Assembly: GCF_009866655.1 (NCBI RefSeq)
Contig: NZ_CP047420.1
Coordinates: forward strand, 1,612,001-1,676,000
Reading direction: 5' to 3'
Source: Rathayibacter sp. VKM Ac-2804
GTDB lineage: Bacteria > Actinomycetota > Actinomycetes > Actinomycetales > Microbacteriaceae
Length of the DNA stretch: 64,000 nucleotides
Shown here: positions 1-64,000 of the stretch, in pieces
How positions within the stretch are numbered: position 1 is the first letter of the stretch
Layout of the letters: each line of letters opens with the position of its first letter
Notes under the pieces: generated by a model
Seen by the model: the letters and a program-made list of their open reading frames with translations, nothing else
The model's database searches: none
Told to the model about the DNA's origin: nothing
Position numbers and translations under genes: made by a program

Positions 1-690
1 CGGCAGCGTGCGCCCGAAGCGCTGGTAGAAGAGCCCGAAGACCACGCCCATGATCACGTTGCCGATGAACGGCCCGATGCCCTGGTACAGGTGGTAGCTG
101 CCCCGCAGCAGCGCGCTCGCGAACAGGATCTTCCAGCGACCCCAGCCGAGGTCGCCCAGGCGCGCGAAGAGGTAGCCGATCATGATGACCTCCTCCTGCA
201 CCCCCGCCCGGATCGCCGAGAGCACCAGCACAGGCACCGTCCACCAGTAGGCGTCCAGCGGCGAGGCGACCACCGCGACCGTGATCCCGAGCGCCCGGCC
301 GAGCGCGTAGAGCCCGATCCCGGGAGCGCCGATCGCCACCGCGAGCACGACTCCCGTGCCGAGGTCCGGGAGCGGCCGGCGCCGGTCGAGCCCGAGCCGC
401 CCGAGCGGACGCGGACCGCCCTGCCAGAGCAGGAAGACGCAGAGCAGCACCGGCACCAGGTCGAAGAACAGCGCGAGCAGCTGGTAGATCAGGTCGAAGG
501 CGGGCCGGTCGCTGAGCGCCCCGTTGATCGTCGTGGACTGCTGCCCGAGCGCGACCGACCGGGTGAGCTTGTTGGTGATCGACACCACGGAGTAGACCGC
601 CGACGCGCCGAGCGAGAGCCCGAGCACCAGGAGGACCTCGGCCCCGATCCGCCGCCGGGACTGGGTGGACGCTGGGGGAGCGGTGGACAC
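1..690 (-). CDS. CPBP family intramembrane metalloprotease (3' end outside window)
   Basis: This is a multi-pass membrane protein of the CPBP (Abi/CAAX protease-like) family. The visible 230 residues start at a GTG at 690 preceded by an AAGGAG ribosome site at 7 nt spacing. A first hydrophobic segment lies at about residues 15-35 and more follow. Near the window edge the family motifs appear: an EExxM motif (QEEVIM), then RxxYH (RGSYHLYQG), then a GN/G segment in the last helix. These are the expected metal-binding and catalytic positions for type II CAAX-type proteases. The C-terminus runs off the left edge. The substrate cannot be told. The gene is divergent from the peptide transporter operon that starts at 961. 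Confidence 0.85.
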   Translation of the reverse strand, partial: MSTAPPASTQSRRRIGAEVLLVLGLSLGASAVYSVVSITNKLTRSVALGQQSTTINGALSDRPAFDLIYQLLALFFDLVPVLLCVFLLWQGGPRPLGRLGLDRRRPLPDLGTGVVLAVAIGAPGIGLYALGRALGITVAVVASPLDAYWWTVPVLVLSAIRAGVQEEVIMIGYLFARLGDLGWGRWKILFASALLRGSYHLYQGIGPFIGNVIMGVVFGLFYQRFGRTLP

Positions 691-780
691 GCGGGAGCTC
701 CTTCCTGGATTCGCTACCGTGCGTGGAACGACACGCAGACGCACGTTTCGTGCACATCCGCGCAAGGATTCCACCTCCCG

Positions 781-837
781 GTTACCGCTGTGTAACGGTT
801 TCCCCATCGTTTTGTGGCGATAGGCAGTCGATACATA
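781..837 (+). promoter_or_regulatory. Possible promoter/operator of the peptide transporter operon
   Basis: The 270-bp divergent region contains an inverted repeat, GTTAC at 781-785 and GTAAC at 792-796, separated by 6 nt. It is followed by a weak -35-like CGTTTT (808-813) and a -10-like TACATA (832-837), 18 nt apart. An operator-plus-promoter reading is plausible but rests on pattern only. Confidence 0.3.
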
Positions 838-960
838 GTCTCGTCGGAGGCACTCGCGCGGTGGCCACCAGTCTCGCGCGCCGACGTCGTCGCCACGCGC
901 ACGGCACTCCACGCGTCAGGGAAACCACTTCTCGCGCGCCCCCACACCACTGGAGGAATT

Positions 961-2580
961 GTGAAAATCAGACGTTTCGGCCTCGGAGCTCTGGCGCTCG
1001 TCGCCGCGAGCACCCTGGTCCTGGCCGGCTGCAGCAGCTCGGGCGACACCGGCGGGGGTGACGCGGGAGGCGACTCCGGCGCGATCATCACCACCAACGG
1101 CTCCGAGCCGCAGAACCCGCTGATCCCGACCAACACCAACGAGGTGGGCGGCGGCAAGATCCTCGACGAGATCTTCGCCGGCCTCGTCTACTACGACGCC
1201 GAGGGTGCGCCGCAGAACGACGTCGCCGAGTCGATCGAGTCGGACGACGCGCAGAACTACACCATCACGATCAAGCCGGACCTCACCTTCACGAACGGCG
1301 ACCCGGTCACGGCGAGCTCGTTCGTCGACGCCTGGAACTACGGCGCGAAGCTCTCGAACAACCAGCTGAACAGCTACTTCTTCGAGGACATCCAGGGCTT
1401 CAGCTACGACGAGGACTCCGAGCTCACCGGCCTCGCCGTCGTCGATGACACGACGTTCACCGTCGCGCTCAGCGAGCCCAAGTCGGACTTCCCGCTGCGC
1501 CTGGGCTACTCGGCCTACTACCCGCTGCCCGCCGCCGCGTTCGAGGACATGGACGCCTTCGGTCAGAACCCGATCGGCAACGGCCCGTACATGCTCGCGG
1601 GCGATGACGCGTGGCAGCACAACGTGCAGATCGACCTCGTCGTGAACCCCGACTACACCGGCGGCCGCACCCCGGTCAACGGCGGCCTCACGGTCACCTT
1701 CTACGCCACGCAGGACGCGGCGTACTCCGACCTCCAGGGCGGCAACCTCGACGTCCTCGACGCCATCCCGGACTCGGCCTACGGCACCTACGAGAGCGAC
1801 CTGGGCGACCGTGCGGTCAACCAGCCCGCCGCCGTGTTCCAGTCCTTCACCATCCCGGACCGCCTCGCGCACTTCGGCGGTGAGGAGGGCCAGCTGCGAC
1901 GCCAGGCCATCTCGATGTCGATCGACCGCGCGCAGATCACCGACGTCATCTTCGAGGGCACCCGCACCCCCGCCTCCGACTTCACCTCCCCGGTGATCGA
2001 CGGCTGGAGCGACTCCCTCGAGGGCGCCGAGGTGCTCGAGTTCAACGCCGACGAGGCGAAGGCGCTCTGGGCTCAGGCCGACGCCATCAGCCCCTGGGAC
2101 GGCACCTTCAAGATCGCCTACAACGCCGACGGCGGCCACCAGGGCTGGGTCGACGCCGTGTCGAACTCGATCAAGAACACGCTCGGGATCGACGCCGAGG
2201 GCGAGGCCTACCCGACCTTCGCCGAGGCGCGCACCAAGATCACGGACCGCACCATCGAGACCGCGTTCCGCACCGGATGGCAGGCCGACTACCCGGGTCT
2301 GTACAACTTCCTGGGCCCGCTGTACGCGACCAACGCCTCGTCGAACGACGGCGACTACTCGAGCGCCGAGTTCGACCAGCTCCTCGCGGAGGGCGCTGTC
2401 GACACCGACCTCGACTCGGCCAACGAGAAGTTCCAGCAGGCGCAGGAGGTCCTCCTGAAGGACCTGCCCGCCATCCCGCTGTGGTACTCCAACGTGACCG
2501 GCGGCTACGGCGAGACCGTGTCGAACGTCCAGTTCGGCTGGAACTCGGTGCCGCTCTACTACGAGATCACCAAGAACTAA
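961..2580 (+). CDS. Peptide/oligopeptide ABC transporter substrate-binding lipoprotein
   Basis: This is the extracellular solute receptor of a DppA/OppA-type importer (SBP_bac_5 family), 539 aa. The GTG at 961 is chosen because GGAGGAATT lies just upstream and the protein then starts with a proper lipoprotein signal. That signal has a basic MKIRR start, a hydrophobic stretch and the lipobox LAGC with Cys24, followed by a Ser/Gly/Asp-rich linker. The mature part carries the family's early segment (NPLIPTNTNE) and the usual length. It should sit lipid-anchored on the outer face of the membrane and deliver peptides to the permeases at 2708-4595. A strong hairpin separates it from dppB. Whether it prefers di- or oligopeptides cannot be read from sequence. 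Confidence 0.93.
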   Translation: MKIRRFGLGALALVAASTLVLAGCSSSGDTGGGDAGGDSGAIITTNGSEPQNPLIPTNTNEVGGGKILDEIFAGLVYYDAEGAPQNDVAESIESDDAQNYTITIKPDLTFTNGDPVTASSFVDAWNYGAKLSNNQLNSYFFEDIQGFSYDEDSELTGLAVVDDTTFTVALSEPKSDFPLRLGYSAYYPLPAAAFEDMDAFGQNPIGNGPYMLAGDDAWQHNVQIDLVVNPDYTGGRTPVNGGLTVTFYATQDAAYSDLQGGNLDVLDAIPDSAYGTYESDLGDRAVNQPAAVFQSFTIPDRLAHFGGEEGQLRRQAISMSIDRAQITDVIFEGTRTPASDFTSPVIDGWSDSLEGAEVLEFNADEAKALWAQADAISPWDGTFKIAYNADGGHQGWVDAVSNSIKNTLGIDAEGEAYPTFAEARTKITDRTIETAFRTGWQADYPGLYNFLGPLYATNASSNDGDYSSAEFDQLLAEGAVDTDLDSANEKFQQAQEVLLKDLPAIPLWYSNVTGGYGETVSNVQFGWNSVPLYYEITKN

Positions 2581-2587
2581 GCTGCTA

Positions 2588-2652
2588 GAAACCGGGGCGC
2601 TTCGCCCGTGCGGTCGACTTCGGTCTTCGGTACGGGCGAAGCGCCCTGTTTC
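2588..2652 (+). terminator. Intercistronic hairpin between binding protein and permease genes
   Basis: A perfect 15-bp inverted repeat has arms at 2595-2609 and 2632-2646 around a 22-nt loop. Flanking GAAAC/GTTTC (2588-2592 and 2648-2652) can extend it. There is no U-run. Within an operon such a structure usually gives partial termination or protects the 3' end of the upstream mRNA, so the binding protein would be made in excess over the permeases. Confidence 0.65.
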
Positions 2653-2707
2653 GGTCCGAATCGAATGAGGTCTCCCACCATGCGACACCGGAATCGGCAG
2701 GGCTGAG

Positions 2708-3637
2708 ATGCTCGCCTACATCGTCCGACGCATTCTCCAAGCCGTCCCCGTGCTCATCGGCACGACGTTCCTCATCTACTTCATGGTCTTCGCCATGCCG
2801 GGGAACCCGCTCCTCTCGCTCTTCGGCGACAAGACGCCGAACCCGGCGCTCCTGGCCCGCCTCGAGGAGCAGTACCACCTGAACGACCCGTTCTTCGTCC
2901 AGTACCTCTACTACCTGGGCGGCGTCGTCCGCGGCGACTTCGGGATCTCGTTCTCGGGTCAGTCCGTCAACGACATCCTCGCCCGCACCTTCCCGGTGAC
3001 GCTGACCCTCGCGATGATGGCGATCATCATCGAGATCGTGCTCGCGCTGACCATCGGCCTCATCAGCGGCCTGCGCAAGGGCTCGTTCTTCGACGCCAGC
3101 GCGCTGGTCGTCAGCCTGCTGCTGGTCTCGGTGCCGATCTTCGTGCTCTGCTTCATCGCGCAGACGTTCTTCGCCGTGCAGCTCGGCTGGTTCCCGCCCA
3201 CGGTCGGCGGCCAGGCGACGTTCGAGCGGCTGCTGCTGCCGGCCATCGTGCTCGCGCTGTTCGTGGTGGCCTCGGCGATCCGCCTCACCCGCGGCTCCGT
3301 CATCGAGACCGCCGGCTCCGATTTCGTGCGCACCGCCTACGGCAAGGGGCTCTCGCGACGACGCGTCATCCCCGTGCACATCCTGCGCAACTCGCTGATC
3401 CCCGTCACGACCCAGTTCGGCGCCGACTTCGGCCTGCTGATCGTCGGCGCGACGGTGACCGAGGGCATCTTCAACGTTCCCGGCGTCGGGAACACGCTCT
3501 ACCAGGCGATCATCCGCGGCGAGCGACCGACCGTCGTCTCCTTCGTCACGGTCATGGTGCTGTTCTACCTCGTGGTGAACATCCTGGTCGACCTGCTCTA
3601 CGCCGTACTCGACCCGAGGATCCGCTATGCCAAATGA
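2708..3637 (+). CDS. Peptide ABC transporter permease, DppB type
   Basis: This inner-membrane permease (BPD_transp_1 family, 309 aa) is the first of two permeases of the importer. It starts with the DppB-type N-terminus (MLAYIVRRILQ) and has about six membrane segments. The EAA-type coupling loop is visible as SDFVRTAYGKGLS followed by HILRNSLIP near residues 205-235, which docks on the ATPase. Its last codons overlap the next gene by 11 nt, indicating translational coupling. It follows the receptor gene after a 127-nt gap that contains the hairpin. Confidence 0.93.
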   Translation: MLAYIVRRILQAVPVLIGTTFLIYFMVFAMPGNPLLSLFGDKTPNPALLARLEEQYHLNDPFFVQYLYYLGGVVRGDFGISFSGQSVNDILARTFPVTLTLAMMAIIIEIVLALTIGLISGLRKGSFFDASALVVSLLLVSVPIFVLCFIAQTFFAVQLGWFPPTVGGQATFERLLLPAIVLALFVVASAIRLTRGSVIETAGSDFVRTAYGKGLSRRRVIPVHILRNSLIPVTTQFGADFGLLIVGATVTEGIFNVPGVGNTLYQAIIRGERPTVVSFVTVMVLFYLVVNILVDLLYAVLDPRIRYAK

Positions 3638-4595
3638 GTTCTCCGGCGGCGCGCAGAAGGCCCGCCGCATCGACCACTTCGTCGCCCCGCTCGAGGAGAC
3701 GCCGATCGCCACGATCGACGCCGTCTCGCTCGACGACAAGCCCAGCAACCTCTGGACCGACGCCTGGCAGGACCTGCGCAAGCGCCCGATGTTCTGGATC
3801 TCGGGGGCGCTGATCCTGCTGATCATCGCCGTCGCGCTGATCCCGTCGCTGTTCACCTCCGTCGACCCCCGCGCCTGCGACCTCGGTCTCAGCAACCAGG
3901 GTCCCGGCGACGGCAGCGTCCTGGGCTACACGAAGCAGGGCTGCGACGTGTACTCCCGGATCATCCACGGCACGTCGACCTCGCTCTCCGTCGGCCTCAT
4001 CGTGATCCTGATCACGACGCTCACCGGCGTCGTCGGCGGCGCGCTGGCCGGCTTCTTCGGCGGCTGGGTCGACACCGTGATCATGCGCGCGGGCGACATC
4101 TTCTTCTCGATCCCCTACATCCTCGCCGCGGTCGTCATCATGTCGGTCTTCTCGGCGCACCGGAACGTGTTCGTCATCGCCCTGGCGATCGGCGCGTTCG
4201 CGTGGCCCACCACCGCCCGCGTCCTGCGGTCGGAGGTCCTCCGGGTGAAGCAGTCCGACTTCGTCGGCGCCGCGACGGCCACCGGCCTGTCGAGGATGGC
4301 GATCCTGTTCCGCCACGTGCTGCCCAACTCCATCGCCCCCGTGATCGTCGTCACGACGATCTCGCTCGGCGCGGCCATCACCGCGGAGGCGACGCTGTCG
4401 TTCCTCGGCGTCGGTCTGCCGGGCTCGGTGATGTCGTGGGGCAACGACATCAGCCAGGCGCAGCGCGACCTGCGGACCAACCCGCAGACGCTGATCTACC
4501 CGTCCGCCGCGCTGACCATCACCGTGCTGAGCTTCATCCTGATGGGTGAGGCCCTGCGCGACGCGCTCGACCCGAAGGCGAGGGCCCTCCGATGA
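3627..4595 (+). CDS. Peptide ABC transporter permease, DppC type
   Basis: This is the second permease of the importer, 322 aa. It has a long cytoplasmic N-terminal tail (about 55 residues) before the first membrane helix, as DppC/OppC proteins do (OppC_N region). A periplasm-equivalent loop carries two cysteines, and the BPD_transp_1 core includes an EAA loop (SDFVGAATATGLS, then HVLPNSIAP). The ATG at 3627 lies inside the end of dppB, and its stop overlaps the ATPase start in an ATGA. The two permeases and the ATPase are therefore probably translated in a fixed ratio. Confidence 0.93.
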   Translation: MPNEFSGGAQKARRIDHFVAPLEETPIATIDAVSLDDKPSNLWTDAWQDLRKRPMFWISGALILLIIAVALIPSLFTSVDPRACDLGLSNQGPGDGSVLGYTKQGCDVYSRIIHGTSTSLSVGLIVILITTLTGVVGGALAGFFGGWVDTVIMRAGDIFFSIPYILAAVVIMSVFSAHRNVFVIALAIGAFAWPTTARVLRSEVLRVKQSDFVGAATATGLSRMAILFRHVLPNSIAPVIVVTTISLGAAITAEATLSFLGVGLPGSVMSWGNDISQAQRDLRTNPQTLIYPSAALTITVLSFILMGEALRDALDPKARALR

Positions 4596-6328
4596 CGAAC
4601 ACGACTCCCACCACGCCGAAGGGCCCGCTGCTCGAGGTCACCGACCTCGAGGTGGGCTTCCAGACCGGCAGCGGACTGGTCAAGGCCCTGCGCGGCGTCA
4701 GCCTGACGATCGAGCACGGCCAGACCGTCGCAATCGTCGGCGAGTCCGGCTCCGGCAAGTCGACGACCGCCGCCGCGATCATCGGTCTGCTCCCCGGCAG
4801 CGGCAAGGTCACCGCGGGCTCCGTGCTGTTCGACGGCAAGGACCTGGCGAAGGCGACCAGGACCGAGCTCGAGGACATCCGCGGCCGACGCATCGGCTAC
4901 GTGCCGCAGGACCCGATGTCCAACCTCAACCCGGTCTGGTCGATCGGCTTCCAGGTCGAGGAGACGATCAAGGCCAACGGCCTCGCCTCCGGCCGCAAGG
5001 AGGTCCGCGCCAAGGCGATCGAGGTCCTGCAGAACGCCGGACTCGCCGATGCCGAGAAGCGGCTCAAGCAGTTCCCGCACCAGTTCTCGGGCGGCATGCG
5101 CCAGCGCGTGCTGATCGGCATCGGCCTGGCCGCGTCGCCGCAGCTGCTCATCGCGGACGAGCCGACCTCGGCGCTCGACGTGACCGTGCAGCGGCGCATC
5201 CTCGACCACCTCGAGACCCTGACGAAGACCGACGGCACCGCGCTGCTCTTCATCACGCACGACCTGGGCCTCGCCGCCGAGCGCGCCGAGAAGCTCATCG
5301 TCATGTACAAGGGCCGCATCGTCGAGTCCGGCGCCTCGGTGGAGGTGCTGCAGAACCCCCAGCACCCCTACACGCAGCGCCTGATCGCGGCGGCACCGAG
5401 CCTCGCCTCGCGGCGCATCCAGTCGACGGCCGGCAGCGCCACGGAGTCGGTGCCCGGCGAGTCCGCGGCCGTCCGCGAGGTCGACCTGGTCGGCGCGGCC
5501 GGCGCCCACCACGGCGGCGCGACCACCACCGCGCGGCCGATGATCGAGCTCGACGGCCTCACCAAGGTCTTCAAGATCCGCCGCGGCGGGCTGAAGGCCG
5601 AGGACTTCACCGCCGTCGACGACGTGTCGTTCGCGATCCCCAAGGGCACCACCACGGCGCTCGTGGGGGAGTCGGGCTCGGGCAAGTCGACGATCGCCCG
5701 CCTCGTGCTGGGGCTCGAGACGGCGACCAGCGGTGCGATCACGATCGACGGCCGTCGCACCGAGAAGCTCAAGGGCAAGGAGATGCTGGCGCTGCGCCGC
5801 TCGATGCAGCCGGTGTTCCAGGACCCGTACGGCTCGCTCGACCCGCTGCACAACATCGGCAACACCATCTCGGAGCCGCTGCGCGTGCACAAGGTCGGCG
5901 ACCGCACCTCGCAGCGCGAGCGGGTCTTCGAGCTGCTCGACCAGGTGTCGCTGCCGCGCGTGATCGCGGGACGCTACCCGAACGAGCTCTCCGGTGGCCA
6001 GCGCCAGCGCGTGGCGATCGCCCGCGCACTCGCGCTCAAGCCCGAGATCGTGGTGCTCGACGAGGCGGTGTCGGCCCTGGACGTGCTCGTCCAGGCGCAG
6101 ATCCTCCGCCTCCTCGCCGATCTGCAGGCCGAGCTCGGGCTCACCTACCTGTTCATCACGCACGACCTGGCGGTGGTCCGCGTGATCGCCGACGACGTCT
6201 GCGTGATGCAGAAGGGCCGGATCGTCGAGCACGCCTCGACGGACACCGTGTTCGAGTCGCCGGAGCAGGAGTACACCCGCGAGCTGCTCGCCGCCATCCC
6301 GGGCGCCGGCATCGAGTTCGCGGTCTGA
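4592..6328 (+). CDS. Peptide ABC transporter, fused double ATPase (DppD-DppF)
   Basis: This is a cytoplasmic ATPase with two complete ABC domains in one chain of 578 aa, replacing separate DppD and DppF subunits. Domain 1 has Walker A GESGSGKST at about residues 50-58, signature FSGGMRQRV near 163-171 and Walker B with DEPTSALD. A linker rich in Ala/Ser/Thr/Gly (about 270-315) leads to domain 2. That domain has a second GESGSGKST near 357, signature LSGGQRQRV near 465 and DEAVSALD. The oligopeptide ABC C-terminal extension follows each domain. The start overlaps the upstream stop by 4 nt. Such fusions are common in actinobacteria. Confidence 0.93.
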   Translation: MTNTTPTTPKGPLLEVTDLEVGFQTGSGLVKALRGVSLTIEHGQTVAIVGESGSGKSTTAAAIIGLLPGSGKVTAGSVLFDGKDLAKATRTELEDIRGRRIGYVPQDPMSNLNPVWSIGFQVEETIKANGLASGRKEVRAKAIEVLQNAGLADAEKRLKQFPHQFSGGMRQRVLIGIGLAASPQLLIADEPTSALDVTVQRRILDHLETLTKTDGTALLFITHDLGLAAERAEKLIVMYKGRIVESGASVEVLQNPQHPYTQRLIAAAPSLASRRIQSTAGSATESVPGESAAVREVDLVGAAGAHHGGATTTARPMIELDGLTKVFKIRRGGLKAEDFTAVDDVSFAIPKGTTTALVGESGSGKSTIARLVLGLETATSGAITIDGRRTEKLKGKEMLALRRSMQPVFQDPYGSLDPLHNIGNTISEPLRVHKVGDRTSQRERVFELLDQVSLPRVIAGRYPNELSGGQRQRVAIARALALKPEIVVLDEAVSALDVLVQAQILRLLADLQAELGLTYLFITHDLAVVRVIADDVCVMQKGRIVEHASTDTVFESPEQEYTRELLAAIPGAGIEFAV

Positions 6329-6348
6329 TCCGCTGAGGACACCCCGCT

Positions 6349-6415
6349 GAGGGCCCCGTTCCGGAGCCGGCGACACCCGATGTTCATCGGGCCGCCGACC
6401 GGAAACGGGGCCCTC
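6349..6415 (+). terminator. Terminator-like hairpin after the peptide transporter operon
   Basis: Arms at 6349-6364 and 6399-6415 pair over 16 bp with a single bulged A. The loop itself holds a second hairpin (CCCGATG-TT-CATCGGG, 6376-6391). There is no U-run, as is usual in high-GC actinobacteria. It separates the transporter operon from typA. Confidence 0.65.
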
Positions 6416-6439
6416 CGTCGTCGCGGCGCGCGCCTGCGG

Positions 6440-6445
6440 TACGAT
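6440..6445 (+). promoter_or_regulatory. -10 element TACGAT upstream of typA
   Basis: TACGAT lies 46 nt before the typA start, just past the transporter terminator, which is a suitable place for the typA promoter. No convincing -35 hexamer is seen. Confidence 0.4.
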
Positions 6446-6491
6446 GGAGGGTCCCCCTTACTGCACGAGAACACGAGACGAGTCCGTTCAC

Positions 6492-8396
<1,905 letters not shown>

Positions 8397-8401
8397 TCCC
8401 C

Positions 8402-8468
8402 GGGCGCCCCAGCGGCGCCCGCCACGACGCACGACCGGCCGGAGCCCGCTCCGCCGGTCGTTCGTCGT
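8402..8468 (+). terminator. Double hairpin downstream of typA
   Basis: A short stem GGGCGCC/GGCGCCC (8402-8420) is followed by a long imperfect stem with arms at 8424-8443 and 8450-8468. The long stem has one mismatch and one bulge around the loop GCCCGC. The position directly after the typA stop fits a transcription terminator. Confidence 0.6.
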
Positions 8469-8478
8469 TCCGGCCCTT

Positions 8479-8578
8479 CATGCTGGTTGAGCAGCCGCGG
8501 AACGCGGCGTATCGAGACCGAGGTCCTGCAGAGCGTTGGTCTCGATACGCCCTCTCCGAGGGCTACTCGACCAGCATG
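8479..8578. repeat. Dispersed ~100-bp palindromic repeat, copy A
   Basis: This is a long imperfect inverted repeat. The left arm begins CATGCTGGTTGAGCAGCCGC and continues to TATCGAGACC. The right arm begins GGTCTCGATACGCC and ends CTACTCGACCAGCATG. A short centre (about 20 nt) separates the arms. It lies in the convergent gap between typA and the DsbA-like gene. The same arms recur at 8587, 8773, 17847, 22876 and 45573. Confidence 0.85.
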
Positions 8579-8586
8579 GGCTGCAG

Positions 8587-8684
8587 CATGCTGGTCGAGT
8601 AGCCGCGGAGCGGCGTATCGAGACCACGGGCCTGCAGAGCGTCGGTCTCGATACGCCCTCTGCGAGGGCTACTCGACCAGCATG
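8587..8684. repeat. Dispersed palindromic repeat, copy B
   Basis: This second complete copy starts 8 nt after copy A. Its left arm is CATGCTGGTCGAGTAGCCGC then GGAGCGGCGTATCGAGACC, and its right arm mirrors it, ending CTACTCGACCAGCATG. The centre shares CCTGCAGAGCG with copy A, so A and B look like a tandem duplication. Confidence 0.85.
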
Positions 8685-8772
8685 AAGCGCAGCGCCGTCG
8701 CAGACGGCTCGGCCGGCGTGGAGTGCAGCGCCCTCGCATGCTGGTCGGTCGGCCCAGCGCGGGGCCCGCTTC

Positions 8773-8810
8773 CTGCTGGTCGAGCAGCCGCGGAGCGGCG
8801 CATCGAGACC
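8773..8810. repeat. Dispersed palindromic repeat, left half only (copy C)
   Basis: Only the left arm is present, from CTGCTGGTCGAGCAGCCGC through CATCGAGACC. It ends 6 nt before the stop codon of the DsbA-like gene on the other strand. A fragment CATGCTGGTCGG at 8737-8748 may be a further remnant. Confidence 0.75.
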
Positions 8811-8815
8811 CGTCG

Positions 8816-9724
8816 TCAGCCCGCCGGCGTCGGCGCGGGCGTCGCGCCCTCCGCCTCCAGCGTCGCGGTGATGAACGCGACGAACGCGTCGGCGTCGTCC
8901 GGCTTGCCGGTGTACTGCTCGCCGTTGACGAGCACGGTCGGCGTCGAGCTCAGCTTCGCGACCGAGGAGTTCGCCAGCGCGCCGCTCGTCGCCCGCTTCG
9001 TGGCCGCCGCCACCCAGGGCCGGAACTCGCCGCTCGTGATGCACGCCAGCACGTCGTCGTCGGTCACTCCGGCCTCGGTCACCAGCGCCCGCAGCTCGTC
9101 GTCGCTCAGCCCGGTCGTCCCCTCGGCCGGCTGCTTCGCGAACAGCGCCTCGTGCACCGCGAGGAACCGGTCCGGATCCTCGTCCGCGACGCAGGCCGCG
9201 GCGTTCGCCGCGCGGCTCGAGTACTCCGATCCCGCCGAGGAGGAGTCCAGGATCGCGACCGGATGGATCTCGAGCGTGATCGCCCCCTGCGTCAGCCACG
9301 ACTGCAGGTTCGCCGCGTTCGCCGTCTCGAACTGCCCGCAGTACGGGCACAGGTAGTCGACGTACAGGTCGACCGTGACGACGCCGCCGGCGCGCGTCGC
9401 CGCCTCGTCGGTCGGGACCGGCTCCTCGCCCGCCTCGAGGGGAGCGGTCGTCACCGGCGTGACCGCCGACTCCGCCCCCGCGAGCACGATCCCGTCGCTC
9501 AGCATGTTCGCCGGCCCGGTGCTCGCGATCTCCTGCTGCGACCACATGTTCCACGCCACAAGCGCCACGACGGCGAGCACGCCGACCGCCGCACCGCTCT
9601 GGCCGAGCACCCGGTTCCGCCGCTTCCGACGCCGCTCCTGCTCGCGCCGCTCCCGCGCCTCGAGGCGGGCGAGCTCCTGTCGCTCGCGCTTCGTCGGCTG
9701 GTTCTTCGCACTGTTCCCGGACAT
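8816..9724 (-). CDS. DsbA-like membrane-anchored thioredoxin-fold protein
   Basis: This 302-aa protein probably acts as an extracytoplasmic thiol-disulfide oxidoreductase. Residues 1-40 are very rich in Arg, Glu and Lys, likely a charged cytoplasmic coiled segment. One membrane helix follows at about 43-60 and then the thioredoxin-fold domain (Thioredoxin_4/DsbA type) with the redox motif CPYC at 126-129. The rest matches the helical-insert layout of this family, ending in a Pro/Ala tail. The ATG at 9724 has no Shine-Dalgarno but lies 8 nt after TAGCCT, so a leaderless transcript is likely. The substrate is unknown. Heme or iron-protein maturation is possible given efeUOB upstream, but unproven. 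Confidence 0.85.
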   Translation of the reverse strand: MSGNSAKNQPTKRERQELARLEARERREQERRRKRRNRVLGQSGAAVGVLAVVALVAWNMWSQQEIASTGPANMLSDGIVLAGAESAVTPVTTAPLEAGEEPVPTDEAATRAGGVVTVDLYVDYLCPYCGQFETANAANLQSWLTQGAITLEIHPVAILDSSSAGSEYSSRAANAAACVADEDPDRFLAVHEALFAKQPAEGTTGLSDDELRALVTEAGVTDDDVLACITSGEFRPWVAAATKRATSGALANSSVAKLSSTPTVLVNGEQYTGKPDDADAFVAFITATLEAEGATPAPTPAG

Positions 9725-9732
9725 CGCCGTCG

Positions 9733-9738
9733 AGGCTA
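9733..9738 (-). promoter_or_regulatory. -10 element TAGCCT, leaderless-type, DsbA-like gene
   Basis: TAGCCT on the minus strand ends 8 nt before the ATG at 9724, the distance expected when transcription starts at or beside the start codon. Confidence 0.5.
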
Positions 9739-9820
9739 GGGAGCCGACCTTGCCGCGCTCGGAGAGGCAGCCGCCGACGAGCTGTGCCGGTATGGAGATC
9801 CCCTCAGGAACGCCGAGGGC

Positions 9821-11143
9821 TCAGGCGAACAGCCCCGAGCCGACGAAGTCGCCCTCGTCGCGCACCCCCGGCGGGACCGCGAAGACCGCCGAGCCGACGT
9901 GCTTGATGTACTCGTTCAGCGCGTCGCCGGCGAGGTTCTTCTGGATCGCGATGAACTGCTCCGGCGACCGCTGGAACGAGAGGAAGAACAGCCCCGCGTT
10001 CAGCCGCCCGAGCTCGTCGTTGCCGTCGACGAAGTTGTAGCCGCGGCGCAGCAGCCGGACCCCGTTGTTCACGGTCGGGTGCGCGAGCCGCACGTGCGAC
10101 TGCTCGTCGACGAGGGGAGCGCCGGTCGCGCCGGCCGCCGCGAAGTCGGGCTCGGTGAACTCGCCGCCGCCCGAGAGCGGCGCACCGGAGCCTTTGCTCC
10201 GGCCGATCACGCGCTCCTGCTCGCCGAGCTGGCTGCGGTCCCAGGTCTCGATGATCATCCGGATCTTGCGCGCCACGAGGTAGCTGCCGCCCGCGAGCCA
10301 GGCCGGCCCGTCGGCGTCCTGCACCCAGACGTGCTCCTGCACGGCGTCCGGCTCCTCCGACTTGACGTTGGCCGTGCCGTCCTTGAAGCCGAAGAGGTTC
10401 CGCGGAGTCGCCTGCGCCGTCGAGGTGGAGGAGGTGCGGCCGAAGCCGAGCTGCGACCAGCGCAGCGAAGCGCGCCCGAAGGCGATCCGGCTGAGGTTCC
10501 GGATGGCGTGCACCGCGACCTGCGGGTCGTCCGCGCAGGCCTGGATGCAGAGGTCGCCGCCGCCCGCGGACGGCACCAGCGCGTCGCCTCGGAAGCGGGG
10601 GAGCGCCGCGAGCTCGGCCGGTCGCCGGTCGGCGAGGCCGAAGCGGTCGGCGCCCGACTCGTCGGTGAAGAGCGTCGGACCGAAGCCGAAGGTGAGCGTC
10701 AGCGAGGACGCGTCGAGACCGAGCGCCTCGCCCGTGTCGTCGGGCGGAGCCGTGTCCGGTCCGCCGACCGCGCCCTCCTCGCTGACGTCGAGCCCCTGGG
10801 TGAGGCGGGCGGCCGCGAGCGTCCAGTCCTGCAGCAGCTCGATCAGGTCGTCGCGCGTGACGCTGGAGGCCAGGTCGAACGCCGCGAAGTGCAGCCGGTC
10901 CTGCGCGGCCGTCGTGATGCCGGCCTGATTCGCGCCGAAGAACGGCACGACGCGGGTCGCCGCGGAGGAGGCGGTCGCGCTGGTCGCCGAGGTGACGGCG
11001 ACCGTCCCGCCGATGCCCGCGGCCAGTCCTGCGGTGCCCGCCGAGACGAGCCCGAGCAGCCCGCGCCGCGAGAGGCGGCGGGGCTGCTCGTCGGGCCGGC
11101 CCGACTCGTCGGCGGCGCCGACGGTGTTCTGCTCGGGCTCCAC
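9821..11143 (-). CDS. efeB: EfeB: Tat-exported DyP-type heme peroxidase / deferrochelatase
   Basis: This is the peroxidase member of the EfeUOB iron system, exported folded with heme. It is thought to oxidise ferrous iron or release iron from heme. The 440-aa protein starts at a GTG at 11143 that shares one base with the efeO stop (TAGTG). This start gives a Tat signal (SRRGLLGLVSAG after PRRL) with an Ala-rich h-region. DyP features seen are the GxxDG-type motif in FGFKDGTANVK, the heme-ligand region SHVRLAHP and the later RRGYNF. A frame open further upstream only shadows efeO and is not used. It is co-transcribed with efeU and efeO. Confidence 0.94.
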   Translation of the reverse strand: MEPEQNTVGAADESGRPDEQPRRLSRRGLLGLVSAGTAGLAAGIGGTVAVTSATSATASSAATRVVPFFGANQAGITTAAQDRLHFAAFDLASSVTRDDLIELLQDWTLAAARLTQGLDVSEEGAVGGPDTAPPDDTGEALGLDASSLTLTFGFGPTLFTDESGADRFGLADRRPAELAALPRFRGDALVPSAGGGDLCIQACADDPQVAVHAIRNLSRIAFGRASLRWSQLGFGRTSSTSTAQATPRNLFGFKDGTANVKSEEPDAVQEHVWVQDADGPAWLAGGSYLVARKIRMIIETWDRSQLGEQERVIGRSKGSGAPLSGGGEFTEPDFAAAGATGAPLVDEQSHVRLAHPTVNNGVRLLRRGYNFVDGNDELGRLNAGLFFLSFQRSPEQFIAIQKNLAGDALNEYIKHVGSAVFAVPPGVRDEGDFVGSGLFA

Positions 11144-12393
11144 TACTCCGCGGGCTCCTCGACGCCGAGCACCGTGTGCGTGAGCTGGGAGAGCGGCTCG
11201 GACAGGGCGTTCACCTGGTCGGAGAGCTCCTTCTTCTGCTCGGCGGTGACGCTCGAGTAGGCGACGAAGCCGGAGTCGATCGAGCCGTACTGCGCGAGCA
11301 TCGCGTCGAGCTCGGCGAAGCGCCGGCCGATGTCCGCGGTCAGCGCCGCGCCGTCCTCGCCGGTGGCGGTCGCGATCGGCTCGACGTTGCCGAAGGCGAC
11401 CTCCGCGCCCTGCACGTTGGCGGCGAAGTCGGTCAGGTCGGTGCCCGACCACCAGTCCTCCTCGCCGGTGATCTTGCCGGCGGCGACCTCGTCGAGCAGG
11501 CCGATCGCGCCGTTCGAGATGTCGCCGACCGAGACGGTGAAGTCGGGCGCGGCGACGAGGTCGTAGAGGTCCTGCACGTCGGAGACGAGACCGTCGGCGA
11601 ACGCGGTCCGCTGCTCCGGGGTGGACCGCGCCCAGTCGAGCCAGGCGCTCGTGCCGTCGGAGTTCAGCGCGTCGGCGGCGGGGACCCAGAGGTCCTTCTC
11701 GATGCGGTGGAAGCCGGTCCAGTCCAGGCCCTCGGCGACGGCGTCGACCTCGCGGTAGTCGATCCTCGGGTCGAGGTCGCCGAAGGCCTCGGCGGTCGGC
11801 TCGATGCGCTCGTAGAAGACGCGGGTCGCGGCGAAGAGGCTGCGGGCCTTCTCGTCGTCACCGGCCGCGTAGGCGTCGGCGAAGGCCGTCACGGCGGGCA
11901 GCAGCTCGCCGGACTGCGACTGCACGTAGGAGACGTAGTTGGTGACGGCGGCCTCGGTCGCGGCCTGCTCGTCGGCCGACTGCTCGGTCGCCTCGCCGGT
12001 CACGGTGAACTCGGCGAGCCCGACGGGCGCGCCGACCTGCTGGAACTTGCAGGCCGTGTAGTAGGTGCCGGGCTCGAGCTGGGCGACGTAGGAGACGCTC
12101 TGCCCGGGGGTCACGTTCTCCTTCTCGCCGACGATGCGCAGCTTGTCCTCGGCGAGGATCTCGAACTCGTTGACGTCCGAGCCGGTGTTCTCGAGCGCGA
12201 AGGTCACCGCACCCGCCTCGGCCGTCGCGGCGGACACCGCGCAGGCGCCGTCGTCGATCGCGACCTCGAGGGCCGCGGCGGAGGAGGCGGCCGGGGTGTT
12301 CGGCACGCAGCCGGCGAGGAGCAGGGCGAGAGCGCCGGCACCGGCGAGGCCGGTGGCGACGCGGGGGAGGCGGGGTCGAGTGCGCGAGGGCAT
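11143..12393 (-). CDS. efeO: EfeO: lipoprotein with cupredoxin and imelysin (M75) domains
   Basis: This is the extracytoplasmic iron-binding partner of EfeU, 416 aa. The signal peptide ends in the lipobox LAGC with Cys29. A cupredoxin-like domain (about 40-135) is followed by an M75 imelysin domain carrying the HxxE metal motif in FHRIEKDLW. This two-domain layout matches E. coli-type EfeO. It should bind Fe or Cu ions and pass iron to the permease. It lies between efeU (46 nt upstream) and efeB (1-nt overlap), the standard operon order. Confidence 0.94.
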   Translation of the reverse strand: MPSRTRPRLPRVATGLAGAGALALLLAGCVPNTPAASSAAALEVAIDDGACAVSAATAEAGAVTFALENTGSDVNEFEILAEDKLRIVGEKENVTPGQSVSYVAQLEPGTYYTACKFQQVGAPVGLAEFTVTGEATEQSADEQAATEAAVTNYVSYVQSQSGELLPAVTAFADAYAAGDDEKARSLFAATRVFYERIEPTAEAFGDLDPRIDYREVDAVAEGLDWTGFHRIEKDLWVPAADALNSDGTSAWLDWARSTPEQRTAFADGLVSDVQDLYDLVAAPDFTVSVGDISNGAIGLLDEVAAGKITGEEDWWSGTDLTDFAANVQGAEVAFGNVEPIATATGEDGAALTADIGRRFAELDAMLAQYGSIDSGFVAYSSVTAEQKKELSDQVNALSEPLSQLTHTVLGVEEPAE

Positions 12394-12439
12394 GGTTCTC
12401 CTGGTGGTGGGAGGTCGTTCCGGCGGCGCCGGAGCGGGA

Positions 12440-13306
12440 TCAGACGGAGGTGGCGACGGGCGCGGCGACCGGGGCCGCGCTGCCCCGTCGCGGCCGGCGG
12501 GAGCGGACCTGGCGGACGAACAGGGACCCGACCACGACGAGGTAGAGCAGCCAGGCGGAGAACTGCAGCGCCGTCGGCTCGGGGGTGTAGTTGAAGAGGC
12601 CGCCGAGGATCGCGGCGACCGTGGCGGGCAGGATCGGGCCCAGATCGAACAGCGGGGTGCCCCAGCCGGGCAGCAGCGCCGCCTCCTGCAGGTCGCCGAC
12701 GCCGTAGAGCAGCACGCCGGCCGCGACCACGATGAGGAACCCGCCCGTCCACGTGAAGAAGCGGCCGAGGTCGATCCGGACGAAGCCGCGGAAGATCAGG
12801 TAGGAGGCGACGACCGCGCTGAGGATGCCGAGGAAGGCGCCGATCGTGCCGACCCAGGCGTCCGAGCCGGAGGAGGCGCTGCTCGAGGACACGCTCGCCC
12901 AGACGAACAGCGCGGTCTCGATCCCCTCGCGCCCGACGCTGACGAAGCCGAGCACGACGATCCCGAGGGCGGAGCCGCTGACCGCGGCGTCGAGCTTGGA
13001 CTCCAGCTCGCCCTTCAGGCTGCGAGCGTTCGCGCCCATCCAGAAGATCATCCAGGTGACGAGTCCGACGGCCAGCAGCGAGAGGCCGCCGCCGAGCAGC
13101 TCCTGCGCGGTGAAGCTGAGCCCGTAGGGGCCCCAGGTCAGGATGGCGCCGGTGACGAGGGAGAGGACGACCGCGGCGGCGATGCCGGTCCAGAGCCGGG
13201 GGAGGACGTCGCGGCGCTGCAGCTTCGTCAGGTAGGCGACGAGGATGCCGACGACGAGTCCGGCTTCGAGGCCTTCGCGGAGGCCGATGAGGTAGTTTGC
13301 GAGCAC
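12440..13306 (-). CDS. efeU: EfeU: ferrous/ferric iron permease (OFeT/FTR1 family)
   Basis: This inner-membrane iron permease has seven predicted helices and 288 aa. Both REGxE iron-site motifs are present: REGLEA at residues 10-15 in helix 1 and REGIET at 126-131 in helix 4. The GTG at 13306, with GAAGAG upstream, gives the canonical start (LANYLIGLREG). It is the first gene of efeUOB. A 19-bp DtxR/IdeR-type box lies 62 bp upstream, so iron-dependent repression is likely. The reading frame stays open far upstream but that part overlaps the divergent deacetylase gene and is not coding. Confidence 0.95.
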   Translation of the reverse strand: MLANYLIGLREGLEAGLVVGILVAYLTKLQRRDVLPRLWTGIAAAVVLSLVTGAILTWGPYGLSFTAQELLGGGLSLLAVGLVTWMIFWMGANARSLKGELESKLDAAVSGSALGIVVLGFVSVGREGIETALFVWASVSSSSASSGSDAWVGTIGAFLGILSAVVASYLIFRGFVRIDLGRFFTWTGGFLIVVAAGVLLYGVGDLQEAALLPGWGTPLFDLGPILPATVAAILGGLFNYTPEPTALQFSAWLLYLVVVGSLFVRQVRSRRPRRGSAAPVAAPVATSV

Positions 13307-13367
13307 GTGTGTTCTCTTCGTCGTCAGCGCGGGAGGACGGGGCGGTTCCCGCCCCCGGACCGCATCC

Positions 13368-13386
13368 TCAGGTAAGCCTTGCCTAA
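13368..13386 (-). promoter_or_regulatory. DtxR/IdeR-type iron box upstream of efeUOB
   Basis: Read on the minus strand the site is TTAGGCAAGGCTTACCTGA. It matches the 19-bp DtxR/IdeR consensus TTAGGTTAGSCTAACCTAA at 15 positions, including both conserved half-site ends. It sits 62 bp before the efeU start. The role follows from family knowledge; binding is inferred. Confidence 0.75.
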
Positions 13387-13531
13387 CCCGAGGACGACTG
13401 TAGTGGCCGTCCGCTCGGCTGTCCAGACATGACGCCGCGCGCCCGATGTGCGGGCGCCGGGCGGACGATCCGGGGCGCTCCGGGCGAGGGCCCGCGGCGC
13501 ACGAGAGCACACGACGGACGAGAGGCGGAGA

Positions 13532-14743
13532 GTGGACGCGAGTCGAGACGGCGCAGGCGAGCGGGTCGTGGCGGTGCACGCCCATCCCGACGACGAGACG
13601 ATCACGATGGGCGGAACGCTCGCGAGACTCGTCGCGGACGGTGCCGCGGTCACCGTCGTCACCGCGACCCGCGGCGAGTGCGGCGAGGTCATCCCGACCG
13701 ATCTCGCGCACCTCGAGGGCTCGGACGAGCTCGCCGCGCACCGCACCACCGAGCTGGTCGTCGCCCTCACCGCGCTCGGCGTCGCCGACCACCGCTTCCT
13801 CGGCGACCCCGCCGCCCGCGCGGCCGGCCTCGCCCCGCGGATCTACCGCGACTCCGGCATGCAGTGGGGCCCCGGACGCGTCCCGGTCCCGCTCGAGCCG
13901 GCGGACCCGCGCTCCTTCACCTCCGCACCCGAGGAGGAGGCGATCGCCGACCTCGTCGCCGTGCTCCTGCAGACCGGTGCGACCCTCGTCCTCTCCTACG
14001 ACGCCGGCGGCGGCTACGGGCACCCCGACCACATCCGCGCCGCCCTGATCGCCTCGACGGCGGCCGAGCGACTCGGACTGCGCTGCCTCGCCGTGCTGCC
14101 CGAGTCCGCCCCGGCGGAGCCCGGCGACGTCGCGATCGAGCTGGACGAGGACGACTACGCGCGCAAGCGCGCCGCCCTCGAGGCGCACCGCACCCAGCTG
14201 GTCGTGGAGAGCGACGAGCTCCGCCTCTCCAGCGGGCCGCCGTTCGCGATCGGCCGCCTCGAGCGCTTCCGCCCCGAGGGGGCGCCGGTCCCGCCCGAGC
14301 CGGTCGCCGAGGAGCGGCCCGATCCGGTCACCCGCATCGTCTCGGGCGTGCTCTCCGTCGTCACCGGGGCGGTGGTCGGCGCGATCACGACCGTCGCGCA
14401 CCAGAGCACGGTGAGCGTCGGCGAGGCGGTGATCCCGGTCGGCCTGGCCGTCTCGCTCGCGGCGGTGCTGCTGCTCCTGCTCGGTCTGCGTCTCGTGATG
14501 GTCGACCGCTTCGTCGCCTTCTGCACCGCGATGGGCCTGCTCGGCGCGATCGGGCTGCTCGCGCTGCGCAGCACCGGCGGCTCGGTCCTCGTGCCCGCCA
14601 ACGGGCTCGGCGTCGTCTGGACCTTCGCGCCCGCGCTGATCGCCCTCGTGGTGATCGCCTGGCCCCGGGTCCGCACGCCGGCCGCTCCTGCTCCGGTGGA
14701 GCCCGCGGCCGACAGCACCGCCCCGCCGCTCCCCGTACGATAG
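13532..14743 (+). CDS. PIG-L/MshB-type deacetylase fused to a C-terminal membrane domain
   Basis: The N-terminal 260 residues form a PIG-L zinc deacetylase like MshB, which removes acetate from GlcNAc-inositol in mycothiol synthesis. The zinc motifs are HAHPDDE (16-22) and GHPDH (about 163-167), with the family segments RGECGE and YRDSGMQW. About four hydrophobic helices follow (residues 270-385), which a plain MshB lacks. The GTG at 13532 is chosen for position just before the fold, but its ribosome site is weak and other starts are possible. It is divergent from efeU and precedes fdxA. MshB is the likeliest role. Other GlcNAc deacetylases cannot be excluded. Confidence 0.8.
   Translation: MDASRDGAGERVVAVHAHPDDETITMGGTLARLVADGAAVTVVTATRGECGEVIPTDLAHLEGSDELAAHRTTELVVALTALGVADHRFLGDPAARAAGLAPRIYRDSGMQWGPGRVPVPLEPADPRSFTSAPEEEAIADLVAVLLQTGATLVLSYDAGGGYGHPDHIRAALIASTAAERLGLRCLAVLPESAPAEPGDVAIELDEDDYARKRAALEAHRTQLVVESDELRLSSGPPFAIGRLERFRPEGAPVPPEPVAEERPDPVTRIVSGVLSVVTGAVVGAITTVAHQSTVSVGEAVIPVGLAVSLAAVLLLLLGLRLVMVDRFVAFCTAMGLLGAIGLLALRSTGGSVLVPANGLGVVWTFAPALIALVVIAWPRVRTPAAPAPVEPAADSTAPPLPVR
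14736..14741 (+). promoter_or_regulatory. -10 element TACGAT before fdxA
   Basis: TACGAT overlaps the end of the deacetylase gene, 32 nt before the fdxA start. GAAGGGA at 14756-14762 is the ribosome site. No clear -35 is seen. Confidence 0.4.
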
Positions 14744-14773
14744 AGACCACTGTTCGAAGGGACGTCCACGACC

Positions 14774-15094
14774 GTGACCTACGTGATCGCACTTCCGTGC
14801 GTCGATGTCAAAGACCGCGCCTGCATCGACGAATGCCCGGTCGACTGCATCTACGAAGGCGAGCGCTCGCTCTACATCCACCCCGACGAGTGCGTCGACT
14901 GCGGGGCGTGCGAGCCGGTGTGCCCCGTCGAGGCCATCTACTACGAGGACGACCTCCCCGAGGAGTGGTCCGACTACTACAAGGCCAACGTCGAGTTCTT
15001 CGACGAGATCGGCTCCCCGGGCGGAGCCGCGAAGATCGGAGTGATCGCGAAGGACCACCCCGTCATCGCCGTCCTCCCGCCGCAGAGCCACTGA
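14774..15094 (+). CDS. fdxA: 7Fe ferredoxin FdxA
   Basis: This small soluble electron carrier (106 aa) has a [3Fe-4S] and a [4Fe-4S] cluster. Cysteines stand at 9, 17, 21, 25, 40, 43, 46 and 50. The wide first spacing (C9 to C17) and CxxCxxCxxxC at 40-50 are typical of the seven-iron FdxA/FdxC type found in actinobacteria. It ends in an acidic tail. The GTG at 14774 follows GAAGGGA. The gene ends 10 nt before dapC, a neighbour pair conserved in actinobacteria though no shared pathway is evident. Confidence 0.95.
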
Positions 15095-15104
15095 GCGCGC
15101 GTCC

Positions 15105-16214
15105 GTGGCACTCGGACCGCTGCCGGACTACCCCTGGGACCTGATGGGTCCCGCCACCCGGGTGGCCTCGGCCCACCCCGGCGGCATCGTCGACCTCTCG
15201 ATCGGCTCGCCGGTCGACCCGACGCCCGCGCCGATCCGCCAGGCGCTCGCGCGGGCGACGGATGCGCACGCGTACCCGACCACGGTCGGCACCCCGGCGC
15301 TGCGCGAGGCGATCGCCGCCTGGTACGCCCGTCGGCGCGGCGTCCCGGGTCTGGGCCTCGACGAGGTCCTGCCCACGATCGGCTCGAAGGAGCTCGTCGC
15401 CTGGCTGCCGTTCCTGCTCGGCCTGGGCGAGGGCGACGTCGTCGTCCATCCGCGTGCCGCCTACCCGACCTACGCGATGGGCGCCGCGATCGCCGGCGCC
15501 TCGGTGCTCGCCTCCGACGACCCCGGCGAGTGGCCGGCCGAGACGCGGCTGGTGTGGCTGAACTCGCCGGGCAACCCGGACGGCGCCGTGCTCGACGTGG
15601 ACGCGCTGCGGCGCGCGGTCGAGCGGGCGCGCGAGCTGGGCGCTGTCGTGGCGGGAGACGAGTGCTACGCCGAGCTCGGCTGGGACGGCCGCTGGGCCGC
15701 CGAGCCGATCCCGAGCGTCCTCGACCCCCGGGTGGCCGGCGAGGACCGCCGGGGCGTGCTCGGCGTCTACTCCCTCAGCAAGCAGTCCAACCTGGCCGGC
15801 TACCGCGCCGCCTTCATCGCGGGCGACCGCGAGCTGATCGCGCGGCTCGTGACCGTGCGCAAGCACGCCGGGATGATCGTCCCCGCGCCGCTCCAGGAGG
15901 CGATGGTCGTCGCGCTCGGCGACGACGGCCACGTGGCGGAGCAGAAGGAGCGCTACCGCGCCCGCCGCGACCTCCTGCGCCCGGCGCTCGAGTCCGCCGG
16001 CTTCCGGGTCGACCGCAGCGAGGCGGGCCTCTACCTCTGGGCGACGGAGGGCCGGCCGGCCTGGGAGTCGATCGACCGCCTCGCGCGCCGGGGGATCCTC
16101 GCGGGCCCCGGCGTCTTCTACGGCGACCACTTCACCGAGCACGTCCGGCTCTCGCTGACCGCGACCGACGAGCGCATCGCGGCGGCCGCCGAGCGGCTCG
16201 CGCACGGGCTCTGA
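15105..16214 (+). CDS. dapC: Succinyldiaminopimelate transaminase DapC
   Basis: This class I/II PLP aminotransferase (369 aa) makes N-succinyl-LL-diaminopimelate in the succinylase branch of lysine synthesis. The PLP lysine is K226 in YSLSKQSNLAGYR. The NSPGNPDG segment and a C-terminal arginine region (HVRLSLT) fit the fold. The GTG at 15105 is 10 nt after fdxA and gives the conserved start PLPDYPWD. Its partners dapD and dapE lie 1.7 kb downstream and lysA at 37952. Confidence 0.93.
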   Translation: MALGPLPDYPWDLMGPATRVASAHPGGIVDLSIGSPVDPTPAPIRQALARATDAHAYPTTVGTPALREAIAAWYARRRGVPGLGLDEVLPTIGSKELVAWLPFLLGLGEGDVVVHPRAAYPTYAMGAAIAGASVLASDDPGEWPAETRLVWLNSPGNPDGAVLDVDALRRAVERARELGAVVAGDECYAELGWDGRWAAEPIPSVLDPRVAGEDRRGVLGVYSLSKQSNLAGYRAAFIAGDRELIARLVTVRKHAGMIVPAPLQEAMVVALGDDGHVAEQKERYRARRDLLRPALESAGFRVDRSEAGLYLWATEGRPAWESIDRLARRGILAGPGVFYGDHFTEHVRLSLTATDERIAAAAERLAHGL

Positions 16215-16421
16215 CCCGCCGCGCGCCCCGATCCTGAAGCATCTCCACAACGGACGGGGACGAGCACTGGGCGATGTCACAGTGCCCCCGCTTTGCCCAT
16301 AGGCTGTATGCGGTTCGGTCAGCGTCGCCACAAACGGCCCTGGGTCCGGCCAGTTCCAGCCCCCGGCGCCGCCCGCTCCGCGCGAGCGCACCCGGGTGCG
16401 ACCGATGACCTGGGAGGCGTT

Positions 16422-17792
16422 GTGACCGAATCCGGCACGCAGAGCGACGGAACCGCGACGGTGGAGACACCCGAGCCCGCCACGGAGAGTGCGCCGGCCG
16501 CGGCCGAGGTCCTGCCCGAGAAGGTGACGCTCACGTTCGGCGAGCGCACCGCGGAGTTCCCGGTGCTGCGCAGCGTCGACGGCTCCTCGAGCATCGACTT
16601 CTCCACGCTCTCCAAGCAGACCGGTCTGATGTCGCTCGACTACGGCTTCGTCAACACGGCCGCCACCAAGTCGAGCATCACCTACATCGACGGCGACCAG
16701 GGGATCCTGCGCTACCGCGGGTACCCGATCGAGGAGGTCGCGACCAATGCGACGTACCTCGAGGTGGCCTGGCTGCTGATCTACGGCGAGCTGCCCACCG
16801 CGGACGAGCTCGCCGGCTTCGACGAGCGCATCCGCCGGCACACGCTGCTGCACGAGGACCTCAAGCGCTTCTTCGACGCCCTGCCGCACAGCGCGCACCC
16901 GATGTCGGTGCTCGCCGCCGGCGTGTCGGCCCTGTCGACCTACTACGAGGACAGCTCGAACCCGAAGGACCCGGAGGCGGTCGAGCTCACCACCATCCGC
17001 CTCCTGGCGAAGCTGCCGGTGATGGCGGCGTACGCCCACAAGAAGGCGATCGGCCAGGCGTTCCTCTACCCGGACAACTCGCTGAGCTTCGTCGACAACT
17101 TCCTCCGGCTGAACTTCGGCACCATGGCCGAGCCGTTCGAGGTCGACCCGGTGCTCTCCAAGGCGCTCGACCGCCTGCTGATCCTGCACGAGGACCACGA
17201 GCAGAACGCGTCGACCTCCACGGTCCGCCTGGTCGGCTCGACCGAGGCCAACCTCTACGCGTCCGTCTCGGCCGGCATCAACGCCCTCTTCGGCCCGCTG
17301 CACGGCGGCGCGAACGAGGCCGTGCTCACGATGCTCGGCCGGATCCGCGAGTCCGGCGAGAGCGTCCAGACCTTCGTCGAGCGGGTGAAGAACAAGGAGG
17401 AGGGCGTCCGCCTGATGGGCTTCGGCCACCGGGTGTACAAGAACTACGACCCGCGCGCCAAGCTGGTCAAGGAGAGCGCGTCCGAGGTGCTGCAGGCGCT
17501 GGGCGTCAAGGACCCGCTGCTCGACATCGCGATGGAGCTCGAGGCGCTCGCGCTGGAGGACGACTACTTCAAGGAGCGCCGCCTCTACCCGAACGTCGAC
17601 TTCTACACCGGCGTCATCTACAAGGCCATGGGCTTCCCGACGCGGATGTTCACCGTCCTCTTCGCCATCGGCCGCCTGCCCGGCTGGATCGCGCACTGGC
17701 GCGAGATGAACACCGACAAGCAGACCAAGATCGGCCGCCCCCAGCAGCTCTACACGGGCGCCCCCGAGCGCCACTGGCCGACCGACCGCTGA
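16422..17792 (+). CDS. gltA: Citrate synthase, type II
   Basis: This cytoplasmic TCA-cycle enzyme condenses oxaloacetate with acetyl-CoA (456 aa). The catalytic triad is visible: H294 in GPLHGGANEA, H336 in GFGHRVYK and D393 in NVDFYTG. HEDHEQNAST precedes them. An Ala/Glu/Thr-rich N-terminal extension of about 35 residues comes before the beta-rich hexameric-type start. The GTG at 16422 has GGGAGG upstream. Longer in-frame starts would lie in the 207-nt leader. A -10-like TAGGCT at 16300-16305 may be the promoter. Confidence 0.97.
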   Translation: MTESGTQSDGTATVETPEPATESAPAAAEVLPEKVTLTFGERTAEFPVLRSVDGSSSIDFSTLSKQTGLMSLDYGFVNTAATKSSITYIDGDQGILRYRGYPIEEVATNATYLEVAWLLIYGELPTADELAGFDERIRRHTLLHEDLKRFFDALPHSAHPMSVLAAGVSALSTYYEDSSNPKDPEAVELTTIRLLAKLPVMAAYAHKKAIGQAFLYPDNSLSFVDNFLRLNFGTMAEPFEVDPVLSKALDRLLILHEDHEQNASTSTVRLVGSTEANLYASVSAGINALFGPLHGGANEAVLTMLGRIRESGESVQTFVERVKNKEEGVRLMGFGHRVYKNYDPRAKLVKESASEVLQALGVKDPLLDIAMELEALALEDDYFKERRLYPNVDFYTGVIYKAMGFPTRMFTVLFAIGRLPGWIAHWREMNTDKQTKIGRPQQLYTGAPERHWPTDR

Positions 17793-17846
17793 CCCGGCCC
17801 GAGGAGCCCGTTCCGCGGGCCCGCACTGCCCCGCTGTGCGGGCTCT

Positions 17847-17945
17847 CTGCTGGTCGAGCAGCCCGCTTGCGGGCGTATCGAGACCCGGCGTCCGTCGGCG
17901 GGTGGGTCTCGATACACCGCGTCCCGCGGCTACTCGACCAGCATG
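17847..17945. repeat. Dispersed palindromic repeat, copy D
   Basis: This complete copy fills the convergent gap between gltA and dapD. Its arms are CTGCTGGTCGAGCAGCCCGC to GTATCGAGACC, and GGTCTCGATAC to CTACTCGACCAGCATG. The short perfect hairpin GCCCGCA/TGCGGGC just upstream (17819-17842) may add terminator function for gltA. Confidence 0.85.
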
Positions 17946-17960
17946 TGCCCCGCCCCCGCG

Positions 17961-18947
17961 TCAGGCGTGCAGCGCCGTGTTCAGCTCGATGCCGGCGCCG
18001 GTGCGGGGGAGCACCTCGACCGCGCCGGTGAGCGAGTTGCGGCGGAAGAGCAGGTTCGGCACCCCCGACAGCTCGACGGCCTTGACCGTCTGCGGCTGCC
18101 CGTCGGCGCGCGGGGCGCCGCCGACCACGACGACCTTCGTCCCCGCCGTGACGTAGAGCCCGGCCTCGACGACGGTGTCGTCGCCGATCGAGATGCCGAT
18201 GCCCGAGTTCGCGCCGAGCAGAGCGCGAGCGCCGATCGACACGCGCTGCACGCCGCCGCCCGAGAGCGTCCCCATGATGGAGGCGCCGCCGCCGATGTCC
18301 GAGCCGTCGCCGACGACGACGCCCTGAGAGATCCGGCCCTCGACCATCGAGCTGCCGAGCGTCCCCGCGTTGAAGTTGACGAAGCCCTCGTGCATGACCG
18401 TCGTCCCCGGAGCGAGGTGCGCACCCAGGCGCACCCGCGAGGTGTCCGCGATGCGCACCTTCGCCGGGGTGACGTAGTCGGTCAGCCGCGGGAACTTGTC
18501 GATCCCCGCCGCCTGGATCCCGTGGCGCCGCAGCGACGGCCGCAGCCGCGTGAACGAGTCCGGAGCGACCGGCCCCGCGTTCGTCCACACGACGTTCGGC
18601 AGGTGCGCGAAGATCCCGTCGAGGTTCACCGTGTTCGGCTGCACCAGCAGGTGCGAGAGCAGGTGCAGCCGCAGGTACGCGTCCGACGTCGACGCCGGCG
18701 CGGTCCGCAGGTCGATCTGCAGCGTCACCACGTCGATCCGCACCTCGCGCCGCGCGTCCTCGCCCGCGAGCGCCTCGAACTCGGCCGGCACGATCCACGG
18801 ATCGCGACCCGCAGGGATCGAGCCGAGGCGCGGCTCGGGGAACCAGGTGTCGAGGACGGTGCCGTCCGAGGCGATCGTCGCCAGCCCGTAGCCCCAGGCG
18901 GAGGCGGGCGCGGGCACGGCGGAGTCAGCGGTGTTCTGGAGGCTCAT
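17961..18947 (-). CDS. dapD: Tetrahydrodipicolinate N-succinyltransferase DapD
   Basis: This trimeric left-handed beta-helix enzyme (328 aa) succinylates tetrahydrodipicolinate in lysine/DAP synthesis. The actinobacterial DapD layout is clear: an alpha/beta N-terminal half, then hexapeptide-type turns (for example [24 protein letters not shown], described here in short, at about 205-230) and a C-terminal helix region. The ATG at 18947 (MSLQN) is preferred over a GTG 21 nt upstream. It lies 7 nt after a TACCCT -10 that mirrors the dapE promoter, implying a leaderless message. It is divergent from dapE. Confidence 0.93.
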
Positions 18948-18954
18948 GTCGCCC

Positions 18955-18985
18955 AGGGTAGCGCGCACGATCCGGCCGGTACCCT
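18955..18985. promoter_or_regulatory. Mirror-image leaderless promoters of dapD and dapE
   Basis: CGCCCAGGGTA (minus-strand TACCCT, 18955-18960) and TACCCTGGGCG (TACCCT, 18980-18985) form an inverted repeat. Each TACCCT ends 6-7 nt before an ATG: dapD at 18947 and dapE at 18992. Both -10 regions lie within 31 bp, so the two promoters must overlap in their upstream parts. Confidence 0.6.
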
Positions 18986-18991
18986 GGGCGC

Positions 18992-20101
18992 ATGGCCGTT
19001 CCGACCTCCGCCCCGGCGCCCGTCGCGCCCCTCGATCTGCGCTCCGATCCGATCGCCCTGACGCGGGTGATCTGCGACGTCCCCTCCGTCTCCGGAGACG
19101 AGCTGGCGCTGGCCGACGCGGTGCAGCTGGCCCTCGAGCAGTACCCGCACCTGGAGGTCCTGCGCGACGGCCACACCGTCGTCGCCCGGACGAATCTCGG
19201 CCGCGAGCAGCGCGTCGTCATCGCCGGCCACCTCGACACGGTCCCGATCAACGAGAACCTGCCCGTGCGCGAGGAGACGATCGACGGCGTCGAGCACCTC
19301 GTCGGCCGCGGCACCACCGACATGAAGGCGGGCGTCGCGGTGCAGCTCGTCCTCGCCGCCGAGCTCGTCGATCCGGTCGTCGACATCACCTGGATCTGGT
19401 ACGACAACGAGGAGGTCGCCTCCGACCTCAACGGACTCGGCCGTCTCTCCCGCCACCGCCCGGACGTCTTCGCCGCCGACTTCGCCGTGCTCGGCGAGCC
19501 GACCCGGGGCGAGGTCGAGGGCGGCTGCAACGGCACCCTCCGCGTCGACGTGATCACCCGCGGCCTCCGCGCGCACTCCGCCCGCAGCTGGGTCGGCGAG
19601 AACGCGATCCACGCCGCCGCGCCGATCCTGGACCGGCTGGCCGCCTACGAGCCGCGCGAGGTGGAGGTCGAGGGTCTCGTCTACCGCGAGGGCGTCAACG
19701 CGGTCCGCATCAGCGGGGGAGTGGCGGGCAACGTGATCCCCGATCTCTGCACCGTGCACGTCAACTACCGCTTCGCGCCGAGCCGCACCGGCGAGGAGGC
19801 GGTCGCGCACCTGCGCGAGCTGTTCGAGGGCTTCGAGGTCGAGGTCGTCGACCTGGCCGAGGGCGCGCGCCCCGGGTTGGACGCCCCGCTCGCGCAGGCC
19901 TTCATCGCCGCCGTCGGCGCGGAGGCGAAGCCCAAGTACGGCTGGACCGACGTCGCCCGCTTCTCGGCGATGGGCATCCCGGCGGTGAACTACGGCCCCG
20001 GTGATCCGCTGAAGGCCCACGCCGACGACGAGCACGTCGCCGTGCACGAGATCACCGCGTGCACCGACGGCCTCCGCCGCTGGCTGAGCGCCTCCGCGTG
20101 A
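18992..20101 (+). CDS. dapE: Succinyl-diaminopimelate desuccinylase DapE
   Basis: This M20 dinuclear zinc hydrolase (369 aa) releases LL-diaminopimelate from its succinyl form. The metal and catalytic residues are visible: H80 in AGHLDTVP, D110 in TTDMKAG, E140-E141 in YDNEE, and a late His in KAHADDEHV. The M20 dimerisation domain spans about 175-285. The ATG at 18992 lies 6 nt after TACCCT, consistent with a leaderless mRNA. Its stop overlaps the next gene (GTGA). Confidence 0.95.
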
Positions 20102-21324
20102 GCGCCGTCCTGAGCGGCCGGCTGCCGGTCCGCCGCCGCGCGCAGCTGCGCCTCGTCCCCTGGTGGGCCCGCGTCCTCGCGGTCTTCGTCCTCACCCGCA
20201 TCGTGACGACCGTGATCATGCTCCAGTTCGCCGCGAACCAGCAGGCGAACTCCTGGACCGGCCCGTCGCCCGCCTACGTCGACTTCGCGACGATGTGGGA
20301 CGGCCGCTGGTACGAGATCATCGCGACCGCCGGCTATCCGACGGAGCTGCCCGTCACCGACGCAGGCGAAATCGGCGAGAACGCCTGGGCGTTCATGCCG
20401 CTCTACCCCGTCGTCGTGCGCCTGCTGATGGTGCTCACCGGCCTCGGCTGGGCCACCGCCGGCGTCGCCGTCTCGGTGATCTGCGCGGCGGTCGCCTGCC
20501 TCGTGCTCTACCGGTTGATGCGGCACTCGCTGAGCGAGTCGCAGTCCCTCGTCGCCGTCCTCTTCTTCTGCGTGGCGCCGACCTCGCCGATGCTGCAGAT
20601 CGCCTACGCCGAGTCGATGGCGATGATGCTCACCGCGATCGTCCTGCTCCTGCTGGTCCGGCGCCGGTTCGCCTGGGTCTTCCCGGTGGTGCTCGTGCTC
20701 GGTCTGACGCGGCCGAGCGGGCTGGCGTTCGCCGCGGCGATGGGCCTCTACGTCGTCTACCGGTTCGTCCGGCGCGCGAAGGAGCCGTTCCCGCGGGCCG
20801 ACGCCGTGCCCGCCGTCGCGCTCACGGTCTGGGGCCTGGTCGTCGGCTTCCTCTGGCCCGCGGTGGCGTGGGCGGTCACCGGCTCGCCGACGGCCTACAC
20901 CGACACCGAGCTGGCCTGGCGCTCCTCCTACATCGGCTACCAGGAGCTCTTCCCCTTCACCTCGTGGTTCCAGGGCGGCGCGTGGTGGGGCGGCTGGTGG
21001 TTCGGCGCGCCGATGCTCGGCATCGCGCTGGTCGTCGTCCTGGTGCTGCTGTTCGTCGGCATCCTGGCCTCGCCGTGGACGCGGCGGCTCGACCTGTTCA
21101 GCCGCGCGTGGGTCGCCGGCTACGGCGTCTACCTCTTCGCCTTCTTCTTCCCGCAGTCGAGCACGTTCCGCCTGCTGGGCCCGATGTTCCCCCTCGTCGG
21201 GGCGCTCGCGGTGCCGCGCTCGCCCCTCTTCCGGAGCGCGCTGGTCGTCGTCTCGATCGCTGGTCAGATCGGCTGGATCACCATCGGCTGGGCCGTCGAC
21301 GGCTACGACTGGACGCCGCCGTGA
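20098..21324 (+). CDS. PIG-V-like membrane mannosyltransferase
   Basis: This integral membrane glycosyltransferase candidate has 408 aa and about ten helices. After the first helix it carries an acidic extracytoplasmic motif, MWDGRWYEIIATAGYP, followed by AFMPLYP. This matches the WDxxxY...GY...FxPLYP pattern of PIG-V-type, polyprenol-phosphate-sugar-dependent mannosyltransferases. The GTG at 20098 overlaps the dapE stop, so it is probably translated with dapE, although no metabolic link is obvious. The target (lipoglycan, protein or wall glycan) is unknown. Confidence 0.75.
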   Translation: MSAVLSGRLPVRRRAQLRLVPWWARVLAVFVLTRIVTTVIMLQFAANQQANSWTGPSPAYVDFATMWDGRWYEIIATAGYPTELPVTDAGEIGENAWAFMPLYPVVVRLLMVLTGLGWATAGVAVSVICAAVACLVLYRLMRHSLSESQSLVAVLFFCVAPTSPMLQIAYAESMAMMLTAIVLLLLVRRRFAWVFPVVLVLGLTRPSGLAFAAAMGLYVVYRFVRRAKEPFPRADAVPAVALTVWGLVVGFLWPAVAWAVTGSPTAYTDTELAWRSSYIGYQELFPFTSWFQGGAWWGGWWFGAPMLGIALVVVLVLLFVGILASPWTRRLDLFSRAWVAGYGVYLFAFFFPQSSTFRLLGPMFPLVGALAVPRSPLFRSALVVVSIAGQIGWITIGWAVDGYDWTPP

Positions 21325-21355
21325 TCGACGCCGCGTTTCCGAGGAAGGCGTCCGA

Positions 21356-21384
21356 TTTCGTCCCTGGCGCGGATGCACGATAAT
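21356..21384 (+). promoter_or_regulatory. Promoter of the DUF3117 gene
   Basis: TTTCGT (21356-21361) and GATAAT (21379-21384) are spaced 17 nt apart, 29 nt before the ATG. This is one of the few AT-rich spots in the region. Confidence 0.5.
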
Positions 21385-21413
21385 AGACGGATACGTCACG
21401 AAAGGGGAACTCT

Positions 21414-21587
21414 ATGGCGGCCATGAAGCCGAGGACCGGAGACGGACCGATGGAGGCTGTTAAGGAGGGGCGACTCATCGTCGTGCGCGTTCCGCTCGAA
21501 GGCGGCGGACGCCTCGTCGTCTCGGTCAACGATGCAGAGGCGAAAGAACTCCACGACGCACTCGCGTCGGTGGTGACTCCAGCCTGA
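21414..21587 (+). CDS. DUF3117 small protein
   Basis: This 57-aa protein belongs to the small, strongly conserved actinobacterial DUF3117 family of unknown function (Rv1211-like in Mycobacterium, from memory). The hallmark is the start MAAMKPRTGDGPMEAVKEGR followed by VRVPLEGGGRLVV and a short helix. AAAGGGGA lies 6 nt upstream of the ATG and a recognisable promoter precedes it. Its position between dapE and the O-methyltransferase/tatB pair follows mycobacterial order. A perfect hairpin terminator follows. Codon use is slightly more AT-rich than in its neighbours. Confidence 0.92.
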   Translation: MAAMKPRTGDGPMEAVKEGRLIVVRVPLEGGGRLVVSVNDAEAKELHDALASVVTPA

Positions 21588-21605
21588 CCCACCAGCACCG
21601 TCGAG

Positions 21606-21636
21606 AACGCCCGCCGCATCCGATGCGGCGGGCGTT
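21606..21636. terminator. Bidirectional hairpin between DUF3117 and O-methyltransferase genes
   Basis: A 13-bp perfect stem (AACGCCCGCCGCA/TGCGGCGGGCGTT) has loop TCCGA. It lies 18 nt after the DUF3117 stop and about 40 nt after the stop of the convergent O-methyltransferase gene, so it can serve both. Confidence 0.8.
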
Positions 21637-21677
21637 CCCTCGTTCCCGGGGCCGGTGCGACGCGGCCGGCGGTGCGG

Positions 21678-22310
21678 CTAGGCGCGGCGCTTGTTCGCCT
21701 GGAGCAGCCCGTCGCCGATCGGCGACAGCACGCTGACCACGGCCGGCGAGCCGCAGACCTCGGCGACCAGCGTCCGGAAGGCGGAGGCGATCTCGTCGCG
21801 CTGAGCGGGATTGGAGACGCGGCCGCGCCAGAGGGCGTGCGGCACGAGCACGGTGCCGCCGGGGCGCACCAGGCGCAGCGCGTGCTCGACGTTCTCGATG
21901 ACCTGCAGCGGATCGCCGTCGACGAAGACGATGTCGTAGGAGTTCTCGTTCATCCGGGGGAGCACCTCGAGGGCGCGGCCGGGGATGAGGCGCAGGCGGT
22001 TGGGCGAGATGCCGGCCTCGTGGAACTGGGCCCGGGCGTGCTGCTGGTGCACCGCCTCCGAGTCGATCGAGGTGAGCATGGCCTCGGGGGCGCCGTCGAT
22101 GAGCCAGAGTCCGCTGACGCCGGTGCCGGTGCCGATCTCGATGATCGACGTGGCCCGGGCGGCGGCCGCGACGAGGGCGGATTGCGCGCCGATCGAGGGC
22201 GCGATCGCGTCGATGCCCAGCTCGACGGCGAGCCGGCGGGCGGAGGCGATGGCCTCGGGCTCGACGACCGCGTCCTCGGCGTACTTCCAGTTGGCATCCT
22301 TGTCGGACAC
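21678..22310 (-). CDS. SAM-dependent O-methyltransferase (catechol type)
   Basis: This soluble class I methyltransferase (Methyltransf_3 family, 210 aa) has the SAM loop IIEIGTGTGVSGLWL at 56-70, an acidic strand end (TSIDSE) and the metal-associated VFVDGDP. It resembles the mycobacterial Rv1220c-type protein that sits next to sigE/tatB. The methyl acceptor is unknown. The GTG at 22310 has AGGAG 8 nt upstream. It is divergent from tatB with a 110-bp gap. Confidence 0.88.
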   Translation of the reverse strand: MSDKDANWKYAEDAVVEPEAIASARRLAVELGIDAIAPSIGAQSALVAAAARATSIIEIGTGTGVSGLWLIDGAPEAMLTSIDSEAVHQQHARAQFHEAGISPNRLRLIPGRALEVLPRMNENSYDIVFVDGDPLQVIENVEHALRLVRPGGTVLVPHALWRGRVSNPAQRDEIASAFRTLVAEVCGSPAVVSVLSPIGDGLLQANKRRA

Positions 22311-22408
22311 GGGCGGGCTCCTCTGGTGGTGGTCGCGGCGGGCGGATCGCGCCTGCGCATCGCCAGGGTACGGGGGTGCGCGGGGTCGTCGGCGCAGGCG
22401 CGGCGGGT

Positions 22409-22414
22409 TAGTGT
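22409..22414 (+). promoter_or_regulatory. -10 element TAGTGT, leaderless-type, tatB
   Basis: TAGTGT ends 6 nt before the tatB GTG and no ribosome site is present, so translation probably starts at the mRNA 5' end. Confidence 0.5.
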
Positions 22415-22420
22415 TGTCCC

Positions 22421-22837
22421 GTGTTCGGTTTGACGTTCGACAAGCTCCTCATCATCGGAGTCATCGCCGTCTTCGTGCTGGGCCCTGACCGCCTCCCCTA
22501 CTACGCCTCGCAGCTCGCTGCGCTGGTGCGGAAGGTCCGCGGATTCGCCACGCAGGCGCGCGAGCGCGTGAAGGACGAGATGGGCGACGAGTTCGACGAG
22601 GTCGACTGGCGCAAGCTCGATCCGCGGCAGTACGACCCGCGGCGCATCATCCGCGACGCCCTGCTCGAGGACGAGCCGGCCCCCACGGTGAAGCCGCCCT
22701 CGGCGGTCTCCGCTCCGGTCACGGCCGGCGGCGGCGCCTCCACCGCGGACAGCTACTACACGACGATGAAGCGATCCGCCGGTGCCGGCGAGCTCTCGAC
22801 GGTGGCGCCCCCGCCCATCGACCTCGAAGCCACCTGA
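22421..22837 (+). CDS. tatB: Sec-independent translocase subunit TatB
   Basis: This is the TatB component of the twin-arginine translocase (138 aa). It has an N-terminal membrane helix (about 1-20) with the family motif VLGPDRLP, then an amphipathic helix (residues 25-60), and a Pro/Ala-rich tail with no fixed structure. TatB recognises folded precursors such as EfeB and the beta-helix protein in this window. tatA and tatC are not in the window. The GTG start is leaderless by position. In mycobacteria sigE, rseA and htrA lie between the methyltransferase and tatB; none is present here. Confidence 0.93.
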   Translation: MFGLTFDKLLIIGVIAVFVLGPDRLPYYASQLAALVRKVRGFATQARERVKDEMGDEFDEVDWRKLDPRQYDPRRIIRDALLEDEPAPTVKPPSAVSAPVTAGGGASTADSYYTTMKRSAGAGELSTVAPPPIDLEAT

Positions 22838-22875
22838 CCCGCGCCCGAACCGGGCAGCGCGCGGAGCGGTCGCTG

Positions 22876-22916
22876 CATGCTGGTCGAGTATGCCGCCGAG
22901 CCGGCGTATCGAGACC
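22876..22916. repeat. Dispersed palindromic repeat, left half only (copy E)
   Basis: CATGCTGGTCGAGTATGCCG through CGTATCGAGACC is present without a right arm. It is located in the convergent gap between tatB and mrp. Confidence 0.75.
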
Positions 22917-22945
22917 CACCACCGCCCGAGCATGCGGCGGAAGGC

Positions 22946-24115
22946 TCAGCCGACCGACATCGGCAGCCGGCGGCCCGTCAGCCCGCGCGGGCGCGACGCG
23001 AGCGTCCGTGCCAGCTCCGTGATCGCGACGGCGGCCGGATCCTCCGGGTCGCCGATGACGACCGGCAGCCCGTCGTCGCCGCCCGAGCGCAGCGCCACGC
23101 TGATCGGCAGCCTGGCGAGCAGTGGCACGTCGTCGCCGCTCGCGCTGAGCCGGCGGGCCACCTCGGCGCCGCCACCGCTGCCGAAGAGCTCGAGCACGGA
23201 CCCGTCGGACTGCGGCAGCCCGGACATGTTCTCGACGACGCCGATGATGCGCTGGCCGGACTGACGGGCGAGCGCACCGCTGCGCTCCGCCACATCGGCG
23301 GCGGCCGGCTGCGGCGTCGTCACGATCAGCACCTCCGCGTGCGGCAGGAGCTGGCCGATCGAGATCGCGACGTCGCCCGTGCCCGGCGGCAGGTCGAGCA
23401 GCAGCACGTCCAGGTCGCCGAAGTACACGTCGGTGAGGAACTGCGAGATCGTGCGGTGCAGCATCGGACCGCGCCAGGAGACGGCTGCGCCCCGGGTGTC
23501 GCCCTCGAGGAACATCCCGATCGAGATCACCTTCACGCCGTGCGCCACCGGCGGCAGCATGAGCTCGCCGACCCGAGTGGGCCCCGCGACCCGGCCGTCG
23601 TGCATCAGGCCGAGCAGTCCCGGGATCGAGAAGCCGTGCACGTCCGCGTCGACCAGCCCGACCGCGAGCCCGCGCCGAGCGAGGGCCACCGCCAGGTTCG
23701 CGGTCACGGTCGACTTGCCGACGCCGCCCTTGCCGCTGGTCACCGCGTAGACGCGGGTCAGCGAGTCCGGACCGAACGGCATCTCGCGCCGCCCGCCCCT
23801 CAGCCGCTCCGTCAGCGCCGTGCGCTGAGCCGGCGTCATCACGCCGACGTCGACCTGCACGGAGCCCACGCCCGCCGCCGACTCCGCGGCCGCGCGCACA
23901 TCGCGCTCGATCGCGGACGCCGCAGGGCACCCGACGATCGTCAGGCGGATGGCCACGGTCACCGCGCCGTCATCGCCGACGGTCACCGAGTCGACCATGT
24001 CGAGCTCGGTGATGGGCTTCCGGATCTCGGGGTCGATGACGCGAGCGAGCGCCGCGAGCACGGCGCTCTCGAGGGCGGCGGGATCGACCGGGCCGGTCGT
24101 CCCGGCGTCAGGCAT
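22946..24115 (-). CDS. mrp: Mrp/ApbC-type iron-sulfur cluster carrier ATPase
   Basis: This cytoplasmic P-loop ATPase (389 aa) carries Fe-S clusters to apoproteins. A MIP18/DUF59 domain (about 15-95) precedes the ParA-like ATPase with deviant Walker A SGKGGVGKST at 127-136 and LLDLPPGTGD. The CxxC cluster motif of Bacillus or E. coli Mrp is not found after ENMSG, where the sequence reads LPQSDG. The actinobacterial form appears to lack it. The ATG at 24115 overlaps the upstream DUF1003 gene by 8 nt, indicating coupling. Confidence 0.92.
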   Translation of the reverse strand: MPDAGTTGPVDPAALESAVLAALARVIDPEIRKPITELDMVDSVTVGDDGAVTVAIRLTIVGCPAASAIERDVRAAAESAAGVGSVQVDVGVMTPAQRTALTERLRGGRREMPFGPDSLTRVYAVTSGKGGVGKSTVTANLAVALARRGLAVGLVDADVHGFSIPGLLGLMHDGRVAGPTRVGELMLPPVAHGVKVISIGMFLEGDTRGAAVSWRGPMLHRTISQFLTDVYFGDLDVLLLDLPPGTGDVAISIGQLLPHAEVLIVTTPQPAAADVAERSGALARQSGQRIIGVVENMSGLPQSDGSVLELFGSGGGAEVARRLSASGDDVPLLARLPISVALRSGGDDGLPVVIGDPEDPAAVAITELARTLASRPRGLTGRRLPMSVG

Positions 24116-24638
24116 CGCGCCGCTCGCTCGCGATCGACTCCGCCCGGTCCTTCTCGAGCTCCTCGACGAGGCTGCGCAGCTCGGAGCGGATGAAGTCCTT
24201 GCTCGCCATGTCCCGGATCGCCAGGCGGAGCGCGACGACCTCACGGGCCAGGTACTCGGTGTCCGCGAGGTTGCGCTCGGCGCGCTGACGGTCCTGCTCG
24301 ATCTGCACGCGGTCGCGGTCGTCCTGGCGGTTCTGCGCGAGCAGCAGGAGCGGTGCCGCGTAGGAGGCCTGCAGCGAGAGGATCAGCGTGAGCACGGTGA
24401 AGCCGAGGGCCTGGGAGTCGAAGCGCGACTCCTCCGGGCCGTAGGTGTTGAACAGCAGCCAGAAGACGCAGAAGATCGTCATGCCGACGAGGAACCACGG
24501 CGTGCCCATGCCGCGGGCGAACGACTCGGTCAGGCGGCCGAAGCGGTCGCTGCTCTGCCGGTTGCGCCGGGGGAGCACCCGCGTGCGCAGGCCCTTGGGG
24601 GCGTCGAGCCGTCGATCCTGCTTGGTGTCCCTAGCCAC
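24108..24638 (-). CDS. DUF1003 membrane protein
   Basis: This 176-aa protein has a basic N-terminus, two membrane helices (about residues 45-100) with the DUF1003 pattern GTPWFL...FNTYGP and NRQDDRDR, and a charged C-terminal coiled coil. Its function is unknown. The second GTG (24638) is preferred over the one at 24644 because GGAGG then has normal spacing. It overlaps the CBS gene upstream and mrp downstream by 8 nt each, forming a three-gene coupled operon. Confidence 0.88.
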   Translation of the reverse strand: MARDTKQDRRLDAPKGLRTRVLPRRNRQSSDRFGRLTESFARGMGTPWFLVGMTIFCVFWLLFNTYGPEESRFDSQALGFTVLTLILSLQASYAAPLLLLAQNRQDDRDRVQIEQDRQRAERNLADTEYLAREVVALRLAIRDMASKDFIRSELRSLVEELEKDRAESIASERRDA

Positions 24639-25980
24639 GCGCACCCCTCCGTCCTCGTCGTCCTGCCTTGAACCTGCCCGCCGCCGCCACCGGCGCGGCG
24701 ATCGGTATGCCCTGGGTCGTCGTGCTCAGCGGCACGCGCGGTTCGTCGTCGCCGTCGTGGCTGCGCCAGTCGTCGGGGAGGAGGTAGTCGAGCACGTCGT
24801 CGATCGTCACGACGCCGACCAGGCGGTGCGACTCGTCGACGACCGGCACCGAGACGAGGTTGTAGCTCGCGAGGATGCGGGCGACCTCGGCCGCCGATGT
24901 GTCGGGCGTGATCGGGTCGAGGCTCTGATCGAGCAGGGTGCCGAGGCGCTCGTGCGGCGGGTAGCGGAGCATCCGCTGGAAGTGCACCATGCCGAGGAAG
25001 CGGCCGGTCGGCGGCTCGTACGGCGGCAGGGTCACGCAGACCGCGGCGCCGAGTGCGGGGGCCAGCTCGTGCCGGCGGATCATCGCGAGGCCCTCGGCCA
25101 CGGTCGCCTCGGACGAGACGATGATCGGCTCGGTGGTCATCAGTCCACCGGCCGACTCGGGCGCGTAGGAGAGGAGCATGCGGACGTCGTCCGCCTCCTC
25201 CGGCTCCATCAGCTCGAGCAGGGCCTCGCCGCGCTCGTCGGAGAGCTGCGCGATCAGGTCGGCCGCGTCGTCGGGCTGCATCTGGTCGAGGACGTCGGCG
25301 GCACGGTCGTCGTCGAGGCGGCCGAGGATCTCGACCTGCTCGCTCTCGGGCATCTCCTCGAGGACGTCGGCGAGCCGGTCGTCGGAGAGCTCGCCCGCGA
25401 CCTCGAGCATCCGCTGCTGCGGCAGGTCGAGGAGGGTGCTGGCGAGGTCGGCGGGCTTGAGCTCGGCGAGGCTCGCCACGTACTGCTCGGCGGACTGCGC
25501 CTCGGTGGACACGCTCTCGCGCACCTCGCGCCAGCCGGCGAACGTCGTCGCGCCCTTGGCGAAGGGGGAGGGGCTGGTCTTCGGGCGCCGGACGAAGAGC
25601 TGCGCGAGCTCCCACTCGCCCGGGCCGACCTCCTCGATCGCGACGTCCTCGACGATCGCGTCGCCGGAGCCGTCGACGAAGGTCATCCTCCGGCCGAGCA
25701 GCTCGGCGATCACGCGGACCTCGCCGCCGCGCTGCTCGAAGCGGCGCACGTTGATCAGACCGGTCGTGATGATCTGCCCGCTGCCGATGCTGGTGACCCG
25801 CCCGATCGAGACGAACACCCGGCGCCGGCCGGGGATCTCGACCACCAGGCCGACGACGCGCGGAGCGTCGTTCTGACGGGGGACGAGGAGGACGTCGCGG
25901 ACCTTGCCGACGCGATCGCCCGCCGGGTCGAAGACGCTGCAACCGGCCAAGCGCGCTACGAAGACTCTGGCGGAACTCAC
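24631..25980 (-). CDS. MgtE N-terminal and CBS domain protein without transporter domain
   Basis: This 449-aa soluble protein has three visible parts: a PRC-barrel-like start (about 1-125), an MgtE_N helical superdomain with acidic repeats (LAELKPADLAS, LDDDRAADVL; about 170-285) and a CBS pair (about 300-415, ending VVTIDDVLDYL). The membrane transporter part of MgtE is absent. It may be a Mg2+ or nucleotide sensor acting on another protein, but no partner transporter is adjacent. The GTG at 25980 lies 7 nt after TAGGTT (leaderless). It is the first gene of the CBS-DUF1003-mrp operon. Confidence 0.85.
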   Translation of the reverse strand: MSSARVFVARLAGCSVFDPAGDRVGKVRDVLLVPRQNDAPRVVGLVVEIPGRRRVFVSIGRVTSIGSGQIITTGLINVRRFEQRGGEVRVIAELLGRRMTFVDGSGDAIVEDVAIEEVGPGEWELAQLFVRRPKTSPSPFAKGATTFAGWREVRESVSTEAQSAEQYVASLAELKPADLASTLLDLPQQRMLEVAGELSDDRLADVLEEMPESEQVEILGRLDDDRAADVLDQMQPDDAADLIAQLSDERGEALLELMEPEEADDVRMLLSYAPESAGGLMTTEPIIVSSEATVAEGLAMIRRHELAPALGAAVCVTLPPYEPPTGRFLGMVHFQRMLRYPPHERLGTLLDQSLDPITPDTSAAEVARILASYNLVSVPVVDESHRLVGVVTIDDVLDYLLPDDWRSHDGDDEPRVPLSTTTQGIPIAAPVAAAGRFKAGRRGRRGARG

Positions 25981-25987
25981 GGCTACC

Positions 25988-25993
25988 AACCTA
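25988..25993 (-). promoter_or_regulatory. -10 element TAGGTT, leaderless-type, CBS-DUF1003-mrp operon
   Basis: Minus-strand TAGGTT ends 7 nt before the GTG at 25980. No ribosome site is seen. Confidence 0.5.
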
Positions 25994-26108
25994 GACCCGG
26001 CCGCCCTCGCGGAAGCCGAGCGCGGAGCCTCCATGCTCTCGGCCCGCGCACGGGAAGCTCTCGATCCGCACCCAGAAGGCTCCAAGTCGGCTGTGACAGC
26101 CTGAACGG

Positions 26109-26678
26109 GTGACTCAGCAGATGCCCATGAACAACCGCCGGGGCGCCGCCTCCCCGACGATCCCGCGCGGCGAGATCCTCGCCACCTTCGACACCTACGA
26201 GAAAGCGCAGAAGGCCGTCGACGTCCTCGCGCGGGCCGACTTCCCGGTCAAGCAGCTGGCCATCCTCGGCAACGATCTGAAGAGCGTCGAGCGCGTCACC
26301 GGCAAGCTCACCTGGGGCCGGGTCGCCCTGGCCGGCGCCGCGTCCGGCGCCTGGCTCGGTGTCTTCCTCGGTCTGCTGCTCATCATCTTCTCGCCGACGA
26401 CCGAGTTCTCCTTCCTGATCGCAGCCGTCCTGCTCGGCGCCGGCTTCGGCATGCTCTTCGGTCTGGCCTCCTACGCGGTCAACCGCCGCCGACGCGACTT
26501 CACCTCGACGATGCAGGTCATCGCGACGAGCTACTCGGTCCTCGTCGATCCGGAGGTGGTCAACCGCGCGCGCAACCTCCTCGACGGCACCCCCGCGGAG
26601 TCCGAGGCGCCGGTCTGGTCTCCGCCGCCCGCGAACGCGGAGCCCGTGCCGATCCGTCCCGAGGACGAGCGGCGCTGA
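26109..26678 (+). CDS. General stress protein 17M-like membrane protein
   Basis: This 189-aa protein has a small alpha/beta N-terminal domain (TFDTYEKAQKAVDVLARADFPVKQLAILG) resembling the YflT/GSP17M domain. Two adjacent membrane helices (about 65-120) and a Pro-rich tail follow. The function is unknown. It is divergent from the CBS-mrp operon and ends at a strong hairpin. The GTG at 26109 is the only sensible start, though no ribosome site is evident. Confidence 0.8.
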   Translation: MTQQMPMNNRRGAASPTIPRGEILATFDTYEKAQKAVDVLARADFPVKQLAILGNDLKSVERVTGKLTWGRVALAGAASGAWLGVFLGLLLIIFSPTTEFSFLIAAVLLGAGFGMLFGLASYAVNRRRRDFTSTMQVIATSYSVLVDPEVVNRARNLLDGTPAESEAPVWSPPPANAEPVPIRPEDERR

Positions 26679-26685
26679 TCTCCTC

Positions 26686-26715
26686 GAAGGCCCCCGGAGC
26701 AGTCCGGGGGCCTTC
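26686..26715. terminator. Bidirectional terminator hairpin
   Basis: A perfect 13-bp stem (GAAGGCCCCCGGA/TCCGGGGGCCTTC) has loop GCAG. It lies 7 nt after the stress-protein gene and 28 nt after the stop of the convergent histidine kinase gene. Confidence 0.85.
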
Positions 26716-26743
26716 GTCGCGCCGGGGGGAGTGCGACGTGGTG

Positions 26744-28177
26744 TCAGCGGGCCGCGGAGCCGACCGGCGGCAGGACGATGTCGACGGCGAGCCCGTGCGG
26801 CTCCCGATTGGACAGCGCGACGGTGCCGCCGCCGGAGAGCACCGTCGTGTGCACCAGGGCGAGGCCGAGTCCGCTGCCGCCCGAGGCGATGGTGCGCGAG
26901 TCGTCCGGGCGGGAGAACCGGTCGAAGGCGACGGGGATGAACTCCGCCGGCATGCCGGGGCCGTCGTCGGACACGGTCAGCAGCAGCCGGCCGTCCTTCT
27001 GCGCGAGCGCCGCGACGATCGTCCCGCCGCGGCCGATCGCCTGGATCGCGTTGCGGACGAGGTTGTCGATCACCCGGCCGAAGTCCTGGGTGGCGACCGC
27101 GTAGAGCCGAGCGGGCTCGCGCTCGTCGATCTCGTAGTCGATCTCGACGTCCGACTCGGCCGCGAGCAGCCGGGTGCGGTCGACCGCGCCGACCAGCTCG
27201 TCGACCAGCTCGGCGAAGGGCGACGCGGGCCGGGCCGACCGGCTCTCGATCCGGGAGATGTCCAGCAGTGCGGAGGCGAGACGGACCAGGCGGTCGACGC
27301 TCTTCTGCGCGTCGAGGATCACGCGGTCGACGGCGACCGGGTCCTCCACGCGGTGGTGCGCGATCTCGAGCTGGGCCGAGAGCGCCGCGAGCGGCGTCCG
27401 CAGCTCGTGGCTGGCGTCCGAGACCATCTGCTTCTCCCGCGCCAGGGAGGCCGTCTGCTTGGCGAGGAACGCGTTGAGCGTCTCGGCGAGCTCGTCGATC
27501 TCGTCGCGGGTACCGACGACCGGCAGCTGATCGCCGGGAGTGGGGTCGGCGGCGATCTGGTCGGCGCGCGCGCGCATCCGCCGGACGGGAGCGAGGGCCG
27601 CTCCGGTGAGGATCCAGGAGGCGAGTCCGAAGGTGACGACGAGGAAGATCGCGGCGTAGACGAGCACGTGCGCGAAGTCGTCGAGCACGAGCTGCGAGGC
27701 CGCCTGATCGCGTGCGGTGGCGACGCTCCAGGTGCCGTCCTCGCCGTCCACGGCGGCGATGCGAACGAGGTAGCGCGTGGTCGCGGTGGCGACCTCGGTG
27801 TAGCGGGGAACCGCGTCGGCCGCGCGATCGCGCAGCTCCGCCTGCACGGAGCGGCGCACCTCCGTCGGCATGGTCGTCGCGTCGACCGCGCCGTCCGGGG
27901 TGATCGCGAGGTAGAGCTGCCCGGTGGACGAGTCACGGACGCGCGGGACGTCGCCGGCCGCGATGTCGCGGCGGATCTCGTCCTCGATCGAGACCAGGAT
28001 CGTCCGCTCGCTGCGCTCGACGATGCCGGTGACGACCTGGTAGAAGAGCATCGCGGCGAGGGCGAAGAGCACGGTCGCCACAGCGACCGAGCCGATCGTG
28101 ATTCTGGCGCGGATCGACAGAGCACCCGAGCGCCGCCTCGCGGCGCGCGCCGCGGCGAGCGGGCTCGAGGCGGCCAC
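26744..28177 (-). CDS. Two-component sensor histidine kinase
   Basis: This membrane sensor kinase (477 aa) is paired with the regulator just upstream. It has a first helix at about 25-47, an extracytoplasmic sensor region to about 165, a second helix at about 168-190, HAMP, and HisKA with H257 in SDASHELRTPL. The HATPase has N box VRNAIQA, DDGPGM and GGSGLGLA. The GTG at 28177 is 4 nt after the regulator stop. The signal is unknown. Confidence 0.93.
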   Translation of the reverse strand: MAASSPLAAARAARRRSGALSIRARITIGSVAVATVLFALAAMLFYQVVTGIVERSERTILVSIEDEIRRDIAAGDVPRVRDSSTGQLYLAITPDGAVDATTMPTEVRRSVQAELRDRAADAVPRYTEVATATTRYLVRIAAVDGEDGTWSVATARDQAASQLVLDDFAHVLVYAAIFLVVTFGLASWILTGAALAPVRRMRARADQIAADPTPGDQLPVVGTRDEIDELAETLNAFLAKQTASLAREKQMVSDASHELRTPLAALSAQLEIAHHRVEDPVAVDRVILDAQKSVDRLVRLASALLDISRIESRSARPASPFAELVDELVGAVDRTRLLAAESDVEIDYEIDEREPARLYAVATQDFGRVIDNLVRNAIQAIGRGGTIVAALAQKDGRLLLTVSDDGPGMPAEFIPVAFDRFSRPDDSRTIASGGSGLGLALVHTTVLSGGGTVALSNREPHGLAVDIVLPPVGSAAR

Positions 28178-28181
28178 GCGG

Positions 28182-28856
28182 CTACTCGACCGGGCGGAGG
28201 AAGTAGCCCTTGCCGCGCACCGTCACGATGCTGACGCCGGTGTCCTCGGCGGGCAGCTTCTTGCGGAGGTAGCTCACGTACTGGTCGACGATGTTGTTGT
28301 CGACGATCTCGCCGCCGCCCCAGATCTCGGAGAGGATGCGCTGGCGGGTGACCACCGAGCCGACCGGGGAGATCAGCAGCTTGAGGAGCTCGAGCTCCTT
28401 CGGGCTCACGTGGATGCGCGTGTTGTCGGCGGTGCGGCGGATGCTCGACCCGTCCACGGTGATGCGCCCGACCTCGATCGACGTCGACATCAGCGAGGGG
28501 CTGCGCCGCAGCAGCGCCCGCAGCCGCGCGTTGAGCTCGGTGAACGCGAACGGCTTCGTCAGGTAGTCGTCGGCGCCGGCGTCCAGGCCGAACACCCGGT
28601 CCTCGACGGAGTCGCGCGCGGTCAGCAGCAGGATCGGCGTGGAGCGGCCGAGCTCGCGGATGCGCCGGCAGATCTCGAAGCCCGACATCGCGGGGAGCAT
28701 CACGTCGACGATGGCGGCCGAGAACTCGGCGTTGCTGAACGCGACGAGCGCGTCGATGCCGTTCGTCGTCAGCTCGGCCTCGTAGCCGGCGTCTTCTAGG
28801 CCGCCCACGAGCGCTTCGCCCATGGCTGGATCGTCTTCGACGACAAGGATCTTCAC
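28182..28856 (-). CDS. OmpR/PhoB-family response regulator
   Basis: This DNA-binding regulator (224 aa) has an acidic pocket at E7-D9, phospho-acceptor D51 in VDVMLP and K101 in LTKPF. The C-terminal winged helix (about 125-220) has GKGYFLR as its wing. It partners the kinase encoded next. The GTG at 28856 lies 6 nt after TAGGGT without a ribosome site, so the operon mRNA is probably leaderless. Confidence 0.94.
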   Translation of the reverse strand: MKILVVEDDPAMGEALVGGLEDAGYEAELTTNGIDALVAFSNAEFSAAIVDVMLPAMSGFEICRRIRELGRSTPILLLTARDSVEDRVFGLDAGADDYLTKPFAFTELNARLRALLRRSPSLMSTSIEVGRITVDGSSIRRTADNTRIHVSPKELELLKLLISPVGSVVTRQRILSEIWGGGEIVDNNIVDQYVSYLRKKLPAEDTGVSIVTVRGKGYFLRPVE

Positions 28857-28862
28857 GCGCTC

Positions 28863-28868
28863 ACCCTA
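28863..28868 (-). promoter_or_regulatory. -10 element TAGGGT, leaderless-type, two-component operon
   Basis: Minus-strand TAGGGT ends 6 nt before the regulator GTG at 28856. Confidence 0.5.
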
Positions 28869-29119
28869 CGACGCCGCTCTCAGGAACGGCGTGCGCGCCG
28901 AGCGCGTTTCGGAGCAGGAGGGGCGGGAGCGTGCACCGCCGTCGACGCGATCGACCGCTCGCTCCAGCTCGACGGGCCTCGGCTGTCGCGGATGAACGGT
29001 GCGCGGACGCCGGTTCCTGCCAGTAGCTGCACGGGATTCCACTCTGTTCGGACCCCTACGGGGGTCGTAGAATACGTCGAAACGCGACGACCCGAAAGTC
29101 GCGTAGATACGGTGCGCTG

Positions 29120-29281
29120 ATGCTCATGAAGATCTCTCGACCGCGCTCGATCCTGGCCAGGATCGTCGGCGCTCTCGTCCGACGGCCCTGCGAGTACTGC
29201 GGGGCGGTGACCCCTGCGGCCGAGCCCTACTGCTCGACCACGTGCGCTCGCCGCGCGCAGAGGTTCGACCTCAACCCCTGA
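29120..29281 (+). CDS. Candidate small zinc-ribbon protein (53 aa)
   Basis: This short reading frame has four cysteines as CEYC (24-27) and CSTTC (38-42), preceded by a basic, hydrophobic N-terminus and followed by an Arg-rich segment. The spacing CxxC-10-CxxxC fits a small treble-clef or zinc-ribbon fold often seen in short actinobacterial proteins. A TAGAAT sequence (about 29068) and TAGATA (29104) upstream could be promoters. The ribosome site is weak. The alternative is a chance ORF in a non-coding stretch. Confidence 0.45.
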   Translation: MLMKISRPRSILARIVGALVRRPCEYCGAVTPAAEPYCSTTCARRAQRFDLNP

Positions 29282-29326
29282 CGATCGCACGGGATCCTCG
29301 GGCGTCCGGCCGCGCCGGGCCGGGTC

Positions 29327-29912
29327 TCAGCCCAGGATCCTGACCCGGTCGAGTCTGCCGTCGGAGAAGGCGAGGTCGTCCGACGTGTCCGCGTCGTAGT
29401 ACCACAGCGCGAGGTACGCGGTGATCACGCTGGCGGAACTCGCGTCGGGCAGGAAGCCGATCTCGAAGCGGCGCTCGACTCCGTCCGGCGCGAGCCAGCC
29501 GTTCCAGAGCAGGGGAGCCGCCGCGCCGGCGGCGATCGCTCCCGTCCAGCCGTCCGGCGAGGACAGGACGGCGATCCCCGTCTGCGGCGCGCCCGTCATC
29601 TCCCGCGGATCGTCGCCGACGCCGAGGAAGATCGATGTCCGGACGACGCGAGCTGCCCGAGCGCCTGACCGCCAGTACCGCCGTCCGCTCACCCGAGGCG
29701 AGCAGGTTCGGCCGCCACTGCACGAGCTCCACGGGCGCCTCGGGCTGACTCGCCGCTGCTCGCGGCGCGCCGACCGCCGAGCGCACCGTCGGAGACGCCC
29801 ATGCCGGGCCGGTCCGGTCCAGCGGGAGTGCCGAGACGACGGCACCTGACGCGAGCGCCGCGGTCCCCGCGACGAACAGTCGCCTAGACCCCGGCCATGG
29901 TCGCTCGCCCAT
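29327..29912 (-). pseudogene. Frameshifted Tat-exported protein of unknown function
   Basis: The ATG at 29912 follows GAGGAG at 8 nt spacing and starts a clear Tat signal (PGSRRLFVAGTAALASGAVVSAL). The reading then continues to VELVQWRPNLLASGERTAVLAV. Near 29660-29680 the sensible protein moves to another frame (RTSIFLGVGDDPREMTG, then LWNGWLAPDG, ending LAFSDGRLDRVRILG). Removing one base there would join both halves into about 194 residues. The family is not recognised. It is either a recent pseudogene or a sequencing error in a GC-rich run. Confidence 0.65.
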
Positions 29913-30093
29913 CGTGTCGCTCCTCGCCTGCCGATCGCCTCCGCTGCCGAACGTACTCCGCCGCAGCGCGGATCCTGCCCCTCTCCGCGACCACTCGTCG
30001 TCGTAATGCGACAGCATCCCGCAGCACGGAGTGAAGGGTCCGCCCGCTCGGCCCTCCTCGGCTAGCGTGTGCCGGATCCATGAGGGGGACGCC

Positions 30094-32286
30094 ATGACGA
30101 CGCACGCACCCGCTGGTAGCGCACGAGCAGCGACGACGCGACGACGGACGGACATCCAAGGGCTCCGCGCGTTCGCGGTGCTCGCCGTATTCCTCGAGCA
30201 CCTGCTCGGCTGGCCCGCCGGCGGTTTCGTCGGAGTGGACGTCTTCTTCGTGATCTCCGGATTCCTGATCACGGGACTCCTGCTGCGCGAGTACAGCGCC
30301 ACGGGCACGATCTCGTTCTCGGGCTTCTACGCGGCACGCATCAAGCGGATCATCCCCGCTGCGACCCTCGTCCTCGTCGTCACCGCGATCGCCGCGCATG
30401 CGCTGCTCCTCGCGAACCGCGCAGCGGCCATCACCTGGGACGCGGTGTGGGCGTTCCTCTTCTCCGCCAACTGGCGGTTCGCGGCCGAGGGCACCGACTA
30501 CTTCGCGCAGGGACAAGCGGTCTCCCCGCTGCAGCACTTCTGGTCGCTGTCGGTCGAGGAGCAGTTCTACTTCGTCTGGCCCTGGCTGCTGCTCGCGATC
30601 CTCTGGGTCTACGCGCGACTCCGCGCCGCCCACACCGATCGCACCCTCCGCTTCACTGCGGGCGCCGCGATGCTCGTCATCATCGTCGCGTCCCTCGCAT
30701 GGGCGTTCGTCCAGAGCGCGACCGGACCCACGATCGCCTACTTCTCCACCTTCACTCGGGCCTGGGAGCTCGGGGTGGGCGCGCTGCTCGCCGTCATCGC
30801 CCCCCTGTTCCTGCGGATGCGGCAGCCGGCCCGCGTCGTGCTGGCGTGGACCGGGCTCGCCGGAATGACGGCGTCGCTCTTCCTCGTCGACGGTGGTACA
30901 GGGTTCCCTGCGCCGGGTGCGATCCTGCCCGTCCTCGCGACGGTGCTCGTCCTCGCCTCGGGGATCGGCGAGCAGGCGCGCGGGCTCGTTCCGCTGGCGA
31001 ACCCCGTCGCGAAGTACCTCGGCGACATCTCCTACAGCCTCTATCTCTGGCACTTCCCGACGGTCGTCTTCGGCGCCGCGCTGTTCCCGAACTCGGGCAG
31101 TGCCGGCTACATCGGCGTGCTCGTCGTGGGCTTCGGCATCGCGGCCCTCGCTTACCATCTCGTCGAGAGACCCCTTCACCGATCGCCTCTCCTCATCCCT
31201 CACGACGGCGCATGGGAGCGCCGGGAGGCGTGGGGGAGCTGGGCGAAGGAGCAGCTCGAGGTGCTGAAGCTGGCGCGCTGGTTCGGTCTCGGCGCCGCCG
31301 GTCTTGCGACCGCCGTCCTCCTCGGCTTCGCCTTCCTCGTCCCTGCCGACACCGCCAATCAGATGCTGTACGGCACCCGCGAGGCCGTCTCCGCTCTGCC
31401 TGCACCGACCGGCACGCCCGGTGCAGCCCTCGACGAGACGCCCGGTCCGGCCGCACCTGCCGTCGGTCCGGCGCAGAGCGAGCTCACCGCGAAGATCACC
31501 ACCGCCCTCCGCTCGGCGGCCTGGCCCGAAGGCTTCGAGGACTCGTTCAGTCAGGGCGGCTGGCCGGCGGAGATCGAGGAGTGCGCCGACCCTGTCCGCA
31601 TCTCCGGCACCGAGTGCACCTGGGGGGACGGGGACAAGCTCGCCGTCGTCGTCGGCGACTCCACCGCCGTCGCCTACACGGCTGCGCTGCGGACCGTCCT
31701 CAACAAGGCGGGCTACCGCGTCCAGGGCTTCGCGATGAACGGCTGCGAGTACTCGGACACCGTCATCGGCAACGCGAGCGTCGCCGACTCCTGCCCCGTC
31801 CGGAAGCAGGACGCGGTCGACGCGATCACCGAGCAGACGCCGGAGCTCGTCTTCGTGACGAACGCCTATCAGCAGCACACGCCGATCGGCGCCGACGATC
31901 CGCTCACGGGGCCCGAGTGGATCTCGAGCCTGCAGACCGCTGTCGAGCGCTTCAGCCCGGCCGCCGGTCAGGTCGTGTTCCTCTCTCCGCCGCCCTCCGA
32001 CGTCAATGTCGGTGAATGCTTCACCGCGGTCTCGACCCCGACCGACTGCGTCGGCGCGATCACGGCCTCACACGAGAAGTACCTCGCCGCCGACGGGACG
32101 GTGGCCGGTGCCGTCGGCGGCGTCGTCGTCAGCTCGGTCCCCTGGTTCTGCGCCGAGGACCTGTGCCCCGCCTACGTCGAGGGCACCCCGACGAAGGGCG
32201 ATCGTCTGCATGCGGCCCCCCGCTACCTGGACCTCATCGAATCGTCCATCGCGGAGTCGCTCCGGACGGCCGGAGTGCTGCAGTAG
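30094..32286 (+). CDS. OafA/YrhL-type membrane acyltransferase with C-terminal SGNH domain
   Basis: This 730-aa protein probably O-acetylates a cell-surface glycan. Residues 15-380 form an acyltransferase-3 membrane domain with RTDIQGLRA, the conserved His in FLEHLLGW and GVDVFFVISGF. A last helix near 405-425 leads to an extracytoplasmic SGNH hydrolase-like domain with GDS at 521-523 and a final DRLH (DxxH) near 703-706. The ATG at 30094 is preceded by GAGGGGGA. The acceptor is not shown; wall polymer or EPS are candidates. Confidence 0.92.
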   Translation: MTTHAPAGSARAATTRRRTDIQGLRAFAVLAVFLEHLLGWPAGGFVGVDVFFVISGFLITGLLLREYSATGTISFSGFYAARIKRIIPAATLVLVVTAIAAHALLLANRAAAITWDAVWAFLFSANWRFAAEGTDYFAQGQAVSPLQHFWSLSVEEQFYFVWPWLLLAILWVYARLRAAHTDRTLRFTAGAAMLVIIVASLAWAFVQSATGPTIAYFSTFTRAWELGVGALLAVIAPLFLRMRQPARVVLAWTGLAGMTASLFLVDGGTGFPAPGAILPVLATVLVLASGIGEQARGLVPLANPVAKYLGDISYSLYLWHFPTVVFGAALFPNSGSAGYIGVLVVGFGIAALAYHLVERPLHRSPLLIPHDGAWERREAWGSWAKEQLEVLKLARWFGLGAAGLATAVLLGFAFLVPADTANQMLYGTREAVSALPAPTGTPGAALDETPGPAAPAVGPAQSELTAKITTALRSAAWPEGFEDSFSQGGWPAEIEECADPVRISGTECTWGDGDKLAVVVGDSTAVAYTAALRTVLNKAGYRVQGFAMNGCEYSDTVIGNASVADSCPVRKQDAVDAITEQTPELVFVTNAYQQHTPIGADDPLTGPEWISSLQTAVERFSPAAGQVVFLSPPPSDVNVGECFTAVSTPTDCVGAITASHEKYLAADGTVAGAVGGVVVSSVPWFCAEDLCPAYVEGTPTKGDRLHAAPRYLDLIESSIAESLRTAGVLQ

Positions 32287-32312
32287 CGGCAGCACGCGTC
32301 CATCGACAGGCC

Positions 32313-33419
32313 TCAGGTCGCGCTCGGGACGATCGCCTTCTGGTGGCTGGTGAGGAAGTGCCGCTCCACGAGGCGGAAGAAGACCCACCCTGCGAGCCAG
32401 GACAGGGGCAGGACGAGAAGGAGCATCACGGCGAGACGGGCCGGGTAGGGCAGGTCGGCGTCGAGGAGTGCGATGTTGCCGGCGGCGAGGACCGGGCTGT
32501 GCACGAGGTAGAGGCTGTAGGAGCCGGCACCGATGCGGACGAGTGGGCGCGAGCTCAGCACGCGGCCGACCTGCGACGGCCGCTTCTCGCGCGCCCGGAT
32601 CGTCAGCCAGTGGAGCAGCAGCGCGATCGCGATCCCGAAGGCCGACTCGTACACCCACGAGAGGCGGACGGCGACTGTCAGCGCCAGGGCGATGATCCCG
32701 GCGAGGCTCGCCCACAGACCCGCGCGCGGGAGCTCGATGTGCTGCGTCATCCACGCGGCGCCGGCCCCCATCGCGAAGAGTCCGAGGAACCACGGGTGAG
32801 CGCCGGCGATCGCCGGGAGCAGCAGCACGGGAACGACGCCGAGCAGGACCATCGTGCCGACGGCGACCGCCGGACCGAGCCGGCGCCACAGCGGCAGGAG
32901 GACGAGCGGGAACAGGAAGTAGATCTGCCATTCCGTCGCCACCGACCAGGCCGGACCGTTGATCTGGTAGATCCACGCCGGATTGAGGTTGTGCACGAGG
33001 AACAGGTGCGAGATCAGGCCGCCCGGGGTGACGGGGACCTTGCTGTCCCACTCCGTGCCGTGCCCGGTCTGCATCGCGGGGACGAACAGGATCATCGCGG
33101 CGATGATCGCGAGTGAGGCGAAGTAGGGAGGGAGGATGCGCCTCGCCCGCCGGCGGAGGTAGTCGCGGAAGCCGCCGCGCAGTTCGAGCGCTGCGCTGCG
33201 GGCGACGGGCAGCATCAGCACGAAGCCGGAGAGGACGATGAACACGGGCACCGCGAGCGTGCCGAAGCCGATCAGCCGACCCGCGATCGGGAAGGTGGAG
33301 AGGAATTCGCCGCTGCCGCCCGTGAAGAGCGCCGCGTGATAGACGGTCACCGCGATCGCGGCGAGGGCGCGCAGGCCGTCGGCGAAGCCCGACTTCGGTC
33401 GCACGACGGAGGGCTCCAC
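32313..33419 (-). CDS. Acyltransferase-3 family membrane protein
   Basis: This integral membrane acyltransferase (368 aa, about ten helices) has the family start DGLRALAAIAVTVYHA and VPVFIVLSGFVL, then YLRRRARRILPPY. It has no SGNH domain, unlike its convergent neighbour at 30094. It probably transfers acetyl or another short acyl group to a surface sugar. The GTG at 33419 is used. Its stop is 27 nt from the neighbour's stop. Confidence 0.9.
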   Translation of the reverse strand: MEPSVVRPKSGFADGLRALAAIAVTVYHAALFTGGSGEFLSTFPIAGRLIGFGTLAVPVFIVLSGFVLMLPVARSAALELRGGFRDYLRRRARRILPPYFASLAIIAAMILFVPAMQTGHGTEWDSKVPVTPGGLISHLFLVHNLNPAWIYQINGPAWSVATEWQIYFLFPLVLLPLWRRLGPAVAVGTMVLLGVVPVLLLPAIAGAHPWFLGLFAMGAGAAWMTQHIELPRAGLWASLAGIIALALTVAVRLSWVYESAFGIAIALLLHWLTIRAREKRPSQVGRVLSSRPLVRIGAGSYSLYLVHSPVLAAGNIALLDADLPYPARLAVMLLLVLPLSWLAGWVFFRLVERHFLTSHQKAIVPSAT

Positions 33420-33708
33420 GCGCTCAGCATGGCGTCCTCGCGCTGCCCCTCTCCGCCAGGAGGGAGGTTCTCGCCGACTCGTGGCGCAGATCGGCTGGCG
33501 GAGCGCTCCGACGGCGGCGAGCGTGACGTGTGGGACTGCTCGCCTCCGCGGCCGTCGCGCACGACGGCGCGGCGACCGGTCCGACGATGATCTCGACCGG
33601 ATCTCAGCGGCCCTCGATCAGACCGTCGAGCGTGCGAGCGCTGCCGGACCGTCGCGCCGGAGGAGGTCCGGACGCCTCCGCTCACGCGGGGTTCCTGGCC
33701 TGTCGAGA

Positions 33709-33783
33709 TGGTGCCCCCAGTAGGATTCGAACCTACGCCCCTGCCTCCGGAGGGCAGTGCTCTATCCCCTGAGCTATGGGGGC
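33709..33783 (-). tRNA. tRNA-Arg (anticodon CCG)
   Basis: The cloverleaf is complete: acceptor GCCCCCA/TGGGGGC, D arm TAGCTCAGGGGATAGAGCA, anticodon stem CTGCC/GGCAG with loop CTCCGGA (anticodon CCG), and T arm GTAGG-TTCGAAT-CCTAC. The discriminator is A and CCA is encoded. It reads CGG arginine codons. Confidence 0.97.
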
Positions 33784-33866
33784 CAGGAGTGCCTGTCAAC
33801 ATTAGCACCCGGGGTGAGCGTCGCCGGACGCCCTGGCGGGTCACTCGGCCGTGCCACGATGGGGGC

Positions 33867-34661
33867 ATGCTGCGCACCGTCTCCGCCTCGCTGGGCCTGC
33901 GACTGAACGGGCCGACCGACCTGATCTTCCTCGTGGCGGCGACGCCGACGGGGGACGCGTTCGAGGACTCCTTCACCGTCACTCTCGACGGCGAGCCCGT
34001 CCCGGTCCGCGAGTTCCCGGCGCGGCACGGTGCCCGCGTGCACCGGGTGGCGGCGAACGCCGGCGCGATGCAGGTGGAGTACCGCGCCCGCGTCTCAGGT
34101 CGCGGTGCACCGGACGAGCCGAGCGAGCTGGAGCTGGTCGAATACCTGCGGCCGAGCCGCTACGCGGAGACCGACGCGCTCGGCGGGATAGCGCGGCGCG
34201 AGTTCGGCCGGGCGAAGGGCTTCGAGGCGCTCGTCGCCGTCGAGGAGTGGGTGCACAGCCACCTCTCCTACGTCTACGGCTCCACGGTCGCGACCGGGGG
34301 AGCGGCGCAGGTGATCGAGAGCGGTCAGGGCGTCTGCCGCGACTTCGCGCACACGGTCGTCGGGCTGCTGCGCGCGCTCGACGTCCCGGCGCGGGTGACC
34401 GCCGTCTACGCTCCGGGGCTCGAGCCGCGCGACTTCCACGCGGTGTCGGAGGCGTGGGTCGACGGAGCGTGGCACGTGGTCGACGCGACCCGGCTGGCTC
34501 CGCGGCCGTCGATGCTCCGGATCTCCTCCGGCCGCGACACCGCCGACACGGCGTTCCTCAGCAGCTACCTCACCGACCTGCGGCTGGAGACGATGAGCGT
34601 CGAGGCGACCTGCGACGAGGTCGTCGAGGACGATCACGTCTCGCCGGTGCGCCTGGGCTGA
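33867..34661 (+). CDS. Transglutaminase-like cysteine peptidase-fold protein
   Basis: This 264-aa cytoplasmic protein of the transglutaminase-like superfamily has catalytic C157 in GQGVCRDFAH, H191 in DFHAVSEAW and D206 in HVVDATR. The N-terminal beta domain (1-90) is typical of the bacterial transglutaminase family often annotated near proteasome- or ATP-grasp-linked genes, none of which is here. No signal peptide is seen. The ATG at 33867 is selected because upstream in-frame codons run into the tRNA. The substrate is unknown. Confidence 0.88.
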   Translation: MLRTVSASLGLRLNGPTDLIFLVAATPTGDAFEDSFTVTLDGEPVPVREFPARHGARVHRVAANAGAMQVEYRARVSGRGAPDEPSELELVEYLRPSRYAETDALGGIARREFGRAKGFEALVAVEEWVHSHLSYVYGSTVATGGAAQVIESGQGVCRDFAHTVVGLLRALDVPARVTAVYAPGLEPRDFHAVSEAWVDGAWHVVDATRLAPRPSMLRISSGRDTADTAFLSSYLTDLRLETMSVEATCDEVVEDDHVSPVRLG

Positions 34662-34685
34662 GCGGGCCCGCCCGGTCGGCGCCGG

Positions 34686-35210
34686 TCAGCCCGCCAGGGC
34701 GTCGAGCGCCGCGCGCACGAGCGGCTCGGGATCGCCGGGCTCGACGAAGGACGCGCTCGACGCCTCGATCCAGTAGTCGCCGATGAAGGCGTCGGCCACG
34801 CCGCGGCCGTTCGCGATCTCGTAGTAGCCCTCGATCTCCGGCGGTCTGCCGTAGGTCGGCACAGCCGCGCTCGTGGTGAAGTACTCGTTCTTGAGCGCCT
34901 CGATGATCGCTGGATCCAGCTGCGCGACGGCGATCTGGAAGTCGGCGCCGTCCGGGCCGGACCAGCCACACACCTGTCCCTGGTAGCCGGCGATCTCGGT
35001 GGAGACCGCGGTCGGCTCGACGGCGTCGCTCGGGGTGAAGCCGGACCAGAGTCCGGTGAGCGCGGAGGCGGGGACCAGGTCGTCGCAGGCGATCTCGACG
35101 GGGGTGCCTGTGACGGCCTCGCTCGCGCTCGGCGCCGGCTCCGCGGCCGGTGCGCAGCCGGTGAGGGCGCCGACGGCGACGAGCAGGGCGAGGGCGACGG
35201 GTCGGCGCAT
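34686..35210 (-). CDS. Small lipoprotein of unknown function
   Basis: This 174-aa exported lipoprotein has MRRP, a hydrophobic core and the lipobox LTGC with Cys19. The mature part has two further cysteines (CDDL and VCGW), a possible disulfide pair, and resembles DUF3558-like actinobacterial lipoproteins only loosely. The function is not recognised. The ATG at 35210 lies 7 nt after TAGGGT (leaderless). It is convergent with the transglutaminase gene. Confidence 0.8.
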
Positions 35211-35217
35211 GCGCTGC

Positions 35218-35223
35218 ACCCTA
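35218..35223 (-). promoter_or_regulatory. -10 element TAGGGT, leaderless-type, lipoprotein gene
   Basis: Minus-strand TAGGGT ends 7 nt before the ATG at 35210. Confidence 0.5.
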
Positions 35224-35307
35224 GCAATCGCCGCGGGTGGGGCGGCTGCTCGATCAGCAGGGGAGGCGGGGCGATCGGCAGGAAGGAGGGGGTGGCGGGA
35301 CGGCCGG

Positions 35308-35313
35308 TAGAAT
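35308..35313 (+). promoter_or_regulatory. -10 element TAGAAT, leaderless-type, argS
   Basis: TAGAAT, close to consensus, ends 8 nt before the argS GTG, with no ribosome site between. Confidence 0.55.
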
Positions 35314-35321
35314 CGTGCCCC

Positions 35322-36980
35322 GTGACTCCCGAACAGCTCGCCGCCTCCCTGCACGCCCTCGTCCTCGACGCCGTGCAGCGACGAGGGAGCGACGCCGAGG
35401 TCGCGCTGGGCGAAGTCGTGCTCGAGCGGCCCAAGAACCGCGACCACGGCGACTGGGCCTCGAACATCGCGATGAAGATCGCCAAGAAGGCCGGCGCGAA
35501 CCCGCGCGAGCTCGCGACCGAGCTCGCCGAGGGCCTGGGCGCCGTCGACGGCGTCGCCTCGGTGGAGGTCGCCGGCCCCGGGTTCCTCAACGTGCGGCTC
35601 GACGCCGCCGCCGCGGGCGCGCTCGCCGGCGCGATCGTCGACGCGGGCGAGGCCTACGGCACCGGCTCCGTCTACTCCGGTCTGAAGATGAACCTCGAGT
35701 TCGTCTCGGCCAACCCCACCGGCCCCATCCACATCGGCGGCACCCGCTGGGCGGCCGTCGGCGACAGCCTCGCCCGCGTGCTGATCGCGCAGGGCGCCGA
35801 GGTGACCCGCGAGTACTACTTCAACGACCACGGGGCGCAGATCGACCGCTTCACCCGGAGCGTCCTCGCCGCCTACCGCGGCGAGCCGACCCCGGAGGAC
35901 GGCTACGGCGGCGCCTACATCGCCGACATCGCCGACCGCGTCGTGGCCGCCTACCCGGGCGACCTGTCGGTCCTCCCCGAGGCCGAGCTGAACGAGACCT
36001 TCCGCTCCATCGGCGTCGACCTGATGTTCGGCGAGATCAAGCAGAGCCTGCACGAGTTCGGCGTCGACTTCGACGTCTACTTCCACGAGAACTCGCTGCA
36101 CGAGTCGCGCGCCGTCGAGCGCGCGATCGAGCGCCTCCGCGAGCTCGGCCACATCTTCGAGGCCGACGGAGCCACCTGGCTGCGCACCACGGACTTCGGC
36201 GACGACCGCGACCGCGTCATCATCAAGAGCGACGGCGAGGCCGCCTACATCGCGGGTGATCTCGCCTACTACCTCGACAAGCGCGAGCGCGGCTTCGACC
36301 GGGCGATCATCATGCTCGGCGCGGACCACCACGGCTACATCGGCCGGATGATGGCGATGTGCGCGGCCTTCGGCGACACCCCGGGCGTCAACCTCGAGAT
36401 CCTGATCGGCCAGCTCGTCAATCTGCTCCGCGACGGCCAGGCGGTCCGGATGTCCAAGCGCGCCGGCACCGTCGTGACGATGGAGGACCTGGTCGAGGCC
36501 GTCGGCGTCGACGCCGCGCGCTACTCGCTCGTGCGCTCCTCCGCCGACTCCTCGCTCGACATCGACCTCGACCTGCTCACCAAGCGGAGCAACGACAACC
36601 CCGTCTACTACGTGCAGTACGCGCACGCCCGCACCCGCCAGGTGGCGGCGAAGGCGGAGGCGTCGGGCGTGCCGCGCGAGCCGTTCGCGCCCGAGACGCT
36701 CGTGCACCCGACCGAGTCGGCGCTGCTGGGCGGGCTGCAGGAGTTCCCCCGGATCGTCGCCCTGGCCGCGGAGCTGCGCGAGCCGCACCGCGTGGCCCGC
36801 TACCTCGAGGAGATCGCCGGCCTGTACCACCGCTGGTACGACAACTGCCGCGTGGTCCCGCAAGGCGAGGACCCGATCGAGGCCGTGCACTCGACCCGCC
36901 TGCGCCTCAACGAGGCGACCGCGCAGGTCCTGCGCAACGGGCTCACGATGCTCGGCGTGACCGCTCCGGACCGGATGTGA
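35322..36980 (+). CDS. argS: Arginyl-tRNA synthetase
   Basis: This class I synthetase (552 aa) charges tRNA-Arg. The Add-1 domain lies at about 1-115, the HIGH-type motif is HIGG in [13 protein letters not shown] (about 137), KMSKS is present as RMSKRAG, and the helical anticodon-binding domain ends in the standard [13 protein letters not shown]. The GTG at 35322 is leaderless by position. The stop overlaps the DUF2993 gene (GTGA). It heads the argS-DUF2993 unit upstream of lysA-hom-thrC-thrB, a conserved actinobacterial order. Confidence 0.97.
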
Positions 36981-37753
36981 CCGCCGCCGATGCCGGTGCG
37001 CCGCACCGCGGCCGCCGGATCGCGCTCGTCGCGGTGATCCTGATCGTGCTGCTGGCCGTGGCCGCCGTCGTCGGCGACGTGCTCGCCCGGCGCGCCGTCG
37101 CCGACACCGCGGCGTCGAGCATCCGGGAGGCGCTCTCGCTCCCCGCGGACCACCCCGTCGACGTCGAGGTCGCCGGCTGGGCCGTCCTGCCGCAGCTGAT
37201 CGGCGGGTCGCTCGACCGGCTCGACATCCGCAGCGAGGACGTCGCGTTCGGCGACCTGAACGGCGACCTCGACGCGACGCTCGAGGGCGTCCCGGCGAGC
37301 GGCAGCGGACCGATCGACGCCGGACAGGCGACGGTGGCGCTCGACCCGGATTCGGTGAGCACTCTCGTCGCCGCGCGGAGCGAGGTGCCGATCGACGGTG
37401 TGACGCTCGACCCGCCGCTGGTGCGCGTGAACACCTCGGTGGACGTGCTCGGGCTCACGCTCGCCGCGGGGGTCGGCATCGAGCTGGGCGCGGCCGACGG
37501 CGCGATCGAGCTGACTCCGTCCGAGGTGACGGCGGGCGGCACGACGATCAGCGCCGCCGATGTCGAGGACCGCTTCGGCGCCGTCGCCGAGGGGCTGCTC
37601 GCCGCGCGCTCCGTCTGCATCGCCGACGCGCTGCCGCGAGGGCTCGCGCTCACCGACGTCGACGTGACGGCCGACTCGCTGAACGCCTCCTTCGACTTCT
37701 CTCCGACGCTCCTCAGCGACCCGGCGCAGCAGGAGACCGGCGTCTGCTCCTGA
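36977..37753 (+). CDS. DUF2993 (LmeA-like) membrane-anchored lipid-binding protein
   Basis: This 258-aa protein has an N-terminal membrane helix (about 14-34) and an extracytoplasmic beta-rich DUF2993 domain. In mycobacteria the family includes LmeA, a phospholipid-binding envelope factor (family knowledge). Repeated strand patterns such as [19 protein letters not shown] and [11 protein letters not shown] fit the fold. The GTG at 36977 overlaps the argS stop. The two cysteines near the end (VCIAD, GVCS) could pair. Confidence 0.88.
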
Positions 37754-37782
37754 CCCGAGACGGCCGAGGCGCGACCGACCGG

Positions 37783-37951
37783 TAGGATCGGAGCCCTGTG
37801 CCCGCGTGTCCCGCGGGCCGAACGCCGGCAGTGCGCGCACCGACAGCACTGTCATCGACAGCACTTCCAAGGATCTTGCTGGCTTCAGGGGTCAATCCGG
37901 ACTCGCTCGCCACGCAGTGACGCTCCCACTCTCTCCTGTGAGGTCTCACCC
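37783..37951 (+). promoter_or_regulatory. lysA promoter and long leader
   Basis: TAGGAT at 37783-37788 starts a leader of about 155 nt before the lysA GTG. It includes the direct repeat GACAGCAC (37842-37849 and 37857-37864). A 40-codon frame from the GTG at 37798 to the TGA at 37918 is possible but has no lysine codons, so it is not a classical attenuator peptide. No lysine riboswitch core is recognised. The reason for the long leader is unknown. Confidence 0.4.
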
Positions 37952-39382
37952 GTGGCACACGCCGACGCACCCGTCCGCGCCCCCCGTCATCCGCTCGCTC
38001 CGGAGTGGCTCCACCGGCCCGACGACGCGAACGGGCTCGCCGACGGCGTCTGGTCCGGCGGCACCGTCCGCGCCGCGGACGGCGGCCTCGAGGTCGCCGG
38101 TGTCGCGGCGGCGGAGCTCGCCGCGCGCTTCGGCACGCCGCTCTACGTGGTCGACGAGGACGACGCCCGCCGCCGCGCGGTCGCGACCCGGGAGGCCTTC
38201 GAGCGCGAGCTCGGCCGGATCGGCACCGGCGTCACCGTCTACTACGCGGGCAAGGCGTTCCTCTCCACCGAGGTCGCGCGCTGGATGCGCGCCGAGGGCC
38301 TGAACATCGACACCTGCAGCGGGGGAGAGCTCGCGGTCGCGCTCGCCGCGGGCGTCGAGCCCGAGCGCATGGGCCTGCACGGCAACAACAAGTCGCTCGC
38401 CGAGATCGACCGGGCGGTCGAGGTCGGCATCGGGGCGATCGTCATGGACAGCGTGCTCGAGATCGACCGCGTCGCCGCCGCGGCCGAGCGCCACGGCCGA
38501 GTCCAGCCGGTCCGGCTCCGGGTGAACAGCGGCGTGCACGCGCACACCCACAGCTTCCTCGCGACCGCGCACGAGGACCAGAAGTTCGGCATCACGCTGG
38601 AGGACTGCCCGGCCGCCGTCGCGCGCATCCGCTCGCACGCGAGCCTGCGCTTCCTCGGCCTGCACTGCCACATCGGCTCGCAGATCTTCGGCTCGGCCGG
38701 CTTCGCCGAGTCGGCGTCGCGCCTGCTCGCCGTGCACGCGGCGCTCCTCGCCGACGGCCCCGTCCCGCAGCTCAACCTCGGCGGCGGCTTCGGCATCGCC
38801 TACACGAGCGCCGACGACCCGACCCCGATCGACGAGATCGCCGCGGCGATCGCGGACGCGGTCGGCGAGCAGTGCGCGACCCGCGGGATCCCGGTGCCGC
38901 ACATCGCCATCGAGCCGGGCCGCTCGCTGATCGGGCCCGCAGGGCTGACCCTCTACGAGGTCGGCACCATCAAGGACGTCGCGGTCGGCACGGACGGCGT
39001 GCGCCGCTACGTGAGCGTCGACGGCGGGATGAGCGACAACGCCCGGCCGGCCCTCTACGGCGCCGACTACACGGCCCGGATCGCCAACCGCGTCTCCGAC
39101 GCCGAGCCCGCCCTCGTCCGCGTGGCCGGCAAGCACTGCGAGTCGGGCGACATCGTCGTCCACGACGACTTCCTCCCCGCCGACGTGCAGCCGGGCGACC
39201 TGCTGGCCGTCGCCGCGACCGGCGCCTACTGCTGGTCGCTGTCGAGCAACTACAACTACCTGGGTCGCCCCCCTGTCGTCGCTGTGCGGGACGGAGTCGC
39301 GCGCGTGATCGTGCACGGCGAGACCGAGGACGACCTCCTCCGCCGCGATGCCGGCATCGAACGAAAGGCCATCCTCCGATGA
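37952..39382 (+). CDS. lysA: Diaminopimelate decarboxylase
   Basis: This PLP enzyme (476 aa) decarboxylates meso-DAP to lysine, the last step of the pathway. The alanine-racemase-type barrel carries PLP lysine K101 in YYAGKAFLS, then HCHIGSQI (as LHCHIGSQIF) and the phosphate-binding NLGGGFG. The C-terminal beta domain has the active-site cysteine in GKHCESGD. The GTG at 37952 is chosen. The stop overlaps hom (ATGA), so lysA, hom, thrC and thrB form one operon. Confidence 0.97.
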   Translation: MAHADAPVRAPRHPLAPEWLHRPDDANGLADGVWSGGTVRAADGGLEVAGVAAAELAARFGTPLYVVDEDDARRRAVATREAFERELGRIGTGVTVYYAGKAFLSTEVARWMRAEGLNIDTCSGGELAVALAAGVEPERMGLHGNNKSLAEIDRAVEVGIGAIVMDSVLEIDRVAAAAERHGRVQPVRLRVNSGVHAHTHSFLATAHEDQKFGITLEDCPAAVARIRSHASLRFLGLHCHIGSQIFGSAGFAESASRLLAVHAALLADGPVPQLNLGGGFGIAYTSADDPTPIDEIAAAIADAVGEQCATRGIPVPHIAIEPGRSLIGPAGLTLYEVGTIKDVAVGTDGVRRYVSVDGGMSDNARPALYGADYTARIANRVSDAEPALVRVAGKHCESGDIVVHDDFLPADVQPGDLLAVAATGAYCWSLSSNYNYLGRPPVVAVRDGVARVIVHGETEDDLLRRDAGIERKAILR

Positions 39383-40719
39383 TCGAGTACCGCAGCCTCC
39401 GCGTCGCCCTGCTGGGCGCCGGGTCCGTCGGTGCCCAGGTCGCGCGCCTCCTGCTCGACCACGGCGACGAGCTCGCCCAGCGCGTGGGGGCGCCGCTGGA
39501 GCTCGCCGGCGTGGCCGTCCGGGACCTCGACGCGCCGCGCACCGCGGACATCCCGAAGGAGTACTTCACGACCGACGCCGAGGCGCTCATCCTCGGCGCC
39601 GACATCGTCGTCGAGCTGATCGGCGGGCTGGAGCCGGCGCGCAGCTACATCCTCAAGGCGATCTCCTCGGGCGCCGACGTGATCACCGCCAACAAGGCGC
39701 TGCTCGCCGCGCACGGCAACGAGCTGTTCGAAGCGGCCGACCAGGTGGGCGCCCAGCTGAACTACGAGGCCGCGGTGGCCGGGGCGATCCCGATCATCCG
39801 CCCGCTGCGCGACAGCCTCGCCGGAGACCGCGTGCACCGGATCCTCGGCATCGTCAACGGCACCACGAACTTCATCCTCGACCGGATGGACACCGAGCAC
39901 TCCACCCTCGAGGAGGCGCTCGCCCTCGCCACCGAGCTGGGCTACGCCGAGGCCGACCCGACCGCCGACATCGAGGGCTACGACGCCGCGCAGAAGGCGG
40001 CGATCCTCGCCCGGCTCGCCTTCCACACCGACGTCCCGGTCTCGCTGGTGCACCGCGAGGGCATCACCGGCGTCACGCCGGAGCAGGTCGAGCAGGCCCG
40101 CGCCTCCGGCTACGTGATCAAGCTGCTCGCCATCTGCGAGCGCCTCGTCGACGCGAAGACGGGGGAGGAGGGCGTCTCGGCACGCGTCTACCCCGCACTC
40201 GTGCACCGCTCGCACCCCCTCGCCGCCGTGCACGGCGCCAACAACGCCGTCTTCGTCGAGGCGGAGGCCGCCGGCAGCCTGATGTTCTACGGCGCGGGCG
40301 CCGGCGGCGTCGAGACCGCCTCGGCCGTGCTGGGCGACGTGGTCTCGGCCGCCCGCCGCCACGTCGTCGGCGGGCCCGGTCTCGTCACCAGCGCGAGCTC
40401 CGGACTCCCGGTGCTGCCGATCGGTCACGTGACCACCCGCTACCAGGTGACGCTCGAGGTGCTCGACCGGCCCGGCGTGCTCGCCCAGATCGCCGGCGTC
40501 TTCGCCGAGCACGGCGTCTCCGTCGAGACGCTCGTGCAGACGCCGCCCGTGCTCGACCCGCTGGCCGAGGCCGGTGCGGAGCGGCGCGAGCCGACCGCTA
40601 CCCTGGTCATCGGCACGCACGCCGCGGCAGAGTCCGATCTGGCGGCCACCGTCACCGCTCTCCAATCCCACGGGTTCGTCGGCGCCGTGACGTCCGTTCT
40701 ACGAGTTGAAGGAGCCTGA
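39379..40719 (+). CDS. hom: Homoserine dehydrogenase
   Basis: This NAD(P)H enzyme (446 aa) reduces aspartate semialdehyde to homoserine. The Rossmann motif GAGSVGAQV (about 13-21) starts the protein. TANKALLA, NYEAAVAGAIPII and the conserved GYAEADPTADIEG follow. A C-terminal ACT domain (YQVTLEVLDRPGVL, about 355-440) implies feedback inhibition, usually by threonine. The ATG at 39379 overlaps lysA by 4 nt. The next gene begins 1 nt after the stop. Confidence 0.97.
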   Translation: MIEYRSLRVALLGAGSVGAQVARLLLDHGDELAQRVGAPLELAGVAVRDLDAPRTADIPKEYFTTDAEALILGADIVVELIGGLEPARSYILKAISSGADVITANKALLAAHGNELFEAADQVGAQLNYEAAVAGAIPIIRPLRDSLAGDRVHRILGIVNGTTNFILDRMDTEHSTLEEALALATELGYAEADPTADIEGYDAAQKAAILARLAFHTDVPVSLVHREGITGVTPEQVEQARASGYVIKLLAICERLVDAKTGEEGVSARVYPALVHRSHPLAAVHGANNAVFVEAEAAGSLMFYGAGAGGVETASAVLGDVVSAARRHVVGGPGLVTSASSGLPVLPIGHVTTRYQVTLEVLDRPGVLAQIAGVFAEHGVSVETLVQTPPVLDPLAEAGAERREPTATLVIGTHAAAESDLAATVTALQSHGFVGAVTSVLRVEGA

Positions 40720-40720
40720 G

Positions 40721-41797
40721 ATGGCCAAGCAGTGGCGCGGAGTCCTGCACGAGTACGCGGACCGCCTGGATGTCACCGAGGCGACCCCCGTCATCACGCT
40801 CGGCGAGGGCGGCACCCCGCTCATCCCGGCGGCGGCTCTCTCGGCCCGCACGGGCGCGAAGGTCTGGGTCAAGTACGAGGGCATGAACCCGACCGGCTCC
40901 TTCAAGGACCGCGGCATGACCATGGCGATCTCGAAGGCCGTCGAGCACGGCGCGAAGGCCGTCATCTGCGCCTCGACCGGCAACACCTCCGCCTCGGCCG
41001 CGGCCTACGCGACGCACGCCGGCATCACCGCCGCGGTGCTCGTCCCCGAGGGCAAGATCGCGCTCGGCAAGCTCAGCCAGGCCATCGCGCACAACGCGCA
41101 GCTGCTGCAGGTGCAGGGCAACTTCGACGACTGCCTCGACATCGCTCGCGATCTCGCGAAGAACTACCCGGTGCACCTGGTCAACTCGGTGAACCCCGAC
41201 CGCATCGCGGGTCAGAAGACCGCGGCCTTCGAGGTCGTCGAGGTCCTCGGTGACGCGCCGGACTTCCACATCGTCCCGGTCGGCAACGCCGGCAACTACA
41301 CCGCCTACTTCCGCGGCTACTCCGAGGAGCTCGAGCGCGGCGAGTCGACGAAGCTGCCGCGCATGTTCGGCTTCCAGGCCGAGGGCTCCGCGCCGATCGT
41401 CCACGGCGCTCCGGTCCGCCACCCCGAGACCATCGCCAGTGCGATCCGGATCGGCAACCCCGCCTCGTGGGAGCTCGCGCTCAACGCGCGCAGCGTGAGC
41501 GACGGCTACTTCGGCGCCATCAGCGACGCGAAGATCCTCGAGGCGTACCGCATCCTCGCGGGCGAGGTGGGCGTCTTCGTCGAGCCCGCCTCCGCGATCA
41601 GCGTCGCCGGCCTGCTCGAGCGCGCCGAGGCGGGGGCGATCCCCAAGGACGCGACCGTCGTGCTGACCGTCACCGGCCACGGCCTGAAGGACCCGCAGTG
41701 GGCTCTGCGCACCGCGGACGGCGAGGACATCACTCCGACCGTCGTGCCCGTGGACACCGCCGCGATCGCCGACGTGCTGGGGCTGGCCGGCGCATGA
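40721..41797 (+). CDS. thrC: Threonine synthase
   Basis: This PLP enzyme (358 aa) converts phosphohomoserine to threonine. The PLP lysine is K62 in GSFKDRGMT, and the phosphate-binding region is HIVPVGNAGNYTAY. GAAGGA ends 8 nt before the ATG at 40721. An in-frame TTG at 40706 would place the ribosome site inside the gene, so it is rejected. The ATGA overlap with thrB indicates coupled translation. Confidence 0.97.
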   Translation: MAKQWRGVLHEYADRLDVTEATPVITLGEGGTPLIPAAALSARTGAKVWVKYEGMNPTGSFKDRGMTMAISKAVEHGAKAVICASTGNTSASAAAYATHAGITAAVLVPEGKIALGKLSQAIAHNAQLLQVQGNFDDCLDIARDLAKNYPVHLVNSVNPDRIAGQKTAAFEVVEVLGDAPDFHIVPVGNAGNYTAYFRGYSEELERGESTKLPRMFGFQAEGSAPIVHGAPVRHPETIASAIRIGNPASWELALNARSVSDGYFGAISDAKILEAYRILAGEVGVFVEPASAISVAGLLERAEAGAIPKDATVVLTVTGHGLKDPQWALRTADGEDITPTVVPVDTAAIADVLGLAGA

Positions 41798-42762
41798 CCT
41801 CGGCGGTTCCCGTCGGCCGCACCGTGCACGTCAAGGTCCCGGCGACCTCGGCGAACCTCGGCCCCGGGTTCGACACGCTCGGCCTCGCGCTCTCGTCCTA
41901 CGACGAGCTCGACGTCGTCGCCGTCGCGGCGACGGGCGCCCGGGTCGCGGTGCACGGCGTGGGCGAGGGCGAGGTGCCGACCGACGAGACGAACCTCGTC
42001 GTGCAGGCCATCGCCTACACCTTCGCCGACCAGCGGCAGGAGATGCCGGGCATCGACGTGACCGCGCGCAACATCATCCCGCACGGCCGCGGGATGGGCT
42101 CCTCGGGAGCCGCGATCGTCTCCGGGATCATGGCGGCCAAGGGGCTGCTCGACGGCATCGTCGAGCTCGACTCCGACGATCTGCTCCGCATCGCGACCGA
42201 GATGGAGGGGCACCCCGACAACGTCGCGCCGGCGCTCTTCGGCGGTCTCACCATCGCGTGGGTCGAGCCCGGTGCCGAGGGCGGACCCGAGGCGCCGCTG
42301 CGGCCGCGCTCCAAGAAGCTGATGGTGCACCGCGGCGTCTCGCCGGTCGTCTTCGTGCCCGAGCACACCATGTCGACCCGGCTGGCGCGCTCGCTGCAGC
42401 CGATCAGCGTGCCGCACGAGGACGCCGTCTTCAACGTCTCGCGCTCGTCGCTGCTGATCGCGGCCCTCATCCAGAGCCCCGAGCTGCTGTTCGCGGCGAC
42501 CGAGGACAAGCTGCACCAGAACTACCGCGCGGCCGCGATGCCGCAGACCTCCGAGCTGATCGCGCTGCTGCGATCGCACGGCTACGCGGCCGTCGTCTCC
42601 GGCGCCGGACCGAGCGTCCTGGTGCTGTGCAGCGACCCCGCGCAGCGCCTCGCCGCCGCGGATCTGGTCGCGAAGGAGGCGCACACGCCCTGGCGCGCCC
42701 ACATGCTGGCCGTCGACTTCAAGGGTGCTACAGTGGGGATCGCATCCCGAGGAGCCGCGTAA
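41794..42762 (+). CDS. thrB: Homoserine kinase
   Basis: This GHMP kinase (322 aa) phosphorylates homoserine for ThrC. Motif 1 is VKVPATSANLGPGFDTLG, the ATP loop is PHGRGMGSSGAA and motif 3 is VSGAGPSVL. The order thrC before thrB and the 4-nt overlap are standard for actinobacteria. The operon appears to end here. A separate rho promoter follows. Confidence 0.97.
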   Translation: MTSAVPVGRTVHVKVPATSANLGPGFDTLGLALSSYDELDVVAVAATGARVAVHGVGEGEVPTDETNLVVQAIAYTFADQRQEMPGIDVTARNIIPHGRGMGSSGAAIVSGIMAAKGLLDGIVELDSDDLLRIATEMEGHPDNVAPALFGGLTIAWVEPGAEGGPEAPLRPRSKKLMVHRGVSPVVFVPEHTMSTRLARSLQPISVPHEDAVFNVSRSSLLIAALIQSPELLFAATEDKLHQNYRAAAMPQTSELIALLRSHGYAAVVSGAGPSVLVLCSDPAQRLAAADLVAKEAHTPWRAHMLAVDFKGATVGIASRGAA

Positions 42763-42791
42763 CGAGCGGAATCTGTCCGACGGATCGTCCC

Positions 42792-42997
42792 GATAATCAC
42801 GGCCATCACATCGTGTGAAGGGCGCCCCTGCTTCTCGTGCAGACCAGCGCCTGGTCGCTCGTGCCCTCTCTGCGCTTCCCAGGCAGGTCGAGCCGGCGAC
42901 CGAGAGCATCGCGTGGATCAGAACTCGCGATGGACCCGCACGGCTGATGTGCTCTCCCGGTGAGCGATCGCTCCCGGGGGGAAGGAACCCCTCTCCA
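42792..42997 (+). promoter_or_regulatory. rho promoter and ~200-nt leader
   Basis: GATAAT at 42792-42797 is the best -10 in the thrB-rho gap, leaving a leader of about 195 nt. A GGGGGGAAGG-type ribosome site lies at 42976-42985. Long rho leaders are often autoregulated by Rho itself. No specific fold is recognised here. Confidence 0.4.
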
Positions 42998-45430
42998 GTG
43001 ACAGATGTCAACACCCGCGGCACCGCCGCGGACAACGCCGATCTCGCCGGCCTCCGCGTCGCCGAGCTGCAGGCTCTCGCGACGAGCCTCGGCATCGGCG
43101 GAGCCTCCAAGCTCCGCAAGGGCGAGCTCGTCTCGGCCATCTCGGACCTCCGCGCCGGCGCGGACTCCGAGGTCGCCGCCGAGCCCGCTGCTCCCGCCGA
43201 GGAGCAGGCGCCCGCCGAGCCCTCGGTCGCCGAGCAGGCCTTCGCCGAGCCGGCCGAGGCCGAGCCCGTCGTCGACGGCACCAGCGTCGAGGCCGAGCCC
43301 GCCGATGTGGCCGAGCAGAGCGCCCCGGTGCTCGAGGCCCCCGCCGAGGTGCCCGCGCCCGCCGAGAGCACGGAGGCGGACACCGCCGACGTCCTCGAGC
43401 AGGCCGCCGCCACGGTCGAGGAGCCCGCGCCCGTCGCCGCCGAGGCGGCTCCGGTCGAGCTCGAGCTCCCCGTCGCCGCCGAGCCGGTCGCCGAGCCCGC
43501 CGAGCGCACGCCGCGTCGCCGCGGCTCGCGTCGCGCCTCCAGCGGCACGGTCGCCGCCGGCGAGCACGTCAACATCCCGGCCGGCAGCGGTGTCGAGTCG
43601 CTCATCCCCGAGCTCCCGCCCGTCCTCGAGCAGGCCCCCGACGCCGAGCAGGCGCCGCGACCGGTCATCGAGATCGAGCTGCCCAACGGCCCGGAGTCGG
43701 ACGACTCCTCCCGCGAGGGCGGCCAGCGCGAGCGTCGCGGACGCCGTCGCAGCCGCGGCGGCAGCGCCGAGCAGAGCGAGCAGCCCGAGACGACCGAGGC
43801 CGTCGAGTCCTCCACCGAGGACGCCGGCGACGAGTCGGACTCGGGCGACCGCCAGGACGACCAGCAGGGCTCCGGCGAGCAGCAGAACGGCGGCGACCAG
43901 CAGGGCACCGGCCGCGGCCGCAACCGCCGCAACCGCAACCGCCGCGGCGAGGACCGCCAGTCGAACGACGGCCAGCAGAACGGCCAGGGCGGCAGCGCTC
44001 AGGGCGGCAACGGCCAGAACGGCGGCGCGCAGAACGGCAACGGCCAGAACGGCGGCGGCCAGCACGCCGCCGCGCAGAACGGCAACGGCCAGGCGCCGTC
44101 GAACCAGGGCGGCCAGAACCAGGGCGGCAACGGCCAGAACGCGCAGGGCCCCTCGCAGAACGGCCAGCAGGCCGACGGCGAGGACGGCCGCCGCAGCCGC
44201 TACCGCGACCGCAAGCGCCGCGGGGGAGCGGTCGGCGACGACTTCGAGCCCGAGATCAGCGAGGACGACGTCCTCATCCCGGTCGCCGGCATCCTCGACG
44301 TCCTCGACAACTACGCCTTCGTGCGCACCACGGGCTACCTGCCCGGTGTCAGCGACGTCTACGTCTCGCTCGGCCAGGTCAAGAAGTACAACCTGCGCAA
44401 GGGCGACGCGGTCGTCGGCGCCATCCGCCAGCCCCGCGAGGGCGAGGGCGGCGGACGCCAGAAGTACAACGCGATCGTCCGCGTCGACTCGATCAACGGC
44501 CAGACCGTCGAGGAGGCCGCCGCGCGCGTCGAGTTCCACGACCTCACGCCGCTGTACCCGACCGAGCGCCTGCGCCTCGAGACGGAGCCGGGCAAGCTGA
44601 CCCAGCGGATCATCGACCTCGTCGCCCCGATCGGCAAGGGCCAGCGCGGCCTGATCGTCGCGCCGCCCAAGGCCGGCAAGACGATCGTCCTGCAGCAGAT
44701 CGCGAACGCGATCGTGCAGAACAACCCCGAGGTCCACCTCATGGTCGTGCTCGTCGACGAGCGCCCCGAGGAGGTCACCGACATGCAGCGCACCGTGCGC
44801 GGAGAGGTCGTCGCCTCCACGTTCGACCGCCCAGCGGAGGACCACACGACGGTCGCCGAGCTGGCCATCGAGCGCGCCAAGCGCCTCGTCGAGCTGGGCC
44901 ACGACGTGGTCGTGCTCCTCGACTCGATCACCCGCCTCGGCCGCGCCTACAACGTGACCGCCGCTCCCTCGGGCCGCGTGCTCTCGGGTGGCGTCGACGC
45001 GTCGGCGCTGTACCCGCCGAAGAAGTTCTTCGGCGCGGCGCGCAACATCGAGAACGGCGGCTCGCTCACCATTCTCGCGACGGCGCTTATCGAGACCGGC
45101 TCGAAGATGGACGAGGTGATCTTCGAGGAGTTCAAGGGCACCGGCAACATGGAGCTCCGTCTCTCGCGTCACCTCGCCGACAAGCGGATCTTCCCCGCCG
45201 TCGACGTGAACGCGTCGGGCACCCGCCGCGAGGAGATGCTCCTCAGCTCGGACGAGGTCAAGATCACCTGGAAGCTGCGCCGCGCCCTCGCCGGTCTCGA
45301 CCAGCAGCAGGCGCTCGAGATCATCCTGTCCCGCCTCAAGGAGACGTCGTCGAACGTCGAGTTCCTGATGCAGGTCTCGAAGTCCGCCGTCGGCCCGACC
45401 ACCGCGAACCACGGCAACGGCCACCACTAG
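42998..45430 (+). CDS. rho: Transcription termination factor Rho with large disordered insert
   Basis: This is the hexameric RNA helicase that ends transcription, and at 810 aa it is far longer than the about 420 aa of E. coli Rho. A SAP-like/Rho_N helical domain (about 10-55: [18 protein letters not shown]) is followed by about 360 low-complexity residues. These are first Glu/Ala/Pro-rich, then Arg-rich, then Asn/Gln/Gly repeats (NGQNGG units, about 290-400). The cold-shock RNA-binding domain begins near 425 ([14 protein letters not shown]), and the ATPase core has Walker A PPKAGKT near 556. The GTG at 42998 has a good ribosome site. Confidence 0.96.
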
Positions 45431-45442
45431 CTGCCCCGACGT

Positions 45443-45479
45443 CCGCGGTCGCCCCTCACCGGGCGGCCGCGGGCGTTTT
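45443..45479 (+). terminator. Intrinsic terminator after rho
   Basis: A 12-bp stem (45443-45454 and 45461-45472, one G-T pair) with loop CTCACC is followed by GCGTTTT. This is the only hairpin in the window with a U-run. Confidence 0.8.
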
Positions 45480-45572
45480 CGCGTCCCGAGGCACCTGCGG
45501 TGCGGCTCCGCAGTCGAGAAGCCCGTGCAGCGGGCCGCCCTGTTCTTCATACAGCCCGCGAAGCGGGCCGCT

Positions 45573-45670
45573 CATGCTGGTCGAGCAGCCCGCGCAGCGG
45601 GCGTATCGAGACCCGCCCCGCCGAGCACGTCGGTCTCGATACGGCGCCTGTCGCACCTACTCGACCGGCA
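45573..45670. repeat. Dispersed palindromic repeat, copy F
   Basis: This complete copy lies in the rho-prfA gap. The left arm runs CATGCTGGTCGAGCAGCCCGC to GTATCGAGACC (in sections), and the right arm GGTCTCGATACGGCG to CCTACTCGACCGGCA is slightly degraded. The preceding 70 nt (45503-45572) carry short related units CAGCCCGCGAAGCGGG. Confidence 0.8.
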
Positions 45671-45715
45671 AGCACTGCCCACCACCCCAGACGATCCCCG
45701 GAAACCAGGAACCCC

Positions 45716-46798
45716 ATGTTCGAATCCGTCAGCGTCCTCTTCGCCGAGCACGAGGACCTCCAGACGCAGCTGTCCGACCCCGCCCTGCACGCGGACGCCG
45801 CGCGCGCGAAGAAGGTCAACCGCCGCTACGCCGAGCTGAGCCAGATCAAGGCGGCCCACGCCGCCTGGATCCAGGCGGGCGAGGACCTCGAGGCCGCCCG
45901 CGAGCTCGCCCGCGAGGACGACGCCTTCGCCGAGGAGGTCCCGGAGCTCGAGGAGTCCCTCCGCGTCGCGCAGGAGAAGCTGCGCCGCCTGCTCATCCCG
46001 CGCGACCCTGACGACGGACGTGACGTGATCATGGAGATCAAGGGCGGCGAGGGCGGCGCCGAGAGCGCGCTGTTCGCGGCGGACCTGCTCCGGATGTACC
46101 TGCACTACGCGGAGGCGAAGGGCTGGAAGACCGAGATCCTCGATCGCGACGAGTCCGACCTCGGTGGCTACAAGAACGTCCAGGTCGCCATCAAGAGCAA
46201 CGCGACCGACCCGTCGCAGGGCGTCTGGGCGCACCTGAAGTACGAGGGCGGCGTGCACCGCGTGCAGCGCGTCCCCGTGACGGAGTCGCAGGGCCGCATC
46301 CACACCTCGACCACCGGCGTGCTCGTCTTCCCCGAGGTCGACGCCCCCGAGGAGGTCGCGATCAGCCAGAACGATCTCAAGATCGACGTCTACCGCTCCT
46401 CGGGCCCCGGCGGCCAGTCGGTCAACACCACCGACTCCGCGGTGCGGATCACCCACCTCCCGACCGGCATCGTCGTCTCGATGCAGAACGAGAAGAGCCA
46501 GCTGCAGAACCGCGAGGCCGGCATGCGCGTCCTGCGCGCCCGCATCCTCGCCCGCCAGCAGGAGGAGATCGCCGCCGCCGCATCGGACGCGCGCAAGACG
46601 CAGATCCGCACGATGGACCGCTCCGAGCGCATCCGCACCTACAACTTCCCCGAGAACCGCATCGCCGACCACCGCACCGGCTACAAGGCCTACAACCTCG
46701 ACGGCGTGATGAACGGAGCGCTCGACCCCGTCGTCGAGAGCGCGATCCAGTTCGACGAGGAGGCCCGCCTGGCCGACATCGGCTCCGACGAGTCGTGA
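45716..46798 (+). CDS. prfA: Peptide chain release factor 1
   Basis: This factor (360 aa) releases peptides at UAA and UAG. The catalytic GGQ is at 232-234 in [10 protein letters not shown], and the codon-recognition region precedes it within domain 2. The ATG at 45716 follows CCAGGA. Longer upstream frames run through the repeat and are not used. Its stop overlaps prmC (GTGA). Confidence 0.97.
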
Positions 46799-47670
46799 GC
46801 ACGGTGACGACGGATCTCGACGCGCGTGCGCTCCTCGCGGACGCCGTCGCCCGGCTGACCGCGGCGCGCGTCCCCACCCCGGACGTCGACGCCGAGCTGC
46901 TGCTCGGCCATCTGCTCGGCCTCGGCCGCGGGACGCTGCAGGCACGGCTGATCACCGGTCTGCCGCTCGACGAGTCGACCCGGGACGCCTTCGACCACGC
47001 CGTCGAGCGCCGGGCCTCGCGCGAGCCGCTGCAGCACATCACCGGCGTCGCGCCGTTCCGCTCGCTCGAGCTCGCGGTCGGCCCCGGCGTCTTCGTGCCG
47101 CGTCCCGAGACGGAGGGAGTCGCGCAGCTCGCCATCGACGCCCTCCGCGCCGTGGCCGACGAGTCGCCGATCGCCGTCGACCTCGGCACCGGCAGCGGAG
47201 CGCTGGCGCTCGCGCTCGCGCACGAGGTCCCGCACGCGCGGGTCGTCGGCGTCGAGAACTCCGTCGACGCCTTCCTCTGGGCGCGCGGCAACCGCGACCG
47301 CCTGGGCCTCGAGAACGCCCGGATCGTCTTCGTCGACCTCGCGGACGCGCTGCCCGAGCTCGACGGCACGGTGTCCGTCGTCGTCTCCAACCCGCCGTAC
47401 ATCCCGTCGGCGGCGATCCCGCGCGACATCGAGGTGCAGCGCTACGACCCGCCGGCCGCGCTCTACGGCGGCGAGGACGGGCTCGACGTCGTGCGCGCGC
47501 TCTCGCGGACGGCGCTCCGGCTGCTGCGGGCCGGGGGAGTGCTCGTGATCGAGCACGGCGAGCTGCAGGGGGCGGAGATCCGCGCGCTGCTGACGGCCGA
47601 CGGCTGGCGCGGGGCGACGACGCAGCGGGATCTGACCGGGCGCGATCGGTCGACGGTGGCGGTGCGCTGA
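46795..47670 (+). CDS. prmC: Release factor glutamine methyltransferase PrmC
   Basis: This SAM enzyme (291 aa) N5-methylates the GGQ glutamine of release factors such as PrfA, encoded just upstream. It has an N-terminal helical domain (1-85), SAM loop [13 protein letters not shown] (about 128-140) and catalytic NPPY at 199-202. The 4-nt overlap with prfA is classical. The next gene in most actinobacteria (Sua5/YwlC type) is missing here. Confidence 0.96.
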
Positions 47671-47737
47671 GGCTTCTCGCCGACATCGCGGCCCGCCCGT
47701 CCACCGCGACGGGAAGACCGCGGACTGCGGCAGGGGT

Positions 47738-49738
47738 TCAGACGAGGACGCCGTCGGCGGTGCGCCAGCGCGACCCGTCGGAGAACAGCGGCTTCTTGAG
47801 CACGGTGTCGTAGAACATCGACCCGGTGCCGGCGACGGCAGCGTCGGGACGAGTGCTGCCCGAGGTGATCTGGAGCAGCGCGTTCATGGTCACCCGGCCG
47901 TCGCTCCGGCGAGCCGTGAACGAGGGCGCGAGGGTGCCGTCGTCCTTGGCGTAGAAGAGCTGCAGGTCCGAGCCCTTGTCCGCGCCCGTCTCGGCCGCCG
48001 TGTTGGTGGCGAGGCGCCACCTCGGCGCGCCGGCCGCGGTGAACTCGAGGGCGGACTTGCCGCCGACCACCTTGTCGATCGTCAGGCTCGAGGAGAAGCT
48101 CGTCGCGTCGCCGACCGTGATGTACGGGCCGAGGCGCCGCGGCGTGACCTCGATGTGCCGCTGGCTCGCGCCGGCGACGATGTTGTCCCAGGAGTACCAG
48201 GTGTCGCTGCCGCCGGGGCGATGGATGCCGAAGCCCATCGAGGCCGGTTCGTTCACCGAGCCGTTCGACAGTCGCGAGCCCGACGGGGCGGACGTGCCGT
48301 CGCGATCGTCGATGACCATGTTCTGGGTGACGTAGACGTTCGACGTCTGGGTCGACGTCCCCGGCGTCGAGATGCCGAAGTTCTCGCCGCCGTACTGGAC
48401 GTCCGCGGGTGCGCCGTTCGGCTTGGCGACTCGGCCCGGGCGGAGGATCAGGTTCGAGGTCACCAGGATGTTCGCGCAGCCCTCGTCGATCAGGATCCCG
48501 CCGCGGTCGCAGTCGATGAGGGTGTTGCCGGTGATCGTCGCGTTGGCGGTGAAGCGGTCGTCGTCCGTCTGGCCGTCGCCGTCCTCGTCGACGACGGTGG
48601 TGCCGTCGAGCTTCGCGAGGAAGATCCCGCAGCCCTCCCACCACTCGCGGACGCGCTCGACGCGGGTGACCGTGTTGCCCGTGATCGAGAGCGACTTGCT
48701 GCCGCCGGCGGCCCAGATCCCGTGCCGGGCGCTCCGGTCGATGACATTGCCGGAGACGACCACTCCGGCGGGGCCGGCCTCGCCCTCGTAGCCGCCGACC
48801 CAGACGCCGTTGTAGAAGCTGCCGATGAAGGTGTTGCCCGAGCAGTTCACGCGCTGAGTGCCCCGGGAGATCGAGACGCCGTTGTCAGCGCTGTACTCGA
48901 CCTTGTTCCCGGTGAAGGTGACCGTCTCGTCGTCCCGGAACCCGAGATCGAAGCAGCGGAAGGCGGTGCAGTCCACCATGCGGGTCTCGCCCGAGATCCC
49001 GTAGAGCTGGACGGGCATCGATCGGAGTCCCCAGAACTCCACGCCGTCGACGGTCACGTTCCGCACGACCGGATAGGCACCGGTCTGGTACCTGCTGCCG
49101 AGGATGACGAGTCCCGACTGGAATCCCCGCGTGCCTCCCGTGCCCGTCGCGATCAGTCCCGCGGCGATGGTCCAGTTCGAGACGAACTCGCGGGACTCCC
49201 GCGAGTACGTGTCGGCGAGAGCGTCGGCGTTGGTGAGGGCGCCCTTGATGGTGAAGTCCTTGAAGACGATGTTGCTGCTCGCGACGCTGCCCGTCCGGAG
49301 GACGAAGGGTGCCGCGAGAGTCACGTGCAGCATCCCGGAGAGGATCGTCCGCCCCGCCCCGGCGCCCTCGATGGTCAGGTTCGAGTGGCCCTCGAGGGAG
49401 CACTGCTTGCTCAGCACGTACTCGCGGGCTCCGGCGCGGACGACCTTGGGCCGAGGGTCGGCCTTCGCCGCGGCGAGGGCCCGGTCCCAGCAGTACCAGT
49501 CCGAGGCGTCGCCGGCTTTGACGTAGTCGTCCACGTAGTAGATCGCGGTCCCGCCGACGAGCGCGTTGTTCGACTTGCTCGTCGGGTTCGCGAGGAGGGT
49601 GCTGACCTGGTTGTCCAGGTCCGTGCTGTCCACGGGCGCGGCCGATGCTCCGGGCGCGACCGCGATCGCCGCCGCGGACGCCATCCCGGCGGTCAACAGG
49701 AAGGAGCGGCGGTTCGAGGGCGCTGATGTCTTCGTCAC
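47738..49738 (-). CDS. Tat-exported right-handed beta-helix protein
   Basis: This 666-aa protein is exported with a Tat signal (SNRRSFLLTAGMASAAA, about 8-24). From about residue 55 it shows stacked short beta-strand repeats (TVDGVEFWG, VSGNVIDRS, ITGNTVTRV, ITGNTLIDC) typical of pectate-lyase-like parallel beta-helices. A tail-spike-like C-terminal part follows (about 520-666, ending GSMFYDTVLKKPLFSDGSRW). Such proteins bind, cut or epimerise polysaccharides. At the edge of an EPS locus a role in trimming or attaching the polymer is likely but not shown. The GTG at 49738 is chosen for the Tat signal. Confidence 0.85.
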   Translation of the reverse strand: MTKTSAPSNRRSFLLTAGMASAAAIAVAPGASAAPVDSTDLDNQVSTLLANPTSKSNNALVGGTAIYYVDDYVKAGDASDWYCWDRALAAAKADPRPKVVRAGAREYVLSKQCSLEGHSNLTIEGAGAGRTILSGMLHVTLAAPFVLRTGSVASSNIVFKDFTIKGALTNADALADTYSRESREFVSNWTIAAGLIATGTGGTRGFQSGLVILGSRYQTGAYPVVRNVTVDGVEFWGLRSMPVQLYGISGETRMVDCTAFRCFDLGFRDDETVTFTGNKVEYSADNGVSISRGTQRVNCSGNTFIGSFYNGVWVGGYEGEAGPAGVVVSGNVIDRSARHGIWAAGGSKSLSITGNTVTRVERVREWWEGCGIFLAKLDGTTVVDEDGDGQTDDDRFTANATITGNTLIDCDRGGILIDEGCANILVTSNLILRPGRVAKPNGAPADVQYGGENFGISTPGTSTQTSNVYVTQNMVIDDRDGTSAPSGSRLSNGSVNEPASMGFGIHRPGGSDTWYSWDNIVAGASQRHIEVTPRRLGPYITVGDATSFSSSLTIDKVVGGKSALEFTAAGAPRWRLATNTAAETGADKGSDLQLFYAKDDGTLAPSFTARRSDGRVTMNALLQITSGSTRPDAAVAGTGSMFYDTVLKKPLFSDGSRWRTADGVLV

Positions 49739-49879
49739 GCGCTCATCGTCACCGGCCGGCGGGTCGTTCTCGCAGGAATGACGTTTTCTCCGGGACGGCG
49801 ATACGCCCACGGGGGACATTCCGCCTCCACGTGCCGGCGGGCGGTGTCCCACTCCGAGGGACAGGGCCCGTGAGCCGTC

Positions 49880-50782
49880 CTACAGGAAGAGATGGCGTGT
49901 CGCGACGGACTCGCGAGCGCGGCCCGCCCGACGGGCGATCCGCTCGACGGCGATACGGCGCGCGTTCGCCGGCCCGGTGACGAGGCGGAGGAGGGAGTGC
50001 ACCCAGACGCCGACCACCTTGACCGGCCGGTCGCGCGGCATGCCCAGCGCGGCGAGCTTGGTGTGCAGCCGCACGCTGCCCTGCCCGTACCGGAAGTTCT
50101 GCGAGTAGGCGCCTCGGGCGCTGTCCCGCTGCCGGTAGAGGATCGACGCCTCGGGGACGTTCCGCAGCTCCGCGCCCGCGGCGGTCGCCCGGTAGAAGAA
50201 GTCGATCTCGTCTCCGCCGCCGATGAAGCCCTCGTCGAAGCCGCCGAGCTCCGTGTGCAGCTCGCGGACGAAGCCGCAGTTCGCCCCGGTGGGGGACCCC
50301 ACGGTGATCCCGGCCCCCGGCCAGCTGCGGAAGTGCACTCCCTCGGCCCGCTCGAGCACTCGGCCGTCGGGGTAGACCCGGTCGAGGGGCCCGCCGACGC
50401 ACTGCGCTCCGCTGCGGAGGGCGCCCACCAGTGCGGAGACCCAGGTCGGCGACACCACGTCGTCGCAGTCGCAGAGGAGGATGTACGTCGCCTCGCTCGC
50501 TCGGACGCCGACGTTCCGGGCGTGGTTGATGCCCTTCGTCGCGCTCGAGTCGACGACCCGGAGGCGGAGTCCGCAGGCCTCGGCAGCAGCGACGGCGACG
50601 GCGGCCGAGCCGTCGTCCGACCCGTTGTCGCTGAGGATCACCTCGACCGAGGAGTCCACTTGAGCGCCGATCGCGGCGAGCTGCTCGGGCAGGAAATCGG
50701 CGCCGTTGTAGCAGGGGATGACGATCGAGGTCTCGACCGGGTCGTTCTGCGCGCGCGTGGGCGCATCAGGATCCTGGGGCAC
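49880..50782 (-). CDS. Family 2 glycosyltransferase
   Basis: This GT-A glycosyltransferase (300 aa) uses a nucleotide sugar for EPS repeat-unit assembly. It has the SIVIPCYNGADFL start (about 19-31), SDNGSDDGS, and a metal-binding DCDD in LLCDCDDVVSP. An acceptor loop GGFDEGFIGGGDEIDF is present, with no membrane helix. The GTG at 50782 lies 6 nt after TATCAT (leaderless). The sugar is unknown. Confidence 0.9.
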   Translation of the reverse strand: MPQDPDAPTRAQNDPVETSIVIPCYNGADFLPEQLAAIGAQVDSSVEVILSDNGSDDGSAAVAVAAAEACGLRLRVVDSSATKGINHARNVGVRASEATYILLCDCDDVVSPTWVSALVGALRSGAQCVGGPLDRVYPDGRVLERAEGVHFRSWPGAGITVGSPTGANCGFVRELHTELGGFDEGFIGGGDEIDFFYRATAAGAELRNVPEASILYRQRDSARGAYSQNFRYGQGSVRLHTKLAALGMPRDRPVKVVGVWVHSLLRLVTGPANARRIAVERIARRAGRARESVATRHLFL

Positions 50783-50788
50783 GACGCG

Positions 50789-50794
50789 ATGATA
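50789..50794 (-). promoter_or_regulatory. -10 element TATCAT, leaderless-type, GT2 gene
   Basis: Minus-strand TATCAT ends 6 nt before the GTG at 50782. Confidence 0.5.
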
Positions 50795-50869
50795 ACGGAC
50801 GCTGTCATCGCGGGGACGGGCGGCGGTCCGGCCCGGCTTCGCGACCGCGGCGGGCCGTGGGGCCTGCGC

Positions 50870-50875
50870 TATGCT
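50870..50875 (+). promoter_or_regulatory. -10 element TATGCT of the wzy-wzx unit
   Basis: TATGCT lies 119 nt before the polymerase ATG. Unlike most genes here, this one has a leader and a ribosome site (GGAAGG). Confidence 0.45.
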
Positions 50876-50994
50876 GACGCGAAATCCCGCTCCCGACTGG
50901 CGTCGGACGTCGGGTCAATCGACCACGTCCGGTCGCCTCGCGACCGCGTCTCCGCTGGCGAGCGCAACCGGCGTGACCCATCGTGGAAGGTGAC

Positions 50995-52425
50995 ATGGCT
51001 CTCTCGAGCAAGCTGCCGTCGGAGGTCCCCTCCGTCCGGCGCGGCCGCGACCCGCTCCGCTCACCGGCCGCTGCGCAGCGCGAACCGGTGTGGTCGACCC
51101 TCGTCTTCCTCGCGGTCGTCACCGTGCCCTTCCAGTACGCGCTCACCATCGACGTCGGCTCGCCGGTCAAGGTGTCCGAGATCCTGCTCGTCCTCGCGCT
51201 CGCGGCCCGGCTGCTGAGCCCTGGTTCGACGCGGACCCGGGTGCCCGGGCTCGGCTTCGTCGTGCTCCTGGCGGTGGCACTGGTCGTCTCCGGGCTCTAC
51301 TGGCTGGGCTTCGCCGGTCCGGTCCGGGGGCTCGACTTCACCGGCTACACGCGCTCGCCGAGCACGGACCTGCTGTTCTACACCGCCTTCGGGCTGTTCG
51401 CCCTCCTCGGCTGGTGGATGTTCTCCCAGCTCGGGCGGGACCGCTTCGAGCGGGCGATCATCCTCTCGATCTGGCTGGCCGGGGCGGCGACCCTGCTGCA
51501 GTTCGTGGGCGCGCTCCTGGGCCTGGAGACCCTGCTCGCCGACCTCGGATTCCGGTCGACGGGCGGCAGCAACCTCAGCGTCACCGGCGTGAACCTGCGC
51601 AGCGGTCCGTTCCTCGAGGGGCAGCACCTCGGCTTCTACGCGGGGGCAGCGCTGCTGATCGCGCTGAAGCGCCGATCGTGGCTTCCCGCGATCGTCGCCG
51701 CTCTGCTCGTCTTCTACTCCCAGTCGACGACCGCCGTCCTCGGGATCGTGGTCGCCGGGGCGATCCTGTTCCTCCTGCGTCCGCACGTCCGCGTGCTCGC
51801 CGCGATCCTCTCGCTCACCCTCCTGGTCGGAGGGCTGGCGGCGTTCGTCGCGCCGGTGCGCCAGTTCGTGATCAACCAGGCGGCGAAGCTCGGTCTGGTC
51901 TCGCAGACGGCCGAGTTCCGCTTCGCCGGTCTCTCCTTCGACGTCCGAGAGGAGAAGGCCTCGATCGGCGCGCAGATGGGGATCGATCATCTCGCGCTCG
52001 GAGTGGGCCCCGGCCGCTTCGGCGCCTGGTTCTCCCAGTACGCGGACTACACCGTGCTGCCGGCGTACTACCGGACGACCGACCTCCGGCCCATCGCCGA
52101 GAACGTCTACCTCCAGATCTTCGCCGAGATGGGAGTGCTCGCGCTGATCGGACTGATCGGGCTCCTCCTCGTCCTCCTGGTGCGCGCGCTGCGCGCGACT
52201 CCCATCGTGTTCGCGATCGGGGTCTGCGTCGCGGTCGGCCTCTGGACGCAGTCGTCCTGGACGTTCCTCCCGATCTGGGTCTTCCTGGCCTACGTCGGCG
52301 TGGCGGCGTCCGACCCCGACGTCGACCGGAAGGCAGCCGTCGCGGTTCCGGAGCGCCCGAGCAGGGTGCCCTCGGACCGGCTGTGGCGCAGCGGCTCGTC
52401 CGCCGCGCGTCGACCGTCCCGCTGA
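50995..52425 (+). CDS. O-antigen ligase/polymerase-like membrane protein (Wzy type)
   Basis: This integral membrane protein (476 aa, about 11-12 helices) has a large extracytoplasmic loop before the last helices, the topology of Wzy polymerases and WaaL ligases. A Wzy_C-like segment (LGVGPGRFGAWFSQYADY and later ENVYLQIFAEMG, residues about 335-385) is recognisable. It should link repeat units outside the membrane after flipping by the product of the next gene. The ATG at 50995 is chosen for the GGAAGG site. The GTG 12 nt upstream is less likely. Confidence 0.82.
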   Translation: MALSSKLPSEVPSVRRGRDPLRSPAAAQREPVWSTLVFLAVVTVPFQYALTIDVGSPVKVSEILLVLALAARLLSPGSTRTRVPGLGFVVLLAVALVVSGLYWLGFAGPVRGLDFTGYTRSPSTDLLFYTAFGLFALLGWWMFSQLGRDRFERAIILSIWLAGAATLLQFVGALLGLETLLADLGFRSTGGSNLSVTGVNLRSGPFLEGQHLGFYAGAALLIALKRRSWLPAIVAALLVFYSQSTTAVLGIVVAGAILFLLRPHVRVLAAILSLTLLVGGLAAFVAPVRQFVINQAAKLGLVSQTAEFRFAGLSFDVREEKASIGAQMGIDHLALGVGPGRFGAWFSQYADYTVLPAYYRTTDLRPIAENVYLQIFAEMGVLALIGLIGLLLVLLVRALRATPIVFAIGVCVAVGLWTQSSWTFLPIWVFLAYVGVAASDPDVDRKAAVAVPERPSRVPSDRLWRSGSSAARRPSR

Positions 52426-52444
52426 CGAGAAGGATCCTCCGCAG

Positions 52445-53923
52445 GTGCTCAAGAACATCCTGACGACCTACGCTGCCCGTTTCGCCGGGATGATCGCGAC
52501 CGTGGCGATCCTGCCGATCGTCACGGCCGGCGTCGGAGCAGCCGGATTCGGCCTCTACTCCCTCACGGTCTCGATGGGACTCCTGTTCCAGCAGGACCTC
52601 GGGATGACCGCCGCGACGGTCAAGTTCGTGGCGGAGTCCCGCGCCCGCGGGAACCTCGAGCGGATGCGCCGGGTGATCGCGACGAGCGAGGCGTTCTTCG
52701 CCGTCCTCTCGGTGGTCGCGGCGGCGCTCCTCGCGCTCGCGTTCTCGCTGACAGCGCCGACGCTGTCGGTGCCCTCCGAGTTCGGCCCGCAGCTCGGTCT
52801 GCTCTTCGCCCTGGGCACCGCGAACGTCTTCTTCGCACTCCTCTTCGCTCCCGTGCGCCAGACGCTCACCGGGCTCGGAGCGCTGAACATCGTCAACGGA
52901 TTCCTCACGCTCCAGGCTCTCGGCCGGGTCGTCCTCGCGGCCGTGGCCATGGCGCTCGGGATGCCGCTCTGGGTCGTGAGCGCCATCGACGTCTCCGCGA
53001 TGCTGCTCGGCGGCATCGGCATGTACGTCTTCCAGCACGTGCGCTTCCCGGAAGCGACGACCTCGCTCCTGCGGGCGGAGTGGAGCGTCTTCCGCGACAT
53101 CTTCGCACTGAGCTCCCAGCTGCTCGTCCTGAGCCTCGCGGGGGTCGTCATCCTGCAGTTCGGCTCGATCGTCGCGGGTGTGCTCCTGCCGCTGACCGCC
53201 GTCGCGGCCTACGCCGCCGCTCAGCGGGTCTACTCCCTGGTCAAGGAGGTGACCGCGTCACTGTCCTCCGCCGTGCTGCCCGCGGTGACCGAGCGCCAGG
53301 TCGAGGGCGGCTCCTCGGCCAACGGACGCGTCTACATCGGCGGCACGAAGTACGCGAACACCCTGATGCTCCTCGTCTTCGTCCCGATCATGGCGATGGG
53401 GCCGCAGCTGATCGACGTCTGGTCCGGCGGGCGACTGGAGGGCGCCGGTGCTGCAGCGCAGATCCTGGTGCTCTCGCTGCTCGCCAACAACAACCATCTG
53501 CTGGCGATCCCGGTCCTGACGGCGCAGCAGAACATCCGGCGGTTCGCCGTCCTGCACGTGATCTGGGCGGTGACGGCGGTGGGGTCGTCCTTCGTGCTCG
53601 CGCCGATCCTCGGTGTGGCAGGCATCGCGCTGGCCGTCTGCCTGCCCGTCGTGCTGCTCGAGTACTTCTACGTCCGCCACACCCTGCGCGCTCTCGGGCA
53701 GCCGTGGCGGTCCTTCCTCCTCGAGTGCCTGGCCCGGCCCTACGGGTCGCTCGCGGTGCCCGGCATCGTGGTCGTGCTCGTGGGGACGCACCTGCCGGCG
53801 AGCCTGCTCGAGATCGGCCTGCTCACCGGCGCCTGGCTGGTCGTGGCGCTTCCGCTGATCTACTTCCTCGCCCTCACCGCGGGCGAGCGCTCCCGCATCC
53901 GGCGGATCATCGGCCGTCGCTGA
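52445..53923 (+). CDS. Polysaccharide flippase (Wzx/MOP superfamily)
   Basis: This 492-aa membrane protein with about 14 helices belongs to the polysaccharide transporter family that flips lipid-linked repeat units. The N-terminus LKNILTTYAARFAGMIATV and the GLYSLTVSMG region are typical. It follows the Wzy-like gene by 19 nt, giving a Wzx/Wzy pair. The GTG at 52445 has GAGAAGGA about 10 nt upstream. Confidence 0.9.
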   Translation: MLKNILTTYAARFAGMIATVAILPIVTAGVGAAGFGLYSLTVSMGLLFQQDLGMTAATVKFVAESRARGNLERMRRVIATSEAFFAVLSVVAAALLALAFSLTAPTLSVPSEFGPQLGLLFALGTANVFFALLFAPVRQTLTGLGALNIVNGFLTLQALGRVVLAAVAMALGMPLWVVSAIDVSAMLLGGIGMYVFQHVRFPEATTSLLRAEWSVFRDIFALSSQLLVLSLAGVVILQFGSIVAGVLLPLTAVAAYAAAQRVYSLVKEVTASLSSAVLPAVTERQVEGGSSANGRVYIGGTKYANTLMLLVFVPIMAMGPQLIDVWSGGRLEGAGAAAQILVLSLLANNNHLLAIPVLTAQQNIRRFAVLHVIWAVTAVGSSFVLAPILGVAGIALAVCLPVVLLEYFYVRHTLRALGQPWRSFLLECLARPYGSLAVPGIVVVLVGTHLPASLLEIGLLTGAWLVVALPLIYFLALTAGERSRIRRIIGRR

Positions 53924-53944
53924 CGGTGCCGCGAGGAGCGCGGG

Positions 53945-54229
53945 TCACACCTCGACGATGAAGCCGAGCGCGTGGAGGTGCTCGACGAAGACGGAGACGG
54001 CGTTCTGAAGACCGTGGACGTCGGTCCCGACGATCGACTCCATCCGGGCGATGACGTCCTCGGTGGACCGCTCCGGGAGGGCCCGCCAGATCTCGGCTCC
54101 GGACCCCTCCAGCAGCACGACTCGGCCCTGCGGATCGATCAGCGAGAGGCAGTAGACGCTCTCCGCCGATTCGACGAAGGCGACGTCGCCGCTGTACTGC
54201 CACACGCTGCGGATCCTATCGAGTTCCAC
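53945..54229 (-). CDS. PqqD-like protein
   Basis: This 94-aa protein has the PqqD winged-helix layout: strands (VWQYSGDVAFVESAESVYCLSL), then LLEGSGAEIWRALPER with the conserved hydrophobic-G-x-x-x-IW block, and a C-terminal helical pair ending LHALGFIVEV. PqqD domains bind ribosomal peptides for radical-SAM enzymes, but no radical-SAM gene or precursor peptide is seen nearby. The next minus-strand gene upstream is a pyruvyl transferase, and a second PqqD-like domain is fused to a nucleotidyltransferase at 62015. The function in the EPS locus is unknown. Confidence 0.8.
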   Translation of the reverse strand: MELDRIRSVWQYSGDVAFVESAESVYCLSLIDPQGRVVLLEGSGAEIWRALPERSTEDVIARMESIVGTDVHGLQNAVSVFVEHLHALGFIVEV

Positions 54230-54268
54230 CGCGGGGAACGGTGACGCGCTCCGCGGGCGACGTGCGGC

Positions 54269-55168
54269 TCAGAGCCACGTGATGTCGGCGCCGGTGTCCG
54301 AGAGCCAGGTGTCGTAGTACTTGCGCAGCTTGCCGATGCTGTTGTCCTTGACGACCACTCGGCGCCCGATCTGCAGAGCGATCAGCATCGCGTGCAGGCG
54401 GTCGGTCACCACGGTCTCGCCCCGCGAGAGGATCTCGACGCCGCGCTGGAGGCGCCGGGCGGATCGTCCCGACCAGAGCGCCGGGGTCGTCGGGATCACC
54501 GATCGCAGGGCGGGCAGCTCCTTCGTGCGGTGGGTCAGCCATGCCGTCGCGCGGTCGAGGGGGAGGTCCTTCGGCCAGTCGACTCCGTCCCCGAGCGAAC
54601 CGGTCGCCTCGGGGTCGCGGCGCACGAGTCGGACCTCGCGCGCCACGGGATCGGGGGCGGGGAGGAGGCCGAGGTGATGCACCGCGTCGGGGGACAGGAC
54701 CAGGTTCTCGACGTCCTTCTCGAGGGCCTCGTACGACTCGTGGTCCCGGACGGCGATCCGGAGACTCGACCTGCCGGCCATCCTGCGGCGGAACTCCTCG
54801 CGGTCGGCGTCCGACCTCCAGTGAACGGACTGCGGCCCCTGCAGCAGCAGCGTCGAGGAGGGCAGGCGCTCGGCGAGCGAGTGCCGGTGAGCACTGTGGA
54901 CCGGGTAGAGGCCGCCGAAGTTCCCGCCGCCGTTGATGAACACCGGGTCCGCCGCGTCGTACACCCGAGCGGGCATCGTGTGGAAGCTCGAGACGCCGCG
55001 GACGCGGATCCCGGCGTCCTCCCAGAACCGGAACTGCCCGGCCGCGATCGCGGCGTCGCCGATGTTCGCGTGGTCCGGGAAGTCGGTGGCCTCGACGCTC
55101 TGCACGCCGTCGTGGAGTCGGCGGAACGCCTCGCCGGCACGCTGCTTCATGATCTCGATGTAGCCCAT
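54269..55168 (-). CDS. Polysaccharide pyruvyl transferase family protein (1)
   Basis: This GT-B-like enzyme (299 aa) is expected to add pyruvate ketals from PEP to sugar residues. Family features are FPDHANIGDAAI near residue 30, the glycine patch FINGGGNFGG (about 74-83) and VVTDRLHAMLIALQIGR (about 252-268). GAGAGGA lies 7 nt before the ATG at 55168. It is co-directional with the PqqD gene (39-nt gap) and shares its message. The second paralogue is at 58589. Confidence 0.88.
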   Translation of the reverse strand: MGYIEIMKQRAGEAFRRLHDGVQSVEATDFPDHANIGDAAIAAGQFRFWEDAGIRVRGVSSFHTMPARVYDAADPVFINGGGNFGGLYPVHSAHRHSLAERLPSSTLLLQGPQSVHWRSDADREEFRRRMAGRSSLRIAVRDHESYEALEKDVENLVLSPDAVHHLGLLPAPDPVAREVRLVRRDPEATGSLGDGVDWPKDLPLDRATAWLTHRTKELPALRSVIPTTPALWSGRSARRLQRGVEILSRGETVVTDRLHAMLIALQIGRRVVVKDNSIGKLRKYYDTWLSDTGADITWL

Positions 55169-55307
55169 AGGAGTTCCTCTCGTGCCGACCCGCGGCCCCC
55201 GGTCGATCGGGAGCGTGCGGGTGGTCGGTGCGTCCGCGTCATGGCGATCGGCAGCAGGGCCGGGGACGACGGGAGGTCGACCGGCGGGAAGACGGGGACG
55301 GCGCCGT

Positions 55308-55313
55308 TAGGCT
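55308..55313 (+). promoter_or_regulatory. -10 element TAGGCT, leaderless-type, NTP_transf_5 gene
   Basis: TAGGCT ends 6 nt before the ATG at 55320, with no ribosome site. Confidence 0.5.
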
Positions 55314-55319
55314 CATCGC

Positions 55320-56237
55320 ATGCCGAGCTCGGACGTCCCTCAGGAGGACACAGTACAGGCGAAGCTGCCGCAGACCGTCGCGGTGCAGCTCGGGGCCGCG
55401 CTGGTCCAGTCGCTGTCGGACGCACTGCAGGTGCGGGCCCTGATCCTCAAGGGATCGGCGGCAACGATCCACGGATTCCGGCCGGTCCTGCAGTCGAGCG
55501 ACGTCGACGTGCTGCTCTCCCGGGCGGACGCCGGCCGTCTCATGGCCGCGCTCGAGGGACGGGGCTGGCGCCGTCGGCGCACCGCACCGGCCCCGCGTCA
55601 GTTCGAGCTGCACTCCGAGACGCTCTTCCACCCCGAGTGGCCCTGCGACATCGACATCCACTGGCGGTATCCGGGACTCTTCGCCGCGCCCGAGGTCGTT
55701 CTCGACCGGCTCTGGGAGACGTCGACGACCGCGCGGGTCGCCGGACGGGACGTGCGGATGACCGATGCGACCGGAACGGCGCTGATCCTCGCCGTCCACG
55801 CCCTCCGCGATCCGAATCGTCCCCGGAGCGAATCGGATCTCGCCGCGGTCGCCGCTCGGCTCGAGGACCCGGACTTCGCGCGGCGGTTCCGGCACGAGGT
55901 CGTCCGACTGCGAGCGCAGTACCCGCTGCGGGCGCTGTTCGTCCGGTCGGGGGCGACGCCGCCCGGGCACGATCTGACGCCCGAGGAGCGGGGGAACTGG
56001 GACCTCGAGGTGCAGAGCTCGGGGTCGACCACTCTGCACTGGTACGTCGCGTTCGTCCGCGCTCCGCTGCTGCGCAAGCCCCGGCTGGTGCTCTCGCTGT
56101 CGAAGGCCCTCCTGCTCGCGCTGACGGCGTCACGGGCGGGGTACCCGAACGGGGGGACGCCGCCGAGCCGCAAGCTCCGGGAGGCCCTCGCCGAGATCGG
56201 CCGCCTGCGCCGAGCGCGGGCTCGCGGGGTCGAGTGA
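55320..56237 (+). CDS. NTP_transf_5-like nucleotidyltransferase
   Basis: This 305-aa protein has a pol-beta-type nucleotidyltransferase core: ILKGSAATIHGF (about 42-53) with the GS turn, SSDVDVLL (DxD, about 60-67) and a third acidic pair CDIDIHW (about 110). This matches the uncharacterised NTP_transf_5 family (PF14907, from memory) that recurs in EPS loci. The C-terminal half is helical. It may attach a nucleotide to a small molecule or protein; the target is unknown. The ATG at 55320 is leaderless. It is divergent from the pyruvyl transferase/PqqD unit. Confidence 0.82.
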   Translation: MPSSDVPQEDTVQAKLPQTVAVQLGAALVQSLSDALQVRALILKGSAATIHGFRPVLQSSDVDVLLSRADAGRLMAALEGRGWRRRRTAPAPRQFELHSETLFHPEWPCDIDIHWRYPGLFAAPEVVLDRLWETSTTARVAGRDVRMTDATGTALILAVHALRDPNRPRSESDLAAVAARLEDPDFARRFRHEVVRLRAQYPLRALFVRSGATPPGHDLTPEERGNWDLEVQSSGSTTLHWYVAFVRAPLLRKPRLVLSLSKALLLALTASRAGYPNGGTPPSRKLREALAEIGRLRRARARGVE

Positions 56238-56301
56238 TCCGCTCCGCTGGCGTACCGCGTAGGGGGGTCCTGAGCCTCCTCGGGGCGTTTCCGGCGTGCG
56301 T

Positions 56302-56307
56302 TAGTGT
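56302..56307 (+). promoter_or_regulatory. Possible -10 element TAGTGT of the GT4-GT4-pyruvyl transferase operon
   Basis: TAGTGT lies 112 nt before the TTG start at 56419, in a 181-nt gap that holds no other feature. No clear -35 is seen. Confidence 0.35.
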
Positions 56308-56418
56308 GACCGAGGGCGGTACAGAAGGCGTCCTCCGGCTCGTGCGGAGCGACCGCTGTTCTGCTGCCAGCTTCGCTCGCCGGGTGCCCCCTCCGCACAG
56401 ACAACGAAGGATTTCAGC

Positions 56419-57531
56419 TTGGTCTTCTCCGCGCGTCGAGCCTCCGGGCGAGCACGTCCCGCCGGTCGCCCCGCGGTCGTGCACATCGCGGAGAGCTTCG
56501 GGGGAGGTGTCGCCGCCGCCATCCACGACTACGTGCGGAATCTGCCGGACGCTGAGCACCACCTCCTGTACTGCCCCCGCGAGGACGCACCGCTCGCCCC
56601 CTCCGATCTCGAGGGCTTCGCCGGCGTCACCGCCCTTCCGTCCGGGCTCCGTCAGCGCTTGAAGGCGATCCGCCGGGACGTCGATCTCATCGACCCCGAG
56701 GTCGTGCACGCCCACTCGAGCTTCGGCGGCGCCTACGCGAGACTGGCGCTGCGCTCCTCCGCTTCGCGGCCGATCGTGTACACGCCGCACTGCTACTCGT
56801 TCGAGCGGGGCGATCTCAGTGCCTCGCGGCGCACGGCCTACTGGATCATCGAGCGCGTGCTCTCGTTCAACACGGCGGTCTACGCGGGCTGCTCGTCCCG
56901 CGAGGTCCGGCTGTCGCACTGGCGCGGCAGCTCCGCCGCCACGGAGCTGCTGCCCAACGTGCCGCCGCACGACCTGCCGGCCCGGCGCGCACCGCGGTCG
57001 TCGGACGGTCCGCTGCGCGTCGTCGCCGCCGGCCGGTTCGGGCCGCAGAAGGACCCGGCGTTCTTCGCCGCCGCGATCCAGCAGCTCAAGGACGACGGCC
57101 GCGACGTCGACGCCGTCTGGATCGGCGGCGGCGACGGCCCGTACGCCGAGCTCCTCGTCGCCGCCGGCGTCCGCATCACCGGCTGGCTCGGTCGCGAGGG
57201 CGCTCTGCGCGAGCTCGCCGAGGCCGACCTCTACGTGCACGTCGCGAAGTGGGAGGGCTTCCCGATCGCCCTCCTCGAGTCGGACGCGCTCGGCATCCCC
57301 ACCGTGGTGCGCGACATCCCGGCCTTCGAGGACGTCGACGTCCCGCTGCGGATCGGCGAGCCGCGCGAGCTCTCCGAACTGTGGGACCGGCTCCTCGACA
57401 CCTCGTTCAGGACGGACCTCGTCCGCCGGCTCGAGGCGGTGCTGTCGGAGTACATCGACGAGCGCCAGCAGGAGGCGCTCCGCCGCGTCTACGGGATATC
57501 CGCACTGAGCCGAGAGGGAGAAGCCGCGTGA
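56419..57531 (+). CDS. Family 4 glycosyltransferase (1)
   Basis: This GT-B retaining glycosyltransferase (370 aa) has the donor-binding C-terminal half with VVAAGRFGPQKDP, WIGGGDGPY and HVAKWEGFPIALLESDALGIP (E-x7-E motif). The N-terminal half opens VVHIAESFGGGVAAAI. A TTG start at 56419 with GAAGGA 8 nt upstream is used. No ATG or GTG fits better before the conserved core. It overlaps the next gene by 4 nt (GTGA), so two GT4s and a pyruvyl transferase form one operon. Confidence 0.9.
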   Translation: MVFSARRASGRARPAGRPAVVHIAESFGGGVAAAIHDYVRNLPDAEHHLLYCPREDAPLAPSDLEGFAGVTALPSGLRQRLKAIRRDVDLIDPEVVHAHSSFGGAYARLALRSSASRPIVYTPHCYSFERGDLSASRRTAYWIIERVLSFNTAVYAGCSSREVRLSHWRGSSAATELLPNVPPHDLPARRAPRSSDGPLRVVAAGRFGPQKDPAFFAAAIQQLKDDGRDVDAVWIGGGDGPYAELLVAAGVRITGWLGREGALRELAEADLYVHVAKWEGFPIALLESDALGIPTVVRDIPAFEDVDVPLRIGEPRELSELWDRLLDTSFRTDLVRRLEAVLSEYIDERQQEALRRVYGISALSREGEAA

Positions 57532-58592
57532 CGCGAGTGCTCGTCTCCGCCCGCGTCCTCGACAAGCAGGTCGGCGGCAACACGCGCTACGCGCGGACCA
57601 TCTACTCGGGCCTCGCCCGGCACGGCGTCGAGCACACGCTCGGCCGACCGCCGCTGGCCACGGGCCGGGTGCGCAGCGCGGTCTATGCGGGCTGGGAGGG
57701 CGTCGTCTGGCCGCTCGCTCCCGGCAAGGGCGTCGACGTGCTGCACTTCCCCGCCGACACCGGAGCGATCCTCCCCGGCCGGGTCCCCGTCGTGTCGACG
57801 GTGCACGGGCTGGCCACGCTGCACATGGAGGGGGTGCGCTCACCCCGCGCCGACCGGCTGTGGCGTGCCAGGGTCAGCCGTCTGGTCGACGTGAGCGACG
57901 AGATCATCACCATCTCGAACTCGTCCGCCCGGGACATCGACACCATCGTGCCCGGCGCGATGTCGAAGATCACGGTGATCCCGCACGGCATCGACCATCG
58001 GACCTTCACGCCGACCGCGGGCTCCGCGGACGAGGCGGAGCGCGCCCGCTTCGAGATCGACGGACCGTACTTCCTCTACCTGGGCAACCTCGACCCCCGC
58101 AAGAACGTCATCGAGCTGTGCCGGGCCGCCGAGCAGGTCTTCGCCCGCACCGGCGTCCCGCTGCTCATCTCCGGCGCGCCGGCGTGGGAGAGCGAGTCGA
58201 TCATGGGGGTCGTCGAGAGCACCCCCGGCGTCCGCTACCTCGGCCGGGTCTCCGACGAGGCGCTGGTGCCGCTCCTCCGCGGTGCCCTCGCCTTCGTCTT
58301 CCCCTCGAAGTACGAGGGCTTCGGCTTCCCGGTCGCCGAGGCGATGGCCTGCGGAACCCCTGTGATCTGCTCCGATCGCGGCTCGCTCGGCGAGGTCGCG
58401 GGAGACGCCGCGCTGATCGTGCCGGGGCTCGACGCCGACTCGATCGCGCAGGAGATGCTCCGGCTGGTCGAGGACGAGCCGCTGCGCGCCGATCTGCGCG
58501 AGCGGGGACTGAAGAACGTGCAGCGCTTCGTCTGGGAGACGTCGATCGCCGAGCACGCCCGCGTCCTCACGAGAGCGGCGTCCCTGCGATGA
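57528..58592 (+). CDS. Family 4 glycosyltransferase (2)
   Basis: This GT-B enzyme (354 aa) is close to WbaZ/WcaI-type mannosyl or rhamnosyl transferases. It has GGNTRYART near the start, the HG motif IPHGIDHRTF, FLYLGNLDPRKN and the donor motif FPSKYEGFGFPVAEAMACGTP. It is translationally coupled to its neighbours at both ends (4-nt overlaps). The sugar specificity is not readable from sequence. Confidence 0.92.
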   Translation: MTRVLVSARVLDKQVGGNTRYARTIYSGLARHGVEHTLGRPPLATGRVRSAVYAGWEGVVWPLAPGKGVDVLHFPADTGAILPGRVPVVSTVHGLATLHMEGVRSPRADRLWRARVSRLVDVSDEIITISNSSARDIDTIVPGAMSKITVIPHGIDHRTFTPTAGSADEAERARFEIDGPYFLYLGNLDPRKNVIELCRAAEQVFARTGVPLLISGAPAWESESIMGVVESTPGVRYLGRVSDEALVPLLRGALAFVFPSKYEGFGFPVAEAMACGTPVICSDRGSLGEVAGDAALIVPGLDADSIAQEMLRLVEDEPLRADLRERGLKNVQRFVWETSIAEHARVLTRAASLR

Positions 58593-59734
58593 AGGTCACG
58601 CTCATCCACGCGTACAGCACGACGAACTCGGGCGACGGCCTCCTCGTCGACGAGGCCGCCGAGATCGTCCGCGAGGCGCATCCGGAGGCGGTCCTCACCC
58701 TGGTGGCGATCGATCCCGACAGCTTCGACGCCTCGCGGTTCGCCGACGTGATCCATCCTCTGACGGGGCGCAGCGGCGGGATCGGCAGCCTCGAGACCCT
58801 GGCGAGAGGAACCGTCGCGTTCCTGCTGGGACGCAGGTCGGCGGGGTACCGAGCCGCGGTCGAGGACGCCGACCTGGTCGTCGCGGTCGGCGGCGGCTAC
58901 CTCCGCGGCAAGGCGCCGGTCGAAGCACTCAAGATGGTGCTCGCGCATGTCACTCAGATGCCCGTGCGCGCGGACACGGTCCCGTTCGTCTTCCTGCCGC
59001 AGAGCATCGGGCCGCTGAGGGTCGGCACTCTGCCCATCGTCTCGCGCCGGCTGCGGAACGCGAAGGCCGTCGTGGTCCGCGACGACCGATCGGTGCAGGA
59101 GCTCGCCGCCCTCGGCAACGTGCGCCGGGCGCCGGACATGGCGCTCCTCGGGCTTCCCGCGGAGTGGGACCCGCAGTCGACGGTGCGGGTCGGTCAGGGC
59201 GGCCCGATCGGACTGGTCGCGCGCGAGCTGACCTCGACCCGGGCGCGGGTGAAGCAGTACCGCGAGCGCATCGACGCCCTCGCAGGGGCTGAGGGCGTCG
59301 AGCTGCTCGCGCAGGCCACGGCGAGGGGCAACAACGATCCGGATTTCTACGAGTCCCTCGGGCGTCGCGGACCGTTCCGCACGCTCCGCGAGGTGGTCGC
59401 CCTCGGCGCCGCCTCCCGACCCGATGTGGTCGTGTCGGTCCGCCTGCACGGCTCGATCCAGACGATCAGGAGCGGGGTGCCGAGCGTGCACCTCAGCTAC
59501 GAGCGCAAGGGCTTCGGCGCCTACGCGGATCTGGGGATCGACGAGTTCGTCCACAACGTGTTCGACTTCGACCCGGCGCTGGTGCTCGCGCAGGTGGCGA
59601 GGCTTCGCGAGGACCCGTCGCCGTACTGGGCGGCCGTCGAGGCGTCCGTCTCGCGGCTCACCGCTCACCGGTCCGAGCTCGTCGCTCTCCTCCGTGCTCC
59701 GGAGGGCGCTCTGCTCCCTGCTCCGGGGCGCTGA
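58589..59734 (+). CDS. Polysaccharide pyruvyl transferase family protein (2)
   Basis: This second pyruvyl transferase-like protein (381 aa) has a start (MKVTLIHAYSTTNSGDGLL) with the NxGD loop, AVGGGYLRG (about 97-105), FLPQSIGPL and VSVRLHGSIQTIRSGVP. It is longer than and only distantly similar to the first copy, so they probably act on different sugars or positions. The ATG at 58589 overlaps the upstream stop. Its stop is 6 nt from that of the convergent YdcF-like gene. Confidence 0.88.
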   Translation: MKVTLIHAYSTTNSGDGLLVDEAAEIVREAHPEAVLTLVAIDPDSFDASRFADVIHPLTGRSGGIGSLETLARGTVAFLLGRRSAGYRAAVEDADLVVAVGGGYLRGKAPVEALKMVLAHVTQMPVRADTVPFVFLPQSIGPLRVGTLPIVSRRLRNAKAVVVRDDRSVQELAALGNVRRAPDMALLGLPAEWDPQSTVRVGQGGPIGLVARELTSTRARVKQYRERIDALAGAEGVELLAQATARGNNDPDFYESLGRRGPFRTLREVVALGAASRPDVVVSVRLHGSIQTIRSGVPSVHLSYERKGFGAYADLGIDEFVHNVFDFDPALVLAQVARLREDPSPYWAAVEASVSRLTAHRSELVALLRAPEGALLPAPGR

Positions 59735-59740
59735 GCCCGC

Positions 59741-60730
59741 TCAGCAGACTCCCCGCAGCAGCTCCTTCGTCGTGGCGATGAGCTGGTAGAGATACGCGTA
59801 GGTCCAGTCGCTCGGGCTCGAGGGGGAGCTCGCGGAGATCGCCGCGACGTCGAGCGTGGTGCACTGCTCCATCACCCGGCGGGCCCGGCTGACGTGGGGC
59901 AGGGAGGTCACGAACGCGACCCGGTCCCAGCTCTCCTCGGTCGCCAGGGCCTGCACCGCTGCGGCCTCCCCGGCCGTCGTGAACGGCACGGCGGCGAAGC
60001 ACAGCACCCGGACCGGATCCGTCGTCCCGCACCGGTCGTCGACGAACCGGTCGTTCCTCACCGAGGACGAGAGGACGACGGTGAGGGTCGGCGCCTCGTC
60101 CGCAGCGCGCAGGGCGAGAGCGATCCGCACCGGCTCCGCCGGGCCGAGGACGACGACGGCGTCGGACTGCTCGACCGCGGCCATGCTCTGCTGGAGGGGG
60201 AGGACCAGGAAGGGGACGCCGATCAGCGCGACGGCGGACGCGGTGGCGGCGGCCGCCCCGACCAGCACCAGCTGCGTCCTCCCGAGCCGCGCCGCGAGTG
60301 CGGGCCCTCTGGAGGGCGGTCCCGGGGACGGCCGCCGCGGGTCCGATCGTCGTCGAGCGAAGAGGAGGGGGACCGAACCGAGGATGTGGCCGGCGACGAT
60401 GCCGGCGGCGGCGGTCGGAGCACCCCAGAGGGGCTTGTCGAAGAGGATCGAGAGCGACAGGCCGAGCGCCGCGATCGCAGTCGCCGACACGACGATGAGG
60501 AGAGGCCGCAGCCGCTCGGGGAGCAGGAGGGGGATCGGTGCGCAGAGGAGGGCGAGCCCGGTCATCTGCAGCACGAAGGGATGGAACAGGCCGCCCGCCA
60601 GGAACGGCAGCACCCCCGCGCCCAGCGCACGGAACTGGATGATCCGGGCGATGTCGAGCGGGTCGAGCATGACCATCACGACGACCACGACAGCCAGGTG
60701 GACGAGCAGCGACCGGGAGCGCAGTCTCAT
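59741..60730 (-). CDS. Membrane protein with YdcF/ElyC-like (DUF218) domain
   Basis: This 329-aa protein has four to five membrane helices (about 8-125 and 150-180) followed by an extracytoplasmic DUF218-like domain. The SDAVVVLGP start, TTAGEAAAV and the late VAFVTSLPHVSRARRVM match the T..EA and VTS..H..RA pattern of YdcF/SanA/ElyC proteins, which are linked to envelope polymer and undecaprenyl-phosphate metabolism. A role in EPS lipid carrier balance is a guess. It lies 43 nt after rmlB on the same strand. Confidence 0.75.
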   Translation of the reverse strand: MRLRSRSLLVHLAVVVVVMVMLDPLDIARIIQFRALGAGVLPFLAGGLFHPFVLQMTGLALLCAPIPLLLPERLRPLLIVVSATAIAALGLSLSILFDKPLWGAPTAAAGIVAGHILGSVPLLFARRRSDPRRPSPGPPSRGPALAARLGRTQLVLVGAAAATASAVALIGVPFLVLPLQQSMAAVEQSDAVVVLGPAEPVRIALALRAADEAPTLTVVLSSSVRNDRFVDDRCGTTDPVRVLCFAAVPFTTAGEAAAVQALATEESWDRVAFVTSLPHVSRARRVMEQCTTLDVAAISASSPSSPSDWTYAYLYQLIATTKELLRGVC

Positions 60731-60773
60731 GTCGACGTCGTGGTGTCGGCGGGGAAGGCGGCTCCGCCCCCGA

Positions 60774-61823
<1,050 letters not shown>

Positions 61824-62014
61824 TTACCGCACCCCGGGCGGCCGCCTGGACGGCGCCGGAGCGCCCGCTCGCCGTGAGCGGGTCCCGCTCCGCGGGCGAC
61901 GTCCCGCGCAGGCGGACGCCGATGCCGCGCCCGAGCGCTCTTCTTCGGCCGTCCGCTCCTACCGTGTTCTGCGGTGCGGATCCGCGCCGCCGACGGAGAG
62001 GGGCAGCAGGCACC

Positions 62015-63364
62015 GTGCGACCCACCGCTCACCTCCCGCTGCACGCCGCCGTCGGGCTCGCCCACGCGCTGGTCGACGACGTCGCCCGGAGAGCCCGGGT
62101 CCGCGCGCTCTTCATCAAGGGCCCGATCGCCGATGCGCATCGGATCCGCCGCCCCCATCCCTCCAGCGACGCGGACGTGCTGGTCGACCCGCGCGAGGCG
62201 GACCGGCTCCTCGCGCTGCTCGCCGAGCGCGGCTGGTCGGTCCGGCCGGGATCCGCGGCGCACCGCGCGTTCGTCACCCACTCGGTGACCCTCCTGCATC
62301 CCTCCTGGCCGTGCGACATCGATGTGCACACGAGCTGGCCCGGCTTCTTCACCGACCCGCAGCACGCCTTCGAGGTGCTCTGGCGGACCCGCTGCGAGAT
62401 CGAGGTCGCCGGAGTGCCGGTCCGAGCGAGCGGAGTCGACGCGGCGGTCGTCGTCTCGGCCCTGCACAGCCTCCGCTCGCCGCACCAGCGGCGCAGCGAG
62501 GAGGAGCTGGACGAGCTCGTCGCGGCGGTCGCGGCCCAGCACCGGGAGGGGGCGGTGGCGGCACTGGCCGCCGAACTCGGCTGCCTCGAGCCGATCGCAC
62601 CCTTCCTCGCCCGGATCGGGGCGTCCGTCGCGCTGCCCGCCCGCCCGAGTCAGCAGTACGCGCTCTGGCGGCTGCGCACCCGTCGACCGAGCCGGACGGC
62701 GGACTGGCTGCTGGCGGTCGCGGAGGCGCCGACGCTCGCGGAGCGACTCGTCCTGCTCCGGCGGGCGCTCCTCCCCACCCGTCGGGACCTCGTCGTCGAT
62801 CACCCGCTGGCGCCCCGGACCGCCGTCGCTCGGCTGGGGCTCCGCGGGCGGCGGTTCGCGGCGGCGGCCGGCGCCCTCCCGGTCGCCGTCCGGGATCTCG
62901 TCGCCGTGCGTCGCGCTCGCACCGAGGTGCGCGGTGCCCCGGACCCGCGAGAGCGGACGGCCGAGCCTCGTCGATCCGATGCTCCTCCCGCCCCGGCGCC
63001 CGGCGGTCCTGCGGCCTCGAGCGTCGGCGGTGTCGACGGCGCGTCGGCGGAGACGACCGGCCACGCCGTGAGCGCGTCGTCCCGGCGTCCGCGGACCCGC
63101 GCAGGAGTGGCGACCATGGCGACGGCCGACGGCCTCTACCTCCTCCCGCTCGGCGCCGGCGGGCCGGCTCGGCCGTACCTTCTGCAGGGGGCCGCTCGGC
63201 TGCTCTGGGAGCTGTTCTCGGAGCAGGGATGCTGCACGCGTGCCGAGGCGGCCGCTGTCGTCCGCGACGCCGACGACCTCGAGGCTCTCGTCGCCGCGGA
63301 GGCACAGGCCGACCTCGACCGGCTGCTCGACGAGCTCGTCGAGCTCGGACTCCTGACGGGTTGA
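62015..63364 (+). CDS. Fused NTP_transf_5-like and PqqD-like protein
   Basis: This 449-aa protein joins the two domains found as separate genes at 55320 and 53945. The N-terminal nucleotidyltransferase part has ALFIKGPIADAH, SSDADVLV (DxD) and CDIDVHTSW. The GS turn is changed to GP. A Pro/Ala/Ser-rich linker (about 305-365) leads to a C-terminal PqqD-like domain (about 368-449) with DGLYLLPLG, LLQGAARLLWELF and LLDELVELGLL. The GTG at 62015 is chosen as it starts just before the fold; frames open upstream run over the rmlB promoter. The function is unknown. Confidence 0.78.
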   Translation: MRPTAHLPLHAAVGLAHALVDDVARRARVRALFIKGPIADAHRIRRPHPSSDADVLVDPREADRLLALLAERGWSVRPGSAAHRAFVTHSVTLLHPSWPCDIDVHTSWPGFFTDPQHAFEVLWRTRCEIEVAGVPVRASGVDAAVVVSALHSLRSPHQRRSEEELDELVAAVAAQHREGAVAALAAELGCLEPIAPFLARIGASVALPARPSQQYALWRLRTRRPSRTADWLLAVAEAPTLAERLVLLRRALLPTRRDLVVDHPLAPRTAVARLGLRGRRFAAAAGALPVAVRDLVAVRRARTEVRGAPDPRERTAEPRRSDAPPAPAPGGPAASSVGGVDGASAETTGHAVSASSRRPRTRAGVATMATADGLYLLPLGAGGPARPYLLQGAARLLWELFSEQGCCTRAEAAAVVRDADDLEALVAAEAQADLDRLLDELVELGLLTG

Positions 63365-63387
63365 TTCCAGCCGGCCCGCAGGCCGCC

Positions 63388-64000
63388 TCAGCGTGCGGAC
63401 AGGAAGCGCCCCCGGCTGCCCGCGACGACGCCGCGGAGGATGGTGCCGGTCGTCGCGACCCGCCCCCATCGGAGGCCCCGGGCCGCGAGCGCAGCGCAGT
63501 ACAGACCGCGATTGAGGGCGAACGCACGACGGCCGCGGCGTCCTGCCGTGCGGGCCAGCTCCAGGTCCAGGTACGTCCGGTTGCGGACGGCGAGGTAGAG
63601 CTCGCGCGTGTCGGAGGAGAGGAGGAGCGCGTCCGTCGCCGAGACGCGCTCCGCCGCCGATCGTCTCGAGTCGAGATCGTCGATCCGGCTCAGGGGGTGG
63701 AGGGTGATCGCGAAGCCGGCCCGCGTCAGCCGTCGCGTCCACTCCCGGTCGTCGCCCTTGAGCACGAACTCCTGACGCGGCGGTTCCACGTCCGTGAGCG
63801 CGGCCCGCGAGACGAGAAGACCGCCGTAGGGCGCGACCGGAATCACGATCGGCTCCTGCGGCCGACCTCCGCAGCGACCGCCGGCGCGTCGGTCGAGCAG
63901 CCGGCGGACGTCGTTGTCGAGGAAGCGGCCGGGGCTCGGGAACACCTCGGCGGCGGGCCGACCCGAGACGAGCTGGGACTGGTAGACGTCGGTCTCGCGC
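63388..64000 (-). CDS. Family 2 glycosyltransferase (5' part outside window)
   Basis: The visible 203 residues are the C-terminal part of a GT2 protein. They include VAPYGGLLVSRAALTDVEPP, the acceptor-side motif KGDDREWTRRL and HPLSRIDDL, as in galactofuranosyl- or rhamnosyl-transferases of the GlfT/WbbL kind. The frame is open to the window edge (RETDVYQSQLVSG), so the start lies beyond 64000. It continues the EPS island to the right. Confidence 0.82.
   Translation of the reverse strand, partial: RETDVYQSQLVSGRPAAEVFPSPGRFLDNDVRRLLDRRAGGRCGGRPQEPIVIPVAPYGGLLVSRAALTDVEPPRQEFVLKGDDREWTRRLTRAGFAITLHPLSRIDDLDSRRSAAERVSATDALLLSSDTRELYLAVRNRTYLDLELARTAGRRGRRAFALNRGLYCAALAARGLRWGRVATTGTILRGVVAGSRGRFLSAR

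Follow-up and report, generated by a model that had tools for sequence, protein, structure and literature searches.

We found that genes for a PqqD-type protein (RiPP recognition element, RRE), an NTP_transf_5 enzyme and an HprK-like kinase form a module in related actinobacteria, often together with a Wzz/BY-kinase gene and sometimes with a signal peptidase gene, and that the kinase co-occurs with an N-terminal signature, AWAxP, of secreted proteins. This co-occurrence is the strongest evidence for a system, likely in our judgment (probability of about 0.62), in which an RRE-guided kinase and nucleotidyltransferase, encoded at sites spread over the chromosome, modify secreted AWAxP proteins. 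The stretch of DNA analysed (the window) comprises 64,000 nucleotides of the chromosome of a plant-associated bacterium, Rathayibacter sp. VKM Ac-2804; positions are those of the window unless the chromosome is named.

Genes of the window and of the kinase region

A discrete PqqD/RRE protein is encoded at 53945..54229 on the minus strand (PF05402, E = 3.5e-9, 37.3 bits, cut-off 23.4), and an NTP_transf_5 nucleotidyltransferase-fold enzyme at 55320..56237 on the plus strand (PF14907, E = 3.1e-13, 50.3 bits, cut-off 31.2). Both pass their Pfam cut-offs and, as the preliminary description had claimed, flank a polysaccharide pyruvyl transferase gene in a Wzx/Wzy locus. The pyruvyl transferase gene (54269..55168, minus strand, PF04230, 60.2 bits) lies directly upstream of the PqqD gene on the same strand, and the NTP_transf_5 gene is divergent from this pair; we regard the transferase as an exopolysaccharide (EPS) gene and do not count it in the core system. 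On the plus strand, the surroundings encode a Wzy-type polymerase/ligase (50983..52425, PF04932, Wzy_C, 50.5 bits), a Wzx-type flippase (52445..53923, PF01943, Polysacc_synt, 58.2 bits), two GT4 glycosyltransferases (56419..58592, Pfam matches in both ORFs) and a second pyruvyl transferase (58589..59734, PF04230, 74.7 bits). RmlB, dTDP-glucose 4,6-dehydratase, is encoded at 60774..61769 on the minus strand (TIGR01181, 475 bits, over cut-off), and an ABC ORF (4592-6328) lies far from the PqqD and NTP_transf_5 genes.

The PqqD gene probably starts at 54205 rather than 54229, giving a protein of 86 aa, because all four database entries for it, one being the window's own protein, have this length. 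A profile (A3) built from this protein and four relatives matched five solved structures at E ≤ 0.001: the lasso RREs TbiB1 (5v1u, 5.2e-7) and 9x90 (1.8e-5), an RRE of linear polyphosphorylated peptide (LPP) biosynthesis (9x8z, 5.8e-5), a PqqD (3g2b) and TfuB1 (6jx3). Four of the five are lasso or LPP RREs, as far as the accessible text of the LPP report goes (PMC13381572). The window PqqD is a predicted binder of a WxxPx[VIL] segment in exported proteins.

In the NTP_transf_5 protein, which shares 92% identity with a protein of R. festucae, residues K44, G45, D61, D63, D110, D112 and H114, including those of the DxD motif and a later Asp, are invariant among 17 aligned sequences. The nearest solved folds to its structure model (pLDDT 86) are MenT1, ANT(2'') and LnuA; FKRP, solved with CDP-ribitol, matched at E 0.0015 and above. 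A second NTP_transf_5 gene, at 61787..63364 on the plus strand, encodes an additional C-terminal PqqD domain (residues 104-272 and 464-523 for the two domains), with 26.9 bits for PF14907 and 17.8 bits for PF05402, either domain singly being below its Pfam cut-off. This protein shares 33% identity with the first NTP_transf_5 protein and has a fused homolog in a locus of the same genus (L067). Its start comes from a home-made gene caller, and the true one probably lies downstream, perhaps at 62015. The fusion gene adjoins rmlB, and had been overlooked in the preliminary description.

A scan of the whole genome gave two NTP_transf_5 matches and three PqqD matches. The third of these PqqD matches corresponds to the C-terminal part of an HprK-like kinase–PqqD fusion of 402 aa, encoded at chromosome position 3228819-3230024, so the HprK part, previously described as missing, is indeed absent from the window but present in the genome. 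The N-terminal part of the fusion carries a P-loop, and its best NCBIfam match is HprK_rel_A (TIGR04352), at 25.9 bits under a family cut-off of 200. Residues H114, K136, D152 and E153, invariant in 14 aligned sequences, closely resemble the His-Lys-Asp-Asp motif found in lasso kinases. The kinase model (pLDDT 87) best matched PEP carboxykinases (E 6e-5, TM about 0.4), followed by HPr kinases at E 0.0015 and above. The gene lies directly between those for an initiating sugar transferase and a Wzz/BY-kinase, and the region continues with a LMW tyrosine phosphatase and a UDP-glucose dehydrogenase. No signal peptidase gene was found in the window or in the 20-kb kinase region. A radical SAM gene near the kinase was considered as a partner and rejected, since it is a member of the Rv2578c family with thymidine kinase and Mqo genes as neighbours and looks like a housekeeping gene.

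The module and the AWAxP signature in related genomes

Related genomes were analysed in two partly overlapping samples, 150 genomes of Microbacteriaceae (the family) and 238 of the order. The kinase is present in 12 of the 150 family genomes (E below 1e-30; next best match 1.2e-4). All 12 also have an NTP_transf_5 gene, 11 by PF14907 and the remaining one, G090, by queries with our own sequences after PF14907 had missed it; PqqD (PF05402) was found in 11. An NTP_transf_5 search yielded 69 named loci with up to 10 kb on each side (57 of at least 20 kb, 12 shorter), and several genera, chiefly Demequina and Microbacterium, contribute many of them, which means that the 69 cannot be counted as independent events. 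PqqD, free or fused, occurs in 54 loci. It is fused to the anchor NTP_transf_5 gene in eight and encoded within 1 kb in 28 more, a pairing beyond chance. The earlier suggestion of a real PqqD/NTP_transf_5 pair in EPS loci is borne out by this survey: a Wzz/BY-kinase gene is present in 45 loci, an initiating transferase gene in 18, a LMW phosphatase gene in 13, while 57 encode at least one of BY-kinase, LMW phosphatase and initiating transferase.

The kinase was found in 39 loci, in 11 of them fused to PqqD, and was not seen in 30, the survey including the 12 loci of less than 20 kb. A signal peptidase gene accompanies it in 11 of the 39 loci, compared with 0 of the 30 loci without the kinase; in six loci it lies less than 20 bases from, or slightly overlaps, the kinase gene (same strand in three). 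Throughout the phylum, NTP_transf_5 was found in 11 of 296 genomes. A phylum-wide kinase count (218 of 296 genomes at E ≤ 1e-3) consisted mostly of short P-loop stretches and was not used.

Genes for secreted proteins with the N-terminus RR-x7-W-x-x-P-x-[VIL]-x11-Ser (RR-x7-W-x-x-P...AAAS, the AWAxP signature) recur beside the module, in 28 of the 39 loci with the kinase as against 4 of the 30 without it. Motif statistics were based on 95 distinct proteins (99 less four spurious pattern matches), 107-573 aa long. The W is present in all 95, although the search pattern allowed F and Y; the Pro at +3 was required by the pattern. V, I, L or M occupies +5 in 95 of 95, Pro occupies +12 in 97%, and Ser occupies +17 in 95% (+16 to +18 in 94 of 95), after which conservation ends. 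The spacing from RR to W is 9 in 82 of the 95. The twin arginines suggest a signal of the Tat type, while the Pfam TAT model gave one weak match among 10 AWAxP proteins. We read the Ser as lying at a typical A-x-A cleavage site or immediately behind it. Two scans of 10 proteins each revealed no NCBIfam or Pfam family for this N-terminus, and none of the AWAxP proteins has an LPxTG tail. Positive family genomes contain 1 to 35 copies, each a client protein predicted by sequence alone.

A profile of 48 columns of the AWAxP N-terminus (A6) was run over 20 genomes. In eight Demequina genomes, 29 of 32 matches fell within the module stretch, with A6 itself built from proteins near NTP_transf_5 genes and four of the eight Demequina loci providing profile rows. 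In ten other genomes the fraction was 15 of 28, ranging from 2/2 to 1/7. The two Rathayibacter genomes gave 25 matches (this genome) and 10 (that of locus L140). All 25 are outside the window and more than 100 kb away from the kinase gene, and none of the 10 falls on the contig coordinates of L140.

Kinase–signature co-occurrence and alternative readings

At a signature threshold of E ≤ 1e-7, 13 of the 150 family genomes were positive; 12 have both kinase and signature, one (G085) the signature only, and none the kinase only (Fisher 7.5e-17). In four stretches of G085, the sole kinase match was weak (24 bits) and resembled the matches obtained in lasso-type loci. In the order, with kinase called at E ≤ 1e-12 (43 genomes) and the signature in 42, both occur in 37 of 238 genomes, the kinase only in six (G479, G561, G575, G616, G642, G684), the signature only in five (G469, G529, G543, G556, G674) and neither in 190 (Fisher 1.4e-31). 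Hand-counted by genus, the corresponding figures (both/kinase only/signature only/neither) are 8/0/1/76 for the family and 17/2/0/65 for the order. Pfam NTP_transf_5 and PqqD matches follow the signature more loosely than the kinase does, sharing 12 of 22 and 12 of 28 positives. Of the 37 order genomes with both, 20 have a signature gene no more than 10 kb from the kinase gene, against about 0.95 expected at random in a 3.2-Mb genome; such linkage figures lean upward, because the signature profile was built near NTP_transf_5 genes and sampled genomes (at least 2 of the 13 family positives and at least 3 of the 42 order positives) provided profile rows. The other 17 genomes have no signature gene within this distance.

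If AWAxP were no more than a common subtype of Tat signal, shared ancestry or habitat, and not function, would account for the correlation between it and the kinase. Positives do cluster in certain genera, and segregation is not clean: genus g290, with five genomes having both, contributes five of the mismatches (four signature-only, one kinase-only), and kinase-only genomes occur in g88 (two) and g332 (one). We nevertheless consider this reading very improbable, since among the listed genomes of g85 four have both and at least five neither, those listed for g86 comprise three with both and one with neither, those for g15 one of each, and the signature appears at E ≤ 1e-7 in only 1 of 138 kinase-free family genomes. 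Somewhat better placed, though still unlikely, is an action of the kinase/NTP_transf_5/PqqD set on the EPS machinery (BY-kinase, Wzz tail, initiating transferase or a lipid-linked sugar) that regulates chain assembly, with the AWAxP proteins simply co-inherited as EPS-associated ones. The company of EPS genes in the loci surveyed, Wzz/BY-kinase above all, and the position of the kinase gene in this genome speak for it. Against it, Wzz/BY-kinase, which served as a control, is present in 92 of the 150 family genomes and lacks the signature in 79 of these, the HprK-like kinase and the signature stay correlated also in genomes with dispersed signature genes, and an RRE-type motif with a fixed Ser in secreted proteins is left unexplained.

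A cryptic RiPP system of the classic kind, with a small peptide, lasso-like or linear, as the substrate of the trio and its gene either close to the window or distant from it, appears improbable. A lasso-type cluster of the same family (L086) does have all three enzyme families: it encodes a 51-aa ORF with a YxxPxI start alongside Asn_synthase, Transglut_core3, Hpr_kinase_C, NTP_transf_5 and PqqD genes. Moreover, in pseudomycoidin, PsmK phosphorylates the Ser and PsmN installs a hexose on the phospho-Ser by an unsettled route, according to the accessible portions of the reports (PMC8498205, PMC9266682). However, queries with the L086 Asn_synthase (macrolactam cyclase) and Transglut_core3 (B2 peptidase) found no relatives in the 69 loci, the window or the 20-kb kinase region, these being single-sequence queries that may miss distant relatives. 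The small-ORF search of the window agreed with the earlier remark that no precursor peptide is visible, as the three ORFs that fit a loose leader pattern all resemble shadow ORFs of other genes. Short conserved neighbours were limited to a Demequina-type 38-aa ORF (with two Microbacterium ORFs) and a 58-aa ORF in six loci. The system described here is not a lasso cluster, and the real one in the family looks different.

Proposed mechanism and related systems

In the RRE-guided modification of AWAxP proteins that we favour, PqqD domains, whether discrete or part of a fusion with the kinase or the NTP_transf_5 enzyme, would bind W-x-x-P-x-[VIL] in the twin-arginine signal, and the HprK-like kinase would phosphorylate the near-invariant Ser 17 residues past the W before export. 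The Tat pathway exports folded proteins, which would make modification in the cytoplasm before export possible. The NTP-fold enzyme may add a further group (a nucleotide, phospho-sugar or hexose) onto the Ser phosphate; the AWAxP protein would exit via Tat, signal peptidase would cut near the Ser, and the tag may help the protein to reach its place in the EPS matrix or to stay there. As put forward in the preliminary description, the best reading remains that of a protein or peptide as substrate, though the small peptide gives way to what are probably dispersed exported proteins. Through such a mechanism the reach of RiPP recognition elements would grow beyond small natural products to include the marking of exported proteins of full size; an unexplained gene trio of EPS loci would gain both clients and a mechanism, and the function of NTP_transf_5 enzymes could be tested directly.

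The closest relative is LPP biosynthesis (lppA-K-B-S-D-N), published in May 2026 and stated to be restricted to Bacillota in the accessible text of the report (PMC13381572), from which the LPP features below are also taken. To that extent the earlier suggestion of an undescribed system is only partly right; in a search of titles and abstract starts in the open-licence literature, none of the papers dealt with such a system in actinobacteria or with a link to Tat. The two have in common a discrete RRE, an HprK-like kinase, an NTP transferase (judged here on PF14907), a capsule/EPS setting and, in some loci, a signal peptidase. Both have an aromatic-x-x-P-x-aliphatic motif followed by a Ser, here at 17 residues and in LPP at 18, where LppK puts several phosphates on Ser3 of the precursor, 18 residues past Tyr-16; the signal peptidase LppS handles the unphosphorylated precursor poorly. 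In our system W replaces Y, and the candidate clients (107-573 aa, often dispersed) carry a twin-arginine signal. PqqD fused to the kinase or to the NTP_transf_5 enzyme, as in the loci surveyed, is a further departure from LPP. Our system appears to work like LPP, yet we do not file it as LPP, because three tested features differ. In place of a SipW/archaeal-type SpI peptidase we found the ordinary bacterial type (11 of 11 pass TIGR02227, none TIGR02228), MsbA-like exporters, sought as relatives of the L086/L085 transporters, occur in only 3 of the 69 loci, and the 35-200 aa LPP precursor with YxxPxVLxHQxIxFETxxS has as its counterpart only W-x-x-P-x-[VILM]...Ser.

With the paeninodin and pseudomycoidin lasso systems (PadeK/PsmK kinase, PsmN, B1 RRE; PMC8498205, PMC9266682), the system has three enzyme families in common, and paeninodin-like precursors have a leader of the WxxP type, as do the clients here, in so far as the accessible text describes them. 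Discrete lasso RREs are described in the accessible literature as binding [Y/W]xxPx[L/V/I/F/A], a motif that the AWAxP signature fits. In addition to the lack of cyclase and B2 relatives, the candidate clients are proteins and not a threaded peptide. Both comparisons speak against plain nucleotidylation, as proposed earlier, being the likeliest first step: in the accessible accounts of lasso and LPP systems an HprK-like kinase phosphorylates the Ser, and the NTP enzyme acts later (PsmN) or, like LppN, shows no activity and changes no product in the host (PMC13381572). Given this outcome for LppN, the nearest studied NTP enzyme, we regard the NTP_transf_5 step as the weakest of the proposed mechanism. 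The HPr-rel-A pair is more remote, with the proteins here staying under both curated cut-offs (for TIGR04353, the PqqD domain of the 61787..63364 fusion gave a very weak 10.7 bits against 35; the kinase figures for TIGR04352 are given above).

In PEP-CTERM/exosortase systems, one EPS-linked processing module serves many dispersed exported proteins; there the sorting tag is C-terminal, here the signature is N-terminal, and the enzymes differ. It is conceivable, if doubtful, that AWAxP marks a general actinobacterial sorting pathway, with a WxxP code in Tat signals read by an RRE, a phospho(glycosyl) group that the kinase and the NTP-fold enzyme put on the Ser next to the cleavage site, and a resulting attachment of the exported proteins to exopolysaccharide, which would be an N-terminal counterpart of sortase and exosortase.

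A lasso-type cluster and glycosyltransferase-rich loci

One locus from the same bacterial family contains a lasso-type cluster (L086:6752-11031), in which a 51-aa YxxP ORF is accompanied by Asn_synthase, Transglut_core3, Hpr_kinase_C, NTP_transf_5, and PqqD genes. Paeninodins are termed Bacillota-restricted in a 2026 paper (PMC13381572), whereas the phosphorylating gene set of the lasso-type cluster is present here outside Bacillota. Two further loci, L084 and L085, are rich in glycosyltransferase genes and encode Asn_synthase and PqqD alongside a kinase-like ORF. NTP_transf_5 is present within the locus itself for L085 and is known from a separate genome search for L084. The profile of the HprK-like kinase from the actinobacterial EPS module gave only weak matches to both.

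Conserved small ORFs

Clustering of neighbour ORFs revealed a conserved 34-38 aa ORF with a single hydrophobic stretch in six Demequina loci (L133:11330-11446, L135:11380-11496, L136:11318-11434, L137:13571-13675, L138:11350-11445, and L160:11336-11452). Genes for AWAxP proteins, the proposed secreted clients, lie downstream of it in all but L137 (five of six loci). Two ORFs from a Microbacterium locus, L147, fall in the same cluster. By the same procedure, a conserved 58-aa ORF with a likewise conserved ~220-aa protein after it was found in six loci (L152:15496-15672 and five more), and no link between this ORF and the PqqD, kinase, and NTP_transf_5 trio was seen in these six.

PqqD–NTP_transf_5 gene arrangement and taxonomic placement

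In L140, L144, L148, L171, and L182, which are loci of Rathayibacter and Agreia, the ORF for PqqD shares a few bases with that for NTP_transf_5, and this overlap suggests that the two genes are translationally coupled. A PqqD-NTP locus of actinobacterial type (L168, GC 56%) is filed under the name Sporosarcina beigongshangi, which may reflect either transfer or mislabelling.
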